Origin: Draconibacterium sediminis
Lineage (GTDB): Bacteria; Bacteroidota; Bacteroidia; Bacteroidales; Prolixibacteraceae
Length of the DNA: 64,000 nt
Assembly: GCF_000949475.1 (NCBI RefSeq)
Contig: NZ_JRHC01000003.1
Location: 124,001 to 188,000, forward strand
Direction: 5' to 3'
Shown: positions 1 through 64,000 of the stretch, piece by piece
Layout: each line of letters opens with the position of its first letter
Numbering within the stretch: the first letter of the stretch is position 1
Made by a program: the position numbers and the translations under genes
The notes under the pieces: generated by a model
The model's database searches: none
The model's input: the letters and a program-made list of their open reading frames with translations, nothing else
Told to the model about the DNA's origin: nothing

Positions 1-1
1 G

Positions 2-361
2 AAAGAGAACTATGATCTGCGGAAAAAGGACTATACCGAAAAAATTGAGTCGGTAATTCATTATGCTACCGATTTGGCCACTTGCCGCAGCCTGATTTTG
101 TTGAACTATTTTGGCGAAAGCGATGCTGCCCCCTGTGGCACCTGCGATATTTGTAAAGCCAAACAGGCACTGGCACTTAGCGATTACGAATTTGAAACCG
201 TTAGCAAACGTGTGCAGAAGTTGCTCGAGGAACCAAGCACCTACGAAAACCTCTTGTTTAAACTAAAGGGCGACCAACAAAAAATGCGCGAAATAGTTAA
301 GTGGTTACTCGATAACAAAAAAATAATTTACCGCGTTGATGGACTGCTGGAATGGAAGTAA
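2..361 (+). CDS. recQ: ATP-dependent DNA helicase RecQ, C-terminal fragment (cut by window start)
   Basis: The reading frame is open from the window edge to the TAA at 359-361, so only the last 119 residues are visible. They carry the RecQ zinc-binding module: a Cys-Arg-Ser followed by LILLNYFGE, then CGTCDIC with the remaining metal-binding cysteines. RecQ is a 3'-5' helicase in recombination and replication-fork repair. The helicase core lies upstream of the window. The protein stops about 70 residues after the zinc module, so a full HRDC domain seems to be absent or very short; this is inferred from length only. An ATG at 74 is internal and is not the start. Confidence 0.9.
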   Translation, partial: KENYDLRKKDYTEKIESVIHYATDLATCRSLILLNYFGESDAAPCGTCDICKAKQALALSDYEFETVSKRVQKLLEEPSTYENLLFKLKGDQQKMREIVKWLLDNKKIIYRVDGLLEWK

Positions 362-617
362 ATAGAGCAGAAGGCAAAAGGCAAAAGTTGAGATTAGCTG
401 TGCTGATCGAAATCCCGACCGAAGCGTCGGGAGCAAAAGTTGCAGTATCCGGTCGCAGTTCTCAATTGACTGATTCGCTTTCAATCAACTTCAATCTTAA
501 AATCAATCTACCTCAATCTTCTCTAAGAAAGCACTGTGCTCAATAATACTATCACGCCAACTTAAGCCTTTAATCTTTCCACTTCCATCATTACACTCCT
601 GTCTTAAAAATCTTTAC
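362..617. repeat. Intergenic composite repeat (GGCAAAAG and CCCGAC/GTCGGG modules)
   Basis: No gene is seen between recQ and 660. The stretch holds two copies of GGCAAAAG at 373-386, an interrupted palindrome CCCGACCGAAGCGTCGGG at 414-431, and repeated TCAATCTT-like words at 481-525. The same modules recur elsewhere in the window (for example 15963-16206 and 41192-41312), so this is a dispersed intergenic element. A 64-codon frame at 352-546 runs through it but has no protein-like features. Confidence 0.6.
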
Positions 618-625
618 TACTTTTG
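618..625 (+). promoter_or_regulatory. Candidate -7 box (TACTTTTG) for the DUF5063 operon
   Basis: TACTTTTG matches the Bacteroidota -7 consensus TAnnTTTG and lies 34 nt before the ATG at 660. No clear TTTG -33 element is visible at the right distance, so the call rests on the -7 box alone. Confidence 0.4.
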
Positions 626-659
626 CAGCAGTTTAATTATTGGGAAATTAGGTGTGACT

Positions 660-1265
660 ATGGATCAGATCGTATATTCAAAAAATGTAGTTGAATTTGT
701 AACAGTGGCTAACGAGTACTGTTCTACCATCGAGAATGTGTCGCATCTCACTGCAGAAGAAAATCTTGCAAAGCTTCAAAAGTTGTTGCCATTACTCTAT
801 TTAAAGGCTTCGGTTGTTGGGAAGATTGAAATGGTGATGGACGAGGAACTGGAGAAATTTGTAAGCGAGCTCGACTACAATATGTTGTGCCAGAAATGGT
901 TGCAGTTGTTGGGCGAGAACGATGGTTTTCACGAAGTTTTCGATCCCAATATTCAGTTTGGAGAAGAAACGGTACGGGCAAGTGTTTCCGAAAATCTGAT
1001 GGATATTTACCAGGACCTGAAGGATTGTATCACAAATTACAGCATTGGTAACGAAGAAGTAATGAACGATGCAATTTCGGAGTGTATTTATCATTTCGAA
1101 GAGTTTTGGGGACAGCAGCTGGTAAATGTTATGCGTGCCGTGCACATGCTGGTATACAGCGGTGCTGATTTTTCAACTGAAAGTAGTAATGACGAAGCGG
1201 TTCCCGGGAAAGGAAATCCCAAATGGCTTGATAAATTCTGGGGAACCGATCAAGAAGAGGAATAA
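660..1265 (+). CDS. DUF5063 domain-containing protein
   Basis: This 201-residue cytosolic protein has no signal peptide or membrane segment. Its all-helical, acidic sequence, with a DIYQDLKD segment and an FEEFWGQQLVNVMRAVH segment near the C-terminus, matches the DUF5063 family, which is common in Bacteroidota and has no established function. A GTG at 654 is in frame, but the ATG at 660 is the more usual start. The TAA ends at 1265 and the next gene starts at 1266, so it is the first gene of a three-gene operon with an exonuclease and an rRNA methyltransferase. That suggests an RNA-related role, by context only. Confidence 0.75.
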   Translation: MDQIVYSKNVVEFVTVANEYCSTIENVSHLTAEENLAKLQKLLPLLYLKASVVGKIEMVMDEELEKFVSELDYNMLCQKWLQLLGENDGFHEVFDPNIQFGEETVRASVSENLMDIYQDLKDCITNYSIGNEEVMNDAISECIYHFEEFWGQQLVNVMRAVHMLVYSGADFSTESSNDEAVPGKGNPKWLDKFWGTDQEEE

Positions 1266-1838
1266 ATGTTTAAAGAAAAAATATCAAACGAAGAATTGAC
1301 GGGCCTGCCTTTAAAACGTTTTGAAGGGCAGATCTTTTTAGTCGATTCGTTACAACAGGTAAAATATGCCATGGAAGAGCTCAACGGAGCAAGCATAATT
1401 GGCTTTGATACCGAAACAAAACCTTCGTTTAAAAAAGGCGTGGTAAACAAAGTGGCCCTGCTGCAATTGTCGACCAAAAACAAGGCTTTTTTATTCCGGA
1501 TTAACCGAATTGGTTTGCCACGCGAAATTGTGGAATTACTGGCCAACGAGAACGTGATTAAACCGGGCGTTGCTATTCGCGACGATATTAAAGGCTTACA
1601 GGAATTTGTACCTTTTAAACCGGGTGGTTTTGTTGAGTTGCAGGATGAGGCAAAAGAAATGGGCATTCAGAATTTCAGCCTGAAAAAACTGACTGCTATT
1701 GCCTGTGGTTTCCGTATTTCGAAAGGACAGCAGCTGACCAACTGGGAAGCCAGCGAATTAACAGAAGCACAACAATATTATGCAGCTACCGACGCGTGGG
1801 CTGCACTGGAAATTTTCGAGAACTTTTCAAAAAATTAG
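1266..1838 (+). CDS. 3'-5' exonuclease, RNase D/DEDDy-like
   Basis: The 190-residue protein is a single DEDDy exonuclease domain. FDTETKP (about residue 48) supplies the first Asp-x-Glu pair, IRDDIKGL (about 102) the second acidic motif, and YYAATDAW (about 174) the Tyr and final Asp. These residues bind two metal ions that hydrolyse 3' ends of RNA or DNA. No HRDC domain follows, so it is shorter than classical RNase D and resembles the stand-alone 3'-5' exonuclease domain proteins of Bacteroidota. It starts directly after the stop of the DUF5063 gene and ends 2 nt before rlmI, so it is probably co-transcribed. The substrate is not known from sequence. Confidence 0.85.
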   Translation: MFKEKISNEELTGLPLKRFEGQIFLVDSLQQVKYAMEELNGASIIGFDTETKPSFKKGVVNKVALLQLSTKNKAFLFRINRIGLPREIVELLANENVIKPGVAIRDDIKGLQEFVPFKPGGFVELQDEAKEMGIQNFSLKKLTAIACGFRISKGQQLTNWEASELTEAQQYYAATDAWAALEIFENFSKN

Positions 1839-1840
1839 AG

Positions 1841-3040
1841 ATGGCAAAAGAGTTTGTCAAAGTTGTATTAAAGTCGGGTAAAGACCAGTCATTGCTGCGT
1901 TTTCACCCGTGGGTATTCTCCGGAGCCATTAAAGAAATGTACGGAAAACCTGCCGAGGGCGACATGGTAAAAGTGTATTCGAACCAGGACCGGTTTTTGG
2001 CAATGGGCCACTACCAGATCGGATCGATTGCCATTCGTCTTGTGTCGTTTGAAGATGTTGAACCGGATTACGATTTCTGGAAAAGCAAAATCGAAAGTGC
2101 CTGGAACCTGCGTAAAAAAATAGGTTTTGAGAATAACCCGGAAACGAATGTTTTTCGACTGATACATGCCGAAGGAGACGGAATGCCGGGGCTGATCGTT
2201 GATTTCTACAATGGAACAGCGGTAATGCAAACGCACTCCATTGGCATGCACCTCATTCGCGAAGAACTGGTGAAAGCTTTGCAGGAAGTGATGGGCGACC
2301 ACCTAAAAGCTATTTACAATAAAAGCGAAAAAACATTGCCGTTTAAAGCCCAGGTAAAATCGGAAGACGGTTATTTGTTTGGCGGCCCCGATGTTTCGGG
2401 AGCACACGAAGTGCTGGAACATGGACTGCGTTTTAAAGTGGACTGGGAAAATGGACAGAAAACCGGATTTTTTGTCGACCAGCGCGAAAACCGTAAGCTG
2501 GTGCAGGAATTTTCGAAAGGCCGCGATGTGCTGAACATGTTTTGTTACACCGGAGGTTTTTCGTTTTATGCCATGCAGGGAGGTGCCAAATCGGTGCACT
2601 CGGTTGATGCATCGGCAACTGCAATTGAATTGACCGATGAGAACGTAGAGTTGAATTTTCCAGGAGACCAGCGCCATAAAGCAACAGTGATTGATGGTTT
2701 TGAGTACCTGAAAGATATTAAAGATAAATACGACCTGATCATTCTTGATCCGCCGGCATTTGCCAAGCACCGCAAAGCATTGACGCAGGCATTAAAAGGT
2801 TATAAACGAATTAATACCCGCGCTTTCGAGCAAATTCGTAAAGGCGGAATTCTGTTTACCTTCTCCTGCTCGCAAGTGGTGTCGAAAGAGAAATTCAGGG
2901 AAGCTGTTTTCTCTGCAGCAGCAATTTCCGGACGAAAGGTTCGTATCCTGCACCAAATGAGCCAGCCGGTTGATCACCCGGTTGATATTTATCACCCTGA
3001 AAGTGAATATTTGAAGGGATTGGTTTTATATGTGGAGTAA
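1841..3040 (+). CDS. rlmI: 23S rRNA (cytosine-C5)-methyltransferase, RlmI family
   Basis: The 399-residue protein starts with a PUA-type RNA-binding domain (about residues 5-80, with RFHPWVFSGAI). The Rossmann methyltransferase domain follows: NMFCYTGGFSFYAM with the SAM loop, VDAS for ribose binding, LIILDPPAF as motif IV, and FTFSCSQ carrying the cysteine typical of RlmI/RlmL C5-cytosine or related methylases. E. coli RlmI modifies C1962 of 23S rRNA. An earlier in-frame ATG at 1796 lies inside the exonuclease gene; the ATG at 1841, 2 nt after that stop, gives the normal N-terminus MAKEFVKVVL. It is last in the operon. Confidence 0.88.
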   Translation: MAKEFVKVVLKSGKDQSLLRFHPWVFSGAIKEMYGKPAEGDMVKVYSNQDRFLAMGHYQIGSIAIRLVSFEDVEPDYDFWKSKIESAWNLRKKIGFENNPETNVFRLIHAEGDGMPGLIVDFYNGTAVMQTHSIGMHLIREELVKALQEVMGDHLKAIYNKSEKTLPFKAQVKSEDGYLFGGPDVSGAHEVLEHGLRFKVDWENGQKTGFFVDQRENRKLVQEFSKGRDVLNMFCYTGGFSFYAMQGGAKSVHSVDASATAIELTDENVELNFPGDQRHKATVIDGFEYLKDIKDKYDLIILDPPAFAKHRKALTQALKGYKRINTRAFEQIRKGGILFTFSCSQVVSKEKFREAVFSAAAISGRKVRILHQMSQPVDHPVDIYHPESEYLKGLVLYVE

Positions 3041-3200
3041 GAGAACTGAGGGACTGAAGGATTGAAGGAATGAAGGAAGAAATGCGTGAATGCTTTAATG
3101 CCAAAATGCTTAAATCACATGGTTGTATTGCCGAAAATTGTAAAATTGATAAATTGTACTGCAACTAGCGGCTCGTAGCTCGTAGCTAATTTTGCCATTA
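3041..3200 (-). repeat. Composite intergenic repeat, reverse orientation
   Basis: On the minus strand this stretch reads in the same module order as 15963-16206: CGAGCTACGAGC-like words (3165-3188), an ACAATTTATCAATTTTACAAT module (3131-3157), GCATTAAAGCATT-like words (3082-3112) and TCCTTCAATCC-like words (3048-3075). It follows the rlmI stop directly. Confidence 0.6.
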
Positions 3201-3304
3201 GTCTGTTGAAGTACTGTAAAGTGAATGATTTATTGAGTGATTGACAAACAACTTTGTGTAGCTTTGTGCTTACTTTGTAAAACTTTGTGTTAAAATATAA
3301 TTAC

Positions 3305-4018
3305 ATGAAAATGCAAGAACTAACAAACAAGTATAACTCCCAACTGGAAGAAAAAACGATTGTAGAGAAATTACAATTCCTGGTTGAACAGCATCCTGAT
3401 AAAGTGGTTTTTACCACCAGTTTTGGTTACGAAGACCAGGTGATTACAGATATCATTTTTAAGAACGACCTGCCCATAAAAGTAGTTACTTTGGATACCG
3501 GCCGCTTGTTTCCGGAAACGTCTAAAGTGTACCGCAGTACGCTTGAAAAATACAACAAGCCGATTAAAGCCTATTTCCCGCCAACCGAAGAAGTGGAGAA
3601 ACTGCTCGACGAAAAAGGGCCTTTTAGCTTTTACGAGTCGCTGGAAAACCGCAAAGAGTGTTGTTTCATCCGCAAGGTAATTCCTTTAAAACGTGCCCTG
3701 AAAGGGAACGAGATTTGGATTACCGGATTACGTGCTTCACAGTCGGATAACCGCAGCGACATGAAATTTTTTGAGTACGATGCAGGAAACGACATTGTAA
3801 AATTCAATCCGCTAATGGAATGGAGCCTGGAAGAAACCATCGACTGGGTGAAAAAATACAACGTACCTTACAATGTGCTGCACGACAAAGGTTTTGTGAG
3901 TATCGGATGCCAGCCATGTACACGTGCCATTCAGCCGGGCGAAGATTTCCGTGCCGGACGCTGGTGGTGGGAGCAGGGCTCAGGAAAAGAGTGCGGGCTG
4001 CATTCTGTAAAAAAGTAG
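3305..4018 (+). CDS. cysH: Phosphoadenylyl/adenylyl-sulfate reductase (Fe-S type, probably APS reductase)
   Basis: The 237-residue protein has the PAPS-reductase fold: TTSFGYEDQ (P-loop-like), TLDTGRLFPET, and GLRASQSDNR. It reduces activated sulfate to sulfite with thioredoxin or glutaredoxin in assimilation. The Cys pairs C119-C120 and C202-C205 would bind a [4Fe-4S] cluster, and C230 in KECGLH is the catalytic Cys. The cluster points to adenylylsulfate (APS) as substrate, by analogy with Pseudomonas-type CysH. GTG 3287 and ATG 3311 are alternative starts; ATG 3305 was chosen. No other sulfate genes are next to it. A strong terminator follows. Confidence 0.92.
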   Translation: MKMQELTNKYNSQLEEKTIVEKLQFLVEQHPDKVVFTTSFGYEDQVITDIIFKNDLPIKVVTLDTGRLFPETSKVYRSTLEKYNKPIKAYFPPTEEVEKLLDEKGPFSFYESLENRKECCFIRKVIPLKRALKGNEIWITGLRASQSDNRSDMKFFEYDAGNDIVKFNPLMEWSLEETIDWVKKYNVPYNVLHDKGFVSIGCQPCTRAIQPGEDFRAGRWWWEQGSGKECGLHSVKK

Positions 4019-4040
4019 ATTCAAATTACACTATAGCTAT

Positions 4041-4068
4041 AAGGCACGGAGTTTTCCGTGCCTTTTTT
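4041..4068 (+). terminator. Rho-independent terminator of cysH
   Basis: A perfect 10-bp stem AAGGCACGGA (4041-4050) / TCCGTGCCTT (4055-4064) with a 4-nt loop is followed by a T run to 4068. It lies 22 nt after the cysH stop. Confidence 0.9.
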
Positions 4069-4092
4069 GTTACCAAATCTTTTACTTGAAAA

Positions 4093-4177
4093 TTTCCCCT
4101 TCTGCCAGGAGGGATGTCAGCGACTTGAGCTATTAAGTTGGATGATTAATAGGGTTTCGCTGACGGAGAAGCAATCT
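4093..4177. repeat. Flanking direct repeat, copy A
   Basis: This stretch shares a long near-identical block with 5112-5187: a 23-bp identical core at 4128-4150, then TTTCGCTGACGGAG at 4155-4168, within an otherwise similar CCCCT...CAGGAGGG context. The end (GAAGCAATCT, to 4177) also matches 5349-5358. The two copies bracket the lipoprotein gene 4188-4994 in direct orientation. Confidence 0.75.
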
Positions 4178-4187
4178 GTTCTATCAT

Positions 4188-4994
4188 CTATAAAGCAACC
4201 TTAAACCACGAAGAAACCGCCGAGGATGAGCTGGTGCCGGCTGGGTGTTGCTGCATGCCTTTCATCTGCCCACCGCGGCCACCGCCGCCGCCGCCGGGCA
4301 TTCTTCCCATTCCCCCTCCTGAGCCTCTGCCTCGTCCGGAACCGGAATTACCTGACATGGAACCGCTTCCATTCATGGATGGACTTGAACTTCCCGTTTC
4401 CAGTCCTGCAGAAAAAGTATGATCTCCGGCAAGCGGAATTTCTTTTAGCGGCATCTGCAATTCTAAAACAAGTTCGTTGTATTGGTTAGTGGTAAAATTA
4501 ACTTCAATAGCATACAAGTGGGGACTACGATAAAAGGTAAATTCTTCACCATTGGCATCCCATGTTACTTTTTTTAGGGTACTGTTTATGGCTGCGGCTA
4601 TATTTCCGTTCATCCCCGGCTCTTGCATTGGTCGGCCCTGCAAATTTTGCCGGTTCAACTGATCGGGAGAACGTTCAATTTTAAGTGCATACTTTTTGCT
4701 TTTTTTGCCTTGAGGATCAAAATAAAGATTTAGTCCGCTGCGCATAATCCTTGGGTAAATTGTACGGTCGCTCAAAGTAGCTGTAAAAAAGAAGTTCGTG
4801 TCATTCACCGCCACTCCATACCGGATATTGTTTTTTTTATCAAAATGAGTAGTTGGAATCGCTGAAAATTCAGGAGTTGGTTGGCCGGAAAGATTTTGGC
4901 TTTGATATACCGGAATTTTGGCACACGAAAAGGAAAATAAAGAAAGGAAAATGTAGCCGATCATTTTCACTGATCGCCTGTTAAGTAGATTCAT
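4188..4994 (-). CDS. Predicted lipoprotein with glycine/serine-rich C-terminus, unknown function
   Basis: The 268-residue protein begins with a lipoprotein signal ending in LFSFSC. The reading frame is open further upstream (to 5108), but only the start at 4994 gives a normal signal peptide; ATG 4964 is an alternative. The middle (about residues 30-200) is a mixed beta-type domain with no motif I recognise. About residues 205-255 form a low-complexity tail of Gly, Ser, Arg and Met, including runs such as GGGGGG, ending before a short C-terminal segment. The gene stands alone between two direct repeats (4093-4177 and 5112-5187). Its envelope location is inferred from the lipobox. Confidence 0.7.
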   Translation of the reverse strand: MNLLNRRSVKMIGYIFLSLFSFSCAKIPVYQSQNLSGQPTPEFSAIPTTHFDKKNNIRYGVAVNDTNFFFTATLSDRTIYPRIMRSGLNLYFDPQGKKSKKYALKIERSPDQLNRQNLQGRPMQEPGMNGNIAAAINSTLKKVTWDANGEEFTFYRSPHLYAIEVNFTTNQYNELVLELQMPLKEIPLAGDHTFSAGLETGSSSPSMNGSGSMSGNSGSGRGRGSGGGMGRMPGGGGGGRGGQMKGMQQHPAGTSSSSAVSSWFKVAL

Positions 4995-5111
4995 AAATTG
5001 CAATTTTTGTTGAATAAAAATCAATGTTTTCAGAATTAGACACAAGCCTGATTCTAAACTTGCGATACAAATTCCTTTTATTTTTAATGTAACAGAACAT
5101 AACTTCACGGA

Positions 5112-5187
5112 TTTCCCCTACTGACAGGAGGGGGTTCAGCAATGTAAGCTATTAAGTTGGATGATTAATCTGCTTTCGCTGACGGAG
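5112..5187. repeat. Flanking direct repeat, copy B
   Basis: This is the second copy of the block at 4093-4177, sharing the identical 23-bp core (5147-5169) and TTTCGCTGACGGAG (5174-5187). It lies 117 nt upstream of the lipoprotein start at 4994. Confidence 0.75.
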
Positions 5188-5202
5188 TGGTGTAGCAGGG
5201 GT

Positions 5203-5358
5203 AGATTGCTTCACTTCGCTCGCAATGACACGGTATATCCAGGTTCAGGGCAGCGGACAGAAGAGAATTGTGCGGGGACAAAACAGGTCATTGTCCGCTG
5301 CAGATCTATACCTAAAAAGAATGTCATTGCGATTTGACAGCTGACGGAGAAGCAATCT
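5203..5358. repeat. Inverted pair of GTCATTGCGA/GAAGCAATCT repeats
   Basis: The left copy (5203-5230) reads AGATTGCTTC...TCGCAATGACA. The right copy (5322-5358) reads TGTCATTGCGA...GAAGCAATCT, its inverse with a longer centre. The word GTCATTGCGAGCGAAGCGAAGCAATC is a familiar REP-like sequence in many bacterial genomes (from memory). A degenerate end (AGAAGCAATCT) also occurs at 7472-7482. Confidence 0.65.
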
Positions 5359-5387
5359 AAGTACTTAGCCTGAATGTATGCCTACTC

Positions 5388-5429
5388 AAAAAAAAAGTCC
5401 CGATCGACAAGCAATGTCAACCGGGACTT
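5388..5429 (-). terminator. Terminator of the porin/FMN-binding operon
   Basis: The stem AAGTCCCG (5395-5402) / CGGGACTT (5422-5429) is flanked on its low-coordinate side by a run of A, which is a T run on the minus strand. It lies 30 nt after the stop of the FMN-binding gene. Confidence 0.85.
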
Positions 5430-5459
5430 AAAACGTATGTAATGTATAACTTTTGCGTA

Positions 5460-6023
5460 CTATAGCTGAAGATTTTTCAGCAGTGCCGTTTTGTTTTCCA
5501 CATCAGCGGTGATGGCATATACCGAGATGGTGGCACCTGAAATAGCATCAATGTTTTTGTCCACTTTTAACGAACCCGAGCCATTAAAACCGATGAACTG
5601 TTTTAACCAGCCTTTGGCTGTAATTTCGTGGCCGTGCGTGGCCTGGTAGTTGTATACTTTTACTGCCTGCACAGTTTTGTTCTCGTCGAATAAAATGTAA
5701 TAATCAAAATATTCCGAATCGAGTGTTGTCAACGATTCGTGCACTACCGAACATCCTCCGGCGCGGCAGCTGTTCACCCGCCCGATGTAAATGTATCGGT
5801 AAGCATTTTCATTATTTTCGGTAACCAGGAAGTATTTGCCATTTATTTCGTCGCAGGTTGGGTCGGTAATTTTCATTTCCTGAACCCCCGACAGTGTTTC
5901 GATACCCGATTTTTGAAGGGTCTTTTCCAATGCTTTTGGCTGAAAATCCACTTCGCTTTGGGCAAAGGCCAAACAGGCACTAAATAAAGTAGCAATTAAT
6001 ATTATTCCTGATTTTAATTTCAT
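5460..6023 (-). CDS. Exported FMN-binding domain protein (predicted covalent flavinylation)
   Basis: The 187-residue protein has a signal peptide ending at CLAFAQ and a C-terminal FMN-binding domain of the NqrC/RnfG type. DAISGAT (residues 159-165) fits the ApbE target motif Dxx[ST]GAT, so Thr165 is the likely covalent FMN site. C86 and C91 in SCRAGGCS form a further Cys pair of unknown role. It is the second gene of a two-gene operon, 11 nt after an outer-membrane porin gene, and is followed by a strong terminator. A periplasmic electron-transfer role is inferred; the donor and acceptor cannot be told from sequence. No apbE is visible in the window. Confidence 0.85.
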   Translation of the reverse strand: MKLKSGIILIATLFSACLAFAQSEVDFQPKALEKTLQKSGIETLSGVQEMKITDPTCDEINGKYFLVTENNENAYRYIYIGRVNSCRAGGCSVVHESLTTLDSEYFDYYILFDENKTVQAVKVYNYQATHGHEITAKGWLKQFIGFNGSGSLKVDKNIDAISGATISVYAITADVENKTALLKNLQL

Positions 6024-6034
6024 CTTTCTGTAGT

Positions 6035-7237
6035 TTAAAACATTACACCAATTCCGGCGCTAAACGTTTTTGCGTAAGTATCGGTGGCGGCATTTTTAAC
6101 AAACTGGATATCGGTTTTAACAACCGCTCCTTTTGTTAATGCCAGCGTAAGTCCTGTGGTAATTGCTGTTTTTTCGTACGACGCGTTTTTAGCAATATTG
6201 TTTTCTACCGAACTGTGTGTATTTAAAAACTCGTAACGTACAAATGGTGTCAGTTGCAACTCAGTGTCGACTGTGCGGAAAACGTTGTATGCTGCCTCGG
6301 CGTAATACCCGATCATAGCACTTCCAACATCGTTCATGCTTCCGTCTTTTGCTGTAAATGCATTATACTCATCGGTGTTTGACAGGCTTGCATAGTACAA
6401 CTGACCGCGCAACTGAAGTCCTTTTACCGAATAACGTGCATCCAGTCCGAGCATTGAAATGCCTACTACCGACGAATCAGCCATGGCAACAGCGGCGTCA
6501 TCATTTTTGTCGATACCGTTGTACAACTTGCTTTGTGTTTTTCCGAGGTAAGTAGATACACCCAGGTTTAATCCTCTTATTCCGAAATATTCGACTTTTC
6601 CTGCAAAATTGGGTGCGCTCATATACGATTCAGCTCCTTTTTGGCGGCCGCTGCGCATTCCTTTGGCACCACTTAGTTTTGCCGAACCATCGTAACCGTT
6701 AAAACCGTTCATTACGTAAGCCTGGTATTTTAACGATGCAGGTAAAATTGTTCCGCTGATACCAAAACCAATTTCGCGCCATGTAGTTGGCGTAATGGTA
6801 TTGTCAACCAGCGGGCGTTCAACACCGTTAAAGGTTGTAGGCTCGTGGTATTCGTTAATAATTCCCATGGGTACCAACATCAATCCACCTCTGAAATTAA
6901 TGGCGTTGTTTAGTTTGTACTGCAAAAAAGCCTGTTCTACATAAACCTCTTTAACGTGCTCGTATTCAATTTCGGTAATAAACTGTGTTTTTTCGTTGAA
7001 GTTATAACCCAGCAACATCACCACACGGTGTACATCCAGTTTGCCGTTGTTATAAGTGTCGCCCGATAATGGCTGGTTGTAATGTACTTCGCCGTAACCG
7101 CCAATCAGCAGTTTGCTGTCTTGAATTAAAAGATTATCGGCTGAGTTGGTGTATTGGTTGGGATTGATTTCCTCGTTTTGTGCGAAAGAAAAAAGTCCCG
7201 CGCTTACAATTAAAAATGATAGTAATAGTTTCTTCAT
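6035..7237 (-). CDS. Outer-membrane porin (phosphate-selective/OprP-like barrel)
   Basis: The 400-residue protein has a clear signal peptide (MKKLLLSFLIVSAGLFSFAQ) and alternating beta-strand sequence throughout, ending in the aromatic C-terminus GIGVMF that suits BAM insertion. Segments such as VHRVVMLLGYNF, FRGGLMLVPMG, WREIGFGISG and YAEAAYNV are typical of Bacteroidota porin-family proteins annotated simply as 'porin'. The substrate is unknown. It is the first gene of an operon with the FMN-binding protein. A -7 box lies at 7272-7279 and an inverted repeat at 7334-7348. Confidence 0.85.
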   Translation of the reverse strand: MKKLLLSFLIVSAGLFSFAQNEEINPNQYTNSADNLLIQDSKLLIGGYGEVHYNQPLSGDTYNNGKLDVHRVVMLLGYNFNEKTQFITEIEYEHVKEVYVEQAFLQYKLNNAINFRGGLMLVPMGIINEYHEPTTFNGVERPLVDNTITPTTWREIGFGISGTILPASLKYQAYVMNGFNGYDGSAKLSGAKGMRSGRQKGAESYMSAPNFAGKVEYFGIRGLNLGVSTYLGKTQSKLYNGIDKNDDAAVAMADSSVVGISMLGLDARYSVKGLQLRGQLYYASLSNTDEYNAFTAKDGSMNDVGSAMIGYYAEAAYNVFRTVDTELQLTPFVRYEFLNTHSSVENNIAKNASYEKTAITTGLTLALTKGAVVKTDIQFVKNAATDTYAKTFSAGIGVMF

Positions 7238-7271
7238 GATCTATGGATAAAGTTGTTAAATATTCACATTG

Positions 7272-7279
7272 CAAAACTA
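7272..7279 (-). promoter_or_regulatory. Candidate -7 box (TAGTTTTG) of the porin operon
   Basis: On the minus strand TAGTTTTG fits TAnnTTTG, 34 nt upstream of the porin ATG. A TTTC sits 19 nt upstream as a weak -33. The inverted repeat ACTACT-ATT-AGTAGT (7334-7348) further upstream could be an activator site. Confidence 0.45.
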
Positions 7280-7551
7280 GCTTGAAGACCTGAGGTGTGA
7301 AATCCCAAAAAGTGGTGATTTTAGATGTTGGTAACTACTATTAGTAGTGATGAATGGAGGCTATATCACCTGAAATTGTGATTGTGGGGTGGAACGACAG
7401 GAGAAACGATTAAAGATAAAGGATTATTGATTAAGGGATTAAGTTGCGAGCCATTAGCCGCCAGCTGGCAGAGAAGCAATCTATTCCCTCGTGCAATGAT
7501 TCACGCGGTAGCGGATTTTTGCACCGTCCTTTATAGCGGAAACGATTTCTA
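7280..7551. other. Intergenic stretch upstream of the porin operon
   Basis: Together with the promoter this makes a 314-nt gap. It contains the 7334-7348 inverted repeat, a run of repeated GATTAAAGATAAAGGATTATTGATTAAGG-like words (7408-7443, as in other composite repeats) and a degenerate GCCGCCAGCTGGCAG / GAAGCAATCT repeat (7453-7482). No gene is seen. Confidence 0.5.
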
Positions 7552-8292
7552 TTAAAAATTGTGACCGCAATTAAAACAGTGCCATTTTTTACGGATTAAC
7601 GGAAAGGGAGTACTGACTACCAGCGACAAAACCAGGTACAACACATCCCATTTATAGTCGATCGCAAATCCGTATTTGGTGTTATCCGATTTACAGTTCG
7701 GGCAAATAATCTCATTTTCGTTATCATGATGAGAATTATAACGATCTACCAGCTCTTTATCCAGGTAGTATTCAACGGGTCGGATTCGTAAATACTTAAA
7801 AACATCTCTGTCGAAATCAAACAGTTCATAAAAAAAATCATTCCAGTTAAAATGCAGTGTTTTGCTTGCCAGTAATTGAAATTCCTTTTCTGCTTCAACA
7901 ATTTCGGCCACTTCAGCAGTGTTTAAAAGCGAGGATTCTATTTCGGCAGGTGTATTCAGCAAAACCGGATTGCTGCGGATTACCGATTTAATTCGTAACA
8001 CCTCCCGCTGTCGTTCATATTCCGAATTAAGGATATCACTGATTTTGTATTCCCCCTTTTTATCGAACAAACAGCCTTCGTTTAGGTGAGCGAGTATTGC
8101 AGTAGCCGGCTCAAGCTGGTGCGATGGTACTTTTAACTTCACACCTCCAACGGCAACTGCCCGAAACGGATGCACCCAAACAATATTTTCATCAAAAACA
8201 AAACAATCGATCCCTTCGGTTTCAAGCCGGCCTTTTAAAATGTGGCAGTCCACCGGAATGTTTGAACTAAAAAGTGTTACAAGTTGAATCAT
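7552..8292 (-). CDS. DUF2007 domain protein with C-terminal zinc ribbon
   Basis: The 246-residue protein opens with a DUF2007-like domain (about residues 1-70; VTLFSSNIPVDCHILKGRLE, then GGVKLKVP), a small signal-transduction-type fold of uncertain function. The C-terminus has two CxxC knuckles, CPNC (about 198) and CFNC (about 240), likely holding one zinc. They flank a short hydrophobic stretch (about 215-230) that could touch the membrane. Its start overlaps the stop of the upstream membrane-protein gene by 4 nt, so the two are translationally coupled. It is last in an RDD-TPR-membrane-DUF2007 gene row. Confidence 0.7.
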   Translation of the reverse strand: MIQLVTLFSSNIPVDCHILKGRLETEGIDCFVFDENIVWVHPFRAVAVGGVKLKVPSHQLEPATAILAHLNEGCLFDKKGEYKISDILNSEYERQREVLRIKSVIRSNPVLLNTPAEIESSLLNTAEVAEIVEAEKEFQLLASKTLHFNWNDFFYELFDFDRDVFKYLRIRPVEYYLDKELVDRYNSHHDNENEIICPNCKSDNTKYGFAIDYKWDVLYLVLSLVVSTPFPLIRKKWHCFNCGHNF

Positions 8293-8822
8293 GCATGTAT
8301 TTCTGATCGCGGTTCAATTTCAGTTATCGAAACTGCTTTATCTTTTTTGAAAAGTTCCTCATAAATGTCAATACAAACATAAATCAGGAAAACAGCCAGC
8401 AGGTTGATATACAGATAGTATTCCTCGCCGGAATTCCATGCAAAACTAAAACGTGATGTTAGGGCAACGTCCATATTCATTTCAAATCCATTCGTAAATT
8501 CAACCCCTCCACCCAGTCTGCCACCGGAAATAAAATTATAAGTATATGCTCCAACCCCAACGGCAAATATTTGGATCGTCTGATTGAGCATCGAGAGTAA
8601 TAAGCCTCTTTTGTGTTGTTTTCGAATAAGCAGGCTGCCGGCTTTAAAGGATAAACTATAAAGTCCGACAGCTACCAGGTAAATTAATAGCAATGCACCA
8701 TTTATTTCGCCTGTTTTAAGGAGAATTGAGGCAATAATATAGAATCCCAAAAGGGCGCCAACGATTTGATAAATCCCTAAGATCAGGATGGTAGTCTTAG
8801 TTGATTTTATTCGGAGTTTCAT
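8289..8822 (-). CDS. Four-helix integral membrane protein, unknown
   Basis: The 177-residue protein has hydrophobic segments at about residues 10-35, 42-62, 78-98 and 135-155, joined by short loops, including a glycine-rich ISGGRLGGG loop. I do not recognise the family. Its stop overlaps the start of the DUF2007 gene (ATGA-type 4-nt overlap). It lies 64 nt after the TPR gene, so it is probably in the same transcript. Confidence 0.7.
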   Translation of the reverse strand: MKLRIKSTKTTILILGIYQIVGALLGFYIIASILLKTGEINGALLLIYLVAVGLYSLSFKAGSLLIRKQHKRGLLLSMLNQTIQIFAVGVGAYTYNFISGGRLGGGVEFTNGFEMNMDVALTSRFSFAWNSGEEYYLYINLLAVFLIYVCIDIYEELFKKDKAVSITEIEPRSEIHA

Positions 8823-8886
8823 AATGTGTCGATGTTTAGATTACAAGCAACGATTAAGAATCCGTGCCGGCAGAGGTCGTTTTTCC

Positions 8887-10068
8887 TTAATTCATTTCTT
8901 TTACATAAGAATCTATTGCTTCAAAAACGCCATGATTCTTTTCAAAAACTTTAGCAAATATTTCCCGCGCTTTTTCAAAATTTTGTTTCGATTTGGAATA
9001 CTCCTCTTTGTCGAACTGAATAACCGCCGAATAGAAATATAAATTTCCGTTCACCTTATCATCAGTAGCAAATTCATCATGTTGCGTAGTCAGAAATTCC
9101 ATAAGTTCATCAACTTTCTCATTACTCCAATATATGCTCATCAAATCCTTATAAATTGTTGGGTTGCCCGGATCTATCAAAAAGAACTGTTTTGTTCTTT
9201 CTGTATAGGAGGTTTTGTTTAGCGCAAGCTCCATCTCCAACAGAGGTTTTAATGTATAATAATCATTAGCCTGTATTTTGTCTGCCTGTTTATAAAAGTC
9301 AATAGCCTTTTCATTCTCCTCAAGTTCCTGATAAATCACAGCAATCATTCTGGCCGCATCCGCTTTATATTCAGCAAATTCATACAGTTTCATGGCATTT
9401 TGTGCACTTTCTATGGCTTTTTCTCTTTGGTCGGTGTATAAATAGGCATAAGCGAGGTTATAATGGCTCGACGGGTATTCCTGTTTTAATTCAACCGATT
9501 TTTTAAAATAGGGAATCGATGCTTTGAAATCCTGATTCATCAGATAAGCATACCCAATTCCGTAGGTCGACCAATAATCAAAAACGCCATTTTCGTAAGC
9601 ATCCAGGTAAAGCGATTTAAACTTATTTATCACATCTGAATCCGGTATCAACCAGTTACCCTGATATTTTAAATGAGCCTCGTGATAGTAAAATCCAAGT
9701 TCTTTTTTCAACTCATAATTGTCGGGGTATTTATCAATCAGTTTTAATAATATGGTATCGGCCGGAAATGTAAACATGGTAAAATCCCCTGCACTGCCGC
9801 GCACATCAAGTATATCTTCATTTGGCTCCAGATCTTTTATTGCAAAAAGCTGATGCATAATGCTGGTAACAAAGTAGTTTAATAGCAGGTCTGTTTTTGC
9901 AATCGTAATATCGGGATTTTCATTTCGGGCATCGGCCCTGTTAAGTACATTGTATGCCGATTCATACTTTTTGGCTTCAATTAATTCACTGGCTTCTTCC
10001 AATGCACTTTTTTGAGCAAAAGAAACTGTAAAAAAGAAAATTAAAATTGATGTAAGTGTTAGTTTCAT
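8887..10068 (-). CDS. Exported tetratricopeptide-repeat protein
   Basis: The 393-residue protein starts with a signal peptide ending in TVSFAQ. The chosen ATG at 10068 gives MKLTLTS at the N-terminus, while the frame is open to 10104. TPR units are visible at about residues 180-290: YWSTYGIGYAYLMNQDF..., SSHYNLAYAYLYTDQREKAIE and ADAARMIAVIYQELEENEKAID. A further set near the C-terminus (SKQNFEKAREIFAKV) suggests more. It is probably a periplasmic scaffold; the partner is unknown. It begins 1 nt after the RDD gene stop, so the two are coupled. Confidence 0.8.
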   Translation of the reverse strand: MKLTLTSILIFFFTVSFAQKSALEEASELIEAKKYESAYNVLNRADARNENPDITIAKTDLLLNYFVTSIMHQLFAIKDLEPNEDILDVRGSAGDFTMFTFPADTILLKLIDKYPDNYELKKELGFYYHEAHLKYQGNWLIPDSDVINKFKSLYLDAYENGVFDYWSTYGIGYAYLMNQDFKASIPYFKKSVELKQEYPSSHYNLAYAYLYTDQREKAIESAQNAMKLYEFAEYKADAARMIAVIYQELEENEKAIDFYKQADKIQANDYYTLKPLLEMELALNKTSYTERTKQFFLIDPGNPTIYKDLMSIYWSNEKVDELMEFLTTQHDEFATDDKVNGNLYFYSAVIQFDKEEYSKSKQNFEKAREIFAKVFEKNHGVFEAIDSYVKEMN

Positions 10069-10069
10069 C

Positions 10070-10483
10070 TTATAGCGTTTCGGTTTGATTTTTAAAAACA
10101 ACAATCGACTGCACGGCCATATCGTGGATGGCTTTACCCGTTTTGTTACCGCCTACGGTAATTAGCGAAAGCCAGCCCAGCAAAGCTTTAATAATATAGC
10201 GGAATACAGCCAGCGGGAAAAGAATATTCTTGTGCGGATTATTGGCCGGTTTTACCCGGATACCCAACAAAAAGTGCCCGATTGTTCCGCCAAAGATGCT
10301 GGTAAAAAGCGGATCGTAAAGCAGGAAGATAAATACAAAAGCGGCTATACGTGCAATATCGGGAACGTTTTCGAACCGATCGAACAAAGCAACAATACCC
10401 AGCATAAAAATCAGAAGGATTACCGAATCGGTTATTACTGCTTTTACTCTTACAAAAACTCCGGGATAGTTTTGGTTTTCCAT
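10070..10483 (-). CDS. RDD family membrane protein
   Basis: The 137-residue protein shows the RDD layout: VRVKAVITDSVIL with the Arg-Asp pair in the first helix, a second helix about residues 42-62, a TIGHFLLGIRV segment, and a third helix with FRYIIKALLGWLSL. The family is membrane-embedded, and some members act in Na+/H+ exchange, but no function can be assigned here. ATG 10483 (MENQNYPG) was chosen over an upstream in-frame ATG at 10531. It is the first gene of the row ending at 7552. Confidence 0.8.
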   Translation of the reverse strand: MENQNYPGVFVRVKAVITDSVILLIFMLGIVALFDRFENVPDIARIAAFVFIFLLYDPLFTSIFGGTIGHFLLGIRVKPANNPHKNILFPLAVFRYIIKALLGWLSLITVGGNKTGKAIHDMAVQSIVVFKNQTETL

Positions 10484-10620
10484 TATTTGTTTATTGGTAG
10501 TTATTTGGTGGCACGGATTACAAATCGGCACCAGCGAATGTAGTAAATTTCAACGGATTGGGAATACGCAACCAATTTTCTTTTATAATTTTTATGGAGA
10601 TATCCTTCGGGAATTTGTCA

Positions 10621-10640
10621 GGGCGTATTGCAATACGCCC
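10621..10640. repeat. Perfect 20-bp palindrome downstream of the RAYT gene
   Basis: GGGCGTATTGCAATACGCCC is its own reverse complement. It lies 14 nt beyond the RAYT stop codon, and an identical copy sits inside the RAYT frame at 10840-10859. REP-type palindromes next to RAYT genes are the usual substrates of these enzymes. Confidence 0.85.
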
Positions 10641-10654
10641 GTGCTTTCCGGAGA

Positions 10655-11332
10655 TTATTTCAATGTGTCTTTATTCCAGTTTTTGGGATTATTGATAATA
10701 TAATTCGAAATATTTCGATAGGCCCTTTCCGATCGAATGATGCTTTCGTAATAATTGCGTTGCCAGATAGAGCCGGCTCCGCTTGGGGCGATCTCGTTTG
10801 GGGCTTCCGATAGGGCGTCTGATGGGGCGTTCTCGTTTGGGGCGTATTGCAATACGCCCGTAGCTTCGCCCGTATCTGTGGCGCCCGTTCTTTCGCCCGT
10901 ATCAGCTGCGTCCGTTCTTTCGCTTCCTTTCTCTTCCCTGGCCTCTCGGATTAATTGATTAATCCGTTTGGTGGTAGCGCCTTTATAGCCTCTTATTATT
11001 GCGCCGATGGTTTGCGATGGTGATTGAAATTTCCCGATATGATCGTTTCCCTGTTCAGTAATTTTATAATCGATGCTGATTATGGCGTGAAAATGGTTGG
11101 GCATTAGAATAAATTCGCAGAGGGAAATATTTTTCCGAATCCCGGGTGTTTTTATCCATTCGTTGTTAGCAATGGTGCCAAAGGCATTGTAAACCATTTC
11201 GCCATTTATTATCTGGCCAAAAATAGGTTCGCGGTTTATTGTGCAGAGGGTAATAAAGTATAATCCTGCAGCTGAATAATCGTAGTTTTTTAGCCTGATG
11301 CTTCTTCTGTTATGGATATTCGGGTTATACAT
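10655..11332 (-). CDS. REP-associated tyrosine transposase (RAYT, Y1/HUH family)
   Basis: The 225-residue protein carries the HUH motif as MPNHFHAII (H80, H82), with YFITLCTINREPIFG upstream and the catalytic Tyr (Y194 or Y195) in WQRNYYESIIRSE. RAYTs nick single-stranded REP hairpins and are domesticated relatives of the IS200/IS605 transposases. ATG 11332 (MYNPNIHNRRS) was chosen; the frame is open to 11455 through a hairpin. An unusual low-complexity insert (about residues 135-188; repeated TGERTGATDTGEATG and APNE motifs) interrupts the catalytic domain. It contains the 20-bp palindrome in frame, coding TGVLQYAP. Confidence 0.9.
   Translation of the reverse strand: MYNPNIHNRRSIRLKNYDYSAAGLYFITLCTINREPIFGQIINGEMVYNAFGTIANNEWIKTPGIRKNISLCEFILMPNHFHAIISIDYKITEQGNDHIGKFQSPSQTIGAIIRGYKGATTKRINQLIREAREEKGSERTDAADTGERTGATDTGEATGVLQYAPNENAPSDALSEAPNEIAPSGAGSIWQRNYYESIIRSERAYRNISNYIINNPKNWNKDTLK
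10840..10859. repeat. Second copy of the 20-bp palindrome, inside the RAYT frame
   Basis: It is identical to 10621-10640 and is also followed on the plus strand by GT. It falls in the low-complexity insert of the transposase gene and keeps the frame open. Several CGCCCGT words repeat directly downstream (10854-10920). Confidence 0.85.
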
Positions 11333-11353
11333 GTTTGACTTTCGTTTTATAAA

Positions 11354-11398
11354 AACCACGCGATGCCCCGAAGCATCGGGGGCGCGGTAGCGGTGGTT
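11354..11398. repeat. Imperfect hairpin between RAYT and the AT-rich genes
   Basis: AACCACGCGATGCCCCGA pairs imperfectly with the downstream CGGGGGCGCGG...GTGGTT across a CGAAGCATCGG centre, so the outer ends are AACCAC/GTGGTT. It overlaps the stop codon of the 11397 gene by 2 nt and is much richer in GC than that gene. Confidence 0.6.
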
Positions 11399-12341
11399 AG
11401 TGGTAGTAATTTTCAAAATTCTCAACAATCTTATTTTTAAACTGTAATATTCCAATGTTTGTCTCTAAATGAGTTTTAATGGACTCTACTACTTCAACTA
11501 CCTTTGGGAAATCTTCTACATTAAACTCATTTGGTTGTATTGGTTTTTTTGATTTTGAGTTTACAATATCGTACAGTGCTTGTTTGTAATATCTATTGAA
11601 GGTATTCAAAGTAGTGAAATTGCAGTATTTTGCCCAATTGTTATCAGAATTATTAGGGTCATATTCAATCAACAAATTTTTTCCAATATTCACTAATTCA
11701 TCTATTGTCTTATCTAAGTTTTGGTCTGAATTATCTAGTGCATCCATTTGATGAACCAAATTTATGTCAGCATTTTCGAATAAGGTTGACACGCTTACCA
11801 TATTGTTTTTCAAGTCAGAGCACAGATATTTCTCAAATGGTGATAGCTCATTGTTTGGCTTTAGATAATCATTGATAAACATTGTCTCAACAACCAAGGC
11901 ATCTATGTCAAAGTACAGTTTTTCAACTTGATTAGAAAAGCTGATTTTAAACAATTCTGGTTTTGTTTTTAAGTCATAGATGTGCTGAAATTCGTGAATT
12001 AATATCGCCTGGACAATGGTCGGGTGCTTTTTGTATGTGTCTATTACAAAATTACCAAACTTTAACTGTACTTTGGAAAGGTCTTCTGAAGTTCCAATAG
12101 CACAACAACCATATAAACTTTTGCTTAATGTAGAGTCATAAGCCATTGTTACCTCGCCATTTTTGATACACTTTATCGCTAAATCATAACAGTTTTGAAC
12201 ATACTCATTTTTCGTCTGAGAGTTCTTAATGGTTAATTCTAAATCATGTAATATTTTATTAATAACTATTTCTGTTTCATTACAATATGAATAAGGGATC
12301 GTATAAAGTGTAATGATAATCAGTAATAAGGTTTTTTTCAT
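11397..12341 (-). CDS. Exported HExxH-motif protein, possible metallopeptidase
   Basis: The 314-residue protein has a signal peptide (MKKTLLLIIITLYTIPYSYC; ATG 12341 chosen, frame open to 12398). ILIHEFQHIYDL contains HEFQH (residues 116-120), the zinc-binding motif of many metallopeptidases, followed by an acidic segment with DIDALVVETMF whose Glu could be the third ligand. I do not recognise a named family, so catalytic activity is a guess from HExxH. The gene is clearly more AT-rich than its neighbours and is one of three AT-rich exported-protein genes in a row, each followed at its 3' side by a palindromic sequence. Confidence 0.65.
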   Translation of the reverse strand: MKKTLLLIIITLYTIPYSYCNETEIVINKILHDLELTIKNSQTKNEYVQNCYDLAIKCIKNGEVTMAYDSTLSKSLYGCCAIGTSEDLSKVQLKFGNFVIDTYKKHPTIVQAILIHEFQHIYDLKTKPELFKISFSNQVEKLYFDIDALVVETMFINDYLKPNNELSPFEKYLCSDLKNNMVSVSTLFENADINLVHQMDALDNSDQNLDKTIDELVNIGKNLLIEYDPNNSDNNWAKYCNFTTLNTFNRYYKQALYDIVNSKSKKPIQPNEFNVEDFPKVVEVVESIKTHLETNIGILQFKNKIVENFENYYH

Positions 12342-12361
12342 AGTCTGGTTTTTTAAAATTG

Positions 12362-12371
12362 CCGTTAACGG
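12362..12371. repeat. Short palindrome CCGTTAACGG
   Basis: This perfect 10-bp palindrome lies in the 49-nt gap between the 12391-12999 and 11397-12341 genes. Confidence 0.5.
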
Positions 12372-12390
12372 TTTTAGTATGAGGTTGTTA

Positions 12391-12999
12391 TTAATCAAAT
12401 TTGGAGTTTTTCCAAACCTTCATTAATTCATTTTTCTCTTTTTCATCAATGTAATTTAGGTTTACTCCAAAATCAAGTCCGTTTATGAATCTTGAATAAA
12501 AGTCCTGATAAAGAATGACATTTCCTTTTGGGTCATATATCGTTATATGAAATAAGTCAAACTCTAAATTGTCAATTATTTCTGTTGAGGAAATTGTATC
12601 AAATTTAATCCCATTATTTGCATAAGTATTATAGAGCAATTGTTTCACCAATATCTTATTTTCTTCATATTCTCCCTCGTATTCAATCTCACATTTTTCT
12701 GAAGTTGCTGAAAAAATATGGAATCTGTCTTTTTGGAAACTTATAAGTTGTTTTAAACCACTAATATCATAGTTAATTCCATTCGCTTCGTTGACTGCTT
12801 TAAGTCCTTTGTCTTCTCTTTCTTGAGTTACGTTACGGTTAGTTACGTTCCAACCTTTAGGGATCTCTATTGACCAACCAATTTCTTTACTGTAATATTT
12901 GTTTTCTATTACTTTTCCTTCGTCAACTTGTTTATTCGGGTCAGTATTACAAGAAACAAATAAAACTAAACTCAAAATTGTTAAAAAGTAGATTCTCAT
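12391..12999 (-). CDS. Predicted lipoprotein, unknown function
   Basis: The 202-residue protein starts with a lipoprotein signal (MRIYFLTILSLVLFVSC, lipobox FVSC). The frame is open upstream to 13140 through the structured repeat, but only ATG 12999 gives a normal N-terminus. IGWSIEIPKGWNV near residue 45 resembles the opening of small PsbP/SpoIIIAH-like or 'DUF' lipoproteins with a single beta-sandwich domain, but this is not firm. Its base composition is AT-rich, like the genes on either side. Confidence 0.65.
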   Translation of the reverse strand: MRIYFLTILSLVLFVSCNTDPNKQVDEGKVIENKYYSKEIGWSIEIPKGWNVTNRNVTQEREDKGLKAVNEANGINYDISGLKQLISFQKDRFHIFSATSEKCEIEYEGEYEENKILVKQLLYNTYANNGIKFDTISSTEIIDNLEFDLFHITIYDPKGNVILYQDFYSRFINGLDFGVNLNYIDEKEKNELMKVWKNSKFD

Positions 13000-13021
13000 A
13001 TTAAGGTTCGTTTTCTCAAAT

Positions 13022-13193
13022 GTGTTACGGTTGGTACATGTTGTCGGGGCGGATTTCGGAGAGCGTCTCTGTCCGCCAGCTGGCGGACACGGAACTGCGA
13101 AACGAGAATTGGAGCGAAGCGGAAATCGGCCTAAAGCCAATCCGTAGTTGGCGTACCACCAAACCCGACCTGCAATATGTACCTTGTTACAAA
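13022..13193. repeat. Large imperfect inverted repeat with central palindrome
   Basis: The outer arms GTTACGGTTGGTACATGTTG and (reverse complement of the right end) GTAACAAGGTACATATTGC match imperfectly, followed inward by TCGGG/CCCGA. The left inner part holds the perfect palindrome TGTCCGCCAGCTGGCGGACA (13070-13089). It starts 8 nt after the stop of the TlpA-like gene (minus strand) and ends 22 nt before the next gene start. It is GC-rich against AT-rich neighbours. It resembles a recombination or cassette spacer, but the ends do not fit canonical attC core sites. Confidence 0.6.
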
Positions 13194-13200
13194 CCGTTTT

Positions 13201-14313
13201 TTAATTTTCAAATATTTGTCCTAATTCATAGTCCGCGTAAGATTCACTACACAGTCTATATTTTATAATTTTTCCGTCAGGATTTACAAGATAATTCTGT
13301 GGAATGAATTTTACATCATATCGTAAAAAGGCTTCATTTTTCCATCCCTTTAAATCAGATACATTAATCCAAGAAATTGAATCTTGCCTAATTGCATTTG
13401 TCCAGCTATTTTTATCATGGTCTGCTGAAATACCCACGATTTCCAATCCTTTGGGTTTATACTTGCTATAAATCTTTTTAAGCCATTTAAAATCTGCCCT
13501 GCACGGACCACAAGATGATGACCAAAAATCAATCAGTACATATTTACCCCTGTAGTCGGAAAGTTTTATTGTATCTCCAGTGGGAGTAACTTGCATAATC
13601 TCAGGAGCCAAATCTCCAACCTTTGGCGGTTCCGGTAATTCAATATATTTTTCGATTTCAATTCCCTTTTCAGATTCTCTTAACTCGCTGAACAAGCTAT
13701 TAAAAGCATATTTAATTTGGTCTTTTTTTAAGTGTCTAAAGGCAAGGTAACTTTCAGAATGAAGGATGTTTAATGCCACGTAAGAATCTGAGTGATTTGA
13801 GATGAATCCAACAATGCCATCGCTCAGGTTACTTTTCAATTCTTCAATTAGCAGTGAATCTGCTTTCTGGTCTTCAGGTGACTTAAAATAAAGCTCCTCC
13901 TGCATTTTGTTGATTTCTTTTGTTGCATTATCAACCAACTTACTGTAAGCCTCAAATTCATTTTGTGATGTTGACCCTACGATGGTTGAATTTTTTAAGA
14001 ATTCAAAGTCTCCGTTGATTATAATTTGCCCCGGTTCAAGCCAAACATACTTCATGTCTCTGAAAGGTTGCTTATTTCGTTGATTATGCAATAGAAAATA
14101 TTGAGGATGAGAAAGTGGAAGAGAGTAGTTAAATTCTCCATTTACAACTTGAATGGAATCTACAAGAATTCTGCTTTCCATATCAACAAGGAACAGCGTG
14201 GTCTTGTCAGGTGCATTTTTCAAAGTCCCTGTTAAATTACATTCTCGTTTCTCATCATTACTGCATGAAACGACTAAAAGAATAAGAAGTATTAATGTTA
14301 GTTGAACTCTCAT
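13201..14313 (-). CDS. TlpA-family thiol-disulfide oxidoreductase lipoprotein with N-terminal DUF4369-like domain
   Basis: The 370-residue protein has a lipobox (LLVVSC, Cys17) and then an N-terminal beta domain of the DUF4369 type (about residues 24-110), a helical linker (120-225), and a C-terminal thioredoxin domain beginning at KVGDLAPEI. FWSSSCGPCRADF carries the CxxC pair C268-C271, and FIPQNYLVNPDGKI holds the cis-Pro region. Such proteins reduce or shuffle disulfides in the envelope. It is AT-rich and lies between two long inverted repeats (13022-13193 and 14333-14479). Confidence 0.85.
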   Translation of the reverse strand: MRVQLTLILLILLVVSCSNDEKRECNLTGTLKNAPDKTTLFLVDMESRILVDSIQVVNGEFNYSLPLSHPQYFLLHNQRNKQPFRDMKYVWLEPGQIIINGDFEFLKNSTIVGSTSQNEFEAYSKLVDNATKEINKMQEELYFKSPEDQKADSLLIEELKSNLSDGIVGFISNHSDSYVALNILHSESYLAFRHLKKDQIKYAFNSLFSELRESEKGIEIEKYIELPEPPKVGDLAPEIMQVTPTGDTIKLSDYRGKYVLIDFWSSSCGPCRADFKWLKKIYSKYKPKGLEIVGISADHDKNSWTNAIRQDSISWINVSDLKGWKNEAFLRYDVKFIPQNYLVNPDGKIIKYRLCSESYADYELGQIFEN

Positions 14314-14332
14314 AGGTTTTCGTTTAAAATGG

Positions 14333-14479
14333 ATTGTAACGTATGTGTAAGAGTATTACTCTTATATCGCTTATCGCATTAATTTCTTATAAGGTGTTTA
14401 CCCTTAATGATATATCCATTTGTAATCGTTTATAAATCCGTCAGCTGACGGATAAACGTATACCAATGGCTATTACAAT
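14333..14479. repeat. Inverted-repeat element with central palindrome, upstream of the TlpA-like gene
   Basis: The outer ends ATTGTAAC (14333-14340) and ATTACAAT (14472-14479) are inverted with one mismatch. Inside is the perfect palindrome TCCGTCAGCTGACGGA (14437-14452), flanked by matching arms GTTTAT...ATAAAC and CCATT/AATGG, making a long bulged stem-loop at about 14418-14470. It is comparable in plan to 13022-13193. Confidence 0.6.
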
Positions 14480-15042
14480 TTTCTTCCGGGGCCTGTCCAA
14501 CGCAACGAATCTTCTCTCTGTGACCGGGTAAGGAAGCCCTAAAGTAGCAAAGGTTTACATAAAATAAAAGATAACAAGGAAAAAGATTTCAAGGAGAAAG
14601 GAGGGAAGAAGTTACAAGCTTCTAGCTTCTAGCCACGAGCTACGAGTTTCGAGTACAATTTTACAATTTATCAGTTTTGCAATATCTGGCAACACAGCCT
14701 TTGGATTAAAGCATTTTCGCATTAAAGTATTCATGCATTTTCAAGGGAAAAGGAGGGAAGAAGTTAAAAGCTACAAGCTTCAAGTTTCTAGCTGCGAGCC
14801 ACGAGTACAATTTTACAATTTATCAGTTTTGCAATTCCAGCAATACAGCCTTTGGATTAAAGCATTAGAGCATTAACTCATTAACTCAATAACTCATTCA
14901 CTTAATAATCCTTCAATCCTTCAATCCCTCAACCTTTCAGTCCCTCATTCCCCTCCAGCTGTTAAAAGATGTTAGCCAAACTGCCATCGCATGAGGTAAA
15001 GCATGCTGTTATTGCCTATCTTCGTAGAGTAAACACCAAATA
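14480..15042. other. Gene-free stretch with two tandem composite repeats
   Basis: Together with 14314-14479 this is a 729-nt gap. 14480-14595 shows nothing recognisable. 14596-14957 holds two tandem copies of the composite repeat (listed separately). 14958-15042 contains TATCTTCG at 15014-15021, one mismatch from the -7 consensus and 29 nt before pldA. Confidence 0.55.
14596..14957 (+). repeat. Tandem pair of composite intergenic repeats
   Basis: Copy 1 (about 14596-14745) and copy 2 (about 14747-14957) both open with GAAA(A)GGAGGGAAGAAGTTA, then CTAGC(C/T)-ACGAG words, then ACAATTTTACAATTTATCAG followed by TTTTGCAAT, then CAGCCTTTGGATTAAAGCATT. Copy 2 goes on with ACTCATTAACTCAATAACTC and TCCTTCAATCCCTCAA words. 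The same order is seen after pldA at 15963-16206. Confidence 0.75.
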
Positions 15043-15948
15043 ATGAGAATAAAAATCACGATGCTGCTATTAGGTCTGGTGCTTGCGGGCTACACCTCTT
15101 TTGCGCAGGAACTTTTTGGGCAGGCGGAGAACACCCTGGCCGATCACTGGGACCTTGGAGATAATGAAAACGATGATAAAGATTTGTTTGTAATACGCAC
15201 CTATAAACCGGTTTATGTATTGGTGGCCAAAGTGTCGAACAATGTAAATCGTTTGCCTCACAGCACAAATCCCGCCCGGAATATCGATGAGCCCATTCCG
15301 CTGAATAAAACGGAGCAGATGTTTCAGTTAAGCCTGAAAACAAAAGTGTTTAATGATGTATTTGGCGATAAAGTTGGTGGCGATATTTGGGTGGCATACA
15401 CGCAGGCATCGTTCTGGCAGGTGTTTAACACCGATTTGTCGCGCCCTTTCCGGGAAACAAATTACGAACCTGAAGCTATGTTTATTCTTCCAGTTCATTA
15501 CCGGCTTTTTGGAATGGATGTTGTTTTTCTGGGATTGGGCTTAAATCATCAGAGCAACGGGCGTGCAAATCCGCTGTCACGCAGCTGGAACCGCATTGTT
15601 GCGCAGGTGGCGCTGGAGGGGAAAAATACATCGATAGTGTTTAAACCCTGGTGGCGTTTGCCCGAATCGGATGAAGATGATGATAATCCCGGAATTGAAA
15701 ATTACCTGGGGCGCAGCGAGCTGCTGTTTACGTGGGGAAAAGGAATTCATGCCGTTAATTGCACCGCCCGTCACAGTTTACGTTTTGGCGAAAATAACCG
15801 AGGTAGCATCCGGCTGGCTTATTCCATAAAAATTATTGATAATCTGAAATTCCATGCGCAGGTGTTTTCGGGTTATGGCGAAAGCATGATCGATTATAAC
15901 CACCGGCAAACAGTTGTTGGTTTTGGTTTGTCGCTGGTGGAGTGGTAG
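15043..15948 (+). CDS. pldA: Outer-membrane phospholipase A (OMPLA)
   Basis: The 301-residue protein has a signal peptide ending near SFAQ and a barrel domain carrying the OMPLA active site LGLNHQSNGR (H169, S171), with N183 in SWNR. The spacing equals His142, Ser144 and Asn156 of E. coli PldA. The enzyme hydrolyses outer-leaflet phospholipids, protecting outer-membrane asymmetry. Strand-like segments such as QMFQLSLKTKVF and AQVFSGYGESMIDY and the C-terminal SLVEW fit a 12-strand barrel. The gene is alone, flanked on both sides by the same composite repeat in the same orientation. Confidence 0.93.
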   Translation: MRIKITMLLLGLVLAGYTSFAQELFGQAENTLADHWDLGDNENDDKDLFVIRTYKPVYVLVAKVSNNVNRLPHSTNPARNIDEPIPLNKTEQMFQLSLKTKVFNDVFGDKVGGDIWVAYTQASFWQVFNTDLSRPFRETNYEPEAMFILPVHYRLFGMDVVFLGLGLNHQSNGRANPLSRSWNRIVAQVALEGKNTSIVFKPWWRLPESDEDDDNPGIENYLGRSELLFTWGKGIHAVNCTARHSLRFGENNRGSIRLAYSIKIIDNLKFHAQVFSGYGESMIDYNHRQTVVGFGLSLVEW

Positions 15949-15962
15949 GGAGGCATGTAAAA

Positions 15963-16206
15963 GAAAGAAGTTTAAAGGCAAAAGGCAAAAGGCAAAAGTA
16001 GCTTCTAGCCACTAGATACGAGTTGCGAGTAGAATTTAACAATTTATCAGTTTGGCAATTCCAGGAATACATCCTCTGGATTAAAGCATTTGTGCATTAA
16101 AGCATTCAGGCATTCAGGCATTCAGGCAATCAGAGCGTTTAACCACAAAATTCCTCCTCATTCACTCAATAACTCATTCACTACTTAGTCCCTCAGTCCC
16201 TCAATC
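15963..16206 (+). repeat. Composite intergenic repeat after pldA
   Basis: Modules in order: GGCAAAAGGCAAAAGGCAAAAG (15977-15998), GCTTCTAGCCACTAGATACGAG (16001-16022), AACAATTTATCAGTTTGGCAAT (16038-16059), repeated GCATTAAAGCATTCAGGCATT words (16086-16128), ACCACAAA (16142-16149), ACTCAATAACTCATTCACT (16164-16182) and TCCCTCAGTCCCTCAATCC (16189-16207). This is the fullest copy and shows the reference order. Its last bases overlap the stop of the next gene. Confidence 0.75.
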
Positions 16207-16812
16207 CTTATGCGTCAGCCGGGGCAGGGCAATGTTAAAACGAATGGCCAGGATACGGATGGCAATAATGGAAGATACGGTTGCTGTTTCGCAGATTACT
16301 TCTGAAACGCCCAGTCGGCTCAGCAAGAGGTACACCAGTGCTCCGGCAATACAGGCGGTGGCATAAATCTCGCGGTGAAAGATCAGAGGTACTTCGTTAC
16401 AAAGGATATCACGAATAACGCCTCCTACAACCGCTGACGACAGGCCCATCAGCACGGCCATCGACGGATCAATATTAAAAAGCAAAGCCTTTTTTAATCC
16501 CAGCAGGGTAAATGTGGCAATTCCTATGGTATCGAAAAGAAAAAGGGTACGTTTGAGTTTCATTACCTGCCTGCGGAAAATAATGGTTACCACAACCGCA
16601 GCAATAATCATCCAGAAATAGTTGTTGTTTTGCATCCACGCCACCGGCGTATCGCCCAGCACAATGTCGCGCATGGTACCACCGCCAATAGCAGTAACAA
16701 AACCAATTACGGTAGCCCCAAAAAAGTCGAGGCGCTTGTCGGCAGCTGTCAGCGTGCCGCTTATGGCAAAAACAAATGTCCCGATGTAGTCAAACCAAAG
16801 TAAAAGTTCCAT
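16201..16812 (-). CDS. Trimeric intracellular cation channel-type protein (UPF0126/YadS family)
   Basis: The 203-residue membrane protein has seven hydrophobic helices in two duplicated halves. Each half carries a glycine-rich signature: GFVTAIGGGTMRDIVLGDTP (about residues 37-56) and SAVVGGVIRDILCNEVPL (about 122-139). The family includes bacterial TRIC channels, and YadS homologues have been linked to glycine uptake. The reading frame is open to 17046, but ATG 16812 (MELLLWFDYIGT) is the proper start because the upstream part is antisense-like sequence inside the next gene. It is the last gene of a four-gene operon. Confidence 0.88.
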   Translation of the reverse strand: MELLLWFDYIGTFVFAISGTLTAADKRLDFFGATVIGFVTAIGGGTMRDIVLGDTPVAWMQNNNYFWMIIAAVVVTIIFRRQVMKLKRTLFLFDTIGIATFTLLGLKKALLFNIDPSMAVLMGLSSAVVGGVIRDILCNEVPLIFHREIYATACIAGALVYLLLSRLGVSEVICETATVSSIIAIRILAIRFNIALPRLTHKD

Positions 16813-16834
16813 ACTGCAAAACAACAAAAAATAT

Positions 16835-17401
16835 TTAATCCACCTTAATGTTATACTTACCGAGCAATCCGGGAAGCATGTCGAGCGAAAAATGAGCTCC
16901 GGCCAGTTGGTTTTGTTCCGGATTGAGATCCAGGTTGATGGAGTTGCGCAGATCGGCTTTTTGCAGATTGGTACGGCTAAAAACTGCTCCGGCCAGGTCG
17001 CATTCCGAGAAGATGGCTTTGGAGAGATCGGATTCGCTAAAATCAACCTCGTGCATAGTGCAGCGGTTAAAGCGGGTGCCTTTTATTTTTAACTGGTAAA
17101 ACGATGCATAATTAAGCATACATCCGTTAAAACTAAATTCGAGTAGAAATGGGTTGCACTCGTCGAATTGTAACCCGATGAGTTTGCAGTTTTTAAAGCT
17201 CACATTTTTAAAGGCGGTATTGGTAATTTTTGTGTTGCTGAAATCGCAGTTCTCAAAACTGCAGTCTTCAAAGCTGTAACTGCTAAGGTCGGCAGATGAA
17301 AAAATACAATTGATAAAATTACAGCTTTCGTAATCGGCCTGTTCCAATCCTTTATCGGAGTAATCTATGTTTTTAAAAACTTTGTCGGTAATGTATGTCA
17401 T
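16835..17401 (-). CDS. Pentapeptide-repeat protein (Qnr/McbG-like)
   Basis: The 188-residue protein is built of A(D/N)LxX pentapeptides, visible as CNFINCIFSSADLSSYSF, CSFENCDFSN, VDFSESDLSKAIFSECDLAGAVF and LQKADLRNS, which form a right-handed quadrilateral beta helix. The regular repeat with Cys and Phe positions and the start MTYITDKVF resemble Qnr-type DNA mimics. A gyrase-protecting role is possible but not shown. ATG 17401 lies 1 nt after the VOC gene stop, so an upstream in-frame ATG at 17422 is less likely. Confidence 0.85.
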   Translation of the reverse strand: MTYITDKVFKNIDYSDKGLEQADYESCNFINCIFSSADLSSYSFEDCSFENCDFSNTKITNTAFKNVSFKNCKLIGLQFDECNPFLLEFSFNGCMLNYASFYQLKIKGTRFNRCTMHEVDFSESDLSKAIFSECDLAGAVFSRTNLQKADLRNSINLDLNPEQNQLAGAHFSLDMLPGLLGKYNIKVD

Positions 17402-17402
17402 C

Positions 17403-17780
17403 TTATTTCTTCTCAAATTCAATTAATTCAACTGGTGCTCCGTTGTGTTCAATCATAGCCACGCGAATTCCTTCCATAGGGGGATTTGGAGGGGTAATTA
17501 CCTTTAAGTTTCGGGTGGTCAGCTCACAGTCAAGGTTCTCGACCTCAAAAGCCAGATGAGGTACTTTTTGAATAAGCGGATGAATAGGACTGTCTTTCTC
17601 AAAACGCATCCATTCAACACCAAAAGGGCTTGTAGGGAAACCTGAATGGAAAAACTTAAACTGAGGCAGGTATTTCTCTCCGGGCATTTTTTCGTTGGTA
17701 GGAATACCTAAATGATGGTATTTCCAGCCCCACTCAACAAGCGCCTGTGGCAATTCGTGTTCTTTTCTTAGCATATTCAT
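17403..17780 (-). CDS. VOC/glyoxalase superfamily protein
   Basis: The 125-residue protein has the two-module VOC pattern: YHHLGIPTNE at about residue 20 with a metal-type His, VPHLAFEVENLD at about 68 with the second His, and a C-terminal APVELIEF containing the Glu ligand. These enzymes isomerise or cleave small substrates at a divalent metal; the substrate is unknown here. ATG 17780 follows the GH53 stop by 1 nt; ATG 17774 is an alternative. Operon position suggests nothing specific. Confidence 0.8.
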   Translation of the reverse strand: MNMLRKEHELPQALVEWGWKYHHLGIPTNEKMPGEKYLPQFKFFHSGFPTSPFGVEWMRFEKDSPIHPLIQKVPHLAFEVENLDCELTTRNLKVITPPNPPMEGIRVAMIEHNGAPVELIEFEKK

Positions 17781-17781
17781 T

Positions 17782-18840
17782 TTAGTGTCTTGTGAATCGG
17801 TCGAATACTTCAATTACAGGTTGTACATTTCCTTCGGCATCGAAAAAAGTGCGGTAGCCAAAACCTTTGTTTTCCACGGCAGGTTCCCACCAGAAAACAC
17901 CAACTCCCAAACCATTTGGCACATTTAATACCACACGGTTCACTTCCTCCAAAAACTGGCGCTGTCCCTCGGGCGACTCGGCAAAAGGTGCCGGTTTATC
18001 AATGTATTCGGCCGGTGCAAAATTGTAGGCGGCTTCCACCACAATTATTTCTTTTTGATAGGCACGGGCCATAAAGTTCAGTGTTTCGCGCAAATCGAGA
18101 ATTGAGCCGTGCCACCAGGGGTAATACGATTGTCCCATAACATCAAAATCCACTCCGTACGAAAGGAGCTTATCGAACCAGTATTTAGTGAATTCCTTAT
18201 CGCCGCCTTTGTCGATGTGGATCATGATTTGCGGGCAGGGATTGTTGCCGCAACTGGCATAAACCCCATTAATTCCGGCTTGAATCAATTCTGCCAGGTT
18301 ATCCCAGTTGTCGGGCAGTTTGCCGTCGGGCCATAACATGCCATTGCTTATTTCGTTTCCCACCTGCACCATTTCGGGGAAAACACCGGCTTTGCGAAAG
18401 GCGATCATGGTTTGACGGGTGTATTCGTAAACCGAGTCAACCAAAGTTTCGTGCGAAAGTCCTTCCCATGCTTTTGGGATAAACTGTTTTGCGGGATCGG
18501 CCCAGGTATCGGAATAATGGTAATCGAGCAGAAATTTGAAGCCATGCTCTTTCGCCATTTGCGCAGTAGCAATGGTGTATTCCAGGTTATTAGGAAGTCG
18601 GGTGGGTGTGTGAAACAGCCTCAGACGTATCCAGTTGTACCCGTGGTTTTTGAATATCTCAATACCTTTTTTTGCTTCACCGTTTTCCTTAAACTTAAAA
18701 CCATTGTCTTCGGCTTGTTTTAAAAACGACAGGTCGGCACCAACGGCGTATTCCTGTGCATTTATCGATAATGAACTTAAAATAAGCAGCAGAAACAGAA
18801 ATGTAATCGTTTTAAAATGGTGAGGTGTATTAGTTTGCAT
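17782..18840 (-). CDS. GH53 arabinogalactan endo-beta-1,4-galactanase
   Basis: The 352-residue enzyme has a signal peptide (LLILSSLSINAQ) and a GH53 TIM barrel: VGADLSFLKQ at the start of the mature protein, WIRLRLFHTP, LLDYHYSDTWADP, VQVGNEISNG with the acid/base Glu163, and IIVVEAAYNF with the nucleophile Glu269. GH53 cleaves beta-1,4-galactan side chains of pectin, so the organism can use plant or algal galactan. There is no susCD pair nearby. It is the first of four co-oriented genes with 1-nt gaps, whose other members look unrelated to polysaccharide use. Confidence 0.93.
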   Translation of the reverse strand: MQTNTPHHFKTITFLFLLLILSSLSINAQEYAVGADLSFLKQAEDNGFKFKENGEAKKGIEIFKNHGYNWIRLRLFHTPTRLPNNLEYTIATAQMAKEHGFKFLLDYHYSDTWADPAKQFIPKAWEGLSHETLVDSVYEYTRQTMIAFRKAGVFPEMVQVGNEISNGMLWPDGKLPDNWDNLAELIQAGINGVYASCGNNPCPQIMIHIDKGGDKEFTKYWFDKLLSYGVDFDVMGQSYYPWWHGSILDLRETLNFMARAYQKEIIVVEAAYNFAPAEYIDKPAPFAESPEGQRQFLEEVNRVVLNVPNGLGVGVFWWEPAVENKGFGYRTFFDAEGNVQPVIEVFDRFTRH

Positions 18841-18921
18841 GGCAAGGTGTTTTTATGATTTTGTATGCCTAAAGTTAGATGAAATTTTGAAAGGTTGACG
18901 AAGTTCAGCTTATGATTTGCT

Positions 18922-19368
18922 TTAATCGATAGCCATAATCTCAATGGTTCTCCCCATAAAACTCACCTTATCGCCAACGCTTTTGTTTTGCAGCGCTTTA
19001 CCAATTGGCGAGGCCAGTGATATGCAAAAACAGTTTTTGCCATCCACTTCAATTTTACCAAGGGCTGTAGCTATAAAATACAGGTTTTTGCCATCTGAAA
19101 CCAGGCTGCCAAATTCCACTTTGTCGAACTTTTTTTTCAGATCGATATTTTCCAGTTCAGCTTTAAGCCTTTCGGTTTTGTGCAGTTGAACACGGTTTTT
19201 CTCTACTTCCTGCTGCATTAAAGTGCGACCGGTTTCGTATTTGTCGCCCACGCTGCTTTTTGTTTCGCTGTCGCGCGATTCTTTAGCCAAGGCAATAGCC
19301 ATTTGTGCCGATTCAATCCGTTCATCGATCAGCGCCATAATTTTTAAAAAGAGCTTTTCTTTGGTCAT
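18922..19368 (-). CDS. GreA/GreB-like transcription elongation factor domain protein
   Basis: The 148-residue protein has an N-terminal helical region (about residues 1-75, coiled-coil-like and rich in E and K) and a C-terminal FKBP-like Gre domain with SLASPIGKALQNKSVGDKVSF. Gre factors rescue backtracked RNA polymerase by stimulating transcript cleavage. The N-terminal coiled coil is longer and different from GreA, so a Gre-like role is inferred from the C-terminal domain only. The start MTKEKLFL (19368) was chosen over an upstream ATG at 19383. Confidence 0.75.
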   Translation of the reverse strand: MTKEKLFLKIMALIDERIESAQMAIALAKESRDSETKSSVGDKYETGRTLMQQEVEKNRVQLHKTERLKAELENIDLKKKFDKVEFGSLVSDGKNLYFIATALGKIEVDGKNCFCISLASPIGKALQNKSVGDKVSFMGRTIEIMAID

Positions 19369-19428
19369 TTCGTAATAAAACAACCAAAGATATAAAGCTC
19401 AAGTGTTATAAAAAGTCTTTGTGAGTAA

Positions 19429-20559
19429 CTATTTAGGAAGTTGAATATAAAATGTTGTTCCACTTTCTTCGCAGCTGGTAAAACCAACTTTGCCATTCAG
19501 GTATTTTTCGCCCAAAAGTTTCATGCTGTAAGTGCCCAATCCGCGGCCTTGTCCTTTGGTAGAGAAAAAACGTTTGAATAGTTGATCTTTTACTTTGTTG
19601 GGGACAACACTGTTATTGTGTACAGAAAGTTCGATGCTGTTTTCATTTTCTTTGCAGCACAGCGTTATGGTATCGTGCGGTACATTCATTTCAATGGCAT
19701 TCTTGATCATATTTCCAAGAATACGCCGTACCAATACAAGATCGGTTGTAAGTGTGCACTCGGTTGAATCCATGCTGAGTTGAATAGGTTTACCGTTATT
19801 CAATTCATGTTTTGCATAGGTTTTTTGCAAATCAGTAAGAAGGGTGTTACTGCTCACTTCTCTGAGCTGCAATTGAAGTTCACCTCTTTCTGCTGCGCTT
19901 AATTCGCGTTGCGCCTGTATTTCCTCAATAAGGTTTTGCGAAGCGTCTTCAATTGTTTGGGCAATGTCTTTTAATTGTTCAGGATCATCAATTTCTTTAA
20001 GAATAGAAGATAGGCCGGAAATGGCTCCTGCGCTGTTTAACAAATCGTGGATAAATACCCGTTCCAGCGATTTTCTTCTTTTATCGGCGCTTATATCGTT
20101 AACCGAGAATATTGTTAATTTTTCTCCGTCGAGATCTAAAGGATTTGCTGTTACCTCCAGATCCAAAGCATCGTTATGAATGGTGAGTATCTGACATTCT
20201 TTTGTTGAACGTTTTCCTTTTTGCGACTCCAAAATTGCATTTACTGCTCCGCATGATTTGCAGGCATCGGTAGTTCCACATCCTGTTAACGAATTGAATG
20301 CATTGGCACAATTGAAAGTTTCTCCCGGGCGTTTCCCAATAAGTGGATCATGATTAAGCTGTTTACAAAAATCCTTGTAACTATTGTTGGCATAAACTAC
20401 CTGGCGGTGTTTGTTTAAAATAATCACCATTTGTGAGATCGACTCCACAAAATTCACCAGTTGTTTATTTTCAAGGATTGTTTTGAATTGGCTCTCAAGC
20501 TGCCCGTTTGTATAACGCATTGCCGGAGCATAGCTTGTTAAGGTTTGTTCTTCAAGCAT
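19429..20559 (-). CDS. PAS-domain sensor histidine kinase (soluble)
   Basis: The 376-residue protein has a PAS domain (about residues 25-145), an H box with the phospho-His in RVFIHDLLNSAGA, and a HATPase_c domain with N box NMIKNAIEMN and G2 box KGQGRGLGTYSMK. There is no membrane segment or signal peptide. The PAS part contains a Cys cluster (FNCANAF...GCGTTDACKSCG) that may bind a metal, heme or Fe-S, or act as a redox switch. In the G1 region NNSVVP replaces the usual DNGxGI, so ATP binding may be atypical. A TACATTTG box at 20592-20599 argues for the start at 20559 rather than 20589. Confidence 0.85.
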   Translation of the reverse strand: MLEEQTLTSYAPAMRYTNGQLESQFKTILENKQLVNFVESISQMVIILNKHRQVVYANNSYKDFCKQLNHDPLIGKRPGETFNCANAFNSLTGCGTTDACKSCGAVNAILESQKGKRSTKECQILTIHNDALDLEVTANPLDLDGEKLTIFSVNDISADKRRKSLERVFIHDLLNSAGAISGLSSILKEIDDPEQLKDIAQTIEDASQNLIEEIQAQRELSAAERGELQLQLREVSSNTLLTDLQKTYAKHELNNGKPIQLSMDSTECTLTTDLVLVRRILGNMIKNAIEMNVPHDTITLCCKENENSIELSVHNNSVVPNKVKDQLFKRFFSTKGQGRGLGTYSMKLLGEKYLNGKVGFTSCEESGTTFYIQLPK

Positions 20560-20591
20560 GTGTACGTCCTTTTGATAAATGGTTTGCACAA

Positions 20592-20599
20592 CAAATGTA
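20592..20599 (-). promoter_or_regulatory. Candidate -7 box (TACATTTG) of the histidine kinase gene
   Basis: On the minus strand the box matches TAnnTTTG. Its expected start site (about 20586) falls after the in-frame codon at 20589, which supports the start at 20559. No clear -33 TTTG is seen. Confidence 0.45.
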
Positions 20600-20711
20600 T
20601 CAAAAGTGTTGAATAAATAAAAGCTTAAGGGTGCTAATTCGCTAATTAATAGAGATTTTAAACAATTTTTTCATGCTGATTAGTAGTAAAGAGGTAGTTG
20701 TGAAGCACAAA

Positions 20712-20742
20712 AAAGGGTCAAAACCGTTCAGTCTGACCCTTT
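20712..20742 (-). terminator. Terminator of the acetate transporter gene
   Basis: The 9-bp stem AAAGGGTCA (20712-20720) / TGACCCTTT (20734-20742) has an A run on its low side, which is a T run on the minus strand. It lies 22 nt after the transporter stop. Confidence 0.88.
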
Positions 20743-20763
20743 AAATATCTTATCACTTAGATT

Positions 20764-21336
20764 TTAGTTTGCTTTTTTAGCCCATGCAGCACCAAATGGA
20801 AGTACTGTTTTTCCTGCCAGGTCGTTGATGATAATGGCAGCCATCATATACCAGGCCGACAAAGCACATAAAATAAGCTCGTAGCCGGCAACTACATTCA
20901 TTTTTGGGTATCCAAAATGACCGATAATCAATAGAATAAAACCCAGTTCGAGTAAAATAAATGTAATGGTCATTGCTTTGTGCACATAAAACGATGCTGC
21001 AAGCATAATACAAGTGTACAGCGCCCAGGCTACCAAAAACCAGCCCACATCGGTATGCGAGGCGTTGTAAACGTTAAAATGGTTCAGTAACCATATAATT
21101 CCCAGGCCAATCCAAAACGAACCGTAAGCAACAAAGGCACTGAATCCGAAATTATTACCAACTTTTTGCTCCATAAATCCGGCAATCATTTGTGCCAGAC
21201 CGCCAAAAACCAAACCCATAGCCAGTACAGGACCAATGCCCAATAAACCGATGTTGTGAATTTGCAGTAAAAGGGTAGTTAATCCGAAACCGGCCAGACC
21301 AACAACTGCCGGATTTCCAATTTTTTGAGTACTCAT
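20764..21336 (-). CDS. Acetate uptake transporter, GPR1/FUN34/YaaH (SatP) family
   Basis: The 190-residue membrane protein has six hydrophobic segments and the family signature NPAVVGLAGFGLTTLLL at residues 8-24, followed by GLLGIGPVLAMGLVFGGLAQMIAG. E. coli SatP carries acetate and succinate with protons. The C-terminal loop APFGA-like text (LPFGAAWAKKAN) ends the protein. It is the only transporter of this type in the window and lies between the PAS kinase and the transhydrogenase operon, with its own terminator. Confidence 0.88.
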   Translation of the reverse strand: MSTQKIGNPAVVGLAGFGLTTLLLQIHNIGLLGIGPVLAMGLVFGGLAQMIAGFMEQKVGNNFGFSAFVAYGSFWIGLGIIWLLNHFNVYNASHTDVGWFLVAWALYTCIMLAASFYVHKAMTITFILLELGFILLIIGHFGYPKMNVVAGYELILCALSAWYMMAAIIINDLAGKTVLPFGAAWAKKAN

Positions 21337-21485
21337 TCTTAAATATTTAAATAATTGAAATTTTTAAGCCTGCGAAAATAGGATTTCAGTTAGAAGAACT
21401 AACTCTTATTTGGTTTCAGATTAACGGTTTAATATTTAATTGATTTAAGACTGCCGGGCAAGGAACAAGTTTCAGGCGCAAAAAA

Positions 21486-21511
21486 ATGCCACTTCGATTT
21501 CGAAGTGGCAT
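21486..21511 (-). terminator. Terminator of the pnt operon
   Basis: An 11-bp stem ATGCCACTTCG (21486-21496) / CGAAGTGGCAT (21501-21511) with a 4-nt loop lies just beyond the pntB stop. The A run at 21480-21486 provides a minus-strand T run; T-rich sequence on the other side makes it possibly bidirectional. Confidence 0.88.
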
Positions 21512-21546
21512 TTTCTATTTTGTTCAAAGCTTAAAGCATTTTGTGT

Positions 21547-22986
21547 TTACATGCTCTTAATCTCGCTTACCAGGCTGGTAATCGATTTCTTGGCATCGCC
21601 AAACAACATACGTGTTTTGTCGTTAAAGAACAGGAAGTTCTCGATACCGGCATAACCTTTCCCCATACCACGTTTCATGATAATGATATTTTTAGCCAGA
21701 TGTGCATCGATGATCGGCATTCCGTAAATCGGGCTGCTCGGATCGTCGTAAGCCGCAGGGTTTACCACATCATTGGCACCAATCACAATTGCCACATCAA
21801 CGTTAGGCATATCCGGGTTAATGTTGTCCATTTCTACCAACTGCTCGTACGGCACATCAGCCTCTGCCAACAGAACATTCATGTGTCCCGGCATACGTCC
21901 TGCCACCGGGTGAATAGCATATTTTACATCCACGCCTTTACTTTCCAGCAGTGAATCCAGTTCGTGGGCAATGTGTTGAGCTTGTGCTACAGCCAGTCCG
22001 TAACCAGGAATAACAACCACTTTTTGCGAGTAACTTAAAAGAACTGCAGCATCGCTCAAAGTAATTTCCTTTATGTTTCCCTGTTCCCGATCCAAGGCAG
22101 CACCACCGCCACCAAAAGCACCAATAATTACATTGATTAGCGAGCGATTCATTGCCTTACACATCAGCAAGGTCAGAATCATTCCGGCAGCACCTACGAG
22201 GATACCACCCAAAATCATTGCCTGGTTGTTATAGATAAAACCGGCCATAGCGGCGGCAATACCTGTAAACGAGTTTAACAGCGAAATTACCACAGGCATA
22301 TCAGCACCACCGATTGGCATAACGAACATCACACCATAAATCAGTGATAGAGCGGTAAGCCCGTAAATGGCCCACATCATTTCTGACGGTGGATTTGGTG
22401 AGATTACAATGAAAACAGCCAAGGCTAGGGTTGATACCATTAAAACCAGGTTTATGTAGGTCATAAATGGTTTCATGATATCGCCCACGCGGCCATCAAG
22501 TTTCCCGAATGCGATTAAACTACCACTAAAAGCAACTGCACCGATAATTAATCCAAGCACGGTTACCAAAATTGATTGTATATCGCCGGCCATAGCAGCC
22601 GGATATTCCAGCAATGCCACCAACATTGAAGCACCACCACCGGTTGCGTTGTACAACGATACCAATTGTGGCATCGCGGTCATCTTTACCTTTCGGGCAA
22701 CCATCCAGCCAATGGCAGCACCAACGCCAATGGCGCATAAAATGATCCAAATGTTGGTTATCGAAATTCCTTCGCCAGCACTGTTTTTGTGCAAAAGTAA
22801 GGTTGTTATCATGGCCAGTCCCATACCTCCTGCAGCCCAAAGGTTACCTCGGCGGGCCGTTTCGGGGTGCGAAAGCAGTTTCAGACCAAATACAAATAAA
22901 AGTGCGGCAATCAGGTAGCTCAGTTCGAGCAAAGTATCGCCAACCGTAAATTCTATTCCGTTTAGTGTTCCTAATACTTTATCCAT
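21547..22986 (-). CDS. pntB: NAD(P) transhydrogenase subunit beta
   Basis: The 479-residue protein has about eight or nine membrane helices (residues 15-290; domain II, proton channel) and a C-terminal NADP(H)-binding domain III with VVIPGYGLAVAQAQH, HPVAGRMPGHMNVLL, VAIVIGANDVVNPA and NIIIMKRGMGKGYAG. Together with the alpha subunits it couples hydride transfer between NADH and NADP+ to proton movement, supplying NADPH. It is the third gene of the operon, 6 nt after the middle subunit gene, and is followed by a strong terminator. Confidence 0.95.
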   Translation of the reverse strand: MDKVLGTLNGIEFTVGDTLLELSYLIAALLFVFGLKLLSHPETARRGNLWAAGGMGLAMITTLLLHKNSAGEGISITNIWIILCAIGVGAAIGWMVARKVKMTAMPQLVSLYNATGGGASMLVALLEYPAAMAGDIQSILVTVLGLIIGAVAFSGSLIAFGKLDGRVGDIMKPFMTYINLVLMVSTLALAVFIVISPNPPSEMMWAIYGLTALSLIYGVMFVMPIGGADMPVVISLLNSFTGIAAAMAGFIYNNQAMILGGILVGAAGMILTLLMCKAMNRSLINVIIGAFGGGGAALDREQGNIKEITLSDAAVLLSYSQKVVVIPGYGLAVAQAQHIAHELDSLLESKGVDVKYAIHPVAGRMPGHMNVLLAEADVPYEQLVEMDNINPDMPNVDVAIVIGANDVVNPAAYDDPSSPIYGMPIIDAHLAKNIIIMKRGMGKGYAGIENFLFFNDKTRMLFGDAKKSITSLVSEIKSM

Positions 22987-22992
22987 AACTGC

Positions 22993-23307
22993 CTACTTTT
23001 TTTTCTTTTTAAACATTTCAAGCATCCTGTCGGTAACGGCAAAACCACCCACCACATTTAAGGTTCCAAATATCAGGGCTAAAATACCCAGTACGAGGTC
23101 GAGTGAGAATTTTGAAAGGTCGGCATGCCCAACCAGGATGATACCACCAATAATAATTACACCGCTAATTGCATTTGCCCCCGACATAAGCGGAGTGTGC
23201 AATACGGCCGGCACATTTGAAATCACTTCAATACCCACAAATATGGATAGAGCAATGATGAAAATGGCTTCTTTGTATTCAAAGAAAAACGTTAAGAATT
23301 GTTCCAT
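22993..23307 (-). CDS. pntA: NAD(P) transhydrogenase subunit alpha, part 2 (membrane)
   Basis: The 104-residue protein holds the domain II part that is fused to PntA in E. coli. It has hydrophobic helices at about residues 8-30, 40-65 and 70-90, with VLHTPLMSGANAISGVIIIGGI. A C-terminal Lys run (KKKKK) ends the protein. The separate small membrane subunit indicates the three-subunit transhydrogenase type found in many Bacteroidota and Rhodospirillum. Gaps to its neighbours are 10 and 6 nt. Confidence 0.93.
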   Translation of the reverse strand: MEQFLTFFFEYKEAIFIIALSIFVGIEVISNVPAVLHTPLMSGANAISGVIIIGGIILVGHADLSKFSLDLVLGILALIFGTLNVVGGFAVTDRMLEMFKKKKK

Positions 23308-23317
23308 ACCTGTAGAT

Positions 23318-24448
23318 TTATGCGTTTTCGATTATTGATTTTACTCGTTCGTTGTAAAGTTCTTTTGCATGGGTAATGCAGGTTCCTTTTACAATGTCAT
23401 CTTCAAAATTCAGGTTGAGTTCACCTTCTTCGCCAATCATTAACTTCATGAAGTTCAAAACGTTCTTTCCGAACATGCGACTGGCATCAACCGGTTTTTG
23501 CGCCGGATAATTTGATTGCCCGATTATCGAAACGCCTTTGTATTCAACAGTTTCGTCGTTTTTAGTAAGTTCGCAGTTCCCGCCTGTTGAAGCAGCCAGG
23601 TCGATAATTACCGATCCCGGTTTCATAGCGTCAACAGCCTCTTTCGGAATCAAAAGCGGTGCTTTGCGCCCGGGAATCTGTGCGGTACAGATCACCACAT
23701 TAGATTTGGCAGCTACCTCATTGATTCTGTCCTGTTGTTTCTTTTTATATTCTTCGGTTTGTTCAACTGCATATCCACCGGCAGCTTTGTCTTCGGTTGC
23801 TCCTTCAACTTCAACAAATTTACCACCAAGGCTCATTACCTCTTCTTTTACCGCCGAGCGTACATCAAATACCTGCACCTGTGCACCCAGTTTACGCGAG
23901 GTGGCAATAGCCTGCAAGCCTGCAACACCGGCACCCAGAATAAGCACATTAGCCGGACGAATGGTACCGGCGGCTGTCATAAACATCGGGAAGAAGGTTG
24001 GCAGTTTTGCTGCAGCCTCCAGCACCGCCATATAGCCCGAAACCGTTGCCATCGACGACAAAATGTCCATGGCCTGCGCTCGTGTTGTACGCGGAATCAA
24101 ATCGAGACTAAATGTTGTGATACCCTTATCAAGAAAAGTTTTTACCAGCGTTGTATCCCAAAGCGGGTTGAACGCACTAATCCAAACCTGAGAATCTTTA
24201 ATTCTCCCGGTGTCACCTTCAGCGGGTGGCTGAATTTGAAGCAGAACTTCGGCTTTGGCAAACACTTCGTCGCGCGAAACTGTTTTTGCTCCAACGGCTT
24301 CGTAGTCGGCATCGGATGCAAATGCTTTTTCGCCGGCTCCCTGTTCAACCAATACCTCAACTTTCAGATCGGTAAAAGCTTTCACAGTTTCCGGAAGTAA
24401 AGCGACACGTGTTTCTTTACCGTGTTCCTTTAATAATCCAAGAATCAT
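23318..24448 (-). CDS. pntA: NAD(P) transhydrogenase subunit alpha, part 1 (soluble NAD-binding)
   Basis: The 376-residue protein is domain I of transhydrogenase. RVALLPETV near the N-terminus, VLILGAGVAGLQAIATSRKLGA as the NAD(H) Rossmann loop, DVRSAVKEEVMSLGG, and GRKAPLLIPKEAV follow the alanine dehydrogenase/PntAA family. It has no membrane helix and binds NAD(H) in the cytosol. It is the first gene of the pnt operon. Upstream, TAGATTTA on the minus strand near 24484 is one base from a -7 box. Confidence 0.95.
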   Translation of the reverse strand: MILGLLKEHGKETRVALLPETVKAFTDLKVEVLVEQGAGEKAFASDADYEAVGAKTVSRDEVFAKAEVLLQIQPPAEGDTGRIKDSQVWISAFNPLWDTTLVKTFLDKGITTFSLDLIPRTTRAQAMDILSSMATVSGYMAVLEAAAKLPTFFPMFMTAAGTIRPANVLILGAGVAGLQAIATSRKLGAQVQVFDVRSAVKEEVMSLGGKFVEVEGATEDKAAGGYAVEQTEEYKKKQQDRINEVAAKSNVVICTAQIPGRKAPLLIPKEAVDAMKPGSVIIDLAASTGGNCELTKNDETVEYKGVSIIGQSNYPAQKPVDASRMFGKNVLNFMKLMIGEEGELNLNFEDDIVKGTCITHAKELYNERVKSIIENA

Positions 24449-24683
24449 AAATTTTTATTTAGATAGTTATTTTGTAAATCTATAAAATTTTATTTACCGT
24501 GTTCGCACACGGAAATGTTTATTATTATGATTTACAACAGTTTTCCGGGTGACACAGTTCACATAATATTTCGGATAATAAAACCACTTGCCGGATGGAG
24601 GGGATACAAAAGGCTGAACCGGCTTGTATTTCCGCGTTTCCGTGAAAACCCAAAAAATACAAGAACGGTACAGTTTATTTCGC

Positions 24684-25328
24684 TTATGAGCTTAACCCAA
24701 ACAAATCGAAGGGTGGTTTTACAAATTGCTCATTAAATGCAAAATAGGTGAGTGCGATAAAAGCTGCAAATCCTAATACGATAAGTAAATGCGACCAGTT
24801 TGTTTTCTGAATCTCGTGGCGTGACTTTATATCGCAAACTTCGCCCGGACAATATTGCACTTTGTCTTTAAAAAATAAAGGATAAAAATTGCAACCGAGG
24901 CAAATACCAAATACGGCTTCGAAGAATAAAAATACCAGGCAGATCATGCAGATAATACCGGTTATCGGGCTGTATGAATTTACAATTACGGCCAATACCA
25001 ACATGGTAAATGCCAGTGCAATTCCTATTTTCCACGCGAATTTCTTTTGGCGTGCCCCAACATATTCCGGAGTTTGGTTGCGTACTATCCAACGCCCAAG
25101 TATAAGTGTTGGCGAATATTTCGGGTTAATCAGTACACGAATCAGCATATCGGTAAGGAAAACAACAATGGCATATTTTAAGGGTGTAAAGTTGCCTTCG
25201 GTGGCTTGCTGAATGGAAATAAACATCAGCATAAAAAGCATACCTGCTGCGGCACGGATTTCTCTTTCGTTTAAAACCGGGATGGTGTATCCCTGAACGT
25301 TTTCTCCAAATTGAACGATCTTACTCAT
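24684..25328 (-). CDS. DUF4395 membrane protein
   Basis: The 214-residue protein has hydrophobic helices at about residues 25-42, 50-65, 95-125 and 178-198. VLNEREIRAAAGMLFML and the Cys-rich ICLGCNFYP...YCPGEVCD segment match the DUF4395 family, found in many bacteria and of unknown function; the conserved cysteines suggest thiol or metal chemistry at the membrane. It stands alone. The gap before pntA (24449-24683) has no gene and holds a small CCGTGT-TCGC-ACACGG hairpin at 24497-24512, possibly its terminator. Confidence 0.8.
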   Translation of the reverse strand: MSKIVQFGENVQGYTIPVLNEREIRAAAGMLFMLMFISIQQATEGNFTPLKYAIVVFLTDMLIRVLINPKYSPTLILGRWIVRNQTPEYVGARQKKFAWKIGIALAFTMLVLAVIVNSYSPITGIICMICLVFLFFEAVFGICLGCNFYPLFFKDKVQYCPGEVCDIKSRHEIQKTNWSHLLIVLGFAAFIALTYFAFNEQFVKPPFDLFGLSS

Positions 25329-25508
25329 TTTGTTGAATTGATTGGTTAATAGTTGTTTTTAATTTTTATTCGTCGTTGGAATAACGCCAATATAACAAAA
25401 CGTTTGGTTTAAGGTTTAAACACATGAGCTATTAACATCGTGTTCACCTAAAACTTTAGTAAGAGCAAGATAAATACTTGTTGGGGGCAGATAATTTGTG
25501 AAGCTAGC

Positions 25509-25754
25509 TTAAGCTTTTTTTACCGTTTCAACATAAAGTTGCTCCACCTTTTCGCGGGCCCAGGGTGTTTTGCGTAAAAATTTCAGGCTCGATTTTAAGC
25601 TGGGATTATTCCGGAATGAATTGATGTGGATAATATCTCCCAGTTCGTCCCATCCGTAATAACTTACCAGGTACACCAAAATGGCCTCAAGAGTTTTCCC
25701 GTGCAGCGGATTGTTTGGTTGTTTTTCCGGTGTTTTATGTGCATTTTTTTCCAT
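25509..25754 (-). CDS. VF530-like DNA-binding protein (DUF2132)
   Basis: The 81-residue protein matches the VF530 family along most of its length: [27 protein letters not shown], and [25 protein letters not shown]. The family is a small helical fold thought to bind DNA; its function is not established. It lies 85 nt after the selD stop on the same strand. The gap 25755-25839 contains repeated GGATACTGTGACTG-like words, a further low-complexity intergenic repeat. Confidence 0.88.
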
Positions 25755-25839
25755 AATTGATACTGGATTCTTGATACTGTTAACTGTGACTGATAACTAC
25801 GACTGGATACTGTGACTGAAAACTGCGACTACCAGAAAT

Positions 25840-26886
25840 TTACACTACCGTTATAAGTTTTTCCTGCTTTTCTGTTAATTGGCCGAATGGTGTAGCTGTG
25901 ATATTGAATTTAGCCAGGCAGGCTTCCACTTCCGAAAGCGCTTCGGGTTCAACAGCCAGTAACAACCCGCCACTGGTTTGCGGATCGCATAAAATGTTTT
26001 TGTAGCTGTCTTCTTTCATCGAAACATTATGCCCGTAACTATCCCAGTTGCGCAAGGTACCTCCCGGAATACAATTTTGTTCCACGTAGGGTTGAAGCAT
26101 GGGCAATGTCGGAATTTTATCATATTCAATTTGTGCCGAAAGCTTGCTGCCTTCGCACATTTCAGTGAGGTGGCCCAGCAAACCAAACCCGGTAACGTCG
26201 GTCATGGCTTTTACACCTTCTATTTTTGCAAGTTCAAAACCGGGTGTATTTAGCTGGCACATCAATTCAGGTGCAGTTTGTTCGTGTTCGCTTGCCAGAA
26301 CGCCTTTTTTCTGTGCAGTCGTTAAAATACCAACTCCCAGCGGTTTTGTAAGAAGCAACTGACAACCTTTAGTGGCTGTATCGTTTTGTTTTATGTTTTT
26401 CAGATCCACCTGTCCGGTAACTGCCAGGCCGAAAATCGGCTCAGGGCTGTCGATACTGTGTCCTCCGGCCAAACTTATTCCCACATCTTTACAAACCTGA
26501 CGACCGCCTTCAACCACTTCGCGGGCAATTTCAGGGGCCAGTTTGTTTATCGGCCAGCCCAAAATGGCAATGGCCAGTATTGGTTTCCCGCCCATGGCAA
26601 ATACATCGCTAATGGCGTTGGTGGCAGCTATACGACCGAAAGTAAAGGGATCGTCAACAATGGGCATAAAAAAGTCAGTGGTGCTGATAATGGCTGTACC
26701 GTTTCCTAAATCCAAAACGGCCGCATCATCGCGGCTATCGTTGCCCACCAAAAGATTGGGCTGAATTCCCATGTCGAGTTTAGTTTCAAGAATGGTACTT
26801 AAAACTTTAGGCGATATTTTGCAGCCGCAACCGGCTCCGTGGCTATACTGTGTGAGCTTTATATTTTTCGTATCTGACAGACTCAT
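25840..26886 (-). CDS. selD: Selenide, water dikinase
   Basis: The 348-residue enzyme makes selenophosphate from selenide and ATP. The N-terminal catalytic loop reads HGAGCGCK, with Cys20 at the catalytic position (TGC codons), so it is not a selenoprotein itself. The next Lys (K23), DDAAVLDLG and [23 protein letters not shown] for metal-ATP binding, and [16 protein letters not shown] follow the PurM/SelD family. The start ATG at 26886 is needed to include Cys20, so the gene overlaps the end of selU by 44 nt. It is the second gene of the selU-selD pair. Confidence 0.95.
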
Positions 26887-27901
26887 AAAAGGCTTTTATT
26901 TGTTTGGTAATTATTTCCGGCGAAATGGTATCCGATTCTATAGTGTAAATATCCTGGTGTTCCCTGTTTTTTAATCCTCTCAGGTAGTATTTGTCGTAGT
27001 AAATCAGGCATATCATCGCCACTTCAAATAGTTCGTTTTTTTCAAGATGTTCCAGCGCATATCGGGTATTTAAACCTCCCAGTCGCTTTTCTATTCGCAG
27101 AATCGAATCTCTCAGCATCGCTTTGTCGGCTTCTGAATAATCCTTAACCAGAAAACGCGCTCTTTCTGCCCGTGAAATATCAAGGAAAATCACCGGTTGG
27201 CTTCTCATATTCTCAAAAAAGTTCATGGGGATATTTACCAAACCAATACGATGACTTTCATCTTCAATCCATATGGTTTTGTTGTAATCCAGGTCTTTCC
27301 ATACCCAAAACAGGTCATTTTCAAATTGCTCGATGGAGGGTTGCTTGCCGTCTCCAATACGGCCAAAAGCCGATCCTTTGTGGTTGGCCAGTCCTTCCAA
27401 ATCGATAATTTGTTCCCCCTGTTCTTTCAGCGAATATAAAATATGTGTTTTCCCGCTGCCGGTGTATCCTCCCAGAATACAAATATTTGCTTCTGTTTTA
27501 AACGACTCCAATGCATGGTTTCGGAAAGTTTTGTAACCACCGGTAATTACATAAACTTTTGAAAAACCGTTCTCTGCAAGGTGTTGGGCAAACGACCTTG
27601 AGCGCATTCCACCACGCCAGCAATGTACGGCGATTATACCATCGGGAGCCAGCTTTCTTGATTCCGAAATAAACCATTCCAACTTTGGTGTAACGTATTT
27701 GTAACCCAACTCAATGGCTTTCTCTTTTGATCGCTGAACATACACAGTGCCCACAGCGGCACGCTCGTCATTCGAGAACAACGGAATGCTAAATGCTCCC
27801 GGTATGTGCCCTTTTTCGTATTCGCCCGGCGAACGAACATCGACAAGCGGAACCGACTCGGCCAGTTTTATATATTCTGAAATACTGATCTCGTGTAACA
27901 T
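26843..27901 (-). CDS. selU: tRNA 2-selenouridine synthase (MnmH)
   Basis: The 352-residue protein has an N-terminal rhodanese domain with the catalytic Cys94 in HCWRGGMRS and a C-terminal P-loop domain with GGYTGSGKT (144-152). It replaces sulfur with selenium in the wobble 2-thiouridine of tRNA, using selenophosphate from SelD. The 44-nt overlap with selD implies coupled translation. TAACTTTG on the minus strand (27907-27914) fits the -7 box and would give an almost leaderless transcript. No selA, selB or Sec tRNA is seen, so selenium use here is probably for tRNA only. Confidence 0.95.
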
Positions 27902-27906
27902 GGTGA

Positions 27907-27914
27907 CAAAGTTA
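27907..27914 (-). promoter_or_regulatory. Candidate -7 box (TAACTTTG) of selU-selD
   Basis: On the minus strand the sequence fits TAnnTTTG, with TTTA about 20 nt upstream as a partial -33 element. The predicted start site is within a few nt of the selU ATG. Confidence 0.5.
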
Positions 27915-28225
27915 TTTATTCGGGCAATATATCATAAACAGAACGCGCATAATGTTACCCTGATTAATTTATAAAAGTGAATTAATCACCTGAAACGCTG
28001 ACGAAATAATTGAAATACAATTATTTGACGGGGTTAACCTTGACATTGAAAATCTGAAAGTCACCCTATTTTGTTTTTGTAACATGCAGATTTTCAATCG
28101 TCAACACTTCGTGTGAAAAATTTTACCAATTTTTCAGGTTTAAAAGTAGTTAGCAAGTATTGATTTGGCGGGTATAACCCAAAAGTTAAATTAACGTAAT
28201 GATGGTATAATTACAAAGCTGAATA
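27915..28225. other. Divergent intergenic region with two inverted repeats
   Basis: This gap lies between selU (minus) and the transaldolase gene (plus). It holds GATTAATT (27962-27969) / AATTAATC (27980-27987), and a longer pair ATTGAAAATCTG (28045-28056) / CAGATTTTCAAT (28087-28098) with a 30-nt spacer. No coding frame is supported. Confidence 0.55.
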
Positions 28226-29452
28226 ATGATGAATGAAAAGTTAAAGGAAAAGATCAAACAATTTGTTTTACAAGATGTAAATGAATCGAAAGTGAGTGCC
28301 GGCCCGGATCCATTCTGGCAGGGATTAAAAAACACAGGCACAGAACTTTGGCTCGACACCGGCGATATGGAGGAGGCCGAAAAAAACTGGTCGGCCGAAA
28401 TGACGGCTTTAACCACCAACAACTCGCTGGTAAACAACGAAATTCAGAAAGGTATTTATGACGATTTTATTGAGCAGACCGTTGAAATTGTAAAAGACCT
28501 GCCAACAGAGGAGCAAATTGTTGAGATCGCATTTATTTTAAATGCCCGGCACGGTATTCGGCTGGCCAAAAAGTTTGGAGGCTTTGTAAGTGTTGAATTG
28601 CACACCAATACGGCCTATAATTTTAATGCCATTATTGATTACGGATTGCGCTACTTTTCCATTTGTCCCGATCAGTTTATTGTAAAGGTACCCTACACGG
28701 CAACCGGATTGTTGGGGGCACGAAAACTGCGTGAGCTGGGTGTGAAAATCAATTTTACACTTGAGTTTTCGGCCCGGCAAAATGCGATGGTGGCTGCCAT
28801 TACCAAACCCAATTATTGCAATGTGTTTTTAGGCCGGATTGGCGCTTACATAAAAGATAACGAGCTGGGAAGCGGCAGCGGGGCAGGTGAGCGGACAGTT
28901 ATTTCGGCACAGCATATTGTTACCGAACTGACCAAACACAATGAAACACCTACCAAATTGATTGCCGCAAGTTTGCGCCATTATTCGCAGCTGGATGCAC
29001 TGGCCGGAACCGATGTTTTTACCATGCCCACAAAAGTGGCTGCCGAGGGAAAAATAAACATGGATGGCAACTTTCAATCAAAACTGAACGAAGTTTATCC
29101 GGTAGATTTAACCGACGATGCTGCCAGCTATTTCCCTGAAAAATTATGGGAGGTGAGTAAAAAAGAACTAGAGCTTGCAAAAAGTCTGGATGCGAATCTT
29201 CCAATAAATGAAAATGAATTGATCGACCGGGTTCACGAAGCGGAATGCGGCGATATGTTTCCATACCTCAGCGAAAAAGATTATAAACTGATTGCTGACG
29301 ATGGAAAAATACCCAATCATCAGCGTTGGGCACAGCGCCTTGCCAATGGTGAACTGGCTATCGATACTTTACTAAACCTGGCCGGACTGGCAAGTTTTAC
29401 TGCCGATCAGGCTGCTCTGGACGACCGCATCAGAAGAATAATTGGAGGCTAA
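28226..29452 (+). CDS. Transaldolase family protein
   Basis: The 408-residue protein has the class I aldolase/transaldolase pattern: ELWLDTGD, LTTNNSLVNNEI, FIVKVPYTATGLLGARKL with the Schiff-base Lys in VKVP, INFTLEFSARQ, and NVFLGRIGAYI. Transaldolases move a dihydroxyacetone unit between sugar phosphates. It is longer than classical TalA/TalB (about 315 residues), with extra N- and C-terminal helices, so the true substrate may differ. The gene is alone. ATG 28226 is followed directly by a second ATG at 28229. Confidence 0.82.
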   Translation: MMNEKLKEKIKQFVLQDVNESKVSAGPDPFWQGLKNTGTELWLDTGDMEEAEKNWSAEMTALTTNNSLVNNEIQKGIYDDFIEQTVEIVKDLPTEEQIVEIAFILNARHGIRLAKKFGGFVSVELHTNTAYNFNAIIDYGLRYFSICPDQFIVKVPYTATGLLGARKLRELGVKINFTLEFSARQNAMVAAITKPNYCNVFLGRIGAYIKDNELGSGSGAGERTVISAQHIVTELTKHNETPTKLIAASLRHYSQLDALAGTDVFTMPTKVAAEGKINMDGNFQSKLNEVYPVDLTDDAASYFPEKLWEVSKKELELAKSLDANLPINENELIDRVHEAECGDMFPYLSEKDYKLIADDGKIPNHQRWAQRLANGELAIDTLLNLAGLASFTADQAALDDRIRRIIGG

Positions 29453-29611
29453 TTAGTGTTTGCCAGAAAACTCAGCTATTTCTTTGTCTTTGATAAGAAC
29501 GCGTCAAAGGCAAGGCTTTCGAAGGTTTGGAAATCAGGGAGTTTACTTTCGTAATCGACCGTTTTCAAACCGAGAGTAACGCAGCATTTGGCGTTTTCTT
29601 ACAAAGACTGA

Positions 29612-30658
29612 TTACAGCTTTAGTTCTTCCAGCAATTCAATGTAGCGTTCAATCCCTGCAATAATTTCGCTTTTGTGAATGTACTCGTCGGCAGTGTGCG
29701 AACGTGCCGAATCGCCGGGTCCCATTTTTACAGATAAGAAAGGAATAATGGCCTGGTCGGAAGTTGTTGGTGAACCGTATGTATTTATGCCTTTTTCCTT
29801 AACCAGTTTGGCAAATGGGTGATGTGCCGAAATACCCGATGAATTTAAACGAACCGAACGTGGTTTAACTTCCGAATCAATCAGTTGGCTGATAATTTCA
29901 GCGGCTTCCTTGTTGGTGTAATGCTCATTGGTACGCACATCAACCACAAAATGGCAATTGTCGGGAACTACGTTGTGTTGCGTGCCGGCCTCAATTTGAG
30001 TAACCGATATTTTTACTTTTCCGAGCACTTCAGACACTTTTTCGAACTCGAAATTGCGTAGTTTTAAAATGTCTTCAATAGCCTTGTATAGTGCATTTTC
30101 GCCTTCTTCGCGGGCAGCATGGCCCGATTTGCCATGGGCGTAACAATCCAACACCAGCAACCCTTTTTCGGCAATGGCCAGCTCCATTTTTGTGGGCTCT
30201 CCAATTATGGCAAAGGTAATCGGCGAAATCTCCGGAATAACAATTTCCATTCCGCGGCGGCCCGAAATTTCCTCTTCGGCAGTTGCCGCATAAACCAGGT
30301 TGTAGGGCAGGTCATCGCGTTCGTAAAAATGTACAAAAGTTGCCAGCAGTGAAACCAGCGGGCCGCCGGCGTCGTTGCTTCCTAATCCGTATAAAATATC
30401 GCCATCTTCAATGGGCGAAAACGGATCTTTGGTATAGCCCTTCGCCGGACGAACCGTATCGATATGCGAGTCGAGTAAAATCGTAGGCTTTTCTTCCGAA
30501 TAGTATTTATTGTAGGCCCAGGTGTTGTTCTCCTTTGTTTTATACGGAATACCTTCTTTTTCCAAAAATGCACGCATAACGGCGGCTGCATTTTCCTCCT
30601 CTTTACTAAACGACTGCGTAGCGATCAGTGTTTTTAACAGTTCGATGTATTTCTCCAT
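29612..30658 (-). CDS. M20 family metallohydrolase (ArgE/acetylcitrulline deacetylase-like)
   Basis: The 348-residue enzyme has the M20 di-zinc motifs: ILLDSHIDTV, YGLGSNDAGGPLVSLL, AATAEEEISG with the catalytic Glu, and the C-terminal SHTADEYI. The length and text resemble the Bacteroidota enzyme that removes the acyl group from N-acetyl- or N-succinylcitrulline in their variant arginine pathway, but no arg genes are adjacent, so the substrate is inferred. No signal peptide is present. CACTTTTG on the minus strand near 30680 is one base from a -7 box. Confidence 0.82.
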   Translation of the reverse strand: MEKYIELLKTLIATQSFSKEEENAAAVMRAFLEKEGIPYKTKENNTWAYNKYYSEEKPTILLDSHIDTVRPAKGYTKDPFSPIEDGDILYGLGSNDAGGPLVSLLATFVHFYERDDLPYNLVYAATAEEEISGRRGMEIVIPEISPITFAIIGEPTKMELAIAEKGLLVLDCYAHGKSGHAAREEGENALYKAIEDILKLRNFEFEKVSEVLGKVKISVTQIEAGTQHNVVPDNCHFVVDVRTNEHYTNKEAAEIISQLIDSEVKPRSVRLNSSGISAHHPFAKLVKEKGINTYGSPTTSDQAIIPFLSVKMGPGDSARSHTADEYIHKSEIIAGIERYIELLEELKL

Positions 30659-30726
30659 AGTTTACCTATTGTAACGCTGCAAAAGTGGGAAAAAATATCA
30701 TATCGCAAATATGATTTCATTGATTT

Positions 30727-30760
30727 ACTGAAACGTTGAGAGAAATTACCGTTTCGTTGA
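30727..30760 (+). promoter_or_regulatory. Candidate LytTR double site upstream of the DUF1566 gene
   Basis: Two direct repeats, ACTGAAACGTTGA (30727-30739) and ACCGTTTCGTTGA (30748-30760), start exactly 21 bp apart. Within the first, AACGTTGAG (30732-30740) fits the LytTR consensus [TA][AC][CA]GTTN[AG][TG] at every position. The same double repeat with the same spacing lies before the LytS kinase gene (32216-32249). Confidence 0.6.
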
Positions 30761-30821
30761 ATATTTTTTCATTTGAATTTTCTTCCCTTTTCCTTTACAG
30801 TGAACATTAAAACAGATTAAA

Positions 30822-32066
30822 GTGAAAGCCAAGGTTATTTTTGGAATTATGCTCTTACTATCCATTTTTGCATCATGTCAGGAAAACTCACAGGAAACCA
30901 TTGGTCGGTTAGACCTGGCTGAAATTGCCGGTTTCCCAATTGTTGGAACAAATCAAACTACATCTTTCGATAATTTTGCTGAGATTGAAAAACCTGCAGT
31001 TGGTGATCCTTTTTATGGGCAGAACTCCAATTATCCGGGCAATTCTCCATCTTATACCGACAACGGAGACGGAACAGTTACCGATAATGTAAGCGGATTA
31101 ATGTGGCAACAATCTTTCGATCATAATAATGATGGATCGATTGATTACGAAGACAAACTTTCTTATGATGAGATTCTTGATCTTGTTGATAAAGGTGTTT
31201 CTTTTGCCGGGTATGATGACTGGCGTTTGCCTTCTATAAAAGAGATGTATTCTCTTGTTCTCTTTAGTGGCAAAGACATTAGCCCCGTTAGCACATCAAC
31301 TTTGCATTTAACTCCCTTTATCGACAATGAAACTTATGCTTTTGAGTATGGAGATCTTAACGCTGGAGAACGCCTGATTGATATGCAATGTGCAACAACA
31401 ACGGTTTATGTTAGTGATGAGGTAAATTACATGGTGTTCGGGGTGAATTTTGCTGATGGCCGGATTAAAGGATATGGAACGGTGTTTCCCGGAGGTAAGA
31501 AAAAGGCTTTTAATTATCTTTTGGTACGAGGGAATGTATCGTACGGTATAAATCAATTTCAGGATAACGGTGATGGAACGATTTCTGATTTAGCCACAGG
31601 CTTAATGTGGAAACAAGATGATAACGGAGAAGGAATGCTTTGGAAGGATGCTTTGGCATATGCTGAAGGAGCGGTGTTTGCCGGTTATGACGACTGGCGT
31701 TTACCCGATGCAAAAGAATTACAAAGTATTGTCGACTATGAACGATCGCCTGCAACAACCGGATCAGCAGCAATAAATCCTGTGTTTAATTGTTCCCGAA
31801 TCGTTAATGAAGCGGGGCAGGAAGATTTTCCGTGGTATTGGAGCAGCACAACACATGCCAGTCAGATGAGTGGCAAAGCAGCAGTTTATGTGGCTTTTGG
31901 CCGAAGTCTGGGAAACATGTGGGGGTGGATCGATATACACGGTGCAGGTGCGCAACGCAGCGATCCGAAAATTGGAGACCCGCAGCAGTTTTCAAACGGA
32001 CGAGGACCGCAGGGAGATGCAGTTCGAATTTACAATTACGTGAGATTAGTAAGAAACATAAAATGA
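30822..32066 (+). CDS. DUF1566 (Lcl-domain) lipoprotein with internal duplication and EF-hand loop
   Basis: The 414-residue protein starts at a GTG and has a lipobox (LLSIFASC, Cys19). It holds two related Lcl/DUF1566 domains: each carries NGDGT(V/I)(T/S)D, then SGLMWQQ or TGLMWKQ, then FAGYDDWRLP. DHNNDGSIDYED (residues 100-111) is a good EF-hand calcium loop. Such domains occur in surface-exposed adhesion-like proteins; binding partners are unknown. A terminator follows, and two LytTR-type repeats precede it, so it is probably controlled by the adjacent LytS/LytTR pair. Confidence 0.85.
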   Translation: MKAKVIFGIMLLLSIFASCQENSQETIGRLDLAEIAGFPIVGTNQTTSFDNFAEIEKPAVGDPFYGQNSNYPGNSPSYTDNGDGTVTDNVSGLMWQQSFDHNNDGSIDYEDKLSYDEILDLVDKGVSFAGYDDWRLPSIKEMYSLVLFSGKDISPVSTSTLHLTPFIDNETYAFEYGDLNAGERLIDMQCATTTVYVSDEVNYMVFGVNFADGRIKGYGTVFPGGKKKAFNYLLVRGNVSYGINQFQDNGDGTISDLATGLMWKQDDNGEGMLWKDALAYAEGAVFAGYDDWRLPDAKELQSIVDYERSPATTGSAAINPVFNCSRIVNEAGQEDFPWYWSSTTHASQMSGKAAVYVAFGRSLGNMWGWIDIHGAGAQRSDPKIGDPQQFSNGRGPQGDAVRIYNYVRLVRNIK

Positions 32067-32110
32067 TCATATATGCAGAGTGTTGATAATTACAACCAAG
32101 TGGTTTGTTG

Positions 32111-32140
32111 AGGGAAGATATGGGTTTGTCTTCCCTTTTT
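32111..32140 (+). terminator. Terminator of the DUF1566 gene
   Basis: The stem AGGGAAGA (32111-32118) / TCTTCCCT (32129-32136) with a 10-nt loop is followed by a T run to 32140. It lies 45 nt after the stop. Confidence 0.85.
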
Positions 32141-32215
32141 CTTTTTAGAAAAGTATATATGCCTGCTGTTTGAATTACACTTGATGATGAAAAGTACAAT
32201 TCAGTCGGATACGTA

Positions 32216-32249
32216 CCTGATTCGTTGATAGAATTACCCGATTGGTTGA
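32216..32249 (+). promoter_or_regulatory. Candidate LytTR double site upstream of the LytS/LytTR operon
   Basis: CCTGATTCGTTGA (32216-32228) and CCCGATTGGTTGA (32237-32249) are direct repeats offset by 21 bp. TTCGTTGAT (32221-32229) fits the LytTR consensus at all but one position. The arrangement mirrors 30727-30760. Confidence 0.55.
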
Positions 32250-32379
32250 ATTTGTTTTTGCTACTTTACTATTATGACTTTGTTTGTAATGCACATTCAA
32301 ATCATTCCATTTGAAAAACTGAAGATAAGAATAAGGGAATGACTGTACCTTTTCTAGTTACAACCCAAAAAAGACCAAT

Positions 32380-32404
32380 GGAGGACATTCTGTCCTCCTT
32401 GTTC
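32380..32404 (+). terminator. Hairpin with T-rich tail upstream of the LytS kinase
   Basis: A perfect 8-bp stem GGAGGACA / TGTCCTCC with a 3-nt loop (32380-32398) is followed by TTGTTCTTTTT. It sits 44 nt before the kinase start and could act as an attenuator. Confidence 0.6.
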
Positions 32405-32442
32405 TTTTTGCAATTCGTTTTTTTATTTATTTTGTTAAAAAA

Positions 32443-33549
32443 GTGTTGATTAGAATTACGAAATTAAGAAGTGTTGAACTATTGGTAAATGTCATCGTTT
32501 GGATGGTTGTTTTTTTAATGCCGATAGTATTTACCCGCGACGAATCAATCATTTGGCAAAGGGTATGGCTCGAATGGATTCGGGTGGCTCCATTTTTACT
32601 TGTTTTTCTGATTCACAATTATTTTCTCTTTCCATATTATTTCAGAAGAAAAAGATATTGGTATTACCTTTTTTTAACGATTGGAACCATTGTATTTATC
32701 GTTTACCTTAAATCTATATTCGGACACGTGCTGCACGATCTTGTAGCCGGTCCCGGAGAAGTGAGACAACGTGGAATTCCTGAAATGATTCAGGGAATGC
32801 CACCAGCTTCCGAAGGAATGTATTCGAGGAGAATATTTCCTCCACAACGCTTAATGATTCTCGATGATTTACTTATTTGCACATTGGTGGTAGGATTTAA
32901 TCTGGCAATAAAACTGGCTATCACCAAACAATTTGAGGAACAAAAGTTAAAAGATCTGCGCAAAGAAAAATTGGAAACTGAGTTGGCATTCTTAAGAAAT
33001 CAGTTAAGCCCGCATTTTTTTATGAATACCCTGAACAACATTCATGCGTTGATTGATGTGGATTCCAACGATGCAAAAAAATCAATAATCCGACTTTCGA
33101 AACTAATGCGCTATTTGCTATACGAATCCGATGAAGAGAAAACTTCTTTAAAAAGGGAAATAGAGTTTATTCGAAGTTATGTGGATTTGATGAAACTACG
33201 TTTTACAGAACAGGTTAAAATCGAGTTGTCTTTTCCAGAGGATATCCCGAATGTGAAGATTCCTCCTATGCTTTTTACATCGCTGTTGGAGAATGCGTTT
33301 AAACATGGAGTTAGCTATCAGAAAGATTCATTTGTGAGAATTGAAATTGATTCGGAAGACTTGTTTTTGATATTCAGAATAAGCAACAGTAAAAACGGCA
33401 ATGCAAACCTAAAGCAAGAGTATGGAGGCATTGGTCTTGAAAATCTGAAAAAGCGATTAGATCTGATTTATGGAACCAGCTTCAGTATGATAAAGAAAGA
33501 AACTGAAAACCGATTTGAGATAAGTATTAAATTACCGGTAAATGAATAA
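32443..33549 (+). CDS. LytS-like sensor histidine kinase
   Basis: The 368-residue protein has four membrane helices (about residues 12-30, 46-66, 74-98 and 140-160), then a coiled linker and a His_kinase domain with the phospho-His191 in NQLSPHFFMNTLNNI. The HATPase follows with MLFTSLLENAFKHGV and GGIGLENLKKRLDL. This YehU/LytS-type kinase pairs with LytTR regulators. The start is GTG 32443 (TTG 32446 possible). Its end overlaps the regulator gene by 8 nt. No signal-binding domain is visible beyond the membrane part and a Pro-rich loop at residues 100-135. Confidence 0.9.
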   Translation: MLIRITKLRSVELLVNVIVWMVVFLMPIVFTRDESIIWQRVWLEWIRVAPFLLVFLIHNYFLFPYYFRRKRYWYYLFLTIGTIVFIVYLKSIFGHVLHDLVAGPGEVRQRGIPEMIQGMPPASEGMYSRRIFPPQRLMILDDLLICTLVVGFNLAIKLAITKQFEEQKLKDLRKEKLETELAFLRNQLSPHFFMNTLNNIHALIDVDSNDAKKSIIRLSKLMRYLLYESDEEKTSLKREIEFIRSYVDLMKLRFTEQVKIELSFPEDIPNVKIPPMLFTSLLENAFKHGVSYQKDSFVRIEIDSEDLFLIFRISNSKNGNANLKQEYGGIGLENLKKRLDLIYGTSFSMIKKETENRFEISIKLPVNE

Positions 33550-34273
33550 ACTAAAGTGTATAGCGATTGACGATGAACCCCTTGCTTTAAAACAAATAAT
33601 GGCTTATATTGAGGATGTTCCTTACCTCGAGCTGGCAGGGCAGTATACAAGTGCTGTTAAAGCATATGATTTACTTGAAGAAGAGACCATTGATCTGATG
33701 TTTGTTGATATAAATATGCCCGATCTTAATGGGCTTGATTTTGTAAAAACTCTAAGCCAAAAACCACTTTTAATTTTCACTACCGCTTACAGCGAATATG
33801 CTGTTGAAGGCTTTAAAGTTAATGCCATCGATTATTTGTTAAAACCGTTTTCCTTCGCTGAGTTTTCAGGAGCAGCACAAAAAGCCCTGGCTCAGTTTGA
33901 ATTAGTAAATGGATATAAAAAGAACGATGAGCAGTTCGCTAGTGATGACGATTATTTGTTTATCAAATCAGAATACAAACTGATACGTATAAATCTGAAT
34001 GACATACAATACATTGAAGGTATGAAAGAATATGTAAGAATTCATCAGGTTAACCAAAAACCGGTTATGACATTGCTGAGTATGAAAGCTCTTGAAGAAA
34101 AGTTACCGGAATCAAAATTTATGAGGATTCATCGTTCATTTATCGTAAATCTTGAAAAAGTTCGTATGGTTGAGCGTTTCCGAATTATTTTCGATGATAA
34201 AAAAATAATTCCCGTTTCAGATAATTACAAGGAAAAATTTCAAGACTTTTTAGATCAGAACTTTATGGGTTAA
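33542..34273 (+). CDS. LytTR-family response regulator
   Basis: The 243-residue protein has an N-terminal receiver domain with DDE (residues 10-12), the phospho-acceptor Asp56 in MFVDINMPDLNG and Lys102 region YLLKPF. The C-terminal LytTR DNA-binding domain includes DYLFIKSEYKLIRINLNDIQYIEG and MRIHRSFIVNLEKV. It overlaps the kinase gene, so the two form one signalling pair. Paired LytTR-type direct repeats before the kinase operon and before the DUF1566 gene are its likely targets (inference). Confidence 0.93.
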   Translation: MNKLKCIAIDDEPLALKQIMAYIEDVPYLELAGQYTSAVKAYDLLEEETIDLMFVDINMPDLNGLDFVKTLSQKPLLIFTTAYSEYAVEGFKVNAIDYLLKPFSFAEFSGAAQKALAQFELVNGYKKNDEQFASDDDYLFIKSEYKLIRINLNDIQYIEGMKEYVRIHQVNQKPVMTLLSMKALEEKLPESKFMRIHRSFIVNLEKVRMVERFRIIFDDKKIIPVSDNYKEKFQDFLDQNFMG

Positions 34274-34326
34274 GTTCTTGTTTGCCAGTAATTTTATTAC
34301 AGGTATTTAGTAAGTAGTACTAAAGT

Positions 34327-34358
34327 TTTGAACGCTAAAATTACTTCCCGTATATTTG
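34327..34358 (+). promoter_or_regulatory. Promoter of the M48 protease gene (TTTG-N20-TATATTTG)
   Basis: TTTG (34327-34330) and TATATTTG (34351-34358) are separated by 20 nt, a full match to the Bacteroidota housekeeping promoter. The start site would be near 34364, giving a 17-nt leader before the ATG at 34381. Confidence 0.75.
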
Positions 34359-34380
34359 CGCCTCTAAATAGAACAAAGCT

Positions 34381-35619
34381 ATGCACGAAATACTTTTCTG
34401 GATCATTATCGGAATTCTTGTTGTTGATTTTATCTTCGAGAAATACCTGTCGTACCTGAATACCACAACCATGAGCGACACCATTCCCGAGGAGGTAAAG
34501 GGGATTTACGACGAAGAGAAATACAAAAAACAGCAGGCCTACCAGCGCGAAAATCATCGTTTCGGGATATTAACCAGCAGCTTTAGCATGGTACTTACCT
34601 TAGCTATGTTTTTGTTTTATGGTTTTGCATTGGTTGATGGTTGGGCATGGAGTTTTACCGGAAACGCGATTTTGGCAGCGTTAATTTTTTTCGGAATAAT
34701 CATGTTCGCTTCCGATATTATAAATATCCCGTTTGAAATTTACGACACCTTTAAAATCGAGGAGAAATACGGTTTTAACAAAACCACACCTAAAACATTT
34801 GTTTTTGATAAAATTAAAGGCTGGCTGGTAAGTGCACTTATTGGTGGCGGATTGCTGGCACTGATTATTTTTATCTATCAGTTAACCGGTAGCATGTTCT
34901 GGATTTACGCCTGGCTTGTGGTTTCGGCTTTTTCCATTTTTATGGCTATGTTTTATTCCAACCTGATTGTGCCATTGTTTAATAAACAAACGCCACTTGA
35001 AGAAGGCGAATTACGCGATGCCATCAGCGCTTTTGCACAGAAAGTCGGTTTTAAACTGGATAACATTTTTGTCATCGACGGATCAAAACGATCGACAAAA
35101 GCCAATGCTTATTTTACCGGTTTGGGCGCAAAAAAGCGAATCGTTCTTTACGATACTTTGATAAACGACCTGAATACCGAAGAGCTGGTAGCTGTTTTGG
35201 CACACGAAATTGGCCACAACAAAAAGAAACACGTAGTACAGGGACTATTGATTGGTTTGGTGCAAACAGCCATTGTTTTGTTTGTTTTTGGTTTGCTGAT
35301 CGACAGCCCGGTTTTAAGTGCTGCATTGGGTGTTGAAGAACCCAATTTTCATATTGGCATGGTGGCTTTTGGTGTGTTGTATACGCCCATTTCCTTTTTC
35401 ACCGGCATTTTTATGAATATCCTTTCGCGGAAAAACGAATACCAGGCCGACCGTTTTGCAGCTGAAAATTATAAACCGGAAGCGTTGGCATCGGCATTAA
35501 AAAAGTTGTCGATCAATAACCTGAGTAATCTAACGCCACACAAAACCTTTGTATTCTTTCATTACTCGCACCCGACTTTGTTGCAGCGTTTGGCGTTTTT
35601 AAAGTCGTTTGAGAAGTAG
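34381..35619 (+). CDS. M48 family metallopeptidase, Ste24/CAAX prenyl protease-like
   Basis: The 412-residue membrane protein has about seven hydrophobic helices and the zinc motif HEIGH (residues 275-279), with the third ligand in NEYQADRFA (about residue 353). The N-terminal domain KYLSYLNTT and the ...IPFEIYDTFKIEEKYGFNKTTP segment are the Ste24 signature. Bacterial homologues are thought to act in membrane protein quality control. The gene has its own strong promoter. No farnesylated substrate is expected in bacteria, so the natural substrate is unknown. Confidence 0.93.
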   Translation: MHEILFWIIIGILVVDFIFEKYLSYLNTTTMSDTIPEEVKGIYDEEKYKKQQAYQRENHRFGILTSSFSMVLTLAMFLFYGFALVDGWAWSFTGNAILAALIFFGIIMFASDIINIPFEIYDTFKIEEKYGFNKTTPKTFVFDKIKGWLVSALIGGGLLALIIFIYQLTGSMFWIYAWLVVSAFSIFMAMFYSNLIVPLFNKQTPLEEGELRDAISAFAQKVGFKLDNIFVIDGSKRSTKANAYFTGLGAKKRIVLYDTLINDLNTEELVAVLAHEIGHNKKKHVVQGLLIGLVQTAIVLFVFGLLIDSPVLSAALGVEEPNFHIGMVAFGVLYTPISFFTGIFMNILSRKNEYQADRFAAENYKPEALASALKKLSINNLSNLTPHKTFVFFHYSHPTLLQRLAFLKSFEK

Positions 35620-35871
35620 GACGAAAACTCTCGCAAAGGCGCAAAAGCGCGAAGCGAAATATTCATGTTTTTGACGGAGCTTATTTGGAAAGCCTATTAA
35701 GCATTGTTGCATTAAAGCATTTACGCATTTGAAAATTTAACCACAAAGTTGCTCAAAGTCGGCACAAGGTTGCACAAAGAAGAAAAGTCCCGGCCGCAAA
35801 TTGCAATTCATTCGATTTACTTCATCCAAATAGTTTTTCACTTACTTTAGTGCTAACAAAACAAAACACAA
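35620..35871. repeat. Composite intergenic repeat, short form
   Basis: The stretch has GCATTGTTGCATTAAAGC-type words (35701-35727), then AACCACAAAGTTGCTCAAAG and GCACAAGGTTGCACAAAG (35740-35779), and AAAAGTCCCGGCCGCAAAT. The ACAAAG words match, in inverse, those at 3245-3296 before cysH. No gene is seen. Confidence 0.5.
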
Positions 35872-36219
35872 ATGAATTCTTTCAAAAATACACTCATTCA
35901 AATCACACATAACGGAATGGGATCAGGCAATGAAGAACTGGGGCAACTACTGGTAAAAAACTACCTGACATTACTTTGCGAAGAAGAAGAAGTTCCCAAA
36001 GTGATTACCTTTTACAATGAAGGGGTGAAACTTATCTGCTCCGGTTCCGTAGCTCTTGAACCTTTAAAACAGCTCGCGGAAAAAGGAGTAAAACTGGTGG
36101 CTTGCAAAACTTGTTTAAACCATTTTCGATTGCTGGAAAAAGTTGAAGTCGGTATAGCCGGAACAATGGTTGACATTATGCATTTTCAGAAAGTGGCGGA
36201 AAAGGTTGTGAACCTCTAA
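35872..36219 (+). CDS. DsrE/YedF-like protein
   Basis: The 115-residue protein matches the C-terminal DsrE-like domain of YedF, a sulfurtransferase-like protein linked to selenium metabolism in some bacteria: FYNEGVKLICSGSVALEPLKQLAEKG, then VACKTCLNHFRLLEKVEVGIAGTMVDIM. C(K)TC residues could be active-site thiols. The N-terminal TusA-like domain of full YedF is absent. selD-selU is 8 kb away, so a link to selenium is possible but not shown by operon structure. Confidence 0.7.
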   Translation: MNSFKNTLIQITHNGMGSGNEELGQLLVKNYLTLLCEEEEVPKVITFYNEGVKLICSGSVALEPLKQLAEKGVKLVACKTCLNHFRLLEKVEVGIAGTMVDIMHFQKVAEKVVNL

Positions 36220-36338
36220 ATCAATCCTGAATGTTTTAATGCGATAATGCTTAAATGAGAACTCGCGGCTCGAAACTCGGAGCTAGTGGCTTTTTTTACT
36301 TTTGCCTTTCTACTTTGTCCTTTTGCCTTTTATAATGT
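36220..36338 (-). repeat. Composite intergenic repeat, reverse orientation
   Basis: On the minus strand the modules read GGCAAAAGG (36321-36329, again 36300-36307), then CTAGCTCCGAG...GAGCCGCGAG (36258-36284), then GCATTATCGCATTAAAAC (36233-36251). The order agrees with 15963-16206 in inverse. Its TTTG at 36314-36317 serves as the -33 element of the cinA promoter. Confidence 0.6.
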
Positions 36339-36346
36339 TAAATTTG
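36314..36346 (+). promoter_or_regulatory. Promoter of cinA (TTTG-N21-TAAATTTG)
   Basis: TTTG (36314-36317) and TAAATTTG (36339-36346) are 21 nt apart. The start site would be near 36353, and the ATG is at 36381. Confidence 0.65.
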
Positions 36347-36380
36347 CTAATCCTAAAACATGTGCAATTAAATTAAAGGA

Positions 36381-37628
36381 ATGAAAGCAGAAATAATTAC
36401 TATAGGCGATGAAATACTGATCGGACAGATTGTTGATACCAACTCGGCCTGGATGGGCGAGCAGTTTAACCTGAATGGTATTGAAATTTACCAAATAACA
36501 TCAGTTCACGATGATCACGATCATATTATGCGAGCGATAAAAAGTGCAGAAGAACATGCCGATTTGGTGGTAATTACCGGTGGACTTGGACCCACCAAAG
36601 ACGATATTACCAAACACACGCTTTGCGAGTATTTCAACACCAAACTTGTTTTTCACGAACCCACTTTAAAAGCAATTTACGAGCGATTCAAATTCCGTGG
36701 GATTGATATGAACAAAATGAATCGCGACCAGGCAATGTTGCCCGAATCGTGTACGATTCTACCCAATAAAATGGGAACTGCTCCGGGAATGTGGTTCGAA
36801 AAGAACGATACCATTTTTGTGTCGATGCCGGGCGTACCTTTTGAAATGCAATACCTGGTAGAATTTGAATTGTTACCTCGTTTGCGCGAAACCGGACGAA
36901 CAAAAGCAATTTTTCATAAAACGGTGCTGACACAGGGGGTTCCCGAGTCGATGCTGGCCGAACGAATCGCCGATTGGGAAGATGCTTTGCCAACGCACAT
37001 TAAACTGGCTTATTTACCCAATCCGATGGCTGTGAGACTGCGGCTTTCCGCAATTGGTTACAATGTGGAGTCTTTAAAAAGCGATGTGGAGAGCGAAATA
37101 GAAAAGCTTAAAAACATAATTCCGGAGGCCATTTACGGCTACGATCTTGAAACGATGGCGGAGGTAATTGGCCGTGAATTGGTGCAGCAAAATAAAAAAC
37201 TGGCTGTTGCCGAAAGTTGCACGGGCGGTTATATTTCGCACCTTATCACTTCTGTTTCCGGTAGTTCTGCCTATTACAACGGTTCGGTTACGTCGTATTC
37301 CAACGAAATGAAAGAAAGGTTGCTTGGCGTTAGTCGCGAAAATCTGGAAAAATACGGTGCTGTTAGCGAGCAAGTGGCACGCGAAATGGTTGAAGGCGTA
37401 AAACGTGTGATGAATGCCGATTATGCTCTGGCAACCACCGGAATAGCCGGACCAACAGGAGGTACAGAAGAAAAACCAGTTGGAACGGTTTGGATCGCTG
37501 TGTCGGGACCGGAGAAAACATTGGTGAAAAAATACACCTTTGTTGGCGATCAGCGCGACCGGAATATTGTACGCTCCGGCCAAACAGCACTGCAATTGCT
37601 GCGACGAATGGTGCTTGGTGAGCTTTAA
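36381..37628 (+). CDS. cinA: CinA: competence/damage-inducible protein, molybdopterin-binding and NMN amidase domains
   Basis: The 415-residue protein fuses an N-terminal MoCF/COG1058 domain (ITIGDEILIGQIVDTNSAWM, VVITGGLGPTKDDITK) to a C-terminal PncC domain (LAVAESCTGGYISHLITSVSGSSAYYNGSVTSY, TTGIAGPTGGT). The first domain hydrolyses ADP-ribose-type substrates and the second deamidates nicotinamide mononucleotide in NAD salvage. Length is normal for CinA. It has its own promoter. No competence genes are nearby. Confidence 0.95.
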   Translation: MKAEIITIGDEILIGQIVDTNSAWMGEQFNLNGIEIYQITSVHDDHDHIMRAIKSAEEHADLVVITGGLGPTKDDITKHTLCEYFNTKLVFHEPTLKAIYERFKFRGIDMNKMNRDQAMLPESCTILPNKMGTAPGMWFEKNDTIFVSMPGVPFEMQYLVEFELLPRLRETGRTKAIFHKTVLTQGVPESMLAERIADWEDALPTHIKLAYLPNPMAVRLRLSAIGYNVESLKSDVESEIEKLKNIIPEAIYGYDLETMAEVIGRELVQQNKKLAVAESCTGGYISHLITSVSGSSAYYNGSVTSYSNEMKERLLGVSRENLEKYGAVSEQVAREMVEGVKRVMNADYALATTGIAGPTGGTEEKPVGTVWIAVSGPEKTLVKKYTFVGDQRDRNIVRSGQTALQLLRRMVLGEL

Positions 37629-37704
37629 TTTTCAGCTTCGGTCTGTCGTCTTCAATCTTCCAACTTTTTAACAACTTCTAACGTTCTTAAACGTTCTAAT
37701 GATG

Positions 37705-37712
37705 TATTTTTG
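37705..37712 (+). promoter_or_regulatory. Candidate -7 box (TATTTTTG) of the AsmA gene
   Basis: The sequence fits TAnnTTTG 19 nt before the ATG at 37732. No -33 TTTG is visible. Confidence 0.4.
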
Positions 37713-37731
37713 AATCAGAAAACAGAAAAAT

Positions 37732-40206
37732 ATGAAACGAATACTAGTAATTATACTCATCGTAATTGTAGTGCTTTTTGGAGCCATTTTGGCAATTCCG
37801 GTGTTCTTCAAACAGAATATTCTGAATACAGCAAAAACGACCCTCAATAAACAATTAAATGCTGAGGTTGAATTTGCCGATCTGAAACTGTCGTTGTTTA
37901 AAAATTTCCCAAAAGTTACAGTTGATCTGCAGGATGTACTGATCAAAGGGAAAGCTGAGTTTGCACAGGATACATTGCTAAATATCCCGCGTTTTGCTGC
38001 AACAATGAATTTGTCATCGCTTTTTAGTTCAGACAGAAGTATTGAGGAAATCATTCTTGAAAAACCCTCGCTGAATTTGGTTGTTGCAGAATCAGGAAAT
38101 TTAAACTGGGATGTTGCTCCGGCTTCGGCTTCGGCTGAAAAAGAAAGTGCAACCAGAGCTGATGCTGAGGAGTTCCAGTTGGCGCTCGAAAATATTGAGG
38201 TGAAGGATGCGCGCCTGATTTATAACGATAAGTTGGCAAAAATGCGTGCCGATTTGGAAGACATCAACCTGGATATTTCGGGCGAAATGTTTGGCAATAC
38301 TACACAACTGAATATTGGGGGAGTGGTTAGCAATCTTACCTATTCAATGGAAGGGATTAACTATGTGTCGAATACTTCGCTGGATTTGAAAACCTTGCTT
38401 GATGTTGATTTTGAATCGATGTTGTTTACGATTGCCGAAAGCGAGTTGCTGATAAACCGTCTGCCACTTGAATTGAGTGGCGATGTTAGCGTGCCCAACG
38501 ATACTACCTTTCTGAATCTTCAGCTAAAAACAAAAGCATCGGATTTCGAGAACTTTTTAGCGCTGGTTCCCAAAGATTACGAGGAATATTTAAAAGACAT
38601 TACCACCACCGGATCGGCAACGATTTCAGGTGGCGTTTCGGGCTATTACATTGATGAGGATTATCCGAAAATAGACTTGCAGGTTAAAGTCGACAATGGC
38701 AACTTTAAGTATGCCGAAATGCCCGAGGAAATCAAAAATATCAGAGCCGAAATGCTGATCGGAAAACCTCAAGGCGAGCTGGATCTGCTGAAAATAAACA
38801 TCAACAAAGCACATGCTGAAATTCGTAACAACCCGGTTGATCTGACATTGAAAATTTCGAATCCGGTAAGCGATCCGTTATTTGATGGCGCATTTGTTGG
38901 CAAAATAAATCTCGATCATTTAAAAGATGCGCTGCCAATGGACAGCGTAAATATTTCAGGAATTATTGATGCCAATCTGTTTGCCAACGGTCGTTACTCC
39001 GACGTTGAAGCCGAGGCTTACGACAAAATAAAATCGGATGGAGTAGTGTTGTTAAGCAACTTTGTTTACGATTCGCCCGATCTCACACAACAGGTGGTAA
39101 TTCCATCAGGGCAAATGGATTTTTCGCCGCAGAATATTAACCTCGGAAATTTCATCCTTAAAGTTGGTGAAAGCGATTTTCGTTTGTCGGGAAAAGTGAG
39201 TAATTACCTGAATTATGTGATGAAAGACGGTGTGCTGAAAGGGAATCTGCAGCTGAATTCGAACTACGTAAACTTAAACGAATTGCTTCGTTTACAGGTA
39301 ATGGAAGAAGAGGCTGAGCAAAATGCGGAAACAGAACTGGAAACACTGGCTTTTGATGTACCGGAAAATATCGATATCACCTTCCGTTCAACTATAAACC
39401 GCGCTGTTTTCAACCGCATTCCGATTACAGACATAAAAGGAGAAGTTCAGGCAGTGGATAAAAAACTGATCCTCGACGGACTGGACATGAACATGCTGGA
39501 TGGAAAAATGACCATGAACGGATCATACGAAAATACCGCTCAAAACCAACCTTTGTTTGACCTTGGTTTTGACATTGCAGGATTTGATATTCCTACCATG
39601 TACCATACCGTAGCGGGGTTCAGGAAACTGATTCCGGGCGCGGGAAACAGTACCGGAAAACTCAGCACAAGTCTGGGAATGAAAGGAAGATTGAGCCCGC
39701 AGCTTAAGCTGATTGCTGCCACAACCAACGGTAAAGGATCATTCAGCACCAATAATGTTGAAATTAATGATTCGCCATTGTTTAACCAACTGAGTGGGAT
39801 TCTGAAAAAGGAAAAACTTCGGAATGTAACTATCGGCGATTTTACAGCAAATTTAACCGTTGAAGACGGAAGCTTGTTGTTGCGTCCGTTTACCACTAAA
39901 GTGATTGGGCAGGAAACAACGATAAGTGGAAGTTTAAATGCGGAAAGTTTACTCGATATGCGACTGGATTTTAATGTCGAGCGTGAAATGTTTGGCCCCG
40001 ATATTCAGAAAATACTGGCTGTGTTACCGGGAAATGAAAAGATTACCATGCTACCGGCCGGAGTTGTTCTGAAAGGTCCGGTTGGCGATGCAAAAGTAAA
40101 TCTTGATTTAAGTGCCACGCAAAAAGCAGTTACCGATGCCACAAAAGACGATCTGAAAAACTCGTTGAATAAATTGGGCGACGGTCTTAAGAAATTATTC
40201 AAATAA
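37732..40206 (+). CDS. AsmA family protein
   Basis: The 824-residue protein has one N-terminal membrane anchor (residues 5-27), then an AsmA N-terminal domain (about 30-130; LNKQLNAEVEFADLKLSLFKNFPKVTVDLQDVLIKG) and repeated beta-rich segments. The C-terminal AsmA_2-like part (about 560-800) includes GKMTMNGSYENTA, GKLSTSLGMKGRLSPQL and TTISGSLNAESLLDMRLDF. AsmA/TamB-like proteins bridge the envelope and are proposed to move lipid between membranes. This one is anchored in the inner membrane with a long periplasmic groove. The gene is monocistronic. Confidence 0.88.
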   Translation: MKRILVIILIVIVVLFGAILAIPVFFKQNILNTAKTTLNKQLNAEVEFADLKLSLFKNFPKVTVDLQDVLIKGKAEFAQDTLLNIPRFAATMNLSSLFSSDRSIEEIILEKPSLNLVVAESGNLNWDVAPASASAEKESATRADAEEFQLALENIEVKDARLIYNDKLAKMRADLEDINLDISGEMFGNTTQLNIGGVVSNLTYSMEGINYVSNTSLDLKTLLDVDFESMLFTIAESELLINRLPLELSGDVSVPNDTTFLNLQLKTKASDFENFLALVPKDYEEYLKDITTTGSATISGGVSGYYIDEDYPKIDLQVKVDNGNFKYAEMPEEIKNIRAEMLIGKPQGELDLLKININKAHAEIRNNPVDLTLKISNPVSDPLFDGAFVGKINLDHLKDALPMDSVNISGIIDANLFANGRYSDVEAEAYDKIKSDGVVLLSNFVYDSPDLTQQVVIPSGQMDFSPQNINLGNFILKVGESDFRLSGKVSNYLNYVMKDGVLKGNLQLNSNYVNLNELLRLQVMEEEAEQNAETELETLAFDVPENIDITFRSTINRAVFNRIPITDIKGEVQAVDKKLILDGLDMNMLDGKMTMNGSYENTAQNQPLFDLGFDIAGFDIPTMYHTVAGFRKLIPGAGNSTGKLSTSLGMKGRLSPQLKLIAATTNGKGSFSTNNVEINDSPLFNQLSGILKKEKLRNVTIGDFTANLTVEDGSLLLRPFTTKVIGQETTISGSLNAESLLDMRLDFNVEREMFGPDIQKILAVLPGNEKITMLPAGVVLKGPVGDAKVNLDLSATQKAVTDATKDDLKNSLNKLGDGLKKLFK

Positions 40207-40387
40207 CATTTACCGCCAATTGGTTTAAACCGGATGGTGTAACTTTATTATCAGAATAGCTTTTGAATATTCTGTGGGGTTTTGTTGTATAATATTAGGT
40301 AATCCACAGAATAAACACAGAAAAATGCGTATTTTGCCGACGCAAATTATCTGGGCAACCAGGCAGCATTATCAATTGAATTAGTAA

Positions 40388-41191
40388 ATGACAGACAAAG
40401 TAGTTGTAATTACCGGAGCTTCGTCGGGAATAGGAAAAGCACTAGCCGAAAAATATGCAGCAAAGGGTTTCAACCTGGTATTGGCAGCGCGCAGAATTGA
40501 GCGTTTAGAGGCGTTGAAAGAAAAACTTTCCAATGTTGAAGTTTTGCCGGTAAAAACCGATGTCTCGAATGAAGAGGATTGCAAGCATTTGATCGATAAA
40601 GCAATCGAGCGCTTCGGAAAAATCAATATTCTTATTAATAATGCGGGAATTTCGATGCGGGCGGTACTCGAAGACGTTGAAACCGAAGTATTGCGAAAAG
40701 TAATGGATGTGAACTACTGGGGCACCGTTTATTGCACCAAATATGCACTTCCGTATTTGTTGGAGCAAAAAGGTTCTGTTGTTGGGGTGATTTCAACGGG
40801 TGGATACATTGGGTTGCCAGGTCGTACCGGCTATTCATCATCAAAATTTGCAGTACGTGGATTTTTAGATACACTTCGGGTTGAATATTTGCGTGCCGGA
40901 TTGCATGTTTTAGTAGTAGCTCCAGGTTTTACAGCTTCTGAAATTCGCGAAACCGCGCTGGTTGCCGATGGTAGTCAGCAAGGCAAAACACCTCGCAACG
41001 AAAATAAAATGATGTCGGCCGAGCGTTGTGCATCAATTATGTACCGTGCCATTAAAAACCGCCGGCGAAAAATGATCGTTTCTTTCTGGGATGGAAAGGT
41101 GATTGTTCTTGTGGCTAAACTCTGGGCCTGGTTGGTCGATCAGATTCTTTATGCCGTTTTCAAAAACGAACCGGATTCACCGTTGAAATAG
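40388..41191 (+). CDS. SDR family oxidoreductase
   Basis: The 267-residue protein is a classical short-chain dehydrogenase: TGASSGIGKALA (cofactor loop, residues 9-20), NNAG (84-87), and the catalytic Ser136, Tyr149 and Lys153. An Arg pair after the second strand (AARRIE) suggests NADP(H). The C-terminal extension has a hydrophobic stretch (KVIVLVAKLWAWLVDQILYAVF) like membrane-associated SDRs. The substrate is unknown. It stands alone, followed by a composite repeat. Confidence 0.85.
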   Translation: MTDKVVVITGASSGIGKALAEKYAAKGFNLVLAARRIERLEALKEKLSNVEVLPVKTDVSNEEDCKHLIDKAIERFGKINILINNAGISMRAVLEDVETEVLRKVMDVNYWGTVYCTKYALPYLLEQKGSVVGVISTGGYIGLPGRTGYSSSKFAVRGFLDTLRVEYLRAGLHVLVVAPGFTASEIRETALVADGSQQGKTPRNENKMMSAERCASIMYRAIKNRRRKMIVSFWDGKVIVLVAKLWAWLVDQILYAVFKNEPDSPLK

Positions 41192-41312
41192 CTAAGAGCC
41201 ACGAGCCACTAGCTACGAGTTACAAGCATCCAGCATCCAGCATCGAGCATCTGGTATCGGATATCCAGTTGAGCGAAGCGAAATCCCGACCGGAAGCGTC
41301 GGGGCATCCAGA
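41192..41312 (+). repeat. Composite intergenic repeat with CCCGAC/GTCGGG palindrome
   Basis: GCCACGAGCCACTAGCTACGAG (41198-41219) is followed by CATCCAGCATCCAGCATCGAGCATC words and then AAATCCCGACCGGAAGCGTCGGG (41281-41303), the last matching 414-431. Confidence 0.55.
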
Positions 41313-41313
41313 C

Positions 41314-41341
41314 AAAAAAAATCCCGACAAAATGCCGGGAT
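41314..41341 (-). terminator. Terminator of ahpF
   Basis: The stem ATCCCG (41321-41326) / CGGGAT (41336-41341) has an A run at 41314-41321, which is a T run on the minus strand. It lies 40 nt after the ahpF stop. Confidence 0.75.
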
Positions 41342-41381
41342 GATTTAAAAACGAAAATGTATCACTGTTAATTATCAGTTG

Positions 41382-42941
41382 TTAATTCTGAACCAGCTTA
41401 TTTTTAATCTTGTCTTCAAAGGCTGAGAGGGCAGCTTTCGATCCTTCGCCCATTGCAATTACAATTTGTTTGTAAGGAACCACCGAAACGTCTCCTGCGG
41501 CATAAACGCCCGCTTGTTTTGTGCGGCAATGCGCGTCAATCTCAATTTCGCCCATTCGGTTGGTTTCAACCACTTCGGAGAATACTTTACTGTTGGCTTG
41601 CAATCCAATCTGAACAAACACACCATCAGTAGTAATTGTTTCTGTTTTTTCTGTTTCTCTGTTTTTGTATTCCAATGCGGTAACTTTATTGCCATCGCCA
41701 ATAACAGCTGTTGTTTGCGCATTGGTGTGGATCGTAACATTTGGTAATGTTTTTAGTTTGTCTTGCAAAACCTGGTCGCCTTTTAGTTCGTCCATAAACT
41801 CAAGCACGGTAACTTCCAATGCAATTGACGAAAGGTCGATGGCAGCTTCCAAGCCGGAGTTTCCTCCCCCCACAACAACTACTTTTTTGCCTTTGTAGAA
41901 TGGCCCGTCGCAGTGGGTACAGAATGCTACTCCTGAACCGATATATTCGTTTTCGCCGGGAACCCCCAAACGTTTCCAGCTTGCACCGGTGGCAATTATC
42001 AGTGCAGGGGTTTTAAATGTTTCATTTAACGATGTTTGTACTTCTTTCAAGCCGTCTTTTAGGCTTACATTTTCAACTCGACGGTTTTCAAGTACATCAA
42101 TCGGGTAGTCTTTTAAGTGGCTCATCAAATCTGCCGAAAGTTTTGTCCCGGTAGTTTGAGGTATCGAAATCATGTTTTCGATTGAAACAGTTTCGTTTAG
42201 CTGACCGCCAACTTTTTCGGCCACCAAAGCCACCGAAAAACCTTTTCGTGCTGAATAAACTGCTGCAGATACGCCGGCAGGTCCGCCGCCAACAACTACT
42301 ACATCATATTCTTTTTCAACGGGTGCACTTGTAACAGGTTCCGAGCCTACCTTTTCTTGCAGTTTGGCCAGCAATTCGCCAATTGATGAGCGGCCAACAT
42401 GCATTTGTTCGCCATTGGCATAAACCGTTGGAACAGCTTGTATTCCCAGCGCTTCAACTTCTTCTTTGTTAATTTGTCCGTCGATAATTTCGTGACGAAT
42501 ATTGGGGTTTAACAGCGTTAAAACATTTAATGCCTGAACCACTTCCGGGCAATTGGTACAGCTTAGCGAAATGTAGCTTTTTAGTACAATCTCGCCTTTT
42601 AGCCCTTTTATCTGGTTGGCAACCGCTTCGTCGGGCAGGTTTTTACCAATGCCGTCGAGGTTTAAAATTGCGGTTAGCAACGACGGAAATTCGTGTCCGT
42701 TGGGTATTGCACGAAAAATGATGTTTGTGGGGGTGTTATTTTTTAAGATGGTAAATTCCAGCTCTTTTCCTTCTTCAATAGTAACATCAAATTTTTCCGA
42801 GGTAGATGCAACGTCATCCAACAAACCAGTTAGCTGGGCTTTGTCAGGATGAGAATTTGCAACTGCAACCTGAAAGGTGTAATTGTTTTTTAGGGGGCTG
42901 AAAACCTCTTTTAATTTATCTTTTATGGCTTGTTGTAACAT
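41382..42941 (-). CDS. ahpF: Alkyl hydroperoxide reductase subunit F
   Basis: The 519-residue flavoprotein has an N-terminal tandem thioredoxin-like domain with [12 protein letters not shown] (CTNC about residue 130), then FAD binding at [19 protein letters not shown], the redox-active CTHC in [14 protein letters not shown] binding at [13 protein letters not shown], and [21 protein letters not shown]. It passes electrons from NAD(P)H to AhpC. It follows ahpC by 70 nt on the same strand, with a 9-bp hairpin between them that could set the AhpC:AhpF ratio. Confidence 0.96.
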
Positions 42942-42956
42942 GACTTTGGTTTTTAA

Positions 42957-42980
42957 AGGAGCAGCTAAAATGCTGCTCCT
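42957..42980. promoter_or_regulatory. Hairpin between ahpC and ahpF
   Basis: AGGAGCAGC (42957-42965) / GCTGCTCCT (42972-42980) forms a perfect 9-bp stem with a 6-nt loop. On the minus strand the following sequence is only TTTAAAAACC, so it is probably a partial terminator or mRNA-stabilising hairpin rather than a full stop. Confidence 0.65.
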
Positions 42981-43011
42981 GATTTTTTAAGATTTATTTT
43001 TGAGACGTTTA

Positions 43012-43575
43012 TTAGATCACACCAACCAGGTCGATGCTTGGCTCTAATGTTTTCTGTCCTTCTTCCCATTTTGCAGGACAAACTTCCGATGGGTTTTCGG
43101 CAACAAACTGCAATGCTTTCAAACGACGAAGCAGCTCGTCTGCATTTCTTCCTACATTTCCGGCAACAACTTCGTAAGCAACAATTTCGCCTTGTGGATT
43201 TACAATAAATGTTCCGCGCTCAGCCAAACCTGCTTCTTCAATCATTACATCAAACCCACGCGACAAAACACCGGTTGGATCGGCCAGCATCGGGTATTTG
43301 ATTTTTTTAATTGTATCTGAAGTGTCGTGCCATGCTTTGTGGACAAAGTGTGTATCAGTTGAAACCGAATAAATCTCGGCACCGGTGGCTTTAAATTCTT
43401 CGTACTTGTTTGCGAGGTCTTCCAATTCGGTCGGACACACGAATGTGAAGTCGGCAGGGTAGAAGAAAAAGATCGACCATTTTCCTAATACATCCTCTTT
43501 TTTTACTGTTTTGAAAGCGTTGTTTGCAAATGCCTGTACTTCAAAATCTACTACTTGTTTTCCAATTTGTGACAT
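43012..43575 (-). CDS. ahpC: Peroxiredoxin AhpC
   Basis: The 187-residue 2-Cys peroxiredoxin has the peroxidatic Cys47 in DFTFVCPTE and the resolving Cys166 in SEVCPAKW, with the GG(R)-type loop and C-terminal tail of typical AhpC. It reduces H2O2 and organic peroxides and is regenerated by AhpF. The promoter on the minus strand is full consensus (TTTG-N20-TATGTTTG). OxyR is divergently placed, and a T-N11-A palindrome at 43679-43695 is centred about 65 nt upstream of the start site. Confidence 0.97.
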   Translation of the reverse strand: MSQIGKQVVDFEVQAFANNAFKTVKKEDVLGKWSIFFFYPADFTFVCPTELEDLANKYEEFKATGAEIYSVSTDTHFVHKAWHDTSDTIKKIKYPMLADPTGVLSRGFDVMIEEAGLAERGTFIVNPQGEIVAYEVVAGNVGRNADELLRRLKALQFVAENPSEVCPAKWEEGQKTLEPSIDLVGVI

Positions 43576-43627
43576 AGTTTTTTCTTTAATTAATTAACTT
43601 ATTTGTGTTTCTCTTTAAATTCTGTTG

Positions 43628-43659
43628 CAAACATAATGCGCGCCACTTTATTAATCAAA
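43628..43659 (-). promoter_or_regulatory. Promoter of ahpCF
   Basis: On the minus strand TTTG (43659-43656) and TATGTTTG (43635-43628) are separated by 20 nt. The start site would be near 43622, 47 nt before the ahpC ATG. Confidence 0.75.
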
Positions 43660-43678
43660 CAGATAAAATGTATATTTG
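43647..43678 (+). promoter_or_regulatory. Promoter of oxyR, overlapping the ahpC promoter
   Basis: TTTA (43647-43650), 20 nt, TATATTTG (43671-43678). The -33 region overlaps that of the divergent ahpC promoter. Confidence 0.65.
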
Positions 43679-43695
43679 TATTGATAAAATCAATA
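43679..43695. promoter_or_regulatory. Candidate OxyR operator (T-N11-A palindrome)
   Basis: TATTGATAAAATCAATA is an inverted repeat with a 3-nt centre and contains T-N11-A, the LysR-family core. Its centre (43687) lies about 65 nt upstream of the predicted ahpC start and over the oxyR start site. Confidence 0.6.
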
Positions 43696-43697
43696 TT

Positions 43698-44621
43698 ATG
43701 ACATTGCAACAATTGGAATATATTCTGGCAGTGAATAAATACAGGCATTTTGTAACTGCTTCGAAACAATGCGGGGTTACGCAACCAACGTTGAGTACGA
43801 TGATACAAAAGCTGGAGACCGAGCTGGAAGTTGATATTTTTGACCGCTCGAAACATCCGATAGAGCCAACTGCGTTGGGTAAAAAGATTATTGAACAGGC
43901 CGAACGCTCAATAAAAGAGATCAGGAAAATCGGAGAACTGGTATCGAATGAAACCGATTCGTTGAGCGGGGCGTTACATGTTGGTGTTATCCCCACTTTG
44001 GCCAACTACCTGGTGCCTCGTTTTATTAAATCGTTTGGCGAAAGCTGCCCAACAGTGCAACTTACCATTTCGGAGATGAACACGGCAACGCTGGTTGAAA
44101 CGCTTAAAAAGGACCGGATAGATATGTTTATTGCAGCAACACCACTCGAGGAACCCGACTTTTTGGAGATTCCTTTATTTTACGAACGCTTTTATGCCTA
44201 TTTCGCTGCCGATCATCCGTTAAAAGATGTTCCGCTAAACCCTACAAATATGCCGCACGAGAAATTGTGGGTGCTGGAAGAAGGGCATTGTTTGCGCGAT
44301 CAGGTTTTTAATTTCTGCACCACTAAACTGCCATACAATCATATTTTTGAAGCCGGAAGCATTGACACGCTGGTACGGATTGTTGATATAAACGGTGGTT
44401 ATACTTTAATTCCCGAATTGCATTTGCCTTTATTAAGTGATGAGCAACGCAAAAATGTACGCGAAATAAAAGACCCGCCGGCTATTCGCGAGGTGTCGAT
44501 TGTTATTCACAAGAATTTTGTGAAAGAGCGGATTTTAAACGAAGTAGGAGAGGCGTTCAAAGCTATTATTCCGGATGAAATGATTGATGAGCGCTTAAAG
44601 AAGTTTGCTATCAGGTTGTAA
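43698..44621 (+). CDS. oxyR: OxyR, LysR-family hydrogen peroxide sensor
   Basis: The 307-residue protein has an N-terminal LysR winged helix (MTLQQLEYILAVNKYRHFVTASKQCGVTQPTLS) and an effector domain with EEGHCLRDQVFNFC, giving Cys198 and Cys207 at the positions of Cys199 and Cys208 in E. coli OxyR. A disulfide between them turns the regulator on. The frame is open to 43605, but ATG 43698 gives the correct N-terminus. It is divergent from ahpCF. Confidence 0.95.
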   Translation: MTLQQLEYILAVNKYRHFVTASKQCGVTQPTLSTMIQKLETELEVDIFDRSKHPIEPTALGKKIIEQAERSIKEIRKIGELVSNETDSLSGALHVGVIPTLANYLVPRFIKSFGESCPTVQLTISEMNTATLVETLKKDRIDMFIAATPLEEPDFLEIPLFYERFYAYFAADHPLKDVPLNPTNMPHEKLWVLEEGHCLRDQVFNFCTTKLPYNHIFEAGSIDTLVRIVDINGGYTLIPELHLPLLSDEQRKNVREIKDPPAIREVSIVIHKNFVKERILNEVGEAFKAIIPDEMIDERLKKFAIRL

Positions 44622-44638
44622 TTAGTTGAAAGGAAGTA

Positions 44639-44679
44639 TAGTGATACTATCACTTCAAGTGATAGTATCACTATTTTTT
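44639..44679 (+). terminator. oxyR terminator made of two similar palindromes
   Basis: TAGTGATACTATCACTT (44639-44655) and AAGTGATAGTATCACTA (44657-44673) are exact inverse complements with one base between them, followed by a T run. Each half holds its own 13-bp palindrome (GTGATACTATCAC and GTGATAGTATCAC). It lies between convergent oxyR and rocD and can act on both strands. Confidence 0.75.
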
Positions 44680-44682
44680 GGA

Positions 44683-45906
44683 TTAAACTTCAAATTCTTT
44701 CAAAGTAGTTTTGATGATTTCAATCGCTTCCATCAATTGTTCTTCGGTAATAACCAAAGGAGGTGTAAAACGAATGATATGCTCGTGTGTTGGTTTGGCA
44801 ATCAGTCCGTTTTCTTTTAGAGCCAGACACACGTCCCACGCTGTTTTTCCATTGGTAGGTTTTATGGCAACAGCGTTTAATAGTCCTTTGCCACGAACTA
44901 TTTCAATCAATGGCGAATCGATCGATAGCATTTCTTCTCGGAAGATTTTGCCCAGTCGCTCTGCATTTTCAACCAGCTTTTCGTCCTGAATAACATCTAG
45001 TGCCGCCATCGCAACTTTTCCTGCAATCGGATTGCCGCCGTAGGTACTACCGTGTTCACCGGGTTTTATGGTAAGCATAATTTCATCGTCGGCCAGCACA
45101 CACGAAACCGGGTAAATTCCGCCCGACAACGCTTTCCCCAGCACCAAAATATCGGGCCGAACATTTTCATGATCGCAAGCCAGCATTTTTCCTGTGCGGG
45201 CCAAACCGGTCTGTACTTCATCGGCCACAAACAAAACATTATATTTTTTACACAGCTCACTGGCTTTTTTCAGGTAGCCGTCTTCAGGAACATAAACGCC
45301 TGCTTCTGCCTGAATGGGCTCCACAAGAAATCCTGCCACATTCGGATCCTGTAACTCTTCTTCCAGTCGATTAAGATCGTTGTAAGGTATATTTACAAAA
45401 CCGGGCGTGTACGGACCATAATGGCTGTAGGAATCCGGATCGCTCGACATGGAAATGATGGTGATGGTACGCCCGTGGAAATTACCGTCGCAAACCACAA
45501 TTTTGGCTTCGTTTGTTGGAATGCCTTTTACTTTATAGGCCCATTTGCGAATCAGTTTCAAAGCTGTTTCATCCGCTTCGGCCCCCGAGTTCATCGGCAA
45601 CATTTTATCGTAACCAAACAGCTTGGTCATATACTCTTCCCATTCGCCCAAAACGTCGTTGTAAAATGCCCTCGACGTTAATGCAAGCGTTTTTGCCTGT
45701 TCGGTAAGTGCATCAATAATTTTTGGATGACTGTGGCCCTGGTTAACAGCTGAATATGCCGCCAGAAAATCGAAATACTTTTTACCCTCAACATCCCATA
45801 CAAAAACGCCTGCGCCTTTCGATAGAACAACCGGTAGCGGATGGTAATTGTGAGCGCCAAATTTATCCTCTTTGGCGATGTAGTCTGCAGAACTTAATTT
45901 AGTCAT
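44683..45906 (-). CDS. rocD: Ornithine--oxo-acid transaminase
   Basis: The 407-residue class III aminotransferase has the PLP Lys in [13 protein letters not shown], with [27 protein letters not shown] and [14 protein letters not shown]. It moves the delta-amino group of ornithine to 2-oxoglutarate, giving glutamate semialdehyde (arginine-proline interconversion). N-terminal [15 protein letters not shown] is typical of RocD. It is monocistronic and convergent with oxyR. Confidence 0.94.
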
Positions 45907-45934
45907 AGTGTAGCTTTTTATAATCGTCGTTTTA

Positions 45935-46014
45935 TTTCTCGCAGATAACGCTGAATTACGCTGAAACTCCTCTTGGGATTATTATTTGCGCGGATTTGCG
46001 TAATCTGCGAGAAA
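45935..46014. repeat. Inverted repeat TTTCTCGCAGAT / ATCTGCGAGAAA
   Basis: Arms TTTCTCGCAGAT (45935-45946) and ATCTGCGAGAAA (46003-46014) flank ACGC-TGAATTACGCTGA and GCGCGGATTTGCG words. Such sequences are frequent dispersed intergenic repeats in Bacteroidota (from memory). Confidence 0.65.
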
Positions 46015-46129
46015 CCGTGATCTTATTTTAATGCAGAATTACGATTTTTGCGCTGAAAAAGCAACGGGAGTAGTGGTGTTAAAAAGCAGTGAGAAAAATC
46101 AGCTAATTGAGCGGATACGAGTGTTTTCT

Positions 46130-48184
46130 CTATTTCCAGAAACGTGCAATGAGCACCTCACACAGAATAAAGAACAATGCCAGCAGTAAACACCATTTCC
46201 ACAATTGACGGCCATTTTGAATGTCGTCGAATATCTCAGAGAAATTGCGGTCAACTTCCTCAATAACCGTTGCATTGCTTAGCTGATTGGTTTGCAGCCG
46301 GGTATTTAGCTCATTTGTCTGGAAATAGCGCAAATCCGATTCCAAACGATTATAGTTGAAGGCCATTGACGCAATGGTATTATCATCGTTTTCAATCAGG
46401 TAATGACCATCGGTGGTTATCTGTTCGCCAAATTCGAGACGAATATTTCTGCCGTTGATATTTTTTACAGGAATAAATTTTTCTGCAGTTCCGGCATGCT
46501 CGATTTCGATCGACGAATTCAGATCAACCGTCAGGTTGCGGGGTAGGTTGATAAAGCTGTTTTTTCCAACAATAAACGACATTTCCTGTTTGGGTAAACT
46601 ATTCAAAACAATGTTGTAAAGTGTTGGTACAAAAAGCACATCGCGGGCAAACGATTCGTTTTTTTGCGACAGGGGAAATGCAAATACCCACACTTTTCCA
46701 TCCAGGTAATTGAGTTGCGAAAGTGCTTTGTCGCCATTTTGAAATGCCAGCAGTGTGTGCTCGTCGGTTTGCATAGTTTGTGCAAAACGAAAGTGCCCAT
46801 CAACCTGTGGCAAAACCGGATTTTCTTCCCGCTTTTTGAAAACATCGGCATAAAACTTATTCTCGTAATCAATAGCCGAAATATCCTGTTTTGTGGAATC
46901 GATACGAGCCATACGATTTGCTCCGAACGTTGCCAGTAAACGGTTTCCGGCACTCATGTCACTTATCCATTTCGGGAACAGAACCACTGACGTTCCGGTG
47001 TTTACAACAGATTCAAGCTCGTTTAACAAGCCGCTTGAGAAATTGTCGATATTCAGCAAAAATATGGTGTTGTAGTCGCTCAGTCGGTTGGCTTGCAGGT
47101 TTTGGCGGTTCATTTCGTCGAGCACCACATAATCGTCGTTATTAAACAAGGCACGTAAATAATTCAGCCCTTCCTGCGAGTCGGTGGCATCGGTGTAAAG
47201 TGCCAGTGCTTTTAACTTCGGCTCCACAAAATAGCTGATGTACCAGTTGTTATCATGCGTAAACGGATAATCTGTGATCTCTATTTTTCCCAACTGCGCT
47301 CCACTGCTGGTATTGTTGTATTTAAGGTTGGCAATAATTTCGTTTTGTGCTTCAATTGAGAAATTCGTGATGGATTTTATTGAGTCGTTCAGAAACAGCT
47401 TTAAGGGCAAATTCTGGTAATTCTGGTTCGAGCTGTTTTTAATGCGTACGAACATATTTTCTTCCTGCCCCAAACCATGAGCCGGATATTCCACCCAGCA
47501 CGAATCGATATAAAGATTAGCCACTTCGTTGGGAACCAGCGGCAGGTAATAACTGAATATCCCGTTATCCGAAAAATTATCGATGTTGGTAATGCTGCGT
47601 TGAAAATCGGAAATAAAATACAGGTTTTTGTCGGCCTCGTTATCGTTCAATTCGCTTGCAAAGCGGTTGTAGATGATCGACAGCGGTACCACTGTTGGGC
47701 TGGCCTGAATAGCTGAAACCTGCTGAATAAACTGTTCCTTATTAAAAATATGCTGGTGTTTCGGATTTAAATCGTTGGTAAATAACCTGAATTTTGTTCC
47801 GGGAGGGTAGGCCATACAAATTTCAAGGGCTTTGTTGCGCGCCACTTCCAGCAGCTGTCCCTGTTCCGAGAGGGCATTCATCGAAAACGAATTGTCGATG
47901 TGAACGGCCACCAACTGTTTGCTTTGTTTTTGCGCATCATCGTTGGTGGGAATAAACGGTTGGGCAAACGCAAAAACCAGGAAAATTATGGTAAGAATTC
48001 GAGCGGCAAGAAGGAGTAATTGTTTTAGCCTTGATTTCTTTTTCGATTCATTTTTGATGTCTTTTAAAAAACTGACGTTGCTAAAATACACGGTTTTATA
48101 ACGCTTGAAGCTGAACAAGTGTATCAATACTGGGATGGCAACTGCCAGTAGTGCAAACAAAAATGTTGGATAAAGAAACTTCAT
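46130..48184 (-). CDS. BatA N-terminal domain protein with VWA-like region
   Basis: The 684-residue protein opens with the double-membrane-helix BatA/DUF domain (MKFLYPTFLFALLAVAIPVLIHLFSF, then LLLLAARILTIIFLVFAFAQPFI). A von Willebrand A-type region follows with a MIDAS-like AVHIDNSFSM (about residues 93-102), and a glutamine-amidotransferase-like beta region (about 330-420) leads to a C-terminal helix (residues 662-680). Bat-like proteins are found in aerotolerance operons, but the other bat genes are absent here. The function is unknown. Confidence 0.85.
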   Translation of the reverse strand: MKFLYPTFLFALLAVAIPVLIHLFSFKRYKTVYFSNVSFLKDIKNESKKKSRLKQLLLLAARILTIIFLVFAFAQPFIPTNDDAQKQSKQLVAVHIDNSFSMNALSEQGQLLEVARNKALEICMAYPPGTKFRLFTNDLNPKHQHIFNKEQFIQQVSAIQASPTVVPLSIIYNRFASELNDNEADKNLYFISDFQRSITNIDNFSDNGIFSYYLPLVPNEVANLYIDSCWVEYPAHGLGQEENMFVRIKNSSNQNYQNLPLKLFLNDSIKSITNFSIEAQNEIIANLKYNNTSSGAQLGKIEITDYPFTHDNNWYISYFVEPKLKALALYTDATDSQEGLNYLRALFNNDDYVVLDEMNRQNLQANRLSDYNTIFLLNIDNFSSGLLNELESVVNTGTSVVLFPKWISDMSAGNRLLATFGANRMARIDSTKQDISAIDYENKFYADVFKKREENPVLPQVDGHFRFAQTMQTDEHTLLAFQNGDKALSQLNYLDGKVWVFAFPLSQKNESFARDVLFVPTLYNIVLNSLPKQEMSFIVGKNSFINLPRNLTVDLNSSIEIEHAGTAEKFIPVKNINGRNIRLEFGEQITTDGHYLIENDDNTIASMAFNYNRLESDLRYFQTNELNTRLQTNQLSNATVIEEVDRNFSEIFDDIQNGRQLWKWCLLLALFFILCEVLIARFWK

Positions 48185-48228
48185 GCCGGTTTTTCGTTGT
48201 GTCTATTTACTTTGGGACCTCAGTTTTT

Positions 48229-49206
48229 TTATTCGTTTTTAAAAATAGCAATTTCTTTTTCGCCGCTTGATTTTATGTATCCACGAAACATTCCGCTGGT
48301 GTTAAATTCCATGGCAATGTTACCATCGGCATCAACAGCAATAACACCACCGGTGCCTTCAAGTTCGCTTAATTTGTCGATTTCTTTTTTACAGGCCTCG
48401 GTCACACTCAGGTTTTGGTATTCCATCATTGCCGAAATGTCGCGGGCAAAACCCAAACGAATGTAATATTCGCCATGACCGGTGCATGAAACAGCACATG
48501 TTTTATTGTTGGCATAAGTACCTGCTCCAATAATTGGTGCGTCGCCAATGCGGCCATACTTTTTGTTCGTCATTCCACCGGTTGATGTACCTGCGCATAA
48601 ATTTCCGTGTGTGTCGAGAACTACACAACCAACTGTTCCCGTATTGTCTTTTTGTGTACGCTCGCGTTCACGTTTTAATAAACTTTGCAGCGACTGGTAA
48701 CGGTGCTCGGTATAAAAATACTTGTTGGGAACGATTTCAAGGCCCTGTTTTTTTGCAAAGTCCGAGGCGCCTTTCCCGCTTAGCATTACATGTTCCGAAT
48801 TGTCCATTACTTCGCGCGCCGCATTTATCGGGTTTTTAATATCCTGCACGCCTGCAACGGCTCCGGCATTTAATGTTTTGCCTTCCATAATGGAAGCATC
48901 CAGTTCGTTTATTCCGTCGTGCGTAAATACAGCTCCTTTGCCGGCATTAAATAGTGGCGAGTTTTCCATTACGTTAATCACTTTCACCACAACATCGGTA
49001 GCTGCGGCACCATCCATTAGCATTTGTTCGCCTAACTCAAGTGCTTCGTTTAACTTGGCTTTGTAGTTGGCGCGGGCCTCTTCATCCATTTTGTCTTTCG
49101 ACATAACGCCGGCACCTCCGTGGATAACAATAGTGTATTTCTGTGCATTGACAGTGAGCAAACCTGCTACAAAAAACAGGGCGAGAAATAAAGTTCGTTT
49201 TAACAT
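48229..49206 (-). CDS. Isoaspartyl peptidase/L-asparaginase (Ntn hydrolase), exported
   Basis: The 325-residue precursor has a signal peptide (MLKRTLFLALFFVAGLLTVNAQ; ATG 49215 is an alternative) and the type-III asparaginase fold: IHGGAGV near the N-terminus and the autoprocessing Thr nucleophile in NTGTVGCVVLDTHGNL. GHGEYYIRLGFARDI is in the beta subunit. Self-cleavage before that Thr would give two subunits. It degrades beta-aspartyl dipeptides or asparagine in the periplasm. Confidence 0.93.
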   Translation of the reverse strand: MLKRTLFLALFFVAGLLTVNAQKYTIVIHGGAGVMSKDKMDEEARANYKAKLNEALELGEQMLMDGAAATDVVVKVINVMENSPLFNAGKGAVFTHDGINELDASIMEGKTLNAGAVAGVQDIKNPINAAREVMDNSEHVMLSGKGASDFAKKQGLEIVPNKYFYTEHRYQSLQSLLKRERERTQKDNTGTVGCVVLDTHGNLCAGTSTGGMTNKKYGRIGDAPIIGAGTYANNKTCAVSCTGHGEYYIRLGFARDISAMMEYQNLSVTEACKKEIDKLSELEGTGGVIAVDADGNIAMEFNTSGMFRGYIKSSGEKEIAIFKNE

Positions 49207-49402
49207 GGTATGCATTTTCTTACAAAATTGACATAAAATTTAAAATGCTAAAGCAAACAGTCTATAATCTTACAAAAATTAATTTCTGCAGCAACATATT
49301 ATAGTTTTGTTTATTATTTGTAGTTTTAACCTTAAACAAAAAAACTGTTGCCAATGTTGTTAATATAGTTTAGATACGCATGACAACTTAATTTCACGAG
49401 AA

Positions 49403-50281
49403 ATGAAAACAGAAGGATATTCAATAAAAGATTTGGAAACCTTATCGGGTATAAAGGCGCACACCATTCGAATTTGGGAGAAACGATATGATTTGCTAAA
49501 GCCTGAACGAACCGATACCAATATCAGGTATTACACTGATGACGATTTGAAACGCATGTTAAATGTTTCGTTATTGGTGCGCAATGGTTATAAAATCTCG
49601 AAAGTGGCTGCCTGGAAAGAAGCTGATATAAAACAAACCGTGCTTGATGTGGCCAAAACAAAAAAATCGGAAGAAGGTTATGTCGATCGGCTTTTACTTT
49701 TTATGGTAAATTTTGATAATGTTGGATTTACTGCGTTGGTAAACGAGATTATTGAAAAGTATGGGTTGGAAGAGGCCATGCAAAATATATTCTTCGCCTT
49801 GTTCGAACGCATTGGTACTTTCTGGCAGGTTGGTTCTATTTTTCCGGCACAGGAACATTACATTACTAGTTTTATCCGACAGAAGATAATTGCTGCGATA
49901 GATGCACACGGCATCACGAACTCAAAAGAAAAGACCATTCTGTTTTATCTTCCTGAAGAAGAATTACACGAACTGAGTTTGTTGTTTTATTCATACCTGG
50001 CTCTAAAGTTGGGGTACAACATTATTTATTTAGGACAGTTTGTACCATTTGCTGACCTGGAAAAGATTCAGTCTCACGTTGAATTGGATTTTATATTTAC
50101 AGCATTTATCAGCCCGATACAGAAGGAAAACCTGGAAAATTACCTTGAAAAATTGAAAGAATTATACCAACAGCAAAAAGTGTTTATAACCGGTTGGCAG
50201 GTAAAAGAACACGCACCAAAATTGCCTCGAAACTTTAAAGTGGTTAAAGATTACCGCGAATTTAAAAAGTATCTTGGTTAA
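49403..50281 (+). CDS. MerR-family regulator with CarH-like cobalamin-binding domain
   Basis: The 292-residue protein has a MerR winged helix (YSIKDLETLSGIKAHTIRIWEKRY; residues 6-29) and a C-terminal helical-bundle plus Rossmann region like CarH/LitR photoreceptors. The light-sensing signature W-x9-E-H is intact (W141, E151, H152). The lower-ligand motif reads E187-L-H189-E-L-S192 against the usual D/ExHxxG; the His is kept. CarH binds adenosylcobalamin and leaves DNA in light. No carotenoid genes are in the window, so its target is unknown; a B12-type radical SAM gene lies downstream on the other strand. Confidence 0.88.
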   Translation: MKTEGYSIKDLETLSGIKAHTIRIWEKRYDLLKPERTDTNIRYYTDDDLKRMLNVSLLVRNGYKISKVAAWKEADIKQTVLDVAKTKKSEEGYVDRLLLFMVNFDNVGFTALVNEIIEKYGLEEAMQNIFFALFERIGTFWQVGSIFPAQEHYITSFIRQKIIAAIDAHGITNSKEKTILFYLPEEELHELSLLFYSYLALKLGYNIIYLGQFVPFADLEKIQSHVELDFIFTAFISPIQKENLENYLEKLKELYQQQKVFITGWQVKEHAPKLPRNFKVVKDYREFKKYLG

Positions 50282-50290
50282 TGAATTGAA

Positions 50291-50503
50291 TCAATCGGGA
50301 AAGTGATTTTTATGTTTGTTGGTAGCAAAAACATTTACCCATATAAGGAATAGCAATAGCAATAGTAATATCGTTATGGATGTATAGATAATAATTGTAT
50401 ATAGCCGTTGGTTATCAAATGCTATTGGAAAAAACAGAACTACTGATGTTAGAATTGTAACTACGCCAACAACTGCACCTGCATTATTTTTTAAGATTTT
50501 CAT
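50291..50503 (-). CDS. Small two-helix membrane protein
   Basis: The 70-residue protein has two hydrophobic segments (about residues 8-28 and 36-56) with a short positive tail. The start ATG 50503 is preceded by GGAGGG 7 nt upstream, an unusually good ribosome site for this organism, which decides against the upstream ATG at 50545. No family is recognised. It is convergent with the MerR-type gene, whose stop is 9 nt away. Confidence 0.55.
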   Translation of the reverse strand: MKILKNNAGAVVGVVTILTSVVLFFPIAFDNQRLYTIIIYTSITILLLLLLFLIWVNVFATNKHKNHFPD

Positions 50504-50760
50504 TTTACCCTCCCTGTCTGATTTACAATTTAAGGAAAATAACAACTTAAGTCAATCAAAAACAGTAAAATAAACTTTCATTTTATCACCAGGGTATTAA
50601 CAATCCTGTTGCATACTATTGATAACCTTTTTGATACACCAGTTTCAGTAACTGAGCGAAATTATTAAATGGAATAAGTTTAAATTATGATAAACTTTAG
50701 TTGCTGTGAATCAAAATTTCAAAAGAGCCGTAAAAGATTGAACCAGTGATAAAATTTTAA
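50504..50760. other. Intergenic region between the small membrane protein and the HTH regulator
   Basis: The stretch is AT-rich with no gene. It should hold the divergent promoters of both flanking genes, but no full TTTG/TAnnTTTG pair was found. Confidence 0.4.
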
Positions 50761-51771
50761 ATGAAATCCATGCATCGGGTTAGTACCATTCAGAAAGAGT
50801 TTTTTCAACTCGTAAAAGAAAAATTATCCCCGAATATCTCACTTGTTTTTGAAGTTTCCAGTTTGTTGGGCATTAGCCAGGACAGTGCTTACCGAAGAAT
50901 AAGGGGGGAGAAGGAGCTTACCCTTGAAGAGCTGTTTGTGCTGAAAGACTTTTTCAATATTTCGTTAGACCAGTTAAATGGAGAAGATTTATCGAGTGTA
51001 AATTTTAGTTGTTCGGTAATTCAACCTCAGAATTTCAGGGTAAGCGACTGGCTGGCGAAATTGTATGAGGACACCAAACGTATCCACGATTCCAAACAAC
51101 GGGAGCTTATATACGCGGCAAAAGATCCTCCGGTTTTTCATTATTTTCAGTTGCCGGAAATAGCCGCATTTAAAGTCTTTTTCTGGGAAAAAACACTTTT
51201 TCAGTTTCCTGAGTACAAAGAAAAGATGTTTTGTTTCGATGACATGGAAAATACGGCTTATGTGAATGGTAGAAAAGCACTGGCTTTAGCCTCTCAAATC
51301 CCGACCATTGAAATCTGGAACAATCATACCTTCACGATCATGCTTAGCCAGATTGAATTTTATTATGTCTCCGGTTTTTTCAAAAATAGGGACGACTTAC
51401 TAAACCTGCTTGATAAAATGGAGAAGTGGATTCATCATATCCAGAAAGAGGCTGAGTTAGGTTTTAAGTTCCTTTATGGCAGCGAACCCAATGGAGTGGA
51501 GAATAATTTCAGACTGTACTATAACGAGGTTGTATTAAATGACAATACCATACTTGTTCGTACTGACAGCGGATACAGCTCCTATCTTACTTTTAATGTA
51601 ATTAGCCTGCTAAATACCACCAACCAAAGTTTTTGTATTGAGTTGGATAAATATTTCCGAGGACTAATAACAAAATCAAACTTAATAAGCCACACCGGCG
51701 CCAAAGAGCGCAACCGCTTTTTTAACAGTCAGCTGCATGCTTTGGAACAAATGCGTTCGTCGCTTTCCTAA
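50761..51771 (+). CDS. Helix-turn-helix (BetR-like) transcriptional regulator
   Basis: The 336-residue protein has an N-terminal HTH with SSLLGISQDSAYRRIRGEKELTLEELFVLKDFFNISLDQL (residues 33-75), of the BetR/XRE-like kind often found in Bacteroidota. The rest (80-336) is a helical effector region with no recognised ligand motif. It lies convergent to the six-gene operon, ending 69 nt from the radical SAM stop, so it may or may not control that operon. Confidence 0.78.
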   Translation: MKSMHRVSTIQKEFFQLVKEKLSPNISLVFEVSSLLGISQDSAYRRIRGEKELTLEELFVLKDFFNISLDQLNGEDLSSVNFSCSVIQPQNFRVSDWLAKLYEDTKRIHDSKQRELIYAAKDPPVFHYFQLPEIAAFKVFFWEKTLFQFPEYKEKMFCFDDMENTAYVNGRKALALASQIPTIEIWNNHTFTIMLSQIEFYYVSGFFKNRDDLLNLLDKMEKWIHHIQKEAELGFKFLYGSEPNGVENNFRLYYNEVVLNDNTILVRTDSGYSSYLTFNVISLLNTTNQSFCIELDKYFRGLITKSNLISHTGAKERNRFFNSQLHALEQMRSSLS

Positions 51772-51840
51772 TCGGTTTCAGATTGAAATGATTGTACAAT
51801 CTGCATCAATCTGTTTTCAATCTACATCAATCTCTCCTGC

Positions 51841-53208
51841 TTAGGAACTTTGCATTTCATAAACTTTCATCCGGGCATGATGCCGCTGAAAAATTGAAAT
51901 CTTTATCATCATTGCCGACAGGAATACAGCTCTGAACAAGCGTTTAAAAATATTACCTTTAAAATGTGCAGCGCTGATAAAACGCCACCACCGCCTGATG
52001 ATATTGCGCCATGAATAGAACTTTTTGTTGATGTTTTTGTAGGCGCTAAAAACCTGTTCTTTTGTAACCTTTTTGGGTTGAAATACTAAATGATCACCTT
52101 CGTAGTGCGCCAGGTTTTCATCCGTAATACGGCCTTCTTCCTTCACCAGTTTGTGAAATGGTGTTCCCGGAATCGGGATTGATATGGATAACAAGATAGA
52201 ACTCGGATCGATCTCTTCCAGCTTGTCGGGGAGTTTGTCGTAATATTCTTCCGTATCCTCGTCCAATGCGATCATCATTCCGGTGAAAGTTAAAATGCCT
52301 CGTTTTTTTAGTTTCATAAACAGCTCTTTGTATTCGGCCGTTTTGTTTTGCTTTTTATGAACAAAGGCCAGGCTGGGTTCATTTAATGATTCCAAACCGA
52401 TGAATGCCAAACCGCAATGCGCCTGTTCAAGCAAGTCGATAAATTCATCATCGTGCAGGCAGTCAAAACTAAATTGTACACCCAACGACCATAATTTCAG
52501 CTTTGCAATTTCGCGCAATAGGTTTTTGGCATACGCTAAATCGCCACCCAGGTTGTTGTCTTGCAGCATCGCTATCTTTCTTTTCAGAAGCGGAAGTTTT
52601 TGAGTACTACTTAAATCGTTCACCACGTCAGCAATCGGACGTTTGCGGTGTGGGGCCGGATTAATGTTCAACTGGCAATAGCTGCATTTGTATATACATC
52701 CGCGGGTTGCTTCGGTAACTACCGGCACTGTAAAGTCCTTCTCAATCAAATCGTAGCGTGGCGGAGGGATATTATCAAGCGGCGGTGCAAACGGTGCATA
52801 ATACAACTTTTTCAGGCGATTGTTTACCAGATCGTGCACCACAATCGGCCATATTTTTTCAGCTTCTCCAACAACGGTGGCATCCATGTAGTCTTCAATC
52901 TCTTCGGGATAAGTGGAGGCATAACGTCCTCCTGCGATTACTTTTTTCCCTTTTTCTCTGAATCTTTTGGCAACTTCTTTAGCATGAGCGGCGCAAAAAT
53001 CCATAAAACTAAGTGCTATATAATTGGCATCAGTTTCATAGTTGATAGGGCGGATCATTTCGTGCAACAGCTCTATCTCGACTATTGACGGAGTTAAGGC
53101 TGCCAGTAATGCTCCCGAAACAGGTGGAGCCGGCGATTTTGCGAAATAGGTTCGTTCGTCGCCCAGGTTCTGAAACAATACGATTATGAGCAGTTTTGGC
53201 TTTTTCAT
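51841..53208 (-). CDS. B12-binding-domain radical SAM protein
   Basis: The 455-residue protein has an N-terminal cobalamin-type Rossmann domain (residues 1-130; GGRYASTYPEEIEDYMDATVVGEAE) and a radical SAM domain with the cluster motif RGCIYKCSYC (C171, C175, C178). C-terminal helices (about 400-450) are basic and hydrophobic, so membrane contact is possible. Enzymes of this class often methylate unreactive carbons or make ring contractions in lipid, tetrapyrrole or antibiotic pathways. It is last in the six-gene operon, 4 nt after the SDR gene. Confidence 0.9.
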   Translation of the reverse strand: MKKPKLLIIVLFQNLGDERTYFAKSPAPPVSGALLAALTPSIVEIELLHEMIRPINYETDANYIALSFMDFCAAHAKEVAKRFREKGKKVIAGGRYASTYPEEIEDYMDATVVGEAEKIWPIVVHDLVNNRLKKLYYAPFAPPLDNIPPPRYDLIEKDFTVPVVTEATRGCIYKCSYCQLNINPAPHRKRPIADVVNDLSSTQKLPLLKRKIAMLQDNNLGGDLAYAKNLLREIAKLKLWSLGVQFSFDCLHDDEFIDLLEQAHCGLAFIGLESLNEPSLAFVHKKQNKTAEYKELFMKLKKRGILTFTGMMIALDEDTEEYYDKLPDKLEEIDPSSILLSISIPIPGTPFHKLVKEEGRITDENLAHYEGDHLVFQPKKVTKEQVFSAYKNINKKFYSWRNIIRRWWRFISAAHFKGNIFKRLFRAVFLSAMMIKISIFQRHHARMKVYEMQSS

Positions 53209-53212
53209 GACT

Positions 53213-54016
53213 TCAGGTTTTTAATAGTTTACCGGCTCTTTTACGAAAATAAGCCCTGACAAATCCCGGTGAAAGTGCAGCCACTTTCCCAATAAGTTTA
53301 CCACGAAGCGAGAGTGCAGCCTCTGGTTTGTTCCGTTTCATTTGCTGCACAATTTGGTGGGCAACATCTTCGGCTTTTGCCAGTTTATCGCGATATAAAC
53401 GGGCTCCCGGCAAGAACTTTTCGTTACGGAAGAAGCGGGTTTGGGTGTAATCGGGAGCTACATGTAAAACCGAAATTTTGGAATTATACAATTCGGCTCT
53501 TAAGGTTTGGCTGAACGACCTTAACGCAGCTTTACTGGCCGAGTAGGCAGCATAACATGGCATACCATAAAGCGCGGCGATTGACGATACAAATACGATC
53601 ATTCCACGACTATTTTCAGGGAAATAAGGAAGGGTATGGTACGTCAGGTTCACGGCGCCCATAAAATTGATATCCAGAATTTGTTTGAAATCCTGAGGTG
53701 TGGTATTTTTTATCGGACCGTAAACACCAATTCCTGCGTTATTAATCAGAATGTCAATTGCTTGCTTTTCGGGAGATAGTTGCTTTATCGCGTTTTTAAC
53801 CGCCTTTTCGCTCGAAATATCACAGCTTATAATAACTGGCTCAGATAGCTGTGGATTTGCCGAAACCACTTCGTTTCTAACCTGTTCCAAAGCTTCAAGA
53901 TTGCGGGCCATGAGAATCAGCCTGGGATTGTATTTTGCCAATTCAAAACAAAGTTGTTTCCCGATTCCGGATGAGGCACCGGAAATTATTATTCGTTTAT
54001 TTTTTAGTTCAAACAT
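53213..54016 (-). CDS. SDR family oxidoreductase, possible ketone reductase of a lipid pathway
   Basis: The 267-residue protein is a classical SDR: SGASSGIGK (12-20), NNAG (92-95), catalytic Ser144, Tyr158 and Lys162. Its C-terminus (LRGKLIGKVAALSPGFVRAYFRKRAGK) is basic and hydrophobic, as in membrane-bound lipid SDRs. In the operon it sits next to an alpha-oxoamine synthase. In sphingolipid and sulfonolipid pathways that enzyme makes a 3-keto lipid that an SDR reduces. That role is proposed here by context only. It overlaps nothing; gaps are 4 and 6 nt. Confidence 0.88.
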   Translation of the reverse strand: MFELKNKRIIISGASSGIGKQLCFELAKYNPRLILMARNLEALEQVRNEVVSANPQLSEPVIISCDISSEKAVKNAIKQLSPEKQAIDILINNAGIGVYGPIKNTTPQDFKQILDINFMGAVNLTYHTLPYFPENSRGMIVFVSSIAALYGMPCYAAYSASKAALRSFSQTLRAELYNSKISVLHVAPDYTQTRFFRNEKFLPGARLYRDKLAKAEDVAHQIVQQMKRNKPEAALSLRGKLIGKVAALSPGFVRAYFRKRAGKLLKT

Positions 54017-54022
54017 GATCGG

Positions 54023-54997
54023 TCAGATTTGCCCTTTTTCAGGTCGGAACAACAAAACCAGTTCGAAAACAAAGTAGTAGCACAAAGCAAACAAGTACCA
54101 GTCGGGTTGAAAAGTAACCGTAATTGCCAGATGCCACAAGATGAATGCCCTTACCGTAGAAACGATGGGGTAGGTGGCATTTTCTTCAGTTTTTACGGGA
54201 GTGAAGTGGGCTTTAACCTGCCCCGAAACAGCTACTAAAATGGCTATAATAAATAGTGCCAGCCCGATTGTGTTTGTGGCATCGATAAGGAAGAGTGAAG
54301 CGAGCGCAGTAATAAATACAAAAATGTCGCCCAGAACAACCGAGTGGTCCCAGCCAAATTTTACGGCGAAAGTATTGTAACCGGTTTCTCTGTCGGCAGA
54401 AATATCTTTTAAATAGCCGATCAGGACAAAATTCGCATAAGAAAAAAGGCTTATTACACACAGCCAAATGAGCTTGCTATTATTAAGCGATGCAAGGCCT
54501 TTTCCTGTAACTGCTAAAAAGGCCGTAATGGGTAAGATCATAACGATCCAGCCGTTGTAAAATGGCCCGGCTACCCAAAAATTCTTTTTAAAATAGGTGT
54601 AAGTGGCCAGTCCAAATATTGCCAGCGAACAAAATATCAGATTGTTGAGATTGTAGAATATCAGTGGAATTCCAATCAGAACCAATCCGGCCAAACTAAC
54701 ACCACCAAGCGCTTTTGGCGATACTTCTTTTTTTACCAAAGGCCGGTACGAGGCGGAAATGGCATCGGTGTCGGTTTGAAAACAATCGGTTAAAGCCTGA
54801 CCAAAACCGTAGCCCAAAAAGAACGGTAAAAACAAAATTACAAACCTGGTTATCGAGCTGCTTTCCCGCCAGCCCAATGCGAGCCCGGCCAATCCGGCTG
54901 CCCCGGAAACAAACAACAGGTAAGGCCGCATGTGGATAACAAGTGCTCTCAGAAAACGGAGGGATAGAACCGGTGCAAAGTTATTTTCATTTTTCAT
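54023..54997 (-). CDS. UbiA-family prenyltransferase-like membrane enzyme
   Basis: The 324-residue protein has about eight or nine membrane helices. The first Asp-rich motif reads TDCFQTDTDAISASYRPL (D71, D76, D78) and the second GYLKDISADRETGYNT (D198, D202), the two Mg-prenyl-diphosphate sites of the UbiA family. The motif is slightly altered from NDxxDxxxD. Substrates could be a polyprenyl or diacylglyceryl donor and a lipid or aromatic acceptor. ATG 54997 was chosen; the frame is open to 55066 inside the upstream gene. Confidence 0.88.
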   Translation of the reverse strand: MKNENNFAPVLSLRFLRALVIHMRPYLLFVSGAAGLAGLALGWRESSSITRFVILFLPFFLGYGFGQALTDCFQTDTDAISASYRPLVKKEVSPKALGGVSLAGLVLIGIPLIFYNLNNLIFCSLAIFGLATYTYFKKNFWVAGPFYNGWIVMILPITAFLAVTGKGLASLNNSKLIWLCVISLFSYANFVLIGYLKDISADRETGYNTFAVKFGWDHSVVLGDIFVFITALASLFLIDATNTIGLALFIIAILVAVSGQVKAHFTPVKTEENATYPIVSTVRAFILWHLAITVTFQPDWYLFALCYYFVFELVLLFRPEKGQI

Positions 54998-55007
54998 CGT
55001 AATCGTT

Positions 55008-55940
55008 TTAATCGGCAACAAATAAAGCTTTGGGTAACACAGAAAAGCGAAAACGACCAGCTTCAATAATTTCTCCGTCGGTTTCGAGAAGAACAGGCTT
55101 TGCAGAATTGATTTCTACGGACTGCACAAGAGCTGTTTTACAGTTCTTTGTTTTTGAGAATCGTTTTCGATATAATGCGTAAAGCAGCTTGGGAATTTGT
55201 TGTCTTTTAAAGTTCTCGGCCAGGTATAATCCTATACAGCCACTGTCGGCACCCGGATCAATATCGTAACAGAAACTACCTGAAACATTGGGGTTTTTAG
55301 CAATAGAAAGGTTAGTGACGCTGGTTGAAATCTGCTCTTCGTTATAAGCAATTTCCAAGTTAATATTTTGGTAAGTCCGCAGCGTTTGAATAATCGTCCA
55401 CAAAATAGCGATGCCGGTTGATCGCGGTTTCAGAAAACGAATAATTTTGTTGCTGTTGTCGTTAAAAAGTTGGTTCCCCAAAGCTGTAAAACCAAGGCTG
55501 GCATTAACGATAAAAAGCTGTTTTTTTGTTGTGTCGCTATCTGTAAACTCAACCAGCCCTAAATCAACCGGCTTTTTATTTTCAAAATCGATTTTCACCG
55601 GAATCCCGCTGATTTTGTGTTTTACAGGTTTAAGAAAATCGTTACTCGATCCCAGTCCAATGGCACCAATACTATAAGGTTCGAGTTGGTAATTTGTAAC
55701 CTCCGCAAGCGTATTGATGAGGTTGTTTATACTCCCATCCCCTCCTGCAGAAATAAAGTTCTTTACTTTATATTCGTTTATTAAAGTTTCCATCAGGCTG
55801 TTATGGTTATCGGTTTCCGAGAAATGGATATACAAAGTGCCAACAGGCATAATACTCTTCACATCATCCTCAATGTGATCCCATTTTTTCCCGGCCGATC
55901 CATTGTTGGCAAAACCATTTATCAATACCGCAGTTTTCAT
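55008..55940 (-). CDS. Diacylglycerol kinase-like lipid kinase
   Basis: The 310-residue protein has the DAGK catalytic motif SAGGDGSINNLIN (GGDGS residues 66-70), GLGSSNDFLK, and a DGE motif near the C-terminus (LLETDGEIIEAG). It has no membrane helix. Enzymes of this family phosphorylate diacylglycerol, sphingosine-like bases or undecaprenol. In this operon the likely acceptor is the operon's own lipid intermediate (inference). It starts 3 nt after the AOS gene stop. Confidence 0.88.
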   Translation of the reverse strand: MKTAVLINGFANNGSAGKKWDHIEDDVKSIMPVGTLYIHFSETDNHNSLMETLINEYKVKNFISAGGDGSINNLINTLAEVTNYQLEPYSIGAIGLGSSNDFLKPVKHKISGIPVKIDFENKKPVDLGLVEFTDSDTTKKQLFIVNASLGFTALGNQLFNDNSNKIIRFLKPRSTGIAILWTIIQTLRTYQNINLEIAYNEEQISTSVTNLSIAKNPNVSGSFCYDIDPGADSGCIGLYLAENFKRQQIPKLLYALYRKRFSKTKNCKTALVQSVEINSAKPVLLETDGEIIEAGRFRFSVLPKALFVAD

Positions 55941-55943
55941 GTT

Positions 55944-57236
55944 TTAATCGTTGCAAACTATATTGTGTTTATACCAAATCAGTTCTACGGTGTCAACCAG
56001 TTTTTTCAGGTCATCGTTGGTGTGGTTGGCACTTATCGAGATTCGAAATCGTTGTTTGTCAGCAGGCACAGCCGGAAACTCAATAGCATTTAAGAAGATT
56101 CCCTCGCGATTAAAATCGTTGGCCATTTTTCGAATGTTGGCATCTTGTGGAACATTTAAGGAAATGATTCCGGCTTGCGGAGGCGTTGTTATTCCAAAGG
56201 GTTTCAGCTTACGTGTTAAAAACGACACATTCTTTTTAAGTTGCACCCGTCGCCAGGGTTCATTTTCAATAACATCGATACCTGCCAGAACAGCGGCTAT
56301 GGTTACAGGCGGCAACGAGGCGGAAAACATATAGGTGCGCGCCATAAATCGCAGGAATTCGATCACCTCACGCGAACCGGAAATAAATCCACCATTTACC
56401 GCAAAGGCTTTGCTGAAGGTTCCCATAATTATTTCGTTGGTCCATTTTATCCGCAGTTCCTCCATAATTCCCTCGCCGTTAAAACCCAAAACGCCTGTTC
56501 CATGTGCATCGTCGATAATGGTGTGTGCATTATATTGTTGTGCCAGTGGAATTATTTGATCCAGGGGCGAAAGGTCGCCATCCATTGAGTACACTCCTTC
56601 AACTGCCACAAAAAGGTCGCCATCGGGTTTATGTGTTTTTAGTAAATCTTCCAATTGCCCGATGTTGTTGTGCCCGAAAGTGATACATTTCCCTCTTAAC
56701 AGTTTTACCCCATCGAAAAATGAAGCGTGGTTGTATTCGTCGGCCAATAGCAGATCGTGCGGTGTGCATAATCCGTAGAGCAATCCCAGGTTTGCGTTGT
56801 AACCGCTGGTAAATATCATGGTGTCTTCAGTTCCTTTTAATTGGCTCAGCCTGTTTTCCAGTTCTTTCATCAGCGATGAATAACCGTTAAGCAGTGGCGG
56901 TCCGGCAATACCCACTCCGTACTTTTTTATGGCTTTTTTTACCGTTTCTTTAATGTGCGGATGGTTGGCCAGCCCCAGGTAATTATTTGAACCGAACATC
57001 AACATTTCCTTCTTGTCTCCATCGGCATCAACAGCAATTACGGTGCGGTCGGTTGACGAATCGATTACCCGCATGTACAAATGCTTATCCGCTTCTTCCT
57101 GGTTTTGCAGGGAAACATGGAATAATTTAATTCGCTCATCCAATGGTAACTTTCTCCCATTCCTCCATGCACTGGAGAAATCAATACTGTACCCGTTGCC
57201 ACGTTTTTCTTCCTCGTTTTCAGATGTTGGTTTCAT
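55944..57236 (-). CDS. Alpha-oxoamine synthase (SPT/KBL/BioF-like PLP enzyme)
   Basis: The 430-residue PLP enzyme has FGSNNYLGLANHP (residues 81-93), EYNHASFFDG with the stacking His170, VEGVYSMDGD, IDDAHGTGVLG and the Schiff-base Lys276 in MGTFSKAFAV. AOS enzymes condense an amino acid with an acyl thioester and lose CO2. Similarity to Bacteroidota serine palmitoyltransferase is strong around the PLP site, but the substrate loop reads IAGPPLLNG instead of the usual xxSR-type loop. Serine, glycine or cysteate are all possible. It overlaps the ThiL-like gene by 17 nt. Confidence 0.9.
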   Translation of the reverse strand: MKPTSENEEEKRGNGYSIDFSSAWRNGRKLPLDERIKLFHVSLQNQEEADKHLYMRVIDSSTDRTVIAVDADGDKKEMLMFGSNNYLGLANHPHIKETVKKAIKKYGVGIAGPPLLNGYSSLMKELENRLSQLKGTEDTMIFTSGYNANLGLLYGLCTPHDLLLADEYNHASFFDGVKLLRGKCITFGHNNIGQLEDLLKTHKPDGDLFVAVEGVYSMDGDLSPLDQIIPLAQQYNAHTIIDDAHGTGVLGFNGEGIMEELRIKWTNEIIMGTFSKAFAVNGGFISGSREVIEFLRFMARTYMFSASLPPVTIAAVLAGIDVIENEPWRRVQLKKNVSFLTRKLKPFGITTPPQAGIISLNVPQDANIRKMANDFNREGIFLNAIEFPAVPADKQRFRISISANHTNDDLKKLVDTVELIWYKHNIVCND

Positions 57237-58215
57237 GACCTTTTAGGTATTTTGTTAATGCAGATATGTATTCCTGAGGTTCGGAAAAATCCCGTCCTCC
57301 AATATTAAAATCGCCCAAGTCGTAAAGTTTTGAATCCGATAAGAGCATTCTCTTTTCTTTCTGTATTGTCCCTATTTTGGTGAAATACAGCTCTCTGCTT
57401 TCCGCTTCCGCTAAAAAGCTTTCTTCATCTTCAGGTTTAATGGTAAATACAAGTTCATATTCACCACATTCGCCCAAAAACAATAATTCTTCCGGTAGTT
57501 TTAGTTGGGTCATAAAAGCACTGGCAATAGGATCGGAATTTAAGCGGTCGATCAAAAAACCGGTGTTGTTCAGCGAGGAAATAGTTCGAAGCGCGTTTCC
57601 AATTCCATCGCTGGAGTCGATACAGGTTGTGGCAAATTCCTTTATTAACCCGGCCTCTTTATGTCTTAGTTCAAATTGAGTAGAAATATTACTATCGATA
57701 TTAAAAAGTTGTAAAGCGGCTTCAAAGTTGCCTGTACCACAATTTCCTGTCATGTAAATAAGCTCGCCGGGAGCTGTTCTTTTTCGCATCAGCGGTTTAT
57801 CCGAATAACCGATTGCAATTCCGGTGTAGTGCCATTCTTCCGAGGTTCCCAGGTCGCCACCGATAAATGCCGCACCTGTTTCCACGAGAATTTCTGCTAC
57901 ACCACTCGCTAATTCAACCAGGTACGAATGATCCCATTTTTCGGGATTTAATGCAACAGAGTGACTGAAATACTGAGGGGCACCTCCCGAAGCTAAAATA
58001 TCGCTCAGGGTGGCCACCGCCAGGTTTTTACCCAATTGAAAAGGATTGGTGGTGCGAAAATGATCTTCTTTTGAAAAATCGTCAACCGAAAAAAGTAAAT
58101 AACCGTTCTTCTTTTTCAGGATTTCTGCGTCGGATTCAAAAAGATCATTAAGCTGTTTTTTGCTGCGAGGAAGTTGATCCGAGAGGAGAGAGATGATATT
58201 TTCTTCCAGGTTCAT
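57220..58215 (-). CDS. ThiL-like (AIR-synthase/thiamine-phosphate kinase family) protein
   Basis: The 331-residue protein has the ThiL family blocks: SVDDFSKEDHF (Mg-binding), NLAVATLSDILASGGAPQYF, FIGGDLGTSEEW, TTCIDSSDGIGNALR and GEYELVFTI. The usual N-terminal GDDAA loop is replaced by FESDAEILKK, so the true substrate may not be thiamine monophosphate. No other thiamine gene is near. As first gene of a lipid-type operon it is a candidate ATP-dependent kinase for a pathway intermediate. A promoter lies at 58241-58273. Confidence 0.82.
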   Translation of the reverse strand: MNLEENIISLLSDQLPRSKKQLNDLFESDAEILKKKNGYLLFSVDDFSKEDHFRTTNPFQLGKNLAVATLSDILASGGAPQYFSHSVALNPEKWDHSYLVELASGVAEILVETGAAFIGGDLGTSEEWHYTGIAIGYSDKPLMRKRTAPGELIYMTGNCGTGNFEAALQLFNIDSNISTQFELRHKEAGLIKEFATTCIDSSDGIGNALRTISSLNNTGFLIDRLNSDPIASAFMTQLKLPEELLFLGECGEYELVFTIKPEDEESFLAEAESRELYFTKIGTIQKEKRMLLSDSKLYDLGDFNIGGRDFSEPQEYISALTKYLKGHETNI

Positions 58216-58240
58216 CGGGCCGTACTTTTGGTTTTCTATT

Positions 58241-58273
58241 CAAAGATACGACACCGGGAGTATGGAAAACAAT
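58241..58273 (-). promoter_or_regulatory. Promoter of the six-gene operon
   Basis: On the minus strand ATTG (58273-58270), 21 nt, TATCTTTG (58248-58241). The -7 box is a full match to TAnnTTTG and the -33 matches at three of four positions. The start site would be near 58235, giving a leader of about 20 nt. Confidence 0.65.
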
Positions 58274-58467
58274 AGCGAAATGTGGGCTATTATCCGGTTA
58301 TTATTGGTTTCTATACAGAAAATTGCAAAACAGGAATCCCGATTATTATTTTTTACTGAAAAACGGAGTAAGGGGAAATGAACTGGCAAAAATTGCTAAA
58401 AAAACGGATCAATACCAATCAAAAAAAGGGCAATAAAACAAAAGTGTTTTGGAATATTCGGTGGAGT

Positions 58468-58983
58468 TTATTTTTCTTCCGGCGCGGTATTGGCTTCCAT
58501 GGTCATACCCGGGTAAAGGCTGAAACGTTTAACATCGGTGGTGTAAATTTCAATCATTTCGTCGTCATCGCTTTGTGGGGTATTGCTAAAATATAAATGG
58601 TAGGCAGCGTGCATGGGCACCATTACTTTGCAATTTAAATGTGGCGGAATACGAATATCCATAAAATCACAGTAGTTTTTTTCATCCCAAACCAAATCGG
58701 TAAGCATATTCACGTAAATTGTGTCGTTTGTTGGATTGATCAGGTTAATCTTTTTAAATTGCTGTTCAGAAGGAACATAGTCGACTTCGCACTCCAGCAT
58801 TGCACCAACAAAAGCAGATCCTAACCCTACCACTACCTCAGCAAAAATATTCCCACCACGGCTGGTTCTCAGTTCTTTTTGTCGTTCATAGCTCGATTTG
58901 TCGTAAATATACTTCGGACTCGAGCAGCTATGAAAAAGAAGAAGAGCACTTATAATCAGCAGATAAGGCAGGTGTTTTTTCAT
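58468..58983 (-). CDS. Predicted lipoprotein, unknown
   Basis: The 171-residue protein has a lipobox in LLLFHSCSSPK (Cys20). A glycine-rich, possibly membrane-touching stretch follows (VVVGLGSAFVGAMLE, about residues 50-65), then a small beta domain (80-160; NDTIYVNMLTD, IRIPPHLNCKVMVPMH). I do not recognise the family. It is monocistronic. Confidence 0.65.
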   Translation of the reverse strand: MKKHLPYLLIISALLLFHSCSSPKYIYDKSSYERQKELRTSRGGNIFAEVVVGLGSAFVGAMLECEVDYVPSEQQFKKINLINPTNDTIYVNMLTDLVWDEKNYCDFMDIRIPPHLNCKVMVPMHAAYHLYFSNTPQSDDDEMIEIYTTDVKRFSLYPGMTMEANTAPEEK

Positions 58984-59119
58984 GGTTAATTTGTTTTGAA
59001 AAATAAATTACAATTTTCATGCCTGAATTTACGGAGAAAAGATGCAACGATATTTGTAAAAACTCTGTATACTTGAAATAGAATTTTAACGTTATAAACA
59101 AAATTCAAAACTAATAGTT

Positions 59120-59722
59120 ATGAAACGATTTCTTTTTGCTTCTCTATTTGTTTTAATCGCATCGATTGGATTTGCCCAACCTGTTTTTGATTTGGGAGTG
59201 AAAGCCGGTGTGCATTATTCAAACATGAGTCTTGACGGAGATTTTGACCTTAGTTCAGATGCCATTACCAAATTACATTGGGGTGCGTTTGGTCGGGTAG
59301 GCTTTAATCGTGTTTATGTTCAGCCCGAGGTTTATTTTAGTAAAAAAGGTGGCGATCTGTCGTATGAAGGTCCGATGGACATTGGTACCTTAACGGGTGG
59401 ATTTGATTACAAGAATATTGATGTGCCGGTTCTTTTGGGATACAAACTGGTAAAAACTCCGGTAATCGACCTTCGCGTTATGGCCGGTCCGGTATTTAGT
59501 TTTGTTACCGATGCCGATTATCCGAATGAGTTGGATCCATACCTGAGTGATGATTTTTTTGAAGATAACTTATTTGGCGTGCAATATGGTTTGGGTGTTG
59601 ATGTTTTGTTCTTTACGCTTGATGCCCGCATGGAGCATACAGGTAAAGTTTACGATGATCCGGATTTTGTTAACGGAAAATCTACGTCGTTTATGCTGAC
59701 ACTTGGTTTTAAGATTTTGTAA
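59120..59722 (+). CDS. Outer-membrane beta-barrel protein (PorT-like/OMP_b-brl)
   Basis: The 200-residue protein has a signal peptide ending in SIGFAQ and eight-strand barrel features: LGVKAGVHYSNM, HWGAFGRVGFNRVYVQPEVYFSKKG, YKNIDVPVLLGYKL and a C-terminal LTLGFKIL. It is the small 'outer membrane beta-barrel domain' family, common in Bacteroidota. Function unknown. A strong terminator follows 12 nt after the stop. Confidence 0.85.
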   Translation: MKRFLFASLFVLIASIGFAQPVFDLGVKAGVHYSNMSLDGDFDLSSDAITKLHWGAFGRVGFNRVYVQPEVYFSKKGGDLSYEGPMDIGTLTGGFDYKNIDVPVLLGYKLVKTPVIDLRVMAGPVFSFVTDADYPNELDPYLSDDFFEDNLFGVQYGLGVDVLFFTLDARMEHTGKVYDDPDFVNGKSTSFMLTLGFKIL

Positions 59723-59733
59723 TATGAATACAG

Positions 59734-59765
59734 AAGGCTTCGGTAATAATCGAAGCCTTTTTTTT
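59734..59765 (+). terminator. Terminator of the beta-barrel gene
   Basis: A 9-bp stem AAGGCTTCG (59734-59742) / CGAAGCCTT (59751-59759) with an 8-nt loop is followed by a T run to 59765. Confidence 0.9.
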
Positions 59766-59920
59766 GCTCCAATTGTTATTAACTTCTCGCATCAGTTTTT
59801 CGATAAGCCGGGCAGTGTTCTTCAGTTCAATTTATTGTGGTACAAATTTGCAACCATAAGGGTATTTCGGTTGGTAAAGAACGGTTTTAGAATAATGAGG
59901 AAGTGATCCAAGAAGCTTAA

Positions 59921-60355
59921 TCAGAAAACCAGGTGTTCCACATTTTCTTCGTTCATAACATCGCTTAAAGTCCAAAAGTGCACATCGCCGGCAGTTACTC
60001 TGAAAATTTCGCTAATGGGTTCCAGATCATAGCCGGAAATATCGTCCAGATAAAGGCGTGCTTCATGCAAGCGGTGTATCATCTCCGGATCATTGACAAA
60101 TTCAACCACGCCTGTTAACCGCATCTGTTTGGCTTGTGCCATATCTCGCGGATTGTTGTAAAAACAAACTTCTACTTTCGGATTGTGGTGAAGTTGTTTC
60201 GACAAGTCTTTCGGAGAGAGAGTGCCAAAATAAAAACCCGTTTTATCGGCAAAAAACAAAAGCACGGTTCGGACACGGGGCTGGTCGCCCTCGCAGGTTG
60301 CCAAATAGCAAACCGGGTTGGCAGCGGCAAACGAAATGTAATCATTTATATTCAT
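59921..60355 (-). CDS. Pyridoxamine 5'-phosphate oxidase-family flavin-binding protein
   Basis: The 144-residue protein has the split-barrel FMN fold: NPVCYLATCEGDQPRVRTVLLFF, FYFGTLSPKDLSKQL and VEVCFYNN. Residues PRVR and SPK-type Lys bind the FMN phosphate in this group. The substrate is unknown. Start MNINDYI (60355) was chosen over an upstream ATG at 60379. Confidence 0.8.
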   Translation of the reverse strand: MNINDYISFAAANPVCYLATCEGDQPRVRTVLLFFADKTGFYFGTLSPKDLSKQLHHNPKVEVCFYNNPRDMAQAKQMRLTGVVEFVNDPEMIHRLHEARLYLDDISGYDLEPISEIFRVTAGDVHFWTLSDVMNEENVEHLVF

Positions 60356-60473
60356 GGCTAAAGATTTTTGGTGTAACACATAAGTTACAAAAAATCAGTG
60401 TGAAATGCAATATTGAAAAGTACTCAGGAGGAGCGAAGTTGAGATGGTTTTATTGAGTGCTAATTGATGTCGT

Positions 60474-60731
60474 TTACCCGTTTTGGTTCTTCTTTTTAAA
60501 CCAGTTTACCGGGTTTAACTGTTTTTTATATTTGGTAAACAGTTCTTTGCCAACCAGCAGTCCTCCGGCCCAAAACACAACTTCCATCAATATAAAACTG
60601 GTTGTTGATGCAGCAACTTTGGTTTTGGTGGGCAAATCAAAAAACGGGATGATCAGAGTGGCAGCAAAAAATACACCCGAAAAGATCATTAAAAAAATTC
60701 CGATTTTTATCTGACTGTTTTTTCTACTCAT
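60474..60731 (-). CDS. Small two-helix membrane protein
   Basis: The 85-residue protein has hydrophobic segments at about residues 9-30 and 40-62, then a basic tail (KYKKQLNPVNWFKKKN). The pattern 'transport-suppressor'-like is typical of small Bacteroidota membrane proteins of unknown function. It is 39 nt from the WbqC-like gene and may be co-transcribed. Confidence 0.65.
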   Translation of the reverse strand: MSRKNSQIKIGIFLMIFSGVFFAATLIIPFFDLPTKTKVAASTTSFILMEVVFWAGGLLVGKELFTKYKKQLNPVNWFKKKNQNG

Positions 60732-60770
60732 AAAAGTCAAAACAGCAAAAGCGGGGGATTGTTTCGTCGC

Positions 60771-61406
60771 TTATTCACTCTGCAAACTTTGTAAAAGAAT
60801 GGTGTAAGCATTTGGCCCTTCGTTAAATAAGAGATCGAGGATGCTTAAATTAGGTAAGAATCCATATTTATCGGAGAATACCTGCGTGTAGGTTTGGGGC
60901 TGAAATGCTATATCGGGATTGTGTTTCAATTTAGGCGAAATACCATCGCGCAAATTGAAGGTGTTTTCAGGTACTTTTTCAAAGTCTTCAGTTAAGCGGA
61001 TTTTATTTTCAATCTCGAAAAAATCACAAAGTTGCTCGTGTATTTGCTGGTTATAGTCGAGCAGGTATTTGGTTTTACTTTCAAAAAACGGGTACAGTTC
61101 ATCCTGGTAATACTCGAAAAACGGCGATGAGTTGTAGGCCGAAACTATGGTTTGCCAGTGGTTACGTTGCCAGTTTTCGTCGTACGATATCTGCAAATCT
61201 TTTAAAAGGATTTTTGGTCCGCGCCCTTTTACCACCGGAATAACCAGCGAAATTGGTCCGTTACCTCCCAATATCAGGCAGCGGTTGCGGTAGGTTTGTT
61301 TGGTGAAGTTCTCGTATTGTTCGATATAAACTTCAGCATGGTGTAAATAACGCGTATAAAAATGTACCGGAGCAAAATAGGCAGTACTTAGTAAAATAGG
61401 CTTCAA
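60771..61406 (-). CDS. WbqC family protein
   Basis: The 211-residue protein matches the WbqC-like family: LSTAYFAPVHFYTRYLHHAEVYIEQYENFTKQTYRNRCLI, then LVIPVVKGRG and WQRNHWQTIVSAYNSSPFFEYY, with the C-terminal FLPNLSILDLLFNEGP. Homologues occur in surface-polysaccharide clusters, with unclear biochemistry. The protein is cytosolic. It is monocistronic or followed by the small membrane protein gene. Confidence 0.85.
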   Translation of the reverse strand: MKPILLSTAYFAPVHFYTRYLHHAEVYIEQYENFTKQTYRNRCLILGGNGPISLVIPVVKGRGPKILLKDLQISYDENWQRNHWQTIVSAYNSSPFFEYYQDELYPFFESKTKYLLDYNQQIHEQLCDFFEIENKIRLTEDFEKVPENTFNLRDGISPKLKHNPDIAFQPQTYTQVFSDKYGFLPNLSILDLLFNEGPNAYTILLQSLQSE

Positions 61407-61457
61407 CTTTGATTATTTTTGTTCAACAACAAAAATACCAAAATAATAGATTTGTGG

Positions 61458-62057
61458 CTATTTATGTTTTGCTTTAATGGTTTCGCAATAACGTTCAACA
61501 ATTTCAGGGAAATCGCTGAATTTGTAACGGCCGTTTTCTATGTCTTTTACCAGGGCTTTATCGTCACTAAATAATTTTGTGCAGGTTTCGAAACTATCCT
61601 CGTTATAGTTGTACCATCTAAAATCCATTAAAACCATATAGTGTGGCACTTCAATTATCTCCGATTCAATACCGGTATTCTCCATTTTAGTGGTTACAAA
61701 ATAGTAAAGTGGATAAATGTTGTCGGACAAACGAAGAATAAAGTTGCCGTCTTTAGATGGAAAAATACTTAAGCGAATATCGTCGCGACTTTCGAAAGTA
61801 ACTCGTCCATTTTCGGTGTCCATAAAAAAGCCACTAATTACTCCCGGTTTAAATGATTTCTTTTTACCACCGGCATCAATGAATTTTACCTCGCTTTGAA
61901 GTTTTAGGATGTTTTCCTTTTTTATACTGGCAGCAATTGTATCGTTGTTTAAACTGATAATACCTCCGGGTAAATATCCTTGTTTCTTTTTTTGAAATGA
62001 CTTACCAAATACATTTAGTGAAGCAATAATTAGTAGCATCAGAAGGGTAGTTTTCAT
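61458..62057 (-). CDS. Exported protein of unknown function
   Basis: The 199-residue protein has a signal peptide (MKTTLLMLLIIASLNVFG) and a beta-rich body with GYLPGGIISLNNDTIAA near the N-terminus. I see no known motif. Upstream a TAACTTTG -7 box (62083-62090) is next to a perfect 11-bp inverted repeat (62098-62125), so the gene is probably regulated. Confidence 0.65.
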   Translation of the reverse strand: MKTTLLMLLIIASLNVFGKSFQKKKQGYLPGGIISLNNDTIAASIKKENILKLQSEVKFIDAGGKKKSFKPGVISGFFMDTENGRVTFESRDDIRLSIFPSKDGNFILRLSDNIYPLYYFVTTKMENTGIESEIIEVPHYMVLMDFRWYNYNEDSFETCTKLFSDDKALVKDIENGRYKFSDFPEIVERYCETIKAKHK

Positions 62058-62082
62058 GATTTTATTGTTTAAATAGTTGTTT

Positions 62083-62125
62083 CAAAGTTAAGTTTAGAAC
62101 AAATATTATTCCATTAATATTTGTT
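62083..62125 (-). promoter_or_regulatory. Candidate promoter and operator of the 61458-62057 gene
   Basis: TAACTTTG on the minus strand (62083-62090) is a full -7 match. AACAAATATTA (62098-62108) / TAATATTTGTT (62115-62125) form a perfect inverted repeat with a 6-nt centre, placed where the -33 element would be. Confidence 0.55.
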
Positions 62126-62485
62126 AATAAAATTTATTTATAGTTAATGTTTATTAGTGCGTCGATTTTATCGAAAATGCTGTAATCTAAATGATAACAA
62201 GCCTAAATTAAGTTCCTCGGAATGCCCTGGCGGAAGCTTGTTCAAGTATATTCAATCCAGATAAGTTAAATGCCAACTTTCATACAATAGTTATTCATCA
62301 GGAAATGAATTATATTTTAAGCGACTTATCTCTGGTTTAAATTCAACATGAATCAATATTTTATGAGGTAGGTATTTATAATAAATACAAAATGCAACGA
62401 TTTTACCCTCATATTCCATAGGCATCAAGTAATTCCTTTTCTATTTTTAATCTCTTGTTTGTTCGTTCATTTGCGGCATGGTTTT
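62126..62485. other. Intergenic stretch, no gene seen
   Basis: With the promoter above this makes a 428-nt gap. It is AT-rich, with scattered short inverted words, and includes the region after the stop of the T9SS gene. No gene or clear terminator is seen. Confidence 0.4.
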
Positions 62486-64000
62486 TTAGTTTTTAATGAA
62501 TTTAATGCGGTAAATTTTCCCATCACTGTTTTCAACGGTAAGTATGTAGGTACCGGTGTAAAAACTTGAAACGTCGAAAGAATACTTGCCATTGGAAGTG
62601 TTGAAATTTCCCAGTTCTATTATCTCGGAAGTTATTGTATAGAACCTGTAAGTCCAGGATTCATCTGTTTTGTATTGAGGCACTGAAATGTTTAACTTTT
62701 CTTTTGCTGGAATGGGGAAGGCATCCAAATCAAAAATTTGAGGCTGACGAATTCCGGTAATGTTTTTTTGAATGCATCCCGTAACATCAAGTTCGGCAAT
62801 ACTAGTAAACTTGTTGTCGTTTTGTTCCGACAACGACCGCAGCATCAGGTATCTTCCGGGTGTAGGAGTAATGCTTATGGTTTTTCGCGCTGCACCATCT
62901 CCAAATTCGCCACTGTCAACTGGTTCTCCCCAGTCGTTTGTATCAGTTGAAAGGTATATTTCGTATTTTTTGATTCTGCCGTTGGCGCTGTTCTGCCGGG
63001 GAAGATATTTAATTTTACTTACCTCATATTCCCTGCCCATATCAATTCGTATCTCGTGAGGTTGTCCTGGCGAGTTATTATACCACTCGCTGTGCCATAT
63101 GGTTGATTGGTCACCATCAAAGGCATTTATAGCTGCACCATCTTCGCCGTTTATTTCCTCGCTATCTACATAAAGTAGGGTCCACAAATTATTGTCTACA
63201 TCAGCTGGATTATTACAATCGTTAACCGAAGGACATGTAGTTGTGCTTACCATTGCTTGTATTGTTTTTTGATAGGAAACACTGTTCTGTGTAATTTTCA
63301 TTGTAACATCATAATATCCCGGATTTCCCAACACCACTTTGGGATTTCTCACTGTTTTGTTACTAATGAATTCGGGTTCTGGAGTTATTGTCCATTCCCA
63401 ACTGGCGCCTGAGTGGTTGATTATGGAATGATCATCGAAATACAGCGTATCCTCCATACAATCATAGTGCTGTTTCTGGACCCAGGGATTAAGAATTGGC
63501 ACAAATTCTGGTTCTAGCATCGGGCTTTCCCAAACACCGGCATTCCCCGCTACACGGATTTTGCTGTCGCGGTAGAAAGGTAAAGCCAGATTTACGGACA
63601 TTCCTGCCGGGTAGTTTGTGTTGTATTCGTTCCAATATGGCTGAGATTCGTAGCGGTAGTAGACTTTTGAATTTTTGTCGTTTCTGGCATGGGTGAACAT
63701 ATACAACAGGTCTTGTTCGTTTTTGACAGGCTGAATTACTATGCATTCGGTGTAGGCGTCAAGCCCGCTTGTCCAGTCTTCCCAACTTGTTCCTCCGTTT
63801 ACTGAACGAAACACTTTCCCAATATCACCAGACCATGCTCCGTTTTGCAGGCAGGCGTAAATTTTGTTTTCGTCGTGAGGAGAAATAACAAAAAACAATT
63901 TCCCGTTCCAGTAGGAATTACCATACGAACCATTGGTCAATGCAGGTTTGTGTTCCCATCTTTTTCCTCCATCTTCGCTACGGTATAATCCTTTTCCAAC
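62486..64000 (-). CDS. T9SS-secreted protein with Asp-box repeats, PKD-like and F5/8 type C domains (5' end outside window)
   Basis: The frame is open through the window edge, so only the last 504 residues are visible. They show Asp-box (BNR/sortilin-type) motifs (RSEDGGKRWE near the edge, RSVNGGTSWEDW), a PKD-like beta domain (about ASWEWTITPEPEF to QAMV), an F5/8 type C carbohydrate-binding domain (INAFDGDQSTIWHSEW, RYLMLRSLSEQ), and a type IX secretion C-terminal domain ending in GTYILTVENSDGKIYRIKFIKN (short motif GTYILTV then KFIKN). It is likely a secreted or surface glycan-acting protein; the catalytic region is not in view. Confidence 0.88.
   Translation of the reverse strand, partial: VGKGLYRSEDGGKRWEHKPALTNGSYGNSYWNGKLFFVISPHDENKIYACLQNGAWSGDIGKVFRSVNGGTSWEDWTSGLDAYTECIVIQPVKNEQDLLYMFTHARNDKNSKVYYRYESQPYWNEYNTNYPAGMSVNLALPFYRDSKIRVAGNAGVWESPMLEPEFVPILNPWVQKQHYDCMEDTLYFDDHSIINHSGASWEWTITPEPEFISNKTVRNPKVVLGNPGYYDVTMKITQNSVSYQKTIQAMVSTTTCPSVNDCNNPADVDNNLWTLLYVDSEEINGEDGAAINAFDGDQSTIWHSEWYNNSPGQPHEIRIDMGREYEVSKIKYLPRQNSANGRIKKYEIYLSTDTNDWGEPVDSGEFGDGAARKTISITPTPGRYLMLRSLSEQNDNKFTSIAELDVTGCIQKNITGIRQPQIFDLDAFPIPAKEKLNISVPQYKTDESWTYRFYTITSEIIELGNFNTSNGKYSFDVSSFYTGTYILTVENSDGKIYRIKFIKN

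Follow-up and report, generated by a model that had tools for sequence, protein, structure and literature searches.

A widespread and seemingly undescribed six-gene enzyme set in Draconibacterium that may build a phosphorylated amino-alcohol lipid

In Caulobacter, spt, a dehydrogenase gene, AasR/AcpR and the ceramide kinase gene CC_1160 lie together in one region for phosphosphingolipid synthesis, as outlined in the available part of PMC11324152. The Draconibacterium sediminis locus analyzed here likewise brings together an alpha-oxoamine synthase (AOS), a reductase and a lipid kinase, with an acyl-activating enzyme at some related loci, whereas it differs from the Caulobacter region by the addition of a UbiA/ThiL-like pair and of a B12-type radical SAM enzyme or a DUF3419/GNAT module, and by an AOS of another clade. 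CC_1160 is likened to our YegS/DAGK-type kinase by role and gene region, which does not imply family identity. Sulfonolipid (capnine) synthesis in Bacteroidota also uses an AOS-type condensing enzyme, the SulA-type cysteate fatty acyltransferase (PMC9304779, available part), but the AOS of our locus is far from the SulA-type AOS of the same genome. FCB bacteria have been reported to possess DGGGP-synthase-type enzymes (excerpts of PMC7852524), and the excerpts available of two further papers describe a six-gene cluster in eustigmatophyte plastids (PMC5133447) and provide context on Black Sea sphingolipids (PMC11334938). Two other UbiA systems were considered and set aside: Ubi-297, described with mention of a conserved operon, is distinguished by that description alone, the available part of PMC9235831 making no mention of an aminotransferase, oxoamine, short-chain or radical SAM enzyme, and the lipocone UbiA neighbourhood has different partners in the part of PMC12419801 available. 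Searches of open-licence PMC, with preprints outside their scope, found no paper describing the gene set, and a search on Draconibacterium polar lipids yielded nothing useful among the papers listed.

In the window (the whole 64,000-nucleotide stretch of D. sediminis DNA that was analyzed), six ORFs spanning 51841-58215 form one operon (Table 1). The ORF check and the measured intergenic distances of −17, 3, 10, 6 and 4 nt, counted with the UbiA start at the ATG at 54997 (the TTG start in the ORF list is mechanical), bear out the single-strand arrangement and gaps given in an earlier note on this DNA, and Pfam and NCBIfam matches bear out the superfamilies that it proposed for the six proteins. 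When ORFs were picked by script, three same-genus genomes had exactly the same last four gaps, and loci L017 and L018 had similar ones. The same note had placed one good promoter before the first gene. A site is present there, matching what we take to be the Bacteroidota consensus, but 20 mononucleotide shuffles gave a mean of 9.55 copies of its pattern, and the window itself has 10; since this is no rarer than chance, the site is favoured only by lying directly before the first gene.

Table 1. Features of the operon and its flanks in the window.
Feature	Coordinates	Strand	Basis
Bacteroidota-type promoter-like site TTG-N-TATCTTTG	about 58241..58273	minus	pattern match
ThiL-like ATP-dependent kinase, PurM/AIRS fold, first gene	57220..58215	minus	fold and conserved Asp
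Alpha-oxoamine synthase, "type 1" clade, PLP-dependent, GPP[LIV]LNG loop	55944..57236	minus	PF00155
YegS/DAGK-family lipid kinase	55008..55940	minus	PF00781 and PF19279 over cut-off
Divergent UbiA-superfamily membrane transferase, TDxxQxDxD first motif	54023..54997	minus	Pfam UbiA, fold
SDR, probable 3-keto reductase	53213..54016	minus	PF00106
Radical SAM enzyme, B12-binding-like N-terminal domain	51841..53208	minus	PF04055 over cut-off
Convergent seventh gene, probable HTH regulator	50761..51771	plus	HTH reading by eye

A scan of public genome contigs with UbiA as bait recovered 53 loci, and our counts refer to 55 de-duplicated UbiA loci (L016 was removed as a duplicate of L013), a set that represents UbiA-bearing genomes only and in which many loci come from MAG contigs with little flanking sequence. 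The YegS/DAGK-type kinase gene adjoins UbiA in 53 of the 55, the remaining two contigs ending at that point; the ThiL-like kinase is present in 45, the AOS in 38 (with the window AOS as sole query), the radical SAM gene in 21 and the SDR in 18, the last figure including L048, where it lies on the opposite strand, and L022, where it may be unrelated. UbiA, the DAGK-type kinase and the ThiL-like kinase are thus the most constant core. An acyl-CoA ligase occurs at 10/55 loci, DUF3419 at 9/55, and a P450 with a fatty-acid desaturase at L025. We looked for signs that the six genes are not conserved together and found them kept together across phyla, with all six present in a minority of loci. By record title, the carriers belong to Bacteroidota, Ignavibacteria, Eisenbacteria, WOR-3, Acidobacteriota and others. 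The operon is found in 4 of 37 same-genus genomes and in one of 395 class genomes sampled, which is the window's own. Draconibacterium mangrovi (strain genome record) carries the operon, and Dyadobacter fermentans, Dyadobacter jiangsuensis and Lunatimonas salinarum carry the DUF3419 version, so the pathway is directly testable in named strains. A viral-contig scan with the UbiA query found no relative, and the MMPL-like and LolA-like neighbours of L150 had no match at other loci as general partners. The enzyme set that includes the six genes of this marine-type Bacteroidota bacterium is widespread and seemingly undescribed.

The window AOS scored below every NCBIfam AOS cut-off: 337.8 bits against 640 for serine palmitoyltransferase (SPT; NF047600), 272.8 against 493 for glycine C-acetyltransferase (KBL), and 365.4 against 426 for 8-amino-7-oxononanoate synthase (bioF; TIGR00858), its best-scoring model. 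It nonetheless belongs to the AOS superfamily: the Lys that binds PLP and the Arg for the substrate carboxylate are found in 20/20 and 19/20 type 1 rows, respectively, the remaining row being truncated. We looked for the protein within the SPT and KBL clades; in a quick-method tree, the type 1 AOS form a clade of their own (SH-aLRT 100), outside the SPT, KBL and SulA-type rows, which comprised four SPT that pass the cut-off, four KBL from one genus and one SulA-type on a long branch, with no certified BioF in the tree. This tree took 33 of the 38 cluster AOS (L035, L043, L049, L053 and L056, short or badly cut, were dropped), placed type 1 nearer KBL on a branch drawn open, and left the L065 AOS outside the type 2 clade. 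The PPLLNG loop pointed out earlier is indeed present. Pro114 is found in all 20 type 1 rows used, while 38 of 40 other AOS rows have Arg at this position (these 40 include L100, a duplicate of L041, and three nearly identical Dyadobacter rows). A plain SPT, KBL or SulA-type role is thus unsupported by the scores and the tree, and a separate SulA-type AOS is encoded elsewhere in the genome.

These results also bear on whether the operon might simply make sphingolipids or sulfonolipids in the ordinary way, its extra genes being a minor addition. An AOS, a reductase and a lipid kinase are the general bacterial phosphosphingolipid layout, as far as the available part of PMC11324152 describes it, but the clade and score of the window AOS and the presence of a separate SulA-type enzyme make this very improbable. 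Neither the UbiA nor the ThiL-like enzyme is known to take part in those pathways. A product other than a membrane lipid must also be weighed. Type 1 AOS have a carboxyl-end R-x-R motif in common with KBL that is absent from the SPT rows (in L096 Cys replaces the first Arg, and the L054 row is cut off at this point), and this motif, together with the position nearer KBL and the best score against bioF, makes a short acyl substrate possible. UbiA might then prenylate a short-acyl AOS product, giving a small secondary metabolite or signal, a reading with which the patchy distribution within the genus and class agrees. We consider it unlikely, because the YegS/DAGK-type kinase indicates lipid chemistry, as do partners such as the acyl ligase, the desaturase and DUF3419, and because an SPT-like AOS seems to substitute elsewhere. 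Of the 18 genomes examined outside the genus with the UbiA/DAGK/ThiL-like core, all have an AOS of type 1, of type 2 or of the SPT-like kind, and the 8 that lack one in the operon as recovered encode an SPT-like AOS at another site. SPT-like genes are, however, frequent throughout the phylum (86/118).

The UbiA protein belongs to its superfamily by Pfam match, fold and two Asp-rich motifs. Its best match, both by sequence profile among solved relatives and by Foldseek, is the archaeal lipid prenyltransferase DGGGP synthase, a likeness to archaeal and FCB-group ether lipid synthesis. It differs from DGGGP synthase in its AOS and kinase partners, in a score of 48 bits, well short of the family cut-off of 353, and in the middle Asp of NDxxDxxxD, which is Gln in 55/55 rows; from the alignment, this change in the first metal motif suggests an unusual donor. 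The likeness to DGGGP synthase fits the proposal that the product may be polyprenylated. The YegS/DAGK-type kinase exceeds the Pfam DAGK_cat cut-off (39 against 23.6 bits), falls below that of the NCBIfam YegS/BmrU subfamily (58 against 119), and has profile matches to DgkB, YegS and, weakly, sphingosine kinase 1; GGDG (G66-G67-D68-G69) and E-x-DGE are invariant in 37 aligned rows.

ThiL itself converts a monophosphate to a diphosphate. The ThiL-like protein has the ThiL-type (PurM) fold and conserved Asp residues, and its predicted structure is closest to ThiL, including the ADP/TPP complex (inputs were 34 of the ThiL-like and 40 of the UbiA rows collected). It differs from ThiL in scoring 127 bits against a cut-off of 184 and in its GDDAA loop. 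This loop, held earlier to be lost, is absent but is replaced by x-D-x-E, with one Asp and the new Glu invariant in 42/42 rows; the other aligned Asp positions of ThiL are retained, in an alignment resting on L157 and L162, with the L158 row disregarded as a wrongly chosen ORF. A plain thiamine role, already doubted in the earlier note, is rejected because a genuine ThiL is encoded elsewhere in the genome.

Two such kinases beside a UbiA enzyme recall tocopherol synthesis, where phytol kinase, phytyl-phosphate kinase and homogentisate phytyltransferase form a relay. By analogy, the DAGK-type and ThiL-like kinases could act in series, converting an alcohol to a monophosphate and then to a diphosphate that would serve as the UbiA donor. 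The constancy of the three genes, the ThiL-like fold and the Gln of UbiA are consistent with such a relay, as is the lack of any match to a polyprenyl synthase in 56 loci, searched with the genome's own three family members (distant ones would escape), which also counts against the aminolipid pathway proposed below. However, the genome has housekeeping prenyl synthases, so the operon needs none of its own, and the relay alone would leave the AOS, SDR and radical SAM enzyme unexplained. UbiA donors usually must ionise readily, and a plain long-chain base diphosphate would not. We regard the relay as possible but unlikely.

The SDR is nearest to PRK06181 (196.9 bits, cut-off 215) and far below the cut-off for 3-ketodihydrosphingosine reductase (117 against 400). 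The radical SAM enzyme is very strongly conserved (56-95% identity to 17 other aligned members) and contains CxxxCxxC, with a B12-binding match of 22.4 bits that lies under the cut-off of 32.1. It had been called a methylase; its nearest models are a mixture of cyclases, ring-formers and methylases, all far below cut-off, and methylation is one of several possible chemistries. The radical SAM gene and the DUF3419/GNAT pair never co-occur (0/31 well-flanked loci; hypergeometric value 0.00065, which ignores kinship), and the UbiA tree, made by a quick method, supports at least two switches between these modules. In genomes with the three-gene core, six radical SAM genes lie on other contigs or elsewhere, all beside an SDR, AOS or ThiL-like gene of the same families; several seem to be the missing part of an operon that a contig boundary has split, while the L150 locus is truly separate. 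Among 23 core-bearing genomes without a nearby radical SAM gene, 17 encode no close relative at all.

Taken with the rivals above, we give a probability of about one half to the view that the operon encodes a pathway, conserved and undescribed, whose product is a phosphorylated amino-alcohol lipid. The AOS would join an amino acid to an acyl thioester, giving a 3-keto long-chain base whose ketone the SDR would reduce, and the YegS/DAGK-type kinase would phosphorylate the hydroxyl in the manner of the Caulobacter ceramide kinase in phosphosphingolipid synthesis. The DGGGP-synthase-like UbiA could then couple this phospholipid to another group, probably an isoprenoid, from a diphosphate; providing or recharging a diphosphate would most likely be the task of the ThiL-like kinase. 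The radical SAM enzyme would make a final carbon-centred change, a step that a DUF3419 (BtaA-like) transferase and a GNAT acyltransferase would replace in other lineages. The sequences show the gene set, its conservation, the clade structure, the folds, the motif changes and the exchange of modules, whereas all substrates, the succession of reactions and the placing of the product among membrane lipids are our inferences. The pathway agrees with the co-occurrence of the genes, the neighbours kept by off-locus radical SAM genes, the AOS found in all 18 core-bearing genomes, the lipid-related partners, the archaeal lipid enzyme as best solved UbiA relative and the precedent of CC_1160 in the spt region (PMC11324152, available part). 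Against it stand the KBL-like and bioF-like features of type 1 AOS, the ThiL-like kinase, whose role does not follow from ordinary sphingolipid chemistry, the low counts of SDR and radical SAM genes, and the frequency of SPT-like genes in the phylum regardless of the operon. The earlier proposal of a new polyprenylated or C-methylated, phosphorylated aminolipid is partly supported: the conserved set and the AOS outside SPT and KBL speak in favour, and the mixed radical SAM models leave C-methylation one possibility among several. The seemingly undescribed set probably makes an amino-alcohol membrane lipid of an unusual kind, so that a new bacterial lipid would be expected as its product. If so, a family of lipids with distinct chemistry would be added to bacteria of many, mostly uncultured, phyla, there would be a genetic handle on orphan lipids of sediments and on aminolipids still to be identified, and a long-chain-base pathway would have recruited UbiA, joining sphingolipid-like and isoprenoid-lipid chemistry. 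A bolder version, which we hold distinctly doubtful, is a new lipid class in many FCB-group and neighbouring phyla, in which two kinases would charge an amino alcohol to a diphosphate, UbiA would use this non-isoprenoid, kinase-made donor, and a radical SAM or aminocarboxypropyl module would follow.

The seventh gene, like the three-gene core and the exchange of radical SAM for DUF3419/GNAT, was absent from the first reading of this DNA. It has no Pfam or NCBIfam match, and one 32% match lies in G040, a genome from another family that lacks the operon. Its homologue adjoins the operon at L017 (65%). Within its genus it travels with the operon: of 37 genomes, the 4 that carry the operon also carry this gene, at 95-100%.

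The six minus-strand ORFs of the operon lie where an earlier note had read them, and the superfamilies it had named were recovered: AIRS/ThiL, the class I/II aminotransferase fold (α-oxoamine synthase, AOS), DAGK/YegS, UbiA, SDR and radical SAM, the last with a weak B12-binding match in the profile search. The gaps of −17, 3, 10, 6 and 4 nt also held, given the UbiA start listed in the table. Gene order was identical in three same-genus genomes, which share the last four spacings exactly, and the more distantly related Bacteroidota loci L017 and L018 kept that order with similar spacings. What speaks for the proposed promoter is its position alone: its pattern occurred 10 times in the window against a mean of 9.55 expected by chance, and is thus not rarer. 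Taken as a whole, the results confirm the original observation and make it stronger than sequence alone could tell.

With UbiA as query, 4 of 61 relatives were positive (89–100%), all within the 37 genomes of one genus, its own included, and in a class sample the only positive among 395 genomes was the window's own. A scan of species genomes yielded 53 loci at 39–91% identity, recorded under Draconibacterium, other Bacteroidota, Ignavibacteria, Eisenbacteria, WOR-3, Aminicenantes, Zixibacteria, Acidobacteriota and a few others. The clusters of two outliers, from a Williamsia MAG (L028) and a Desulfofustis MAG (L019), group with those of Bacteroidota and may reflect misbinning or transfer.

Partners were counted at 55 de-duplicated UbiA loci; since many of the contigs are short, each count is a minimum. 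A DAGK/YegS-type kinase was a listed neighbour in 53, the two misses being contig ends (L043, L068), followed by the ThiL-like protein (45), AOS (38), radical SAM (21), SDR (18), acyl-CoA ligase (10), GNAT (10) and DUF3419 (9). In 23 searched genomes with UbiA, DAGK-type and ThiL-like genes but no radical SAM nearby, a close relative of the latter was found elsewhere in 6 (56–69%) and nowhere in the genome in 17. Beside those six distant genes (L150–L155), SDR, AOS or ThiL-like genes of the same families adjoin again; several seem to be the missing half of an operon split by a contig end, whereas the L150 gene lies at a great distance from UbiA on an Aminicenantes chromosome that is closed. 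The counts and these neighbours together identify UbiA, DAGK-type and ThiL-like proteins as the most constant core, of which AOS, SDR and radical SAM are frequent partners. In L150, genes named by eye as porin-like, LolA-like and MMPL-like diverge from the SDR–radical SAM pair; tblastn found no match to them in the other loci. A protein of ~166 aa, without family match and membrane-like by eye, is encoded near the cluster in four loci.

Positions of individual features (L-numbers denote loci)
Feature	DNA	Positions	Strand
UbiA start	window	54997	−
Convergent ORF beside the operon	window	50761-51771	+
MerR-family regulator	window	49403-50281	
Second AIR-synthase/ThiL-domain protein	window	26080-26736	
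Porin-like, LolA-like, MMPL-like genes	L150	3693-8537	
~166-aa protein	L150	10749-11249	
~166-aa protein	L024	4282-4728	
~166-aa protein	L057	12987-13319	
~166-aa protein	L055	9507-9917	
P450 and desaturase insertion	L025	6657-9060	
Cysteate acyltransferase-like AOS	L148	1247-2509	

Of the loci in which UbiA is flanked on both sides by 5 kb or more (31 in all), 18 carried radical SAM, 7 DUF3419/GNAT and 6 neither; none carried both. On the UbiA tree this pattern needs three label changes, at least two of them forced by well-supported branches: L031 falls in the WOR-3/Aminicenantes part, and a Dyadobacter/Lunatimonas/Chitinophagaceae group adjoins Prolixibacteraceae. DUF3419 is the name of the Pfam family matched, which includes BtaA of betaine-lipid synthesis. 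In a Chitinophagaceae MAG (L025), a P450 and a fatty-acid desaturase are inserted between GNAT and DAGK.

The window AOS scored below every NCBIfam AOS cut-off (score/cut-off: bioF 365/426; serine palmitoyltransferase, SPT, 338/640; glycine C-acetyltransferase, KBL, 273/493). As had been anticipated, it lay outside the SPT and KBL clades: in a 60-row tree (33 of the 38 cluster AOS sequences, no certified BioF row, quick-method support), it belonged to a 20-member clade, type 1, apart from SPT, KBL and the SulA-type row (SH-aLRT 100). All 20 members retain the PLP lysine and have Pro in the GPP[LIV]LNG loop, against Arg in 38 of the 40 other rows. An R-x-R end motif, present in 18 of the 20 and in KBL rows but not in SPT rows, is common to type 1 and KBL and so counts against a long-chain reading. 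Eisenbacteria and WOR-3 loci mostly carry a type 2 AOS, a clade that unites 15 of 16 rows (the exception is L065); it comes closer to the SPT model, with 456–474 bits in the three scanned, but stays below the cut-off.

The window genome encodes two further AOS (E 1e-30 or better); against the SPT model at E 1e-110 it gave no match. One is a KBL above its cut-off; the other (L148) matches cysteate fatty acyltransferase (28eh at 5e-175, also 7u7h), which suggests that Draconibacterium sediminis also makes sulfonolipids. All 11 same-genus genomes compared had a match over the same stretch of the query in a 423–424 aa frame; the identification covers the L148 AOS. Operon-free genomes of the genus had two AOS matches each in seven cases and three in G007, whose extra AOS (L110) has Pro in its substrate loop (ASPVIGG) and is ~43% identical to an SPT row. 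Outside the genus, all 18 genomes with the core searched had an AOS of type 1, of type 2 or of the SPT-like kind, and the 8 without one in the stretch of operon covered (four Dyadobacter and the genomes of L032, L048, whose contig ends early, L057 and L059) had one elsewhere, 51–72% identical to SPT or SPT-like rows. Such a supply is consistent with the lipid reading, not decisive, because the phylum is rich in SPT-like genes, which occur in 86 of 118 sampled genomes.

The best-supported reading of the operon product is a phosphorylated amino-alcohol lipid, an interpretation that is likely but unproven. AOS and SDR would form an amino-alcohol base, the DAGK-type kinase would phosphorylate it and UbiA would couple the phosphorylated base to a second group; the ThiL-like kinase, the weakest link, would make a diphosphate donor or recharge an intermediate. 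Caulobacter has an AOS and a lipid kinase in one region, and an enzyme assay reportedly showed its CC_1160 to be a ceramide kinase (passage in PMC11324152); the precedent is one of reported activity and gene layout. DGGGP synthase, a UbiA enzyme described also from FCB bacteria (passage in PMC7852524), gives a precedent for action on a lipid phosphate. A search around the loci turned up no prenyl synthase. This favours a diphosphate made by a kinase, but would also be expected if GGPP came from housekeeping synthases, and the window genome has three members of that family. No published description of the gene set was found among open-licence PMC papers.

The convergent ORF beside the operon had no Pfam or NCBIfam match, and the N-terminal part of its product, read by eye, may be a helix-turn-helix. 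It occurs in exactly the 4 of 37 same-genus genomes that have UbiA and radical SAM; a relative adjoins the operon in L017 (65%), and another (32%) lies in one operon-free genome of another family. A CarH-like regulator of the MerR family, which contains a B12-binding domain and scores below cut-off (94 bits against 400), stands beside the operon in same-genus loci only. Elsewhere in the window is another AIR-synthase/ThiL-domain protein (TIGR01379, 70.7 bits, below cut-off).
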